Source: a virus
Length of the DNA stretch: 23,700 bases
Virus record (IMG/VR): IMGVR_UViG_3300042868_000904
Location: 1 to 23,700 of that record
Strand: one strand, 5' to 3'
Positions 1-23,700 of this stretch are shown one piece after another. The notes beneath the pieces were generated by a model. It saw only the letters and a program-made list of their open reading frames with translations. It ran no database searches and had not been told where the DNA came from. Every line of letters begins with the position of its first letter. Within the stretch, counting starts at the first letter, position 1. Made by a program: the position numbers and the translations under genes.

Positions 1-47
1 CCGACTTAGTTGCACCATTCGGCACGACGATTCGTGTCGAAGTTTAA
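1..47 (+). CDS. 3' end of an upstream gene (partial)
   Basis: Frame 3 is open from the window edge and reads DLVAPFGTTIRVEV before a TAA at 45-47. The alternating hydrophobic and charged ending looks like a real beta-rich C-terminus. The stop codon lies inside the first arm of the A/T-rich repeat, exactly as the stop of the 87-aa gene lies in the second copy, which supports this frame. A hairpin with a 7-bp stem (21-27 with 32-38, one G-T pair) lies within it. Only 14 codons are visible, so no function can be given. Confidence 0.45.
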   Translation, partial: DLVAPFGTTIRVEV

Positions 48-69
48 AACTTTTAAGCTTAAAACTTTT
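44..69 (+). repeat. A/T-rich double repeat, copy 1
   Basis: Two copies of AAAACTTTT (46-54 and 61-69) are joined by AAGCTT, giving a 15-nt period. The whole is a perfect palindrome except for the two central C bases. It lies between the stop of the upstream gene and the Shine-Dalgarno GGAG (70-73) of the gene at 80. Related copies are at 705-730 and 2501-2525. Confidence 0.85.
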
Positions 70-79
70 GGAGAAAACC

Positions 80-448
80 ATGGGATATAGATCAGATGTG
101 CAGGCACTCATTTACCCTGCGAATGGTGACACTAACTTGTTGGAGTACGACAAACTCAAAACGCTAATGAACACCACGTTTAAAGATGTGTTCGAGGCGT
201 GGGGCGACGACTACTTCACATGGGATGACAAACATCGTGTGCTTAAGTTTGCTGCTAACGACATTAAATGGTATGCCGGTTACCCTGATGTGGATAGGTT
301 TACTGAGTTCTTAGCGCAAGTGCATGAGCTTGAGTACGAGTATGAGTTCATTCGTATTGGTGAGGATACTGATGACATTGAGGACGATAGCACAGGCGAC
401 GCACACGGTTTTCTATATGTATCACGTTCAATAGAGGTGGCATTTTGA
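80..448 (+). CDS. Conserved phage protein, MGYRSDV family, unknown function
   Basis: A 122-aa acidic protein. The ATG at 80 is chosen because GGAG at 70-73 lies six bases upstream; an in-frame TTG at 68 has no ribosome site. The opening MGYRSDV and the later KWYAGYPDVDRF and FIRIGEDTDDIE segments resemble a small protein family that I recognise from tailed-phage genomes but that has no assigned function. It has no signal peptide or membrane segment and is rich in aromatic and acidic residues, so it is probably a small soluble cytoplasmic protein. The stop overlaps the next start (TTGA), which indicates translational coupling. Confidence 0.85.
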   Translation: MGYRSDVQALIYPANGDTNLLEYDKLKTLMNTTFKDVFEAWGDDYFTWDDKHRVLKFAANDIKWYAGYPDVDRFTEFLAQVHELEYEYEFIRIGEDTDDIEDDSTGDAHGFLYVSRSIEVAF

Positions 449-708
449 AATTCAGACTAACTGTAAACGGCAACCAACTGCTGTTGGATATGCATCAACT
501 GGAAAGCGTTATTGACATACTGGCAACTACCGAGCAACTAACAGAGTCGCATGTGGGTGCTAACCAAGGCTCGCAAGGGTATCAGAACGCTTTTGTTCCT
601 GTCATTAAACCGGTCGTGCCTAACGACTTATTTCATGTGGGTGCAATCAACCAAGACTACATCGACACAATCAAACTGTCAATGAAACTAACCGAACAAA
701 CAACCTAA
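445..708 (+). CDS. Hypothetical phage protein, TTG start
   Basis: An 87-aa protein starting with TTG at 445, four bases inside the preceding gene, with the purine-rich AGAGGTGG upstream as ribosome site. It begins MKFRLTVNGNQLLL, a short amphipathic beta-strand pattern, and continues with a helix-like HQLESVIDIL and a polar, Gln/Asn-rich middle. I do not recognise the family. The rare start and TTGA overlap suggest translation coupled to the upstream gene. The stop TAA (706-708) is part of the A/T-rich repeat copy 2. Confidence 0.75.
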   Translation: MKFRLTVNGNQLLLDMHQLESVIDILATTEQLTESHVGANQGSQGYQNAFVPVIKPVVPNDLFHVGAINQDYIDTIKLSMKLTEQTT

Positions 709-730
709 AACTTTTAACCTTAAAACTTTT
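705..730 (+). repeat. A/T-rich double repeat, copy 2
   Basis: AAAACTTTT at 707-715 and 722-730 are joined by AACCTT (one base different from copy 1), keeping the 15-nt period. It fills the gap between the 87-aa gene and the ATG at 734. No Shine-Dalgarno sequence lies between the repeat and that ATG. Confidence 0.85.
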
Positions 731-733
731 ATC

Positions 734-1660
734 ATGAACTACTACACACTTGAAACACAAAAGCCTATTGCAGGTATCGCACGTTCCGCCATGATGGTGG
801 ACTTAAACATCGCAGTCTACTCGGGTCGCAAGCAAGACAAGAGTACGCAAGCCGAGGTCACCAATGCCAAGGGGTCAGGCTCCAAGAAAGCAGCATCGGT
901 GTACAAGAACTTGTTTGCTGAGTGCAAAGAGTTAGAAGCAATTACCAAGTTCCAAGCCCGTGCCCGTGCAGAGCATTACAAACTCACACTCCCATGGAAT
1001 GACCAAGGGGCAAGACTGTTGCCCACTGCAGCACTGCTTGACTATCAGAAAGTTATGGCTAAGTACAACACCGAGTTCAATCGTTTGGTTGATGCGTTCT
1101 TGGACAAGTACGAGACACTCGTAGCAGGGGCAGCGTTCCAACTTGGTACATTGTTTGATCGTGGCGAGTACCCAAGCAGGGGTAAGGTGGCTCAGCGTTT
1201 CCGCATGGAGACTTCGTTCACTCCCTTGCCTACTGGCGGTGACTTTAGGTTAGATGTGGAGAGCGAGGTACAACGCCAGTTGATCGCAGACTACGAAGCA
1301 AAGCTTGACTCTAAGATTAAAGCAGCGAACCAAGACTCATGGACTCGTTTGTATAACGCTATCAGTAAGTTGAGTGACCGCTTGACTGTCGATGAAGATG
1401 GCAAGAAGCGTACGTTCCACGACACAACGGTGACCAATGCCGTTGACTTGTGTGAGTTGTTGCAAGTCATGAACATTACCAACGATCCTGCGTTGACGAA
1501 AGCTTCACGTAAGCTTGAGGAGGTATTGTCTGGGGTAACACCTAAAGAATTGCGGGAAGAAGATAGCACTCGTGCTTTAACCAAAATCAAGGTGGATGAA
1601 ATCCTTGGCGCTTTTGATTGGGGGATACATGATGGGGAAAGTGAAGGCTCTGGTAACTGA
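734..1660 (+). CDS. DUF3150-like phage protein
   Basis: A 308-aa soluble protein. Residues 24-33 read LNIAVYSGRK and residues 49-52 GSKK, followed by a long helical region with many charged residues. This short motif, then Gly-Ser-Lys-Lys, then a helical body matches my memory of DUF3150 proteins from phages and plasmids, whose function is unknown and which can sit near MoxR-type ATPases. No such ATPase is in the window. The ATG at 734 has no Shine-Dalgarno sequence and follows repeat copy 2 directly. The domain call is from pattern memory only. Confidence 0.7.
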   Translation: MNYYTLETQKPIAGIARSAMMVDLNIAVYSGRKQDKSTQAEVTNAKGSGSKKAASVYKNLFAECKELEAITKFQARARAEHYKLTLPWNDQGARLLPTAALLDYQKVMAKYNTEFNRLVDAFLDKYETLVAGAAFQLGTLFDRGEYPSRGKVAQRFRMETSFTPLPTGGDFRLDVESEVQRQLIADYEAKLDSKIKAANQDSWTRLYNAISKLSDRLTVDEDGKKRTFHDTTVTNAVDLCELLQVMNITNDPALTKASRKLEEVLSGVTPKELREEDSTRALTKIKVDEILGAFDWGIHDGESEGSGN

Positions 1661-1991
1661 GATCATGGAAGTAGCGGACAGGCATGGGCGAGCGAAGTCA
1701 GACGCCCTTCGAATGCTAGAACATAAACTTGGATACCACAAAGACAATCCTATGTACGAATGTAGATACGAAGAACGTGGACTTGACTACACGCTAAAGA
1801 AGTGGCGTGACGGACACGAGGAAGCATCTCGTGGACTGGTGACAGACCTACCTGATTGGCTAGAGAGAATCAGGGATGTGGCAACGGTGGGTGGGCATCT
1901 CAAGCGGGTGATGGTGCCTCCCCCTGACAACATCGTATGGTTCACTATTGACGACGATGGAAATTTAATTAACTTTATGGAGCTTCGATGA
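1629..1991 (+). CDS. Hypothetical phage protein
   Basis: A 120-aa protein starting at tandem ATGs (1629 or 1632), both preceded by a G-rich ribosome site at about 1619-1624. A longer reading from 1596 adds residues that only shadow the preceding gene. The protein overlaps the DUF3150-like gene by 32 bases. It opens with a helical, charged region (EIMEVADRHGRAKSDALRML) and has an acidic beta-like end (NIVWFTIDDDGNLINFMEL). I do not recognise the family. Its stop overlaps the next start as ATGA. Confidence 0.75.
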   Translation: MMGKVKALVTEIMEVADRHGRAKSDALRMLEHKLGYHKDNPMYECRYEERGLDYTLKKWRDGHEEASRGLVTDLPDWLERIRDVATVGGHLKRVMVPPPDNIVWFTIDDDGNLINFMELR

Positions 1992-2161
1992 ACTATGACA
2001 ACTTAACCGATGAGGAACTAATCCGTTTTGCCGATGGGCATTCGGGGTTAATCAAAGTCTTATCTGAAAGGTTGGAGATGCGTTTGCGTGACATGGAGGA
2101 TTTATCACGCACCATGCCCGACCCGAAACAACTTAACCTATTTGAGGATGACGATGCCTGA
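1988..2161 (+). CDS. Small acidic protein, 57 aa
   Basis: A 57-aa gene starting at ATG 1988 in an ATGA overlap with the preceding stop and ending at TGA 2159-2161, which overlaps the next start at 2154. It begins MNYDNLTDEELIRFADG, a helical acidic opening common in small phage proteins, and ends with an acidic tail (NLFEDDDA). It fills a 160-base stretch that would otherwise be empty. The tight spacing on both sides is the main support. Function unknown. Confidence 0.75.
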   Translation: MNYDNLTDEELIRFADGHSGLIKVLSERLEMRLRDMEDLSRTMPDPKQLNLFEDDDA

Positions 2162-2693
2162 CATACAAACAGAAATGCAAAAGATATTGCAAGCTTGGGA
2201 CCAACCCGAAACAACTGAAACAACTAAGGAAACAACCGTGTTTAAACCTACAAACAACGTAACACAAGCGACTTTTAACTTTATCCGTGACAACTCCGGC
2301 TGCGCTCGGCACGATGCAATCCGACTGCTCGTACAGAAAGGGCATAAGAAATCATCTGTGTCCTCTCTGATTGGGCAGATGCTACGCCAAGGGCATATCT
2401 GGAAAGATAGCGATGGATTGCTACGCCCCAATGGTAAAGAATACACACCCATCAAGTCGTCTAAGACCATAGCTAACCGAGAAAAAAAGCTGAAGAAACC
2501 CAAAACTTTTAAGCTTAAAACTTCTATGCCAAGTCAAGAAGCGCAGCCTGACTATTTAGAGCAAGCCAAACGAGCAATCATTGGCAAGCCAGTACGTTCA
2601 AAGATTCAGACCATCTTGGATGACATTAGTTTGAGTGACGCACATGAGTTGTATCGTGAACTGCACACATACTTCGGTGGCTTAGGTAAATGA
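2154..2693 (+). CDS. Winged-helix-like phage protein
   Basis: A 179-aa basic protein. ATG 2154 is chosen because GAGG at 2144-2147 lies six bases before it. Residues 35-100 have a winged-helix pattern: a first helix (TFNFIRDNSG), a second (RHDAIRLLVQKG), a recognition-like helix (SSVSSLIGQMLRQGHI) and a wing (WKDSDGLLRPNG). This suggests DNA binding, perhaps regulation of phage genes. A Lys-rich linker encoded by repeat copy 3 (KTFKLKT) joins it to a 55-residue helical C-terminus. The C-terminus begins with an in-frame ATG at 2526 and could be a separate or formerly separate product. Confidence 0.75.
   Translation: MPDIQTEMQKILQAWDQPETTETTKETTVFKPTNNVTQATFNFIRDNSGCARHDAIRLLVQKGHKKSSVSSLIGQMLRQGHIWKDSDGLLRPNGKEYTPIKSSKTIANREKKLKKPKTFKLKTSMPSQEAQPDYLEQAKRAIIGKPVRSKIQTILDDISLSDAHELYRELHTYFGGLGK
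2501..2525 (+). repeat. A/T-rich double repeat, copy 3 (inside a gene)
   Basis: AAAACTTTT at 2502-2510, AAGCTT, then AAAACTTCT at 2517-2525 (one mismatch). It is translated within the winged-helix-like gene as KTFKLKT and is followed at once by an in-frame ATG at 2526. Its period and layout match copies 1 and 2. Confidence 0.85.
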
Positions 2694-2884
2694 AAGCTAA
2701 AGCCATACTAGAGTTTGAATACCCCGACGATGAGGATGCGTTACTGTTCGCATTGAAGGGGCAAGCTATGTATAAGGCGTTGGCAAGTATCAAGATGGTT
2801 ATGTCTGCACCTTATACGAAGGCTGAGATGGTCAGCCAAATCAAAACTGTACTCAACGAAATCTTTGAGGAGTTGGGAGAATGA
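2690..2884 (+). CDS. Small conserved phage protein, 64 aa
   Basis: A 64-aa protein that starts in an ATGA overlap with the preceding gene. The opening MKAKAILEFEYPDDEDAL followed by a short helix and A-L-K-G-Q-A-M-Y resembles a widespread small phage family (beta strand, acidic turn, then about 40 helical residues) that has no known function. The C-terminus is helical and acidic (EIFEELGE). The stop is overlapped by the next start. Family recognition is from memory and gives no biochemical role. Confidence 0.8.
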   Translation: MKAKAILEFEYPDDEDALLFALKGQAMYKALASIKMVMSAPYTKAEMVSQIKTVLNEIFEELGE

Positions 2885-3534
2885 CTAAGATATGCACATG
2901 CTGTAAACAAGAGAAGCCCTTAACAGAATTCACTCGTCGTAAGTATGCGTATAAGGGAGTCGAGCGGTGGGGGCACAAGTCTTATTGCAAGCCATGCCAC
3001 ACGTTAAGCAATAAGATTGCTCGTGAAGCTAACTTAGAAAAAGCTCGTGCTCGTGAAAAAGAATTGCGAGAGCAACGCAAACTTAACATGACACCCGAGC
3101 AGAAAGAAGAATTGCGACTTAAGTTTGTTGCGTGGAATACGGCGTGGCGTAAAGCCAACCCTGACAGAGTCAAGGCAACAAAGCTTCGCCGTCGTGATAA
3201 AGAGCTTGTGTACAAACGCAACCGATATCAACTGAAAATAGACGAGCTTCGTGCCAAGTGCCGTGAGTACAGTCAACTACATAGAGAGGAGATTAGTGAA
3301 CGACAAAGACGGAACCATCAAAAGCCTGAAGTGCGGGAAAGGTTACGCGCTTATCAACAAGCACGACGGCCACAAGACCGAATAACAGCGCGAACAAAAA
3401 TTCGCAATCTAGATACCAACTACATCAAGTTGATAATCCGAAAAAACCTTGGGTTGCCTGCACGTATGCAATCCAAAAGTTTAATTGAAACACAAAGACT
3501 TATTGTCCAAATCAAACGAGAGGTTAGAAAATGA
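2881..3534 (+). CDS. Zinc-ribbon, HNH-associated phage protein
   Basis: A 217-aa very basic protein beginning with a zinc-ribbon motif: C5-x2-C8 and C36-x2-C39, with His32 and His40 near. This N-terminus is typical of phage HNH or endonuclease VII-type proteins. The middle (about 45-165) is a long Arg/Lys/Glu-rich helix, probably coiled coil. The end (LDTNYIKLIIRKNLGLPA, then LIETQRLIVQIKREV) matches a C-terminal module that I recognise in many phage HNH-related proteins. I see no HNH catalytic His-Asn-His set, so it may bind DNA without cutting it, or be a decayed homing-type protein. ATGA overlaps on both sides place it in the operon. Confidence 0.75.
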   Translation: MTKICTCCKQEKPLTEFTRRKYAYKGVERWGHKSYCKPCHTLSNKIAREANLEKARAREKELREQRKLNMTPEQKEELRLKFVAWNTAWRKANPDRVKATKLRRRDKELVYKRNRYQLKIDELRAKCREYSQLHREEISERQRRNHQKPEVRERLRAYQQARRPQDRITARTKIRNLDTNYIKLIIRKNLGLPARMQSKSLIETQRLIVQIKREVRK

Positions 3535-3743
3535 AAAACGTTGAAGAACTACGCGTCCAACTTGCATCAGTATTTATGGGCCTGCGAGATGGCAGTGTCA
3601 AACACACCGATGCAGCCGAACTTGCAAACCTTGCAGGTAAGATGATTAACTCCGCAAAAGGTCAGATAGAGTACTACGCTCTGCGTAAAGAGACACCATA
3701 CATTCCGTTCTTGGAATCATCCGCAGATGAAGCCCACGGCTAA
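3531..3743 (+). CDS. Small conserved phage protein, 70 aa
   Basis: A 70-aa helical protein starting in an ATGA overlap. It reads MKNVEELRVQLASVF, then HTDAAELANLAGKMINSAKGQIEYYALRK and a short PFLE tail. This two-helix pattern with an NLAGKMINSAK core and YYALRKE-P-I-P-FLE ending is one that I recognise in small phage proteins near zinc-ribbon or replication genes. No function is known. The last 17 bases overlap the next gene. Confidence 0.85.
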   Translation: MKNVEELRVQLASVFMGLRDGSVKHTDAAELANLAGKMINSAKGQIEYYALRKETPYIPFLESSADEAHG

Positions 3744-3915
3744 ACGCATCACGATACCGGTGTCCAAAGGCATTGATAAGATACGAGATCAATTGTCTGC
3801 GGATACTGGCATCAAGATGACCTACAACCAAGTGCTTGACTACCTGATTCATTTCTATTTAGTACGCACTCAACAACCTGACGCACCAAGAACCGTATGG
3901 AGGAAAGTAAAGTGA
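3727..3915 (+). CDS. Small basic protein, possible ribbon-helix-helix
   Basis: A 62-aa basic protein starting at ATG 3727, inside the end of the preceding gene. Residues 5-50 read as a strand (KRITIPVSKGIDK) and two helices (IRDQLSADTGI, TYNQVLDYLIHFYLV). This is the order found in ribbon-helix-helix DNA-binding proteins such as Arc or CopG, and the length fits. The ribosome site is weak. It could be a small regulator of the early operon; this is inferred from pattern only. The stop overlaps the next start as GTGA. Confidence 0.7.
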   Translation: MKPTAKRITIPVSKGIDKIRDQLSADTGIKMTYNQVLDYLIHFYLVRTQQPDAPRTVWRKVK

Positions 3916-4007
3916 CTTGGCCTTTCCCCCCGTTCCCAAATCCCAAGGACACAGGCAACCGAGTCCCTAAGTTCAACCCTGATAACCATGAGGATGCACC
4001 TGTATGA
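3912..4007 (+). CDS. Proline-rich micro-protein, 31 aa, GTG start
   Basis: A 31-aa reading frame starts with GTG at 3912 (GTGA overlap with the preceding stop, AGGAAAG at 3901-3907 upstream) and ends at TGA 4005-4007, overlapping the next ATG. It is rich in proline and asparagine (MTWPFPPFPNPKDTGN). Coupling at both ends and the exact fill of a 90-base gap make it likely to be translated. No domain can be recognised. Confidence 0.55.
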   Translation: MTWPFPPFPNPKDTGNRVPKFNPDNHEDAPV

Positions 4008-4324
4008 AAAAAGAAAAATCATTTGCCGACAGGCGTAAAGAGTTTGCCCAATGGCACAAAGACAATCCGTTGATATGGGAGTACTTTGAGCAGTTCTCAA
4101 TAGAGGCGGTTACTAGCGGAAAGAAGCGCATCAGCCATTGGCTAATCATTAATCGCATACGATGGGAAGTGTACATTGTCACGACTGGCGCGGACTATAA
4201 AATTAGTAACGGACTGATTGCGTTTTACGCACGATTGTGGCGTGAGACGTACCCACAACACAAAAATTTATTCAAAATCAAACGCATGAAAGGTGAGCCT
4301 TGGTTTGACGACCAAGACGAATAA
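4004..4324 (+). CDS. Conserved phage protein, 106 aa, unknown function
   Basis: A 106-aa basic protein starting in an ATGA overlap. The pattern DNPLIWEYFEQFSIEAVTSGKKRIS, then IINRIRWEV, then DYKISNGLIAFYARLW and a closing GEPWF matches a small family seen in many tailed phages, often with the wording FKIN..YYAR. It is soluble and mixed helical, and no biochemical role is known. The gene sits in the early cassette upstream of the replication genes. Start choice is firm because of the overlap with the stop of the 31-aa frame. Confidence 0.85.
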   Translation: MKKEKSFADRRKEFAQWHKDNPLIWEYFEQFSIEAVTSGKKRISHWLIINRIRWEVYIVTTGADYKISNGLIAFYARLWRETYPQHKNLFKIKRMKGEPWFDDQDE

Positions 4325-4325
4325 T

Positions 4326-4628
4326 ATGAAAGTTTTAGATTTAGTAAGGTATGACCCTGATAGAGGATGCTTTGTTTTGAGAAATAATAACCCCCCGCCA
4401 CTTAGTCCTTTCCGTTGGAGAGAAGACCCACGCCCTAGTATCTTTCTGAAAGATGTGTACTTCCGTACCAAGGGTAGCGGGACACTCGCAAGCGAGGAAG
4501 GTCTAGGCTACAAACAGTTCGGCACGTACACAAAAGCACGACAACCAAACAAACACGAAAGGTCACCCAAGGATGCCACGCCCCAAACCCCCCGAACCAC
4601 TGATAGGACGACAGATCAGGATGTCTGA
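4326..4628 (+). CDS. Hypothetical phage protein, 100 aa
   Basis: The ATG at 4326, one base after the preceding stop, opens a 100-aa frame (MKVLDLVRYDPDRGCFVL...). A GTG at 4293 in the same frame would add 11 residues and has AAAGG just before it, so the start is uncertain. The first half is beta-like with a Pro/Arg-rich stretch (NNNPPPLSPFRWRED). The C-terminal 25 residues are Thr/Pro/Arg-rich and may be disordered. The end overlaps the next gene by 56 bases. I do not recognise it. Confidence 0.6.
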   Translation: MKVLDLVRYDPDRGCFVLRNNNPPPLSPFRWREDPRPSIFLKDVYFRTKGSGTLASEEGLGYKQFGTYTKARQPNKHERSPKDATPQTPRTTDRTTDQDV

Positions 4629-4764
4629 TCGACAGTGGATTATTTTTAATCAGCTTGGCGGTGCCGAGTGGTTACGTACCATCATCACCAAGAAGACCCC
4701 GATGCCCAAGCAGTACTATGACGCACTACTACAGGAGAAACCAAATGATTCAAAGAGCCGATGA
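4573..4764 (+). CDS. Small phage protein, 63 aa (MPRPKPPEP family)
   Basis: A 63-aa basic protein beginning MPRPKPPEPLIGRQIRMSD, then a helical segment RQWIIFNQLGGAEWLRTII. The Pro-rich start, R-Q-I/V-R-M-S strand and LGGAEWLR helix resemble small phage proteins that I recognise, possibly with a ribbon-helix-like fold, but the function is unknown. AAAGG at about 4557-4561 lies rather far upstream of the ATG, so initiation may rely on coupling with the upstream gene. It overlaps the DUF3310 gene by 20 bases. Confidence 0.75.
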   Translation: MPRPKPPEPLIGRQIRMSDRQWIIFNQLGGAEWLRTIITKKTPMPKQYYDALLQEKPNDSKSR

Positions 4765-4972
4765 CACGCAAGTTGGCGGGTCTCACTACAAAGACAAAGC
4801 AATCCAACCATGGGACTACATCATTGCCAACGACCTTGGGTATCTCGAGGGTAACGTGGTGAAGTATGTGTCCCGTTGGAAAAACAAAAACGGTATTGAG
4901 GACTTGAAGAAAGCCCAACACTACTTAGCCAAACTACTTGAGGTTGCAAATGGCAGCGACACCCGAAAGTAA
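4745..4972 (+). CDS. DUF3310 protein, T7 gp1.7-related
   Basis: A 75-aa protein with the full DUF3310 signature: QVGGSHYK near residue 9, IQPWDYIIANDLGYLEGNVVKYV in two stretches, then SRWKNKNGIEDLKKAQHYLAKL. The family includes phage T7 gp1.7, described as a nucleoside monophosphate kinase acting on dTMP and dGMP, so a role in supplying phage DNA precursors is plausible but not shown for this short form. ATG 4745 is chosen because AGGAG lies upstream at about 4732-4736 and the conserved domain starts just after it. The gene directly precedes the replication nucleases and polymerase. Confidence 0.9.
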   Translation: MIQRADDTQVGGSHYKDKAIQPWDYIIANDLGYLEGNVVKYVSRWKNKNGIEDLKKAQHYLAKLLEVANGSDTRK

Positions 4973-5255
4973 AGTCAAAGCCAAGATCAAAGCGATCTTG
5001 AAGAAGCACGGCATCTACTACGCTATGCCCATTGGCACTGGCTACGGCAACAGTGGTGTGCCTGACTTCCTGTGTTGTGTGAATGGTAAGTTCATGGCTA
5101 TCGAAGCCAAGGCAGGTAAGGGGCAGGCGACTGCACTGCAACTCAAGAATCTACAACTAATAAACGCTTGTGGTGGGTATACACTCATCATCCGTGAAGA
5201 CAATTACGACTACTTAGAGCGAATAATAGAGGAGTGCCAGTGCCAAGAATCGTAA
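4950..5255 (+). CDS. VRR-NUC domain nuclease
   Basis: A 101-aa protein made entirely of a VRR-NUC (PD-(D/E)XK) domain. The active-site pattern is clear: GVPD (D39), then a strand with E52-x-K54, then Q64. Stand-alone phage VRR-NUC proteins of this size are thought to act as structure-specific DNA nucleases, in some family members on Holliday-type junctions. The ATG at 4950 is used because GAGG at 4939-4942 precedes it and homologous domains begin about here. It overlaps DUF3310 upstream and the DNA polymerase downstream, so it is coupled to replication. Confidence 0.92.
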   Translation: MAATPESKVKAKIKAILKKHGIYYAMPIGTGYGNSGVPDFLCCVNGKFMAIEAKAGKGQATALQLKNLQLINACGGYTLIIREDNYDYLERIIEECQCQES

Positions 5256-7132
5256 CCCTAGACCTTGAGTGCTTCTACTCAACTGAGTATTCCCTGACCA
5301 AGATTCCTACCGAGGAGTATGTGCGGTCGCCTCAGTTCGAGATGATTGGCATTGCAATCAAGGTGGACGATGGCGAAACTGTTTGGTATCCCAAACCGCA
5401 AGTGGAACGGATACTGAAAGAGTTCGACTGGTCTGATGCGATGGTGGTTGCACAGAACACTGCGTTCGATGGTGCGGTACTTGACTGGCTGTATGGCGTA
5501 AAGCCCATGGCTTGGTTGGACACGCTTGGTATGTCACGGGCTTTGTTTCCGCATGAGAAGGCGCACGGCTTAGCCAAGCAAGCTGAGCGCATGGGTATCG
5601 GAGCCAAGGGCGATGAGGTGCTTCATGCCAAGGGCAAGCACTACGCTGACTTCTCTGCCGAGGAGTTGGCACGCTACGCTGAGTACTGTATCAATGACAC
5701 CGAGTTAACGTACAAGCTATTCAACATGTACATGGCGATGGGTTTCCCTAAACAAGAACTGAAACTGATGGACATGACTCTGCGCATGTTTATTGAGCCT
5801 GTGCTTGAGTTGGACAAGAAGTTATTGGTTGACCACTTGGAAGCCGTGAAGGATGCCAAGGAAGCGCTGATGGAATCTGTGCGGGACTTCATGCTCAAAG
5901 ACGCTGATCCCGAGTACGTACACGCTATCTTTAGCGAAGGTATGGATGGTATCAAGAAGCTACTAATGTCTAATGACAAGTTCTCCAAAGTACTGGAGAA
6001 CTACGGTGTTGTACCGCCCACAAAGTTAAGCCTACGCACTGGCAAGTTAGCGTGGGCATTTGCCAAAACCGATCAAGAATTTAAAGATTTAGAGGAGCAT
6101 CCTGATGAACGAGTACAAATGCTTGTCGCAGCCCGCCTTGGAAACAAGACGACAATTGAAGAGACTCGCACTGAGCGCTTTATTGGTATGTCTACTCGAG
6201 GCAGGTTTCCTGTACCTCTACGTTACTACGGGGCACACTCTGGTCGTTGGTCTGGTCAAGACTCTGTAAACCTGCAGAACTTACCATCACGCGGAACGAA
6301 CGCAGGCAAGATCAAAAAGGCTATCAAGGCTCCGGCAGGGCATGTGGTCATTGACTGCGACTCAGCGCAGATCGAGGCACGTACCTTGGCTTGGTTAGCG
6401 GGTCAGCATGACTTGGTGGATGCGTTCTCACGTTCCCAAGATGTGTACAAGCTGATGGCAAGTAAGATATACCGAATAGCCCCCGAAGAAATTGACAGGC
6501 AACAAAGGCAGGTTGGCAAGGTCGTGATTCTTGGTGCGGGATATGGCGTTGGACACCATAAGCTTAAGCTTTTTCTTAAGATGCAAGCGGGTGTTGATGC
6601 AACCGAAGACGAAGCAAAACGCATCATTGACGCATACAGGCATGCCTACTACAAGATACCCGAGTTGTGGCGTAGGGCAGACGAGGCGCTTATAGCGTTG
6701 CGTACTGGCAACGGCTACCAAGTAGATGCGCATGGGCTAATCAACGCAGTTCCGGGCAAAGGGTTAACCCTACCTAGCGGTCTACATATCCAGTATCCCG
6801 ACCTAGCCAAAGTGACTGATGAAAAGACTCACAAAGACCAGTGGCGATACTTCTCTAAGGGATTACCCGTGTATATCTACGGCGGGAAAGTGGTGGAGAA
6901 CGTGTGTCAAGCCGTAGCAAGGCAGGTCGTTGCGGAGCAGATGCTGAGAATCGGCAAGAAGTACAAGGTGGTGTTGACAGTCCATGATGCCGTGGCTTGC
7001 ATTGCACCGATTGAGGAAAAAGATGAAGCAAAACAATACGTTGAGGAGTGTATGTCATGGCGACCAAAGTGGGCACAAACTTTACCGCTAGCCTGCGAAT
7101 CAGGCGTAGGGGCTTCCTATGGGGACTGTTGA
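5240..7132 (+). CDS. Family A DNA polymerase with 3'-5' exonuclease
   Basis: A 630-aa replicative DNA polymerase. The N-terminal DnaQ-like proofreading domain shows Exo I (D8-x-E10), Exo II (NTAFDG, 73-78) and Exo III (Y149-CIN-D153). The polymerase domain has motif A (DSAQIEAR, D374), motif B on the O helix (R-QVGK427 to GAGYG, Y435) and motif C (VHDAV, H582-D583). Motif C reads HDA instead of the common HDE. The GTG at 5240 is preferred because AGAGGAG (5228-5234) lies five bases before it; a GTG at 5234 overlaps that site. It acts on phage DNA with the primase-helicase at 11513. Confidence 0.97.
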   Translation: MPRIVTLDLECFYSTEYSLTKIPTEEYVRSPQFEMIGIAIKVDDGETVWYPKPQVERILKEFDWSDAMVVAQNTAFDGAVLDWLYGVKPMAWLDTLGMSRALFPHEKAHGLAKQAERMGIGAKGDEVLHAKGKHYADFSAEELARYAEYCINDTELTYKLFNMYMAMGFPKQELKLMDMTLRMFIEPVLELDKKLLVDHLEAVKDAKEALMESVRDFMLKDADPEYVHAIFSEGMDGIKKLLMSNDKFSKVLENYGVVPPTKLSLRTGKLAWAFAKTDQEFKDLEEHPDERVQMLVAARLGNKTTIEETRTERFIGMSTRGRFPVPLRYYGAHSGRWSGQDSVNLQNLPSRGTNAGKIKKAIKAPAGHVVIDCDSAQIEARTLAWLAGQHDLVDAFSRSQDVYKLMASKIYRIAPEEIDRQQRQVGKVVILGAGYGVGHHKLKLFLKMQAGVDATEDEAKRIIDAYRHAYYKIPELWRRADEALIALRTGNGYQVDAHGLINAVPGKGLTLPSGLHIQYPDLAKVTDEKTHKDQWRYFSKGLPVYIYGGKVVENVCQAVARQVVAEQMLRIGKKYKVVLTVHDAVACIAPIEEKDEAKQYVEECMSWRPKWAQTLPLACESGVGASYGDC

Positions 7133-7173
7133 TTGGTACACTAGGGCTTGCAAAAACAAACCCAGTTCTTTCC

Positions 7174-7839
7174 ATGACGCTAGCCCACTCCTACTCAGGC
7201 ATCAAAGACTACGAAGGCTGTCCACGCAGATACCACGAAGTCAAGATACTAAAAAAGTTTAAATCTAAAGACACTGAAGCAACCATGTACGGCACTGCCG
7301 TGCATAAAGCATTTGAAGAATACATCCGTGATAAGACACCACTTCCAGCGAGTTATGCGCATTACAAACCATTCGTGGAACCCCTTGCCAACTTCCAAGG
7401 CGACGTTCGTTGCGAGGAAAAGCTCGGCATCCGTGCAGACTTCACACCCTGTGGATTCTTTGATAAAGACGTATGGTTCCGAGGCATACCAGACTATCTT
7501 GCAATCAACCACGACAAAGGAATTGCAAGGGTAGCCGACTATAAGACCGGCAAGTCAAGCCGGTACGCAGACAGCGCTCAATTAGAACTAATGGCAGCTA
7601 TGGTGATGATTCACCATCCCAACGTAAATACCGTCAAGGGGGCACTGTTGTTTGTTGTAGTTGGCGATGTGATTAAGTCTGAGTACACTCGTAAACAATT
7701 GCCTGAAATCCTGTCTAAATGGGCTGGCAGGGCTAGTGCAATCGAAGCAGCCGTAGTGCATGGGGTATGGAATCCCAAAAGCTCTGCGCTATGCAAATTC
7801 TGCCCAGTTACTACTTGTGAGAACCACAATGGCCACTAA
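7174..7839 (+). CDS. Cas4/RecB-like PD-(D/E)XK nuclease
   Basis: A 221-aa nuclease of the PDDEXK_1/Cas4-RecB type. H44 lies in GTAVHKAFEE, D107 in GIPDYLAI, D122-x-K124 in ADYKTGK, and Q138 in the QLELMA helix. One N-terminal cysteine (C16 in EGCPRRY) and a C-terminal C-x2-C-x4-C cluster resemble the 4Fe-4S cluster arrangement of Cas4 and AddB nucleases. Phage members probably resect DNA ends in recombination. The start at ATG 7174 has no clear Shine-Dalgarno sequence; the upstream part of the frame is a shadow of the polymerase gene. No CRISPR array or other Cas gene is present. Confidence 0.9.
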   Translation: MTLAHSYSGIKDYEGCPRRYHEVKILKKFKSKDTEATMYGTAVHKAFEEYIRDKTPLPASYAHYKPFVEPLANFQGDVRCEEKLGIRADFTPCGFFDKDVWFRGIPDYLAINHDKGIARVADYKTGKSSRYADSAQLELMAAMVMIHHPNVNTVKGALLFVVVGDVIKSEYTRKQLPEILSKWAGRASAIEAAVVHGVWNPKSSALCKFCPVTTCENHNGH

Positions 7840-8113
7840 ACGAAACTATAAGCAAGAATACGAACGGTATCAGGGTACGCCTAAACAGCTTGCTGCCCAA
7901 TCCGAAAGACACAAAGCTAGACGGGCATACGAGAAGGCTCATGGCACTCTGCCTGACGATGTAGACGTAGACCATAAGAAGGCTATGTCCAAGGGCGGTA
8001 CGTCAAACTTAAGCAATCTCCGTGCCTCCACAGACAACTCCAATCGTAGTTTTGCTCGCACCAAAACAGGCGACATGAAATCACAAATTTCTAAGCGAGA
8101 GCGTAAAAAATAA
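7829..8113 (+). CDS. Small HNH endonuclease
   Basis: A 94-aa basic protein with an HNH motif near the C-terminus: D48-H49 (VDVDHKKAMSKGG), N63 in SNLSNLR and N72 in DNSNRSF. Spacing fits the one-domain HNH nucleases found in phages, which nick or cut DNA and may act in homing, packaging or recombination. No zinc cysteines are seen. The ATG at 7829 overlaps the end of the Cas4-like gene by 11 bases, indicating coupling. It is the last gene before the terminator at 8187, so it ends a transcription unit. Confidence 0.9.
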   Translation: MATKRNYKQEYERYQGTPKQLAAQSERHKARRAYEKAHGTLPDDVDVDHKKAMSKGGTSNLSNLRASTDNSNRSFARTKTGDMKSQISKRERKK

Positions 8114-8186
8114 TGTAAGATGAAATCACTCGGTGCCCGCAGTTGCCGAGTTGTTTCGTTGGAATTCTCCTCCCAGTAATGGGTTT
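8114..8186 (+). promoter_or_regulatory. Leader region with possible alternative hairpins
   Basis: Non-coding spacer after the HNH gene. A hairpin pairs ACTCGG (8128-8133) with CCGAGT (8146-8151). CCCAGTA occurs at 8172-8178 and again at 8188-8194, so the 3' arm of the terminator could pair with either copy. A weak TAAGAT at 8118-8123 could be a -10 element, but no convincing -35 is visible. Attenuation is possible but unproven. Confidence 0.35.
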
Positions 8187-8217
8187 GCCCAGTAGCAGTG
8201 CTACTGGGCTATTTTTG
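8187..8217 (+). terminator. Intrinsic terminator before the SNF2 helicase gene
   Basis: GCCCAGTAG (8187-8195) pairs perfectly with CTACTGGGC (8201-8209) around a five-base loop and is followed by TATTTTT. This is a strong rho-independent terminator shape. It lies only 20 bases before the helicase ATG, leaving no room for a normal promoter downstream. Confidence 0.9.
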
Positions 8218-8237
8218 TCACTTCTATTCAAATTTAT

Positions 8238-9797
8238 ATGCAAATCATTGACAACAAGGCATTGGTGTTTAATACACGCAAAGCAAATCAAATTACTTCT
8301 ATCATTCCTAAGAGCAAGGTGCTTGAGAACAACGGAGACGTTGACCAAGTCATTGTTAACTGGGGCTTTGACGAAGTGCAATTACTACGCAACCTAGGTA
8401 TACGTGATGTGCCTAGTCCCATTTTGGGACGCTACGAGTGGCCGGGGATGTTTACGCCCTTTGACCATCAGCGTACTACTGCAGAGTTCCTCACACTACA
8501 TCCACGTTGCTTTGTGTTTAACGAAGCAGGCACAGGCAAGACCAGTGCAGCAGCTTGGGCTGCGGACTACCTCATGAAGCAAGGCAGGGTCAAGCGTGTG
8601 CTTGTTGTGTGCCCAGTGTCCATCATGGACACCGCATGGCGCTCTGATTTGTTTAAGACAGTCATGCACCGCACAGTGGCTATTGCACAGGGGTCACGCA
8701 CACAAAGACAGAAGGTTATCCAAGGTGATTACGAGTTCGTCATCATTAACTTTGATGGTGTGAAGGTAGTCAATAAAGAGTTAGAAGCCGGTGGGTTTGA
8801 CCTCATCATCGTGGACGAGGCTAACGCAGTTAAGAGCGTGACTACCGATAGGTGGAAGTGCCTTGCAACCTTGATTAAACCTACTACACGCCTGTGGATG
8901 ATGACAGGTACGCCTGCGTCGCAGTCACCGCTAGATGCCTATGGTCTGGCTAAGCTTGTGGCACCTGATGCGGTGCCTAGATTCTTTGGGGCGTTCCGTG
9001 ACAAAGTGATGCTCAAGCTTACGCAGTACAAGTGGGTGCCAAGACAAGACGCACAACAGATCGTTCACCAAGTGTTGCAACCCGCCATTAGATACACAAA
9101 GCTTGAGTGCTTGGACTTGCCTGACTTGTTGTACTCGACTCGTGAAGTTCCCTTGACGGCTCAGCAAGCCAAGTACTATGACGCGCTCAAAAAACAAATG
9201 ATGACCATTGCGGCAGGCTCAGAAATTACAGCGGTGAATGCGGCAGCAATGCTTAACAAACTTTTGCAAGTTGCACAAGGGGCGGTATATACCGATGACG
9301 GGGGCGTTGTTGAGTTTGACGTAGCCAATCGCATGAGTGAGTTACTAAATGTCATCGAGCAAACTGACCACAAGGTATTGGTGTTTATCCCATATCGACA
9401 TACGCTACAAATGGTTGAGAATACTCTGCTCAAAGAAGGATACACAGTGCAGACGATTCATGGCGGTGTTGCGTCAACCCGACGAGCAGACATAATTAAA
9501 GAATTTCAAACCGAGGATGACCCACGCATACTCCTCTTAGTACCGCAGGCAACTGCACACGGCATCACGCTCACTCGTGCTAACCAAGTTGTCTGGTGGG
9601 GTCCAGTAGCGTCCACGGAAATCTATTTGCAAGCTAACTCACGAGCGCACCGAGCAGGGCAGACAAACAAAGTTACAGTCACACACTTGCAAGGCAGTCC
9701 GGTTGAGCGACGCATGTACACCATGCTGCAAAATAAAATAGATTTGCATCAAAGTTTGGTAGATTTATACAAACAAGAGCTTGACACTGAAATTTGA
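8238..9797 (+). CDS. SNF2-family helicase
   Basis: A 519-aa superfamily 2 ATPase of the SNF2 type. Q78 lies in the helicase Q region, the Walker A is EAGTGKT (K101), Walker B is the variant DEAN (D193-E194), motif III is near TGTPAS, and motif VI is QANSRAHRAGQ (465-474). Such phage helicases probably translocate on duplex DNA for replication or recombination. Phage SNF2 proteins often co-occur with VRR-NUC nucleases, as here. The start is supported by the conserved-looking opening MQIIDNKALVF, but there is no Shine-Dalgarno sequence. The last codons contain a promoter for the next unit. Confidence 0.95.
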   Translation: MQIIDNKALVFNTRKANQITSIIPKSKVLENNGDVDQVIVNWGFDEVQLLRNLGIRDVPSPILGRYEWPGMFTPFDHQRTTAEFLTLHPRCFVFNEAGTGKTSAAAWAADYLMKQGRVKRVLVVCPVSIMDTAWRSDLFKTVMHRTVAIAQGSRTQRQKVIQGDYEFVIINFDGVKVVNKELEAGGFDLIIVDEANAVKSVTTDRWKCLATLIKPTTRLWMMTGTPASQSPLDAYGLAKLVAPDAVPRFFGAFRDKVMLKLTQYKWVPRQDAQQIVHQVLQPAIRYTKLECLDLPDLLYSTREVPLTAQQAKYYDALKKQMMTIAAGSEITAVNAAAMLNKLLQVAQGAVYTDDGGVVEFDVANRMSELLNVIEQTDHKVLVFIPYRHTLQMVENTLLKEGYTVQTIHGGVASTRRADIIKEFQTEDDPRILLLVPQATAHGITLTRANQVVWWGPVASTEIYLQANSRAHRAGQTNKVTVTHLQGSPVERRMYTMLQNKIDLHQSLVDLYKQELDTEI

Positions 9798-9808
9798 CAG
9801 TGTATAAT
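9781..9808 (+). promoter_or_regulatory. Sigma70 promoter
   Basis: TTGACA (9781-9786), a 16-bp spacer and TATAAT (9803-9808) are both exact consensus hexamers. The promoter lies in the last codons of the helicase gene and points to the 129-aa gene and the putative ssDNA-binding protein gene. Transcription would begin at about 9815. A host-type RNA polymerase would be expected to recognise it. Confidence 0.85.
9784..9803 (+). promoter_or_regulatory. Operator-like palindrome within the promoter
   Basis: ACACTG (9784-9789) and CAGTGT (9798-9803) form a perfect 6-bp inverted repeat with an 8-base AT-rich centre. It spans from within the -35 hexamer to the first base of the -10 hexamer. Such placement suits repression by a dimeric DNA-binding protein; candidates in the window are the HTH protein at 11200 and the ribbon-helix-helix-like protein at 3727. 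The binding partner is inference. Confidence 0.5.
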
Positions 9809-9820
9809 TTCTAAAAAACG

Positions 9821-9873
9821 GGGGGAAAGCCGTCAAAAGCTCTAAAGCTTGCGGACGAGCGGTTAGTACCCCC
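9821..9873 (+). ncRNA. Structured 5' leader
   Basis: Three nested stems can form in the expected leader: GGGGG (9821-9825) with CCCCC (9869-9873), CGTC (9831-9834) with GACG (9854-9857), and AAGCT (9837-9841) with AGCTT (9846-9850) around a CTAA loop. I could match it to no riboswitch or ribozyme class. It could stabilise the mRNA for the downstream genes or act in regulation. Confidence 0.4.
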
Positions 9874-9906
9874 ACCAATTTGTTCAACGTAAATCAAAGG
9901 AATCGT

Positions 9907-10296
9907 ATGGATGCAAGTCAGTTAGTCAATGTGTATATCAAAATACGTGACGCTAAAGAAATTAAAAAGAAACAGATGGAAGCCGAGATTGCTGACCTTG
10001 ATCAGCAGTTGGATGCCGTAGAGCATGAGCTTCTAGAAATCTGCAAGACCACCGGACAAGATGGTGGCAAGACACAATTCGGTTCGTTCACACGAGCCGT
10101 CAAAACACGCTACTGGACCAGTGACTGGGACAGTATGTACAAATTCATCCGTGAGCATGATGCACCTGACTTACTTGAACGTCGGATTGCGCAAGGTAAC
10201 TTTGCACAGTTCGTCAAAGAGAATCCGGACAGCATGCCTGCAGGTGTGAATATCGAGTCGAAATACTCGATCACGGTTCGCCGTTCATCCAAGTAA
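9907..10296 (+). CDS. Conserved phage replication-region protein
   Basis: A 129-aa protein starting at ATG 9907 with AAAGGA at 9896-9901. The first 50 residues (QLVNVYIKIRDAKEIKKKQ onward) form a charged coiled-coil-like helix. The second half contains TRYWTSDWDSMYKFI, then HDAPDLLERRI and a closing VNIESKYSITVRR strand. I recognise this family from tailed phages, usually next to the ssDNA-binding or primase genes, but no function is known. It is the first gene after the 9781 promoter and is probably co-expressed with the gene at 10317. Confidence 0.88.
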   Translation: MDASQLVNVYIKIRDAKEIKKKQMEAEIADLDQQLDAVEHELLEICKTTGQDGGKTQFGSFTRAVKTRYWTSDWDSMYKFIREHDAPDLLERRIAQGNFAQFVKENPDSMPAGVNIESKYSITVRRSSK

Positions 10297-10316
10297 CTTT
10301 CTAATAGGAAATCAAA

Positions 10317-11207
10317 ATGAGTAACATGACACTTTTCAAATCCGGTTCCGTTATCCCTGACTATTTACGTGAGGCTTCTGACGCTACTACCCGTGACATT
10401 GCAGGTAGCTCTGGCGGTAAGCAAATCTCTATCAAGGGCGGTGTGTGGCGTATGGTCGTAGGCGGTGAAGAAGTCGCCAAGAACGAAGAACGCGCCATGA
10501 ACTTCGTGGTGATTGCATCCGGCAAGGGTGTGACACGTACGTTCTATGCAGACAAATACGAAGAAGGCAAGGACATTAAACCTGCCTGCTGGTCTGCTGA
10601 AGGCGTAGTGCCCAACGAAGAAGTGACTAACCCACAAAGTAAGTCATGCGCTACCTGCCCTCAGAACATCGAAGGCTCTGGTGATGGTAAGGCTCGTGCC
10701 TGCCGTTACAGCAAGCGTTTGGCTGTGGCTTTGGAGAACGACATTGGTGGCAACATCTACCGCTTGTCAGTCCCTGCCAAGTCATACTTCGGTCGTGCTG
10801 AAGGTGAGAAGATGCCACTGCAAGCGTTTGGTAAGTTCTTGTCAGGACATGGTATCCCGATTACAGGCATTGTGACCGAAGCTCGCTTCGACACTGCCGA
10901 AGCAGTGCCCGTGTTGAAGTTCCGTGCTGTACGCCCCTTGTCGAAAGAAGAGTGGGAACTGGGTAAAGCACAGAGCCAAACCGAAGACGCTCGTCAAGCT
11001 ATCGAGTTGAAGATGGTTCCATCTAAAGCCGAAGGCATGCCTGCGTTACCACAGTCGTTCAAGGAAGCCCCTGCCATTGCTGAGAAAGCGGAAGCCGTGG
11101 CTGAGCCAGTGAAACGTGCCCCTGCCAAAGCAAAGCCTGAGGCTCCTGCAGCAGCAAAGAACGTATCTGACATTTTGAGTGACTGGGCTACTGACGAAGA
11201 TGCGTAA
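10317..11207 (+). CDS. Putative single-stranded DNA-binding protein
   Basis: A 296-aa protein with AGGA upstream of ATG 10317. The core (about 35-215) is beta-rich and contains four cysteines (C91, C111, C114, C129) spaced like a zinc site. Residues 240-285 are an Ala/Pro/Lys-rich linker, and the last residues (DILSDWATDEDA) are acidic, as in the C-terminal tails of SSB proteins that recruit partners. The position between the polymerase cluster and primase-helicase, behind a strong promoter, fits an abundant ssDNA-binding protein. The call rests on architecture and context; I see no definite OB-fold motif. Confidence 0.6.
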   Translation: MSNMTLFKSGSVIPDYLREASDATTRDIAGSSGGKQISIKGGVWRMVVGGEEVAKNEERAMNFVVIASGKGVTRTFYADKYEEGKDIKPACWSAEGVVPNEEVTNPQSKSCATCPQNIEGSGDGKARACRYSKRLAVALENDIGGNIYRLSVPAKSYFGRAEGEKMPLQAFGKFLSGHGIPITGIVTEARFDTAEAVPVLKFRAVRPLSKEEWELGKAQSQTEDARQAIELKMVPSKAEGMPALPQSFKEAPAIAEKAEAVAEPVKRAPAKAKPEAPAAAKNVSDILSDWATDEDA

Positions 11208-11448
11208 TAGACCACGGGGGCATGACACCCTTTTCATTCAGAAAGTTGAAGACGCAGACCAGAAGCCGATTGTTATGCAGTTGGCTGATGTTTGTATCAA
11301 CAAAGGTACACCAATTACCGAGATAGCGCAGATGTTTGGCGTGACTCGTGCGAGTGTGTACAACTGGCTGACTGGTAAATCGGTGCCACGCGCTCGTCAT
11401 CAGGCAGCAATGCCTAAAGTTATTGCACGTCTTTCAAAACGTAAGTAA
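11200..11448 (+). CDS. Small helix-turn-helix DNA-binding protein
   Basis: An 82-aa basic protein starting at ATG 11200, eight bases inside the preceding gene, with no strong ribosome site, so it is probably coupled. Residues 39-60 (ITEIAQMFGVTRASVYNWLTGK) are a clear helix-turn-helix resembling the XRE or Cro type. It may repress or activate phage genes; the operator-like palindrome at 9784 in the promoter of its own operon would be a natural autoregulatory target, but that is inference. The operon ends just after it at the terminator. Confidence 0.82.
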   Translation: MRNRPRGHDTLFIQKVEDADQKPIVMQLADVCINKGTPITEIAQMFGVTRASVYNWLTGKSVPRARHQAAMPKVIARLSKRK

Positions 11449-11454
11449 CCCTCG

Positions 11455-11489
11455 GGGGTAACAGGTAGCACTGTTGCCCCTATTTTTTT
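11455..11489 (+). terminator. Intrinsic terminator before the primase-helicase gene
   Basis: GGGGTAACAG (11455-11464) pairs with CTGTTGCCCC (11471-11480), with one G-U pair and a six-base loop, followed by TATTTTTTT. A strong rho-independent terminator that ends the ssDNA-binding/HTH operon, only 23 bases before the next start. Confidence 0.9.
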
Positions 11490-11512
11490 CTCCCTCAACC
11501 CAGTGAGGTTCT

Positions 11513-14359
11513 GTGACTGACTTTCTCAAATCCGTTTTACCAACGCAGGGCTTGTATTGCACTGTGGGTATTCGGGCAAACGCTGTCAAGCAATCGTTCC
11601 AAGCGACGATTGAAGACGTGGAGGCAGTCGGCTCAGGTATGGATTCCCAAGGCGTGGATGCGTATTTTGCGCTTGCCACATTTGAAGATGACTCAGGTCG
11701 TAAGGCGGACAACGCCATATTTCTGCGGTCGTTTTTTCTAGACTTAGATTGCGGTACAGGTAAGCCCTACGCTGACCAAGCCTCCGCTGCCCAAGCCCTA
11801 TCCATATTTGTTGCTGACACGAAGCTTCCAAGTCCAACGCTTGTTAACTCAGGTGGTGGTCTCCATGTCTATTGGCCTTTGACCGAAGACGTGCCTGTAT
11901 CCGAGTGGATACGACACGCAAAATCACTGAAGCGCTTGTGCGCTCAAAAGAAATTATTTGCTGATCCTGCCGTAACTGCAGATGCTGCTCGCATCCTGCG
12001 CATACCCGGCACCCATAACTTTAAGAACGCAACGTCGAGACCCGTACAGATTATTGCAATGGGTACGCCTGTATCCCTTGCTGAGTTTATTGAGCCGTTA
12101 CCCGCACCTGCGATGGACTTGAGCGCAGCCAAACAGTTTGGTATGGACGAGACATCCAAGGACTTAGGTGGGGGCGACTACCCCAAGTGTTCGTTTAAGC
12201 GTATTGCTATCCGTAGCATTAACGGTAACGGCTGTGCGCAGATGAAGCATGCGATTGAACAAGCCCATACGCTAGAAGAACCGTTGTGGCGGGCTGCGCT
12301 TTCTATTGCGGTGCGTTGCGAAGATGGCCCTACGGCTATCCACACAATGTCTAAACGGCATCCCGACTACTCGGCAGGGGCAACCGAGGCTAAAGCTTCT
12401 GAGACCAAAGGCCCGTACACTTGCGAGTGGTATCGGGACAACAACCCATCTCTGTGCGAGGGTTGCCCTCAGAAGATTTCTACACCTATCCTGTTGGGTA
12501 AGTTTGTTGAGCAAGCCGTAGTCGAGGATGACCAGTACATCATTGAGACACCCAAGGACGAGACCGCACCGGCACTTACCATGTCAATACCGGCATACCC
12601 ATTCCCATACTTTCGTGGCGCTAATGGCGGTGTGTACAAGAAGGAACGTACCCCTGACGGTGAGGAGAAGGATGTTGAAATTTATCCATACGACCTATAC
12701 CTAACAGAACGGTTCTTTGACTCGGACCAGTACGGCAACGGTGAAGGTGAGATGGTAGGTCTGAACTTGCACATGAAGCAAGACGGTATTCGTAGGTTCT
12801 ACGCCCCCGTGACCACGCTGTTCACCAAAGATAAAATGCGCGACTTACTGATTAAAAACGGTGTGGTCGCTTACGGAAAACACTTGGATGCAATCATGGC
12901 TTATTTTGCTTCGACATTACGCAAACTGCAGTCGCAGTACGCCGCAAACAGAACTCGCAATCAAATGGGATGGACACCGGATGGGCTTGGTTTTGTCGTG
13001 GGTGAGTTGGAATATACGGCAGCGGGTACTAAACTGGCACCGCCCGCAAGCGGCACACGGGAGTTGGCTGAGCAGTTCAAACCAACCGGCACATTGGAAG
13101 AGTGGAGCAAGATCGCTAACTTCTATAACCGGCCCGGACTCGAGACGCATGCACTGGCTTTGTTCTTTGGCTTTGGTTCACCCTTGCTAAAGTTCATTGG
13201 CCCCAAGCAGAACGTAAAAGGTGCGTTGATTCACCTTAAACACAACGGGTCAGGCTCTGGCAAGTCAACGGCTCAGATGGTGGTCAACTCTATCTTTGGT
13301 AATCCTGACACGCTTTTGCTGAAACAGGATGACACGTACGCTTCCAAGATGCACTTGCTTGGCATGATGAACAGCATTGCGTTTACTGTGGATGAGATCA
13401 CCAACGAGAAGCACGACGTTTTATCGGACTACGCTTATGGATTTACCTCAGGGCGAGGTAAACACCGTATGGAATCGCAGAGTAATAAGTTGCGGGTTAA
13501 CAATACTACATGGTGTAACTTTACTCTGTCATCGGGGAACGCCTCTGTTGTGGATGCCTTGCAAAATCTTAAAAATACGCCAGACGGTGAACTTCGTCGG
13601 GTGCTTGAGATTGCGTTCCACAAATACACAGGCTCAACCAAAGCCGAGATTGACGAGACGTTTGGCAAGCTTAATTCCAACTACGGCTTGGCAGGCCCGA
13701 TCTATATCCAGTACATCATTGACAATCACGACCATGTGATGAAGCTGCTTGCCGATATGCAAGCCAAGGTGGACAAGGCGCTGAACCTAGATCAGACGGA
13801 TCGGTTTTATTCTTGCTTGTTGACATGTGCTTTTGTGGGTGCGTTGATTGCAAGAAAGCTCGGTCTAATTGACATCGACATCACACGTATCTATCAGTAT
13901 GCGTTGGGAGTTGTGCGGGAGTCGATTGCATCTAACTTATCTAGCGTTGGCAACCCAATGACTGTGGCTCAGGAAACTCTGGGTGCATTCATCAACGAAA
14001 ACGTTAACAACGCAATGGTCGCAGCCTATACACCCAAGGGCGGCTTGCCCGAGAGACCGGCTCTGACCCCCAAAGGTAAACTGGTTATGCGGTATGACCC
14101 TGACACCAAGACGCTTGCAATCCCTGTGGCTGAGCTACGCAAGTATTTTACTAGCAGGCAGGTAGATGTTCGGGATAGCTTGGCTCGGTTGACCACTGCG
14201 GGGTATCTTAAGCATGGTGGCAAATCACATCCAACTCGTATCGGTGCGGGGGCCGTAGGGGGGCTTAGCGGTATTGCAGTACGCTGCTACATCTTTGATG
14301 GAGACGTAATTGGCATCGACGAAACGGCGTTTGCGCAAGCGGAAGCTTCCGGCAGTTAA
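11513..14359 (+). CDS. Primase-helicase (AEP-like primase plus DUF927-like helicase)
   Basis: A 948-aa fusion. The primase part resembles archaeo-eukaryotic primase/prim-pol proteins: D77-L-D79 (metal site) in FFLDLDCG, SGGGLHVY with H118, and RIPGTHN (163-169). A cysteine region follows (C304, C315, C318 and earlier Cys), typical of phage primases. The helicase part has Walker A NGSGSGKST (K584), Walker B TVDE (D627-E628) and a DUF927-like layout. It would unwind DNA and make primers for the family A polymerase. The GTG start at 11513 has GAGG (11505-11508) before it. The C-terminal 150 residues may contain a winged-helix segment (FTSRQVDVRDSLARLTTAGYL). Confidence 0.92.
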   Translation: MTDFLKSVLPTQGLYCTVGIRANAVKQSFQATIEDVEAVGSGMDSQGVDAYFALATFEDDSGRKADNAIFLRSFFLDLDCGTGKPYADQASAAQALSIFVADTKLPSPTLVNSGGGLHVYWPLTEDVPVSEWIRHAKSLKRLCAQKKLFADPAVTADAARILRIPGTHNFKNATSRPVQIIAMGTPVSLAEFIEPLPAPAMDLSAAKQFGMDETSKDLGGGDYPKCSFKRIAIRSINGNGCAQMKHAIEQAHTLEEPLWRAALSIAVRCEDGPTAIHTMSKRHPDYSAGATEAKASETKGPYTCEWYRDNNPSLCEGCPQKISTPILLGKFVEQAVVEDDQYIIETPKDETAPALTMSIPAYPFPYFRGANGGVYKKERTPDGEEKDVEIYPYDLYLTERFFDSDQYGNGEGEMVGLNLHMKQDGIRRFYAPVTTLFTKDKMRDLLIKNGVVAYGKHLDAIMAYFASTLRKLQSQYAANRTRNQMGWTPDGLGFVVGELEYTAAGTKLAPPASGTRELAEQFKPTGTLEEWSKIANFYNRPGLETHALALFFGFGSPLLKFIGPKQNVKGALIHLKHNGSGSGKSTAQMVVNSIFGNPDTLLLKQDDTYASKMHLLGMMNSIAFTVDEITNEKHDVLSDYAYGFTSGRGKHRMESQSNKLRVNNTTWCNFTLSSGNASVVDALQNLKNTPDGELRRVLEIAFHKYTGSTKAEIDETFGKLNSNYGLAGPIYIQYIIDNHDHVMKLLADMQAKVDKALNLDQTDRFYSCLLTCAFVGALIARKLGLIDIDITRIYQYALGVVRESIASNLSSVGNPMTVAQETLGAFINENVNNAMVAAYTPKGGLPERPALTPKGKLVMRYDPDTKTLAIPVAELRKYFTSRQVDVRDSLARLTTAGYLKHGGKSHPTRIGAGAVGGLSGIAVRCYIFDGDVIGIDETAFAQAEASGS

Positions 14360-14603
14360 ACCGCCCAAGCCAAAGCCAAAGCTATCGGACAACATGAGAG
14401 TACTCACCCTTTACGGGGTTGAGTATTTTCTCCATTGGGAACGGCTTGTAGTTGGTAGTTCGTTCTTCTTGCCAACCACTGCAACACCTGTGCAGGTACG
14501 AGATGCACTCCTACCGGCCACTAGGTTTCTTAAAATTAAAATAGAAGTACGCGCCCGTTGTGAGTACGGGCGGTACGGAACTCGTGTGTGGCGAGTCTAT
14601 TAG
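14310..14603 (+). CDS. Small phage protein with basic Pro/Lys-rich N-terminus, TTG start
   Basis: A 97-aa protein. TTG at 14310 has GGAG (14300-14303) six bases before it, inside the primase-helicase gene; this adds a Lys/Arg/Pro-rich arm (KLPAVKPPKPKPK). A shorter start at ATG 14394 has no ribosome site and would give 69 aa. The rest reads RVLTLYGVEYFLHWERL, then GSSFFLPTTATP, then a closing GTRVWRVY, a pattern I know from phage proteins of unknown role. The stop overlaps the convergent minus-strand gene by 4 bp. Confidence 0.7.
   Translation: MASTKRRLRKRKLPAVKPPKPKPKLSDNMRVLTLYGVEYFLHWERLVVGSSFFLPTTATPVQVRDALLPATRFLKIKIEVRARCEYGRYGTRVWRVY
14531..14576 (-). terminator. Hairpin terminator for the minus-strand virion operon
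   Basis: CGCCCGT (14552-14558) pairs with ACGGGCG (14566-14572), extended by outer GTAC/GTAC pairs (14547-14550, 14573-14576) with one bulged G. On the minus strand the hairpin is followed by T-rich sequence (complement of 14531-14546). It lies 24 bases past the stop of the minus-strand 2026-aa gene, inside the convergent plus-strand gene. Confidence 0.6.
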
Positions 14604-17600
14604 CGTTGCTCTTTGCGTAACTCGGTTTTAGCTTCACGCAACCAGTTTGTCAACTCAACTTCCATCTTCTTGATTTCTTCAAGTTCTTTTTCGCGGTCTT
14701 CTTTGCTCATGTCCGCAGCACCATCGGGGCTGTTCAAGAACTTGCGGTAAGCACGAGTGCGCTCCAGTTGTTCAAGCGTAGAGTTAATACCGCTTTCTAA
14801 CGCTAGCTCCATCTGATGCGATTCAGCATAAGCTTCAGCCCGTGCAATGTCGGTCTTCATCAACTGACGCAAAGTGTTGTTTGCTTTACCAACTTTCTCA
14901 CGCTCGTCGTAGAACTCAGTCAATCTGCGAGTGCCAACTGGGTCATACAGGTAGTTGCTTAGCAACGCATACTTGTGCAGCGGACGATCAACCCTAGAAG
15001 GATTTAACAGACTGTCCGTCATCATCGTCACCAATGCTGCCGTAGAACCAAAGTATCCGCTGAGCATGTTGTCAATCTGAATTGGAGATACGGCATCAAC
15101 TCCAATCACGTCACGGCTAAAGTTAGAAATGGCTTGTGCCAACTCAGATGTTTTAGACGTTACACGCATGCTGGGGTCTTGCTGCTTTTGGTAGATACCT
15201 TCCAGTTCGCGCCCTGTGAAGAACGAGTAGTTTGTCCACGCTTCAATCAAAGGCTTGACGGCTTGTGGGATTGGCACAGTGCGCCCAATGTATTGCTCCG
15301 CCATATACGCTGCAGCGGAACGTATGGCTTCAAGGGCTGTCTGTTCTTCTGGCGTGCCAGAGCGACGCAAGTACTCTATTACTGTCTCGGGGATAACTTT
15401 AAAGAGTGCGCCCAACTCGCCCGGCACAGGAATCTTGTATCCACCGGGGAGAATCCAGTTGCTGTTACGGGTACGCAAGTCCATGTCTTGATAGTCTTCG
15501 TCGTCACCTGACATCAACGCATACATGGCGCTAAGCATTGCCACAGTACCGGCACGGCTCCAGAACAACTGACGCGCCTGCGCACGACCAACAGAGGAGC
15601 TTGAGTCTTTACCTGACGCTGCACGATACAGCACATCCATACCCTGCATGTACGCGTTAAAGAACGGAATAGTTGCGGTGCCAACTGCAATGATCTCACT
15701 AGCGCCACGGCGACGGAAGTTAATAAACTCACGGGCACGAGACTGCGCCAACAACTGGTCTTTGTTGTTCTCTATCATCGTCTGGTCGTAGATTGCTTTA
15801 CGAACCGCCAAGTCAGATGCACGGGTAATGCCGTCAAGTCTATGCAATAAATTACCTAGCAGTGAAGAGCCAGCAACAGTACGTTCACGATACCCCAAGT
15901 CTTTTAGTACAGATATTGCAGGCTTGCCAGCTTCAAAGTCATACTCACCAGTCAGTCCCAGTGCGCCAAACTCTTTGACAATCGGATGTTGGATGCCACG
16001 AATCTCAGCCCACGCAAGCGAGCCAAAGTTAGCCAGTGTCATACGCAGTAACGCAGTGGGGCTTTTTACACCAGACGTTAGCATCGCACGTTGCACGTCA
16101 TCGGTTACCTGCTTCAGAGCAAACGGTGGCAGTAGTGTTACTGACTTACGCAAGATGTTAGAGAAAGTACCCAGTGTGCGCATGATTGCCATCTTGGGTG
16201 GGTTAAGGTCTTGGAATGCAGCTACGTCATAAGTCGATGGCAACTCCCAATACCTAAGCTCACCGTTGACGTACGCTTTGGCGCTTCTGTTTTCTGTGCC
16301 GGGCATACGAGCAGGTGCTTTTGTAAACCCTAGTTCTTGCAATCCAGTTAAGGTTTGCACACGGGCATCGTTGTTCATAACTTGCCCAACCATCCAGCCC
16401 ATTGTGTTTAGGTAGTTCTCAAACACGTTGCCAACGGGACGCTTGAACGAGCCAACCAACTCTGGGTCTTTAGTCAATGCCAGTGGTGAGCGACCGGTTG
16501 TCTTCTTAACTGTAGAAAACTTATCTGTAAAGTCCTCGATACGATCAAACGGCACATAACCAACAACGGACTTCCATTCGGCAGCGGTTTCTTTGGATAG
16601 CCTTCCGACCTCAACCATCTTGTCAATCAGGGCAAGACGTGGCTTGTCCATAGCTTCGCTCATCTGAGCAAACACAGGGTCCGAGTTGTATTCAGCAACC
16701 AGTACGGCACGGTCTCTGTCTGTCAGGTGCTTGGGGAAGTCTGGATTAACTTTAAGTACTTCATCCAAACGTTTGGCTTCCAGTACGCGACTTGCAAACT
16801 GTTCGGCTTCTTGGTTAGTTCGTCCGGTCTTTGCACCCCATGCGTAGATGAGTGGGAACACATCAACAGGTGCGCCTTCGCCTTTGCCAACAGTGCGGTA
16901 CAAGCCAGTGTCTTTATCTTTAACCAACGTACCGTTTTGGAAATACTCTGCCAGTATTTTGCTGTAGTCTTGTGCCTGACGATACAGGCCCATCGGGTTG
17001 ATTTTGCCAAGACTGTTGCGCACTGCGCCATTAAACGTACGGCTAAACTTTTCCTCAATGGCAGCAGCAGAATCTACGGCAGCTACGCGGAACTTAACGC
17101 CCGCGCTTGGGTCGCCTGTATTCTGCATGCCAAAGACCATCTGTTTGACGCTACGCTCATCTAGTGGCGTCAGGGGGCCTAGACCAGTCACAACGTCTTG
17201 TGCTGTGTATGTAGATGAAAGTTGCGCCCGGGTGGATGGCTTTGCAATTTCGTCTTGGCCGGTTAGCCAAAGCTTGGCGTCGGCTGGACCCATAGCATCC
17301 AAAAATGCAGCAACAGATTTAGCTGGTGGGTATTTGCGTCCGGTTACCACGGCAACCAGATCGCGCATCATCTGCGCAACTTTAGAGAAGAACTTTTCAG
17401 TAACGGTTAATGGCTTCTCAGACGTAGTTGCCCAACGAGAAACGTTGTCGGCAAACCATTCACTAAAACTCTTCCAGTACGGAGTCATCTGCTCTGCGGT
17501 TTTACCTTCAGGCACTGACATCATTTGAGTTTCAGCAGTCTCACGATTGCGCAGCATTTGAACTAGCTCACGCCCAGTTTTACCTTTGGTTGACGCAAGC

Positions 17601-20600
17601 CATTCGTCATACTCTTTCCGTATTTTGGCTTTAGTTTCAGGTGCGGCATTGTCGTATGCAATAGATTGAATTGAATGACCCAACTCATGCGAAATAACTT
17701 CTAAAGTTTTGGCTTCAGATTGGCCAAGATTGAATGAAATGTAGAAGTCGCGCTTGTTAGGACCGTATACACGGTTAGACCCTTCTTCTCCGGCGTCACT
17801 ACCGGCAGTTTTTGCAGACGCGTAGTCTTTATACAACTTGTATTTTTCCGTCGCACCGTCGCTACGCATGTCGTCTGGGGTAACTAGAAAGATTCGAACA
17901 TCACCAAGTCCCAAATCTTGCATCAGCCCACGCAGGTAATCTGCGTAGCGTTGATCTACTGAGTCTGACTTCACAACATTGGTTGTGGCTCCAGTAAACG
18001 GACCGTCGGGGTTCTTACTAAACTTCTTGCTTTCTTCAAACACTGCCTTAGCGCGCTCGGCAATTAGCTTGGCTTTTTGATCAGGAGTAAACAAGTTACC
18101 GATATAAGATTCAATGTCAAACTGGGTATACCTACCGTTTTTGGCCATGCCAAGATAAACATACTGTCCGTAGGCATTGTGGGTACGTACTAAACTAACG
18201 TCGCCATCTGAATAAACAGATTGGAATAATGGGCGGTCGTACTTATCAGTCCACGATTCTGTTTTCTTGGCGCTTTCATCAGGTGCCACACGTCCAACAG
18301 CCTTGGCAGAAGCCCTGCCTTCGCGAGTTTCTTCGGCTTTGGCTTGTAACTCCCTACCAAACGACGATGGGCCACTGATGTCAAAAGGAGACCTCGGCTT
18401 TTCTTCTCTGGCCGCTGGAGTTTCCCGTTCAACTTTTTCCGCAGGTTTTGCAGTGGGCGTTACTTTTGCAGGTTGTGAGACTTGAGTCTTTGGAGCTTCT
18501 TTTTGCTTACGTTCCAATTCTTCCAAACGGCGTTTGAAATCTTCAGCTTCCGCTTTACGGGCAGCTTCCTCGTCTACAGTTTCAGTAGCGACAGCAGGAG
18601 CCGGTGCTTTAGTCTCTTTGGGAGGGGTAGTCGTAGCAGTCGGCTTAGCAGTTGTCTTGGGTCCCTTAGTAGTCGTGGTAGTGGCAGCAGGACTAGGAGC
18701 AGCAGTAGTAGTTGTAGGCGCATTTTTGGCTTTACGTTCAGTTTGGTCAAGCGCATCCCACTCAGTTTTCTTCTGCGCTATTTGATTTGTAAACGCATCC
18801 CACTTAGCACGGGCTGGAGATTTAACGGCGGGTATACGGCCTGCTTTAGTTAGCAGTGCTTGCTGTTCAGTTTGTAAAGCGCGAATCTCATCTTGGACTT
18901 GGTCAGACGTACGCGCAGCGGGGGTTGTTACTGCAGGGGGCTGTGTTCTTTGAGGTGCAGTTCCCTCGCTAACAGGCTGTCCAGCAGGTGCCAATCCGAG
19001 TCCGTCAGGTGTTTCAGATGTTCCGGTGGGGGCGGGAACTCCGGCTCCGGGTTGTACCACGTCGGTTCCGGCAGGCTTACTAGATACTCCCACGCTTGGC
19101 TCACCTCCTCCGAGGTCAAGCTCGCCTTGAGGCTGATCCGTTTTGGTAGTGGTCGGGACATTTGGTTTCTCCTCAAAGGCTGTAGGTTGTGGCGCTATCA
19201 ACGCTTTTAATACCTCAGCGCGTGCGCCTTTATTGTTAATCAGGTTGGGTTCACGTTGAACAAGGGCTTGGAGTTCCTCAACAGTTTTACCTAATACATT
19301 GTCTTGCACCCATTGTTTGGACGTGCGTAATGGGAGTCCAATAGCGTCAATATCGGCCTGAGTAATGCCTGTCACTACTGGCTCGACCACTGCAGGCTTT
19401 GCTTTCTTGGCAGCACGTTCTGCTTTGATAAGTTCTTCGGCTTGCTGTTGCCCTGCAGTAGCTTCATCGTACGACGCCATCTGCTCCGTTAATTCAGCAA
19501 TGCGTGTTCTAGCTTCAGCAGTCCTTGGCCCCGCCCTAAGCGCTTCGCGTTCGGTAGCTAAGTCGTTGTAATCACGTTGAAAATCCAAACCAAGCCCAAG
19601 CTGTTCGCCTTGCTGCGCTTCTAGTTTTGTTTTGAGTTCATCAAGTTGCGCACGAACTTCTGGTGTCTGATCTTGTGTTTGTAAGCGGTCACGTTCCGCA
19701 ACCATCTCAGGATATGTTTCGGGTTTGGGTGCAAGTTCTTGTTTAGTCTCTGGTATTTTTTGACCCATTTCCTTACGAGTAAACAAAGTGCCCTGCTTAC
19801 CTACAGGCGCATCCTCACGCAGTTTGGCACCGGGAACTATCTCGGGTTCTGGTTGGGGTTCTGGCTTAGGTGCTGGTGGAGTAGCTGACCCTTTTGCACG
19901 GCGACCTAATGCTAAGTCCATCAAACCTTGAACAATGGCACCGGTAGCTCCACCATACGCGGCCTGTTCCCCCAAGCCTTCAATTAACGCTTGCTCGGGT
20001 TTGTAGATACCTTTGGCGATCATGTTCTGCGCTAAACCTGAAGCAGTTTCTTGCGCGGCTTCTTCACCACCAGCGAGCAACGCTCGTTTAATCATTTGTA
20101 CAGCGGATGCTGTAGCTGCTTCAGGAATACGAGACAGAATACGGAAAGGGGCGAAGGCTTCCAATGCGCCGGGGAGCGTGCCCAGTGCCGTGGCTGTTCC
20201 ACGTTGGTCAGAAGTAGCGTCTTCGGCTTCTGCACGAGTACGCGCTTCACCGGCTCCAGCACCAACACCAAGACCTACGGCTGCGGCGCGTCCAGCCAAA
20301 CCTAACGGACCGGCAAGAAGGAACGGGGCGGTTGAGCCAATAGCCTCACCTAATTTACGGGGGATAGAGTCTTCGTATCCCGCTGCGGCTTTAAATGGTT
20401 CCTTGGCAGAAGTGGCTACCGATGCGATTTTTTCGCGGGCAGCTTTCTCCATCTGTTCTGGCAAGAGCGCAGACGCGCCTGTTGCAGCGCTTTCCACAAG
20501 GCCAACTGCGCCGGGGGCCAACCCTTTAAATAGTTCCTTAGTGCCCCCCAGAAAGGTGCGTTCTTGAGGTGCGGCAGATTGAGCGACTAACCGTTTAACC

Positions 20601-20680
20601 GTTGCCTGAATTACGCTTGGGTCTGTGCCATCAGGGAATTCAAGGATTCGACCATCGGCCAGTTGCGCTTCAATCGCCAT
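14600..20680 (-). CDS. Giant polyvalent virion protein with gluzincin-type protease and LPD38-like domain
   Basis: A 2026-aa protein. The start ATG at 20680 has AGGTG upstream and follows the previous stop by 8 bases. Residues 1-35 (AQLADGRILEFPDGTDPSVI) are a short module common in phage virion proteins. Residues about 50-260 hold Gly/Ala-rich hydrophobic segments. Residues about 300-850 are coiled-coil and Thr/Pro/Ala-rich linkers. H998-E-L-G-H1002, with E1074 in SEWFAD, is a zinc metallopeptidase site. Residues about 1510-1810 resemble the LPD38 domain (FINFRRRG, PFFNAYMQGMD). Such polyvalent proteins are thought to be packaged and injected with the DNA. No lytic transglycosylase motif was seen. 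It is the last gene of the minus-strand operon. Confidence 0.88.
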   Translation of the reverse strand: MAIEAQLADGRILEFPDGTDPSVIQATVKRLVAQSAAPQERTFLGGTKELFKGLAPGAVGLVESAATGASALLPEQMEKAAREKIASVATSAKEPFKAAAGYEDSIPRKLGEAIGSTAPFLLAGPLGLAGRAAAVGLGVGAGAGEARTRAEAEDATSDQRGTATALGTLPGALEAFAPFRILSRIPEAATASAVQMIKRALLAGGEEAAQETASGLAQNMIAKGIYKPEQALIEGLGEQAAYGGATGAIVQGLMDLALGRRAKGSATPPAPKPEPQPEPEIVPGAKLREDAPVGKQGTLFTRKEMGQKIPETKQELAPKPETYPEMVAERDRLQTQDQTPEVRAQLDELKTKLEAQQGEQLGLGLDFQRDYNDLATEREALRAGPRTAEARTRIAELTEQMASYDEATAGQQQAEELIKAERAAKKAKPAVVEPVVTGITQADIDAIGLPLRTSKQWVQDNVLGKTVEELQALVQREPNLINNKGARAEVLKALIAPQPTAFEEKPNVPTTTKTDQPQGELDLGGGEPSVGVSSKPAGTDVVQPGAGVPAPTGTSETPDGLGLAPAGQPVSEGTAPQRTQPPAVTTPAARTSDQVQDEIRALQTEQQALLTKAGRIPAVKSPARAKWDAFTNQIAQKKTEWDALDQTERKAKNAPTTTTAAPSPAATTTTTKGPKTTAKPTATTTPPKETKAPAPAVATETVDEEAARKAEAEDFKRRLEELERKQKEAPKTQVSQPAKVTPTAKPAEKVERETPAAREEKPRSPFDISGPSSFGRELQAKAEETREGRASAKAVGRVAPDESAKKTESWTDKYDRPLFQSVYSDGDVSLVRTHNAYGQYVYLGMAKNGRYTQFDIESYIGNLFTPDQKAKLIAERAKAVFEESKKFSKNPDGPFTGATTNVVKSDSVDQRYADYLRGLMQDLGLGDVRIFLVTPDDMRSDGATEKYKLYKDYASAKTAGSDAGEEGSNRVYGPNKRDFYISFNLGQSEAKTLEVISHELGHSIQSIAYDNAAPETKAKIRKEYDEWLASTKGKTGRELVQMLRNRETAETQMMSVPEGKTAEQMTPYWKSFSEWFADNVSRWATTSEKPLTVTEKFFSKVAQMMRDLVAVVTGRKYPPAKSVAAFLDAMGPADAKLWLTGQDEIAKPSTRAQLSSTYTAQDVVTGLGPLTPLDERSVKQMVFGMQNTGDPSAGVKFRVAAVDSAAAIEEKFSRTFNGAVRNSLGKINPMGLYRQAQDYSKILAEYFQNGTLVKDKDTGLYRTVGKGEGAPVDVFPLIYAWGAKTGRTNQEAEQFASRVLEAKRLDEVLKVNPDFPKHLTDRDRAVLVAEYNSDPVFAQMSEAMDKPRLALIDKMVEVGRLSKETAAEWKSVVGYVPFDRIEDFTDKFSTVKKTTGRSPLALTKDPELVGSFKRPVGNVFENYLNTMGWMVGQVMNNDARVQTLTGLQELGFTKAPARMPGTENRSAKAYVNGELRYWELPSTYDVAAFQDLNPPKMAIMRTLGTFSNILRKSVTLLPPFALKQVTDDVQRAMLTSGVKSPTALLRMTLANFGSLAWAEIRGIQHPIVKEFGALGLTGEYDFEAGKPAISVLKDLGYRERTVAGSSLLGNLLHRLDGITRASDLAVRKAIYDQTMIENNKDQLLAQSRAREFINFRRRGASEIIAVGTATIPFFNAYMQGMDVLYRAASGKDSSSSVGRAQARQLFWSRAGTVAMLSAMYALMSGDDEDYQDMDLRTRNSNWILPGGYKIPVPGELGALFKVIPETVIEYLRRSGTPEEQTALEAIRSAAAYMAEQYIGRTVPIPQAVKPLIEAWTNYSFFTGRELEGIYQKQQDPSMRVTSKTSELAQAISNFSRDVIGVDAVSPIQIDNMLSGYFGSTAALVTMMTDSLLNPSRVDRPLHKYALLSNYLYDPVGTRRLTEFYDEREKVGKANNTLRQLMKTDIARAEAYAESHQMELALESGINSTLEQLERTRAYRKFLNSPDGAADMSKEDREKELEEIKKMEVELTNWLREAKTELRKEQR

Positions 20681-20688
20681 ACATCACC

Positions 20689-22701
20689 TCATTTGATTTG
20701 GTTCCCTTGCGCATCAAAACGCACGCGGGTAGTTCCGCCGGGGCTTGCTGCGCCGGGGGCTTCTGGAATTGTAATACCAAACTGTCCGTAGATGGCTTTT
20801 GTTCGGTCGTTAATCTGCTTCTCAAGCGCAGCAATTTTTGCTCTGTTTGCAGAGCTTGGGATTTTCAGCAGCTCTTTCATGGCGGTCTGCCAGCCGTTGA
20901 TAGTTTCATCCCGTGCAGCCAACTGACTTGCCGCGTTAATTTTAGCAATTTCTTGATTGTCTCCACGCTGGGCAGCAGCAGCCATAGCTGCGCGATACGT
21001 CATATCCTGACCGCGTTTTGTAACGTCTGCTTGAAGGTCTTGCCCACGGACAGTACCCAATGTCGACAGTTTTTCCCGGTCAAACAACCGTGTGTTTTCA
21101 ACGTCTTTCTCACGAGCCGTTCCAACTTTGCCGGAAGTAGCAACTTTCTCAGCGCGTTGTGTGTCTTCAACCCCGCCCATCAACTCGTTGATTCGTTCAG
21201 CATGCGCCAAGTCAGCAGCACGTTTCTTCTCCGCCATGCTTGTGTATGCAGGGGCTAAGCCAGACAACCCTTTGGACTGACCGGACTTGCCAAGCATAGC
21301 GATGAGTTCATCCATGGGGGACAGTTGCGTTGCCGCATACTGTCGTTTAATCTCAGCAATACGATCAAGCTTGTTTTTACCTGCTGGCTCGTCTAGACCC
21401 AACCCTTTTTGAATGGCATTTTGCTCAGCAATAATAGACTCGATTGACCGCTCTTTAGGACTGTTCTTCAAAGCGTTCATCAACATTGCGTCGTAGCTGT
21501 CTGGAGCAGGTGCTGCGGGAGCCGCAGGAGGCGCATTAGGGTTTACCTTAGTAGCGTTAGGATTGACGTTTTGTGGAACGGCTGGGGGTTTAGGTCTAGC
21601 CGATGCTGGAATAAGGTTGGGGGATACGTTAATGCCGTTACCCATAGCAACAGGGGCAGCACGACGTCCTTCAGTACCCATGTCTGATGCGGGGGTTGTT
21701 GCCTTTAAACGGGCAGTCTCAGCCGGGGATTGATTGCTTACCTGTCCAGCAGCTTGTCCAGCACGGTATTTCTTAAGCGCATCACCCTCTTGGTCAATCA
21801 AAGACGCAAGACCTTGGCCCACTGCGGCACCACCGATAGTTCCTGCAACTGGGGCAATACCAGAACCCACCGCGCCGCCAACATAAGGCAGGGCAGTCTT
21901 ACTTGCAGTACGAAGAAACTGCTTTGCTTTCTCAGTGGTAGGCACATTGGAATCGTCGTAGAAATCTTTAGCGTCGTTGATACCGCTAAGTCCTTCATAA
22001 GCGCTTAGTCCAGCGCCCACAACTGGGATTGCTTTACCTTTAATAGACTGACCGGCGGCTTCTAGCATTGGGCGAGCTTTTTGCCCCACTTGGAACGCTT
22101 TGGGAGACGCGTTACCTTGGACTGTTTGCGCAGCGGGGGCGGCTTGTGCTGCGGGCTGTGAGCCTTGCGCGGCACGGAACATGTCTTTAATATTGTCTTG
22201 GGCAACGGCAGAGGACTTAACAAAATCCGTGTAGTCAATACCCATGTTCCGCAAGAACTTAATAAACTCAGGGCCAGCTTTAACCTTGTCTCCGGCAGCA
22301 AACGCAACGATACCGCCACCAGCCATCTTAATATTTGACTGCAGTTGGTTAAGCCCCGCCATTTGTGTAGGTCGAGGTTGGGCTTCAGGTTGTGGAGTTC
22401 CCGTAGGTACAGGCCCCCTCATGGGGCGTGGCTCCATCATTTGTTGTTGGGTAGCCCGTTGCTGCGCCATCTGAAGCCCTAACAATCCCGCCTTTTGTTC
22501 AACTTGTTCTTTGACGCTAGGCTGTTCGCCAGTTGCTGCACCTTGCAAGGCATTAGCCATCTCAGCGCGTTTAGTCTTAGCTTGCATTTCACCCGTAGCA
22601 AGCCATGGCGGAATCATGGATGGGTTTAAACCATCCGCATACTTCTTTAATTCCGCCAGTGGCAATGACTGTGCGTATTCTTGCGCTTTAACGAGATTCA
22701 T
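20689..22701 (-). CDS. Putative internal virion (ejection) protein, 670 aa
   Basis: A 670-aa Ala/Gln/Pro-rich protein. AAGGTGA precedes ATG 22701, and the stop is 8 bases before the giant gene. Residues 126-136 (KMAGGGIVAFA) are a glycine-rich hydrophobic motif that recurs in minor structural proteins of environmental phages. A second Gly-rich hydrophobic region (about 270-310, PYVGGAVGSGIAPVAG) could interact with membrane. A Pro/Ala/Asn linker lies near 375-410, and the C-terminal third is helical and charged. Position and size resemble T7 gp15, the middle core protein, but I see no sequence proof. It probably forms part of the DNA-ejection apparatus. Confidence 0.72.
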   Translation of the reverse strand: MNLVKAQEYAQSLPLAELKKYADGLNPSMIPPWLATGEMQAKTKRAEMANALQGAATGEQPSVKEQVEQKAGLLGLQMAQQRATQQQMMEPRPMRGPVPTGTPQPEAQPRPTQMAGLNQLQSNIKMAGGGIVAFAAGDKVKAGPEFIKFLRNMGIDYTDFVKSSAVAQDNIKDMFRAAQGSQPAAQAAPAAQTVQGNASPKAFQVGQKARPMLEAAGQSIKGKAIPVVGAGLSAYEGLSGINDAKDFYDDSNVPTTEKAKQFLRTASKTALPYVGGAVGSGIAPVAGTIGGAAVGQGLASLIDQEGDALKKYRAGQAAGQVSNQSPAETARLKATTPASDMGTEGRRAAPVAMGNGINVSPNLIPASARPKPPAVPQNVNPNATKVNPNAPPAAPAAPAPDSYDAMLMNALKNSPKERSIESIIAEQNAIQKGLGLDEPAGKNKLDRIAEIKRQYAATQLSPMDELIAMLGKSGQSKGLSGLAPAYTSMAEKKRAADLAHAERINELMGGVEDTQRAEKVATSGKVGTAREKDVENTRLFDREKLSTLGTVRGQDLQADVTKRGQDMTYRAAMAAAAQRGDNQEIAKINAASQLAARDETINGWQTAMKELLKIPSSANRAKIAALEKQINDRTKAIYGQFGITIPEAPGAASPGGTTRVRFDAQGNQIK

Positions 22702-22710
22702 AATTCACCT

Positions 22711-23700
22711 TCATCCCAATTTAAGGTTAGCCAATTTTTGATACAACGATGCAAGCCCACTGATATCTGTCTGAAGTTTGGATAAGGTATCTTGGTTTAC
22801 AGATGTTGTCGATGCCCCAATTGGCAGGTCAGTCAGCATCTTACGTTGGAATTCTAAATTAGTATAAGGACGAGCTTGTTGCTGTTCAAACTGAGCCTTA
22901 TCTGCGGCAATACCTTCAGACTCAATACCACGTTGTGCAGCGCCAGCAGACATCAGATCATTGAGGGATTTAAGCCCAAAGTCTGCGCTGTATCGGCGTG
23001 AGTCTTCAGTAGCTTTCTGAGTTTCTAAACCACGACCTTGTTCAGTATTAAACTGAGCCATGGCTTTGTCATAGGCGGTGTTGTATCCAGTGCCGGTAAT
23101 GTTGGCTAAGTTAGCGCCTAGAGCGCGTTGGGTTTCAGCATCCATAATGGCTCCGCGTGAGCCACCAAACGCGCCTGCTTGAGTCATTTTGCTTGCATTC
23201 TGCTGCTGGGTAATCTGGGATTGGCGACGAGCCTCATCAATCTGCGGCTGCAAAGATGCCGACAGGTAGGGGTTCATGTATTTGTTAGCGGCGCTTGCGT
23301 CAAACGTACCCGATGTAAATTTAGTTGGGTCGTATCCACCCTTGGTTACATCACTAATACCTGCAAATGCTTGCTGCTGCAAGTTAGACGCGCCTGCCGT
23401 CAATGGACCGCCATAAGTTTGCTGTGGGGCGCTGGTCAAAGCCTGTGTTTGGCCTAGCATATTTGTGACGTAATCGCCAGCCCATGGGGATAGGGTAGAG
23501 GTCTTGGACGTATCGAGTGGTATCCCACCTTCTTGAAACTTCTGCACGGAGCCACCACCGGCATAAGCCGCAGCCAAACCACCTGAAGCTGCCGCAAGGA
23601 ACTTATCGGGGTTAATCTTTTTACCCTGTTTTTTTGTGCCCGTACGAGCTTCGCGAATGCGGTCCATCATGGCGTACAGCTTTTGGGCACCAGCATCTGA
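22711..23700 (-). CDS. Minor virion protein, GAFGGSR type (5' end outside the window)
   Basis: At least 329 residues are visible; the frame stays open to the window edge (SDAGAQKLYA precedes the first internal ATG at 23670), so the true start lies upstream. AAYAGGGSVQKFQEGG is a Gly-rich motif like that in the next gene. The segment YMNPYLSASLQPQIDEARRQ, then NASKMTQAGAFGGSRGAI, then a Gln-rich helical repeat region (TAYDKAMAQFNTEQGR) matches a family of tailed-phage minor virion proteins that I recognise, often placed next to ejection proteins. It may correspond in position to T7 gp14. The stop is 9 bases before the next start, so the genes form one operon. Confidence 0.78.
   Translation of the reverse strand, partial: SDAGAQKLYAMMDRIREARTGTKKQGKKINPDKFLAAASGGLAAAYAGGGSVQKFQEGGIPLDTSKTSTLSPWAGDYVTNMLGQTQALTSAPQQTYGGPLTAGASNLQQQAFAGISDVTKGGYDPTKFTSGTFDASAANKYMNPYLSASLQPQIDEARRQSQITQQQNASKMTQAGAFGGSRGAIMDAETQRALGANLANITGTGYNTAYDKAMAQFNTEQGRGLETQKATEDSRRYSADFGLKSLNDLMSAGAAQRGIESEGIAADKAQFEQQQARPYTNLEFQRKMLTDLPIGASTTSVNQDTLSKLQTDISGLASLYQKLANLKLG

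Follow-up and report, generated by a model that had tools for sequence, protein, structure and literature searches.

The window, by which we mean the whole 23.7-kb stretch of viral DNA analyzed, carries three copies of an A/T-rich repeat among its first genes. The features of this region are as follows.

1–47, + strand: upstream early gene, 3′ end, assigned by synteny in the related contigs L006 and L105
46–69: site copy 1, AAAACTTTTAAGCTTAAAACTTTT, 0 mismatches; 14-bp core TTTTAAGCTTAAAA at 51–64, flanked by AAAC and CTTT; the upstream gene's stop (45–47) lies on one side and a GGAG ribosome-binding site on the other
80–448, + strand: early gene after copy 1, 122 aa
707–730: site copy 2, 1 mismatch to AAAACTTTTAAGCTTAAAACTTTT; core TTTTAACCTTAAAA at 712–725; placed between the stop of gene 445–708 and the ATG at 734
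734–1660, + strand: early gene after copy 2, 308 aa
2154–2693, + strand: early gene holding copy 3, 179 aa
2502–2525: site copy 3, 1 mismatch to AAAACTTTTAAGCTTAAAACTTTT; core TTTTAAGCTTAAAA at 2507–2520; placed within the coding sequence of ORF 2154–2693, where it encodes KTFKLKTS

The first-pass annotation had located the three copies at 44–69, 705–730 and 2501–2525 and nowhere else in the window. All three are present within the slightly narrower limits listed above, and no further match to AAAACTTTTAAGCTTAAAACTTTT was found in the window at up to three mismatches. The dinucleotide shuffles of the window (100 in total) gave 0 matches, indicating that the copies are not due to chance. The window is a complete virus record and holds no additional copies. 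The reported overlap of the first two copies with stop codons was also observed (TAA at 45–47 and 706–708). The statement that an ATG follows every copy is correct as to the codons themselves, found at 80, 734 and 2526, but the last is an internal in-frame codon of ORF 2154–2693 and varies among relatives (KTSM in the window; KTSG/K/I/N/T/E elsewhere). Because the copy-3 ATG is internal and unconserved, only copies 1 and 2 precede genes.

In relatives the orthologue of the 1–47 gene is a DUF2201-type putative metallopeptidase/VWA protein, as judged by a Pfam match of the relative's protein. Searches of PHROG and Pfam gave no match for gene 80–448, and the product of gene 734–1660 is distantly related to a Synechococcus phage MinM2 protein annotated as DUF3150. 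With the latter gene as a query, 74 related loci were found. Sampled relatives contain about 7–13 sites each in one early region of ~10 kb; for two relatives of ~65 kb, G004 and G007, 77 kb of sequence outside this region was read and contained none. Stop/start junctions account for 113 of 212 sites, and additional copies lie within genes. The position of copy 1 is filled in more than 15 relatives, with arm spellings differing from that of the window, and the counterpart of copy 2 is kept upstream of the orthologues of gene 734–1660, each in its genome's spelling.

Comparison of the sites identified the conserved unit as a near-palindrome, AAAS-NNNTAA-SS-TTANNN-STTT, an inverted repeat of ~22 bp. 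The 15-nt period that had been read as a double direct repeat is a by-product of the TTTTAA arms of the window phage; it is lost in the other spellings, and the direct-repeat reading was dropped. When symmetry was analyzed, with asymmetric sites of the stoperator type in mind, the core proved to be a near-perfect palindrome rather than an asymmetric oriented site. The flanking base alone is biased (C..C in 93 of 113 junction sites), which could originate from the stop-codon and Shine-Dalgarno (SD) context.

Nearly all sites are perfect palindromes with a single arm spelling per genome (12/12, 11/11, 13/13, 9/9 and so on), either TTATAA, TTCTAA, TCTTAA, TTTTAA or a mixed A/C form; the exceptions, G002 and the A/C-mixed genomes, have two. 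For sites at three syntenic positions, 45 of 55 within-genome comparisons showed the same arm, versus 15.4 ± 3.1 (maximum 29) when genomes were permuted. Even the coding copy takes the spelling of its genome at an amino-acid cost, reading KTSKVRTS, KSYKVITS or KTLKVKTS in relatives. The idea of a spreading mini-element does not agree with these data, since the gene junctions occupied are the same from one relative to another and the copies switch spelling together. The positions are syntenic and no empty-site pattern was seen, and a mobile element was rejected.

A phage promoter had also been suggested. One could suppose that each site serves as an activator or promoter element and starts transcription of the early gene downstream, and copies at two places would suit this: one lies near a possible −10 (TATAAT, TACACT or TATACT, at variable spacing) ahead of a gene for a Mor-like HTH protein, and another, upstream of the TTGACA promoter of the P178 gene described below, stands where an activator could bind. 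At the junctions, however, no conserved −10 was found downstream, only the SD is informative, and an ATG follows most copies after 3–16 nt, usually within ~15 nt. One copy is intragenic, and the −35 of the P178 promoter is already near consensus. Such a role is unlikely in our view. A −10/−35 element at junctions was rejected separately, the TTCTAA and TCTTAA spellings being unlike TATAAT.

Alternatively, the palindromes could work in the mRNA, forming small hairpins ahead of ribosome-binding sites and so controlling translation or the processing of the message. The majority of junction copies do fall in the gap separating a stop codon from the Shine-Dalgarno sequence, ~15 nt ahead of an ATG, their arms covary as base pairing would require, and the copy-1 leader in the window folds at −8.0 kcal/mol, although the minimum-energy fold is not a simple palindrome hairpin. 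However, the 2-nt spacer is too short for an RNA loop, so the stem is reduced to 4–5 A/U pairs. The folding energy of copy 2 is only −1.3 kcal/mol, the predicted fold of TTATAA and TCTTAA leaders is not the palindrome, and mixed genomes have TTCTAA..TTATAA sites in which one pair is broken. One site precedes the −35 of the P178 promoter and so falls outside the resulting transcript, and RNA structure alone would not need a common spelling among the copies of a genome. The sites gave no match in an Rfam search, and neither a stable conserved hairpin nor a known RNA family was found. We regard action in mRNA as very unlikely, and the translation enhancer proposed by the first-pass annotation is not supported either, given also the copy in coding sequence and the class upstream of a −35.

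Arm spelling tracks one protein encoded upstream. P178 is an all-helical protein of ~178 aa whose gene heads the early operon in relatives (e.g. L105:3316–3852), and the spelling follows mainly its residues 85–92, the start of the predicted recognition helix. Among 32 non-redundant homologues, identity in this helix is 0.59 for pairs with the same spelling versus 0.21 for pairs with different spellings, the pairs being 30–45% identical elsewhere, and the residual effect of spelling was reached by 0 of 5000 permutations. Across the whole protein the windows best associated with spelling fall at residues 84–88, which in an AF2 model (pLDDT 86) begin a helix, 84–100, preceded by another at 64–78. 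No helix string was found with two spellings. The putative operator and the predicted recognition helix covary as in a site-specific regulator, with the helix position taken from the AF2 model. In a window-wise analysis of 13 genomes the helix window was not at the top and the covariation did not discriminate, in contrast to that in the 32-homologue set; control proteins likewise give covariation peaks, mostly at protein ends. Linkage between P178 and the sites means that part of the correlation comes from common descent.

Every listed P178 promoter contains TTGACA, and ~20 bp upstream of this box is the centre of a weakened site of the same spelling. Palindromes of other kinds (RTCTAA..TTAGAY; spacers of 3 or 4 nt) occur in distant relatives, whose P178 homologues are distant as well. 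No relatives of P178 were found in Pfam, PHROG, NCBIfam or the PDB, none in isolated phages and none in bacterial or archaeal genomes; a PDB fold search with two models returned nothing below E ~0.6. The stretch that bears the P178 gene in relatives would precede the first position of the window and is not part of the record, so a match of P178 to the TTTTAA spelling of this phage is a prediction; an AASYQS-like helix and several more TTTTAA sites would be expected there.

The correlation with P178 also bears on whether the copies serve as homologous-recombination or cassette-boundary sequences in early-gene shuffling, their uniform spelling being due to gene conversion. L006 has an extra gene between copy 1 and the counterpart of gene 80–448, and the gene content of junctions differs among relatives. 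However, the cores are just 14–24 bp, the flanks of the sites differ, so that conversion tracts would need to be tiny, one copy is kept in phase within a gene, and spelling follows the helix residues of P178 even in divergent proteins. This explanation appears most improbable.

Other DNA-binding proteins were considered as readers of the sites. The binders proposed earlier, the product of the gene at 3727 (RHH-like by eye) and the HTH protein of 11179–11448, are nearly identical in genomes of different spelling and therefore do not set specificity; both were rejected. The Mor-like HTH protein, whose gene (L105:4878–5366) neighbours that of P178, has weak matches to Mor and late-activator profiles, sites on both flanks of its gene, and an overall identity that also correlates with spelling in the larger set (0.55 vs 0.40). 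However, its copies in G007 (TTATAA) and G030 (TTCTAA) are 94% identical with identical HTH, G013 and G010 have different alleles although both are TCTTAA, and no specificity window was found in the HTH. It is highly unlikely that this protein, rather than P178, reads the sites.

Of the functions first suggested, the one with strong support is binding by a phage regulator, on the evidence of multiple copies, genome-specific spelling and covariation with the predicted recognition helix. As the spelling tracks one small upstream-encoded protein, the repeats are, judging from sequence, very probably binding sites of a phage regulator, and P178 is likely to be that regulator. Taken as a whole, the view that the repeats are operators of a new phage regulator, most likely P178, with predicted binding, seems to us reasonably probable.

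The regulator would bind AAAS-NNNTAA-SS-TTANNN-STTT as a symmetric dimer, or as two subunits, and the variable residues opening the second HTH helix of P178 would read the variable arm bases. Each phage would consequently have its own spelling, and ~10 sites and the protein would change together. As P178 accumulates, it may fill the site that precedes its promoter together with those at early-gene junctions, damping or blocking early transcription in a stoperator-like manner; that repression or a roadblock is the main effect of occupancy we put at somewhat short of an even chance. Cross-silencing might then occur between phages of identical spelling, and new spellings would be favoured. More tentatively, P178 may represent an undescribed, structurally novel family of DNA-binding regulators with operon-wide operators in apparently non-integrating phages, in which diversifying selection switches the shared spelling and creates incompatibility groups, that is, superinfection exclusion without lysogeny.

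If P178 reads the sites, this family of uncultured phages would offer a protein–DNA code readable from sequence, with five spellings and more distant ones set against a handful of residues, together with natural cases in which phages largely alike in their other proteins differ by replacement of the entire set of sites. A family with no description in the searched databases would acquire a likely function. How a regulator could change specificity jointly with ~10 scattered sites, one of them intragenic, becomes testable, as does the maintenance of immunity-like groups by lytic phages.

Several known systems resemble the sites in part. In T4-type phages, PeSL (promoter early stem-loop) cassettes are repeated palindromes between small early-region genes; they have an early promoter and a link to module shuffling, and, unlike the sites here, are not known to have genome-specific spelling or a cognate protein. 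Operators of the 434/lambda-type CI and Cro proteins are 14-bp two-fold symmetric sites whose specificity is set by a few residues of the HTH recognition helix, with divergence of the immunity type. The 14-bp symmetric site and specificity through few predicted helix residues are shared; however, 434 and lambda have two short operator clusters at promoters, whereas here there is one site per junction at many junctions, and P178 gave no match to HTH_3/CI families. The Nostoc cyanophages A-1 and N-1 have multi-copy intergenic motifs for which stoperators were one option offered by the authors (PMC4916379). Intergenic multi-copy motifs, ~65-kb genomes and a motif differing between relatives are common to both cases, but the published description gives the A-1/N-1 motifs as asymmetric and proposes no regulator for them, and here there are palindromes, many spellings and a candidate regulator.

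Stoperators of the Cluster A mycobacteriophages (L5, Bxb1, Trixie) are present in many copies in and between genes and are cognate to Rep (gp71); the motif differs among related phages in step with the immunity repressor, and one site lies close to the promoter of the repressor gene (PMC6550527, PMC9283540). They are 13–14 bp, asymmetric and monomer-bound, at 20–30 per genome, whereas the sites here are palindromic, about 7–13 in number and confined to one early region. P178 matches no described family, Rep (gp71) included. Stoperator phages are temperate; here integrase, ParA and resolvase (PF00589, PF13614, PF00239) gave no match in contigs up to 68 kb, possibly incomplete, so a classical lysogenic repressor role is without support. 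As with stoperators, window-type sites are multi-copy and stand outside promoters at gene junctions, their spelling differs between phages in step with one protein, and a site lies near the P178 promoter. Read as operators, the sites may well act as mycobacteriophage stoperators do.

The A/T-rich double repeat described in the first-pass annotation was found in the 23.7-kb window, a complete virus record in one contig, at three places:

Copy 1, 46-69: exact match
Copy 2, 707-730: one mismatch
Copy 3, 2502-2525: one mismatch, inside ORF 2154-2693

No further match with three or fewer mismatches was present in the rest of the window, and 100 shuffles gave none. Copies 1 and 2 each share bases with the TAA stop of the gene before them (45-47 and 706-708), and gene starts follow shortly after, at 80 and 734. 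The earlier observation is confirmed in number, places, absence elsewhere and stop overlap, with corrections. Each copy was said to lie directly before an ATG; copies 1 and 2 do precede genes, but copy 3 does not: the ATG at 2526 is an in-frame codon internal to ORF 2154-2693 and is not kept in relatives.

Gene 734-1660 served as the query with which 74 related viral loci were retrieved. Upstream of this gene and of the 80-448 orthologue the relatives have a covarying inverted repeat, different in sequence from that of the window (TTATAA-CC-TTATAA, TTCTAA-CC-TTAGAA, TCTTAA-CC-TTAAGA, TTTTAA-GC-TTAAAA and others). The repeat unit is a palindrome, as first described; 113 junction sites gave the profile AAAS-TTnTAA-SS-TTAnAA-STTT, about 22 bp. 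The 15-nt period described with it is an apparent direct repeat, arising because the window phage has TTTTAA/TTAAAA arms and AAAC/CTTT flanks.

Whole-contig searches revealed about 7-13 sites in most relatives having enough early region, and none in 77 kb read outside that region in two sampled relatives of ~65 kb (G004 and G007). By our approximate gene calls, 113 of 212 classified sites occupy stop/start junctions, after the stop codon and before the ribosome-binding site; others are inside genes or in longer non-coding leaders. At L084:6547-6568 and L100:4320-4341 overlapping tandem sites repeat every 8 bp (TTATAAAGTTATAACCTTATAA), so that a pair of dimers could sit next to each other. Locus L006 has an additional small gene (reverse strand, 9833-9600) between copy 1 and the 80-448 orthologue, and several other relatives have related genes there; gene content therefore varies at site-bearing junctions. 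The window also has an Endonuclease VII/HNH-like gene (2881-3534), missing from the same junction of L006, and, on the opposite strand alongside structural genes, encodes a 2026-aa protein with a large polyvalent protein domain (LPD38; 14600-20680).

Essentially one arm spelling is used per genome (9/9, 11/11, 12/12, 13/13 and so on). In five genomes (G012, G014, G015, G016, G019) one arm position can be either A or C, and the three sites of G002 show two spellings. Compared at three syntenic sites, spelling agreed within genomes in 45/55 cases versus 15.4 +/- 3.1 (maximum 29) with genomes permuted; the sites therefore change together and are not inherited site by site. The copy-3 gene of relatives retains a site in the spelling of its genome, except in mixed-spelling genomes; DNA symmetry is constant and the amino acids are altered. 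A second in-gene site behaves likewise in G018 and G014 on by-eye reading.

In-gene sites and peptides
Window: AAAACTTTTAAGCTTAAAACTTC, KTFKLKTS
L007: AAAACTTCTAAGGTTAGAACTTC, KTSKVRTS
L010 and L014: AAAGTTATAAGGTTATAACTTC, KSYKVITS
L028: AAAACTCTTAAGGTTAAGACTTC, KTLKVKTS
Second site, some relatives (L098:8106; L094, reverse-oriented position 14916): peptide TDLQTLNLKTIDEA or TDLQTSNLRTIDEA, by spelling

The operon head lies left of the window start, and its layout was taken from relatives: divergently transcribed terminase genes, then to the right P178 (~178 aa), a Mor-like HTH protein and small genes. The early operon also encodes an AAA ATPase (phrog_1297) and a DUF2201-type putative metallopeptidase/VWA protein (L105:7690-10831; window 1-47), which with the nearby DUF3150-like gene 734-1660 make up a MoxR/VWA-like group among the early genes of a phage. 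Of the region's gene families, P178 showed the widest gap: 0.78 for genomes of the same spelling against 0.46 for the others. A profile search yielded 66 loci. In 32 non-redundant homologues with readable spelling, residues 85, 87, 88, 89, 91 and 92 track the spelling and no string is shared between two spellings:

TTTTAA: AASYQS-like
TTATAA: A(Q/R)QY(A/Q)Q
TCTTAA: GVSYAC/GVSYAG/ATSYGC
TTCTAA: VKTYQG, VKSYQN, ATQYQT, GRNYAT
Mixed A/C: GAQYQ(S/T)

Identity at these residues was 0.59 for the same spelling versus 0.21 for different ones, in pairs only 30-45% identical elsewhere. The residual effect was reached by 0/5000 permutations, for positions picked post hoc on data already seen; an unbiased 8-residue-window scan ranked residues 84-88 top. 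The AF2 model (29 sequences) is all-helical with a mean pLDDT of 86, and helices 64-78 and 84-100 are in helix-turn-helix order, with the variable residues starting the second. Nothing similar to P178 was found in Pfam, PHROGs, NCBIfam, PDB sequences or PDB folds, nor was it found in isolated phages or bacterial and archaeal genomes.

Uniform spelling and covarying P178 residues support one of the four functions first offered, a binding site for a phage regulator, and we consider it very probable that the palindromes are sites of this kind. P178 is the likely candidate for that regulator; repression or a roadblock is a more tentative prediction of their effect. RNA hairpins, promoter elements and mobile repeats account for the sites less well. 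The other three functions first offered (phage-specific promoter, translation enhancer and spreading mini-element) are not supported. The Mor-like HTH protein correlates overall with spelling, but there are direct counterexamples: its copies in a TTATAA and a TTCTAA genome share 94% identity, and its alleles differ within TCTTAA genomes. The window proteins at 3727 and 11179, also considered as readers, are the same across spellings.

In the listed loci the P178 gene has TTGACA and a plausible -10 in front of it. About 20 bp upstream of TTGACA is the centre of a weakened same-spelling site with one degenerate arm (core TAAGGTTA or similar). This site suggests autoregulation, of a sign not readable from sequence. 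Since it lies in a divergent region with late genes read to the left, a role in an early-late switch is possible. Immediately left of the site, this region also has a highly conserved G-rich stretch (GGGGCGGTGGGGTC; L117-L178).

More distant relatives have related palindromes: RTCTAA..TTAGAY (G022, G028, G029), TTCTAA with a 3-nt spacer (L146/G042) and TTTTAA with a 3- or 4-nt spacer (L140, L181, L062/G027). By profile search, several encode distant P178 homologues. By analogy, the nearest working system is stoperator/Rep of Cluster A mycobacteriophages, in which motif and repressor co-diverge and binding halts elongation (PMC6550527, PMC9283540). Here, in contrast, the sites are symmetric, the candidate regulator has no homology to Rep, and no lysogeny functions were found (integrase, ParA and resolvase were looked for), which places the palindromes outside the stoperator class. 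Differing repeated motifs of two Nostoc phages, suggested to be stoperators, were proposed without a regulator (PMC4916379); they resemble the present sites in being repeated, intergenic and different between relatives.
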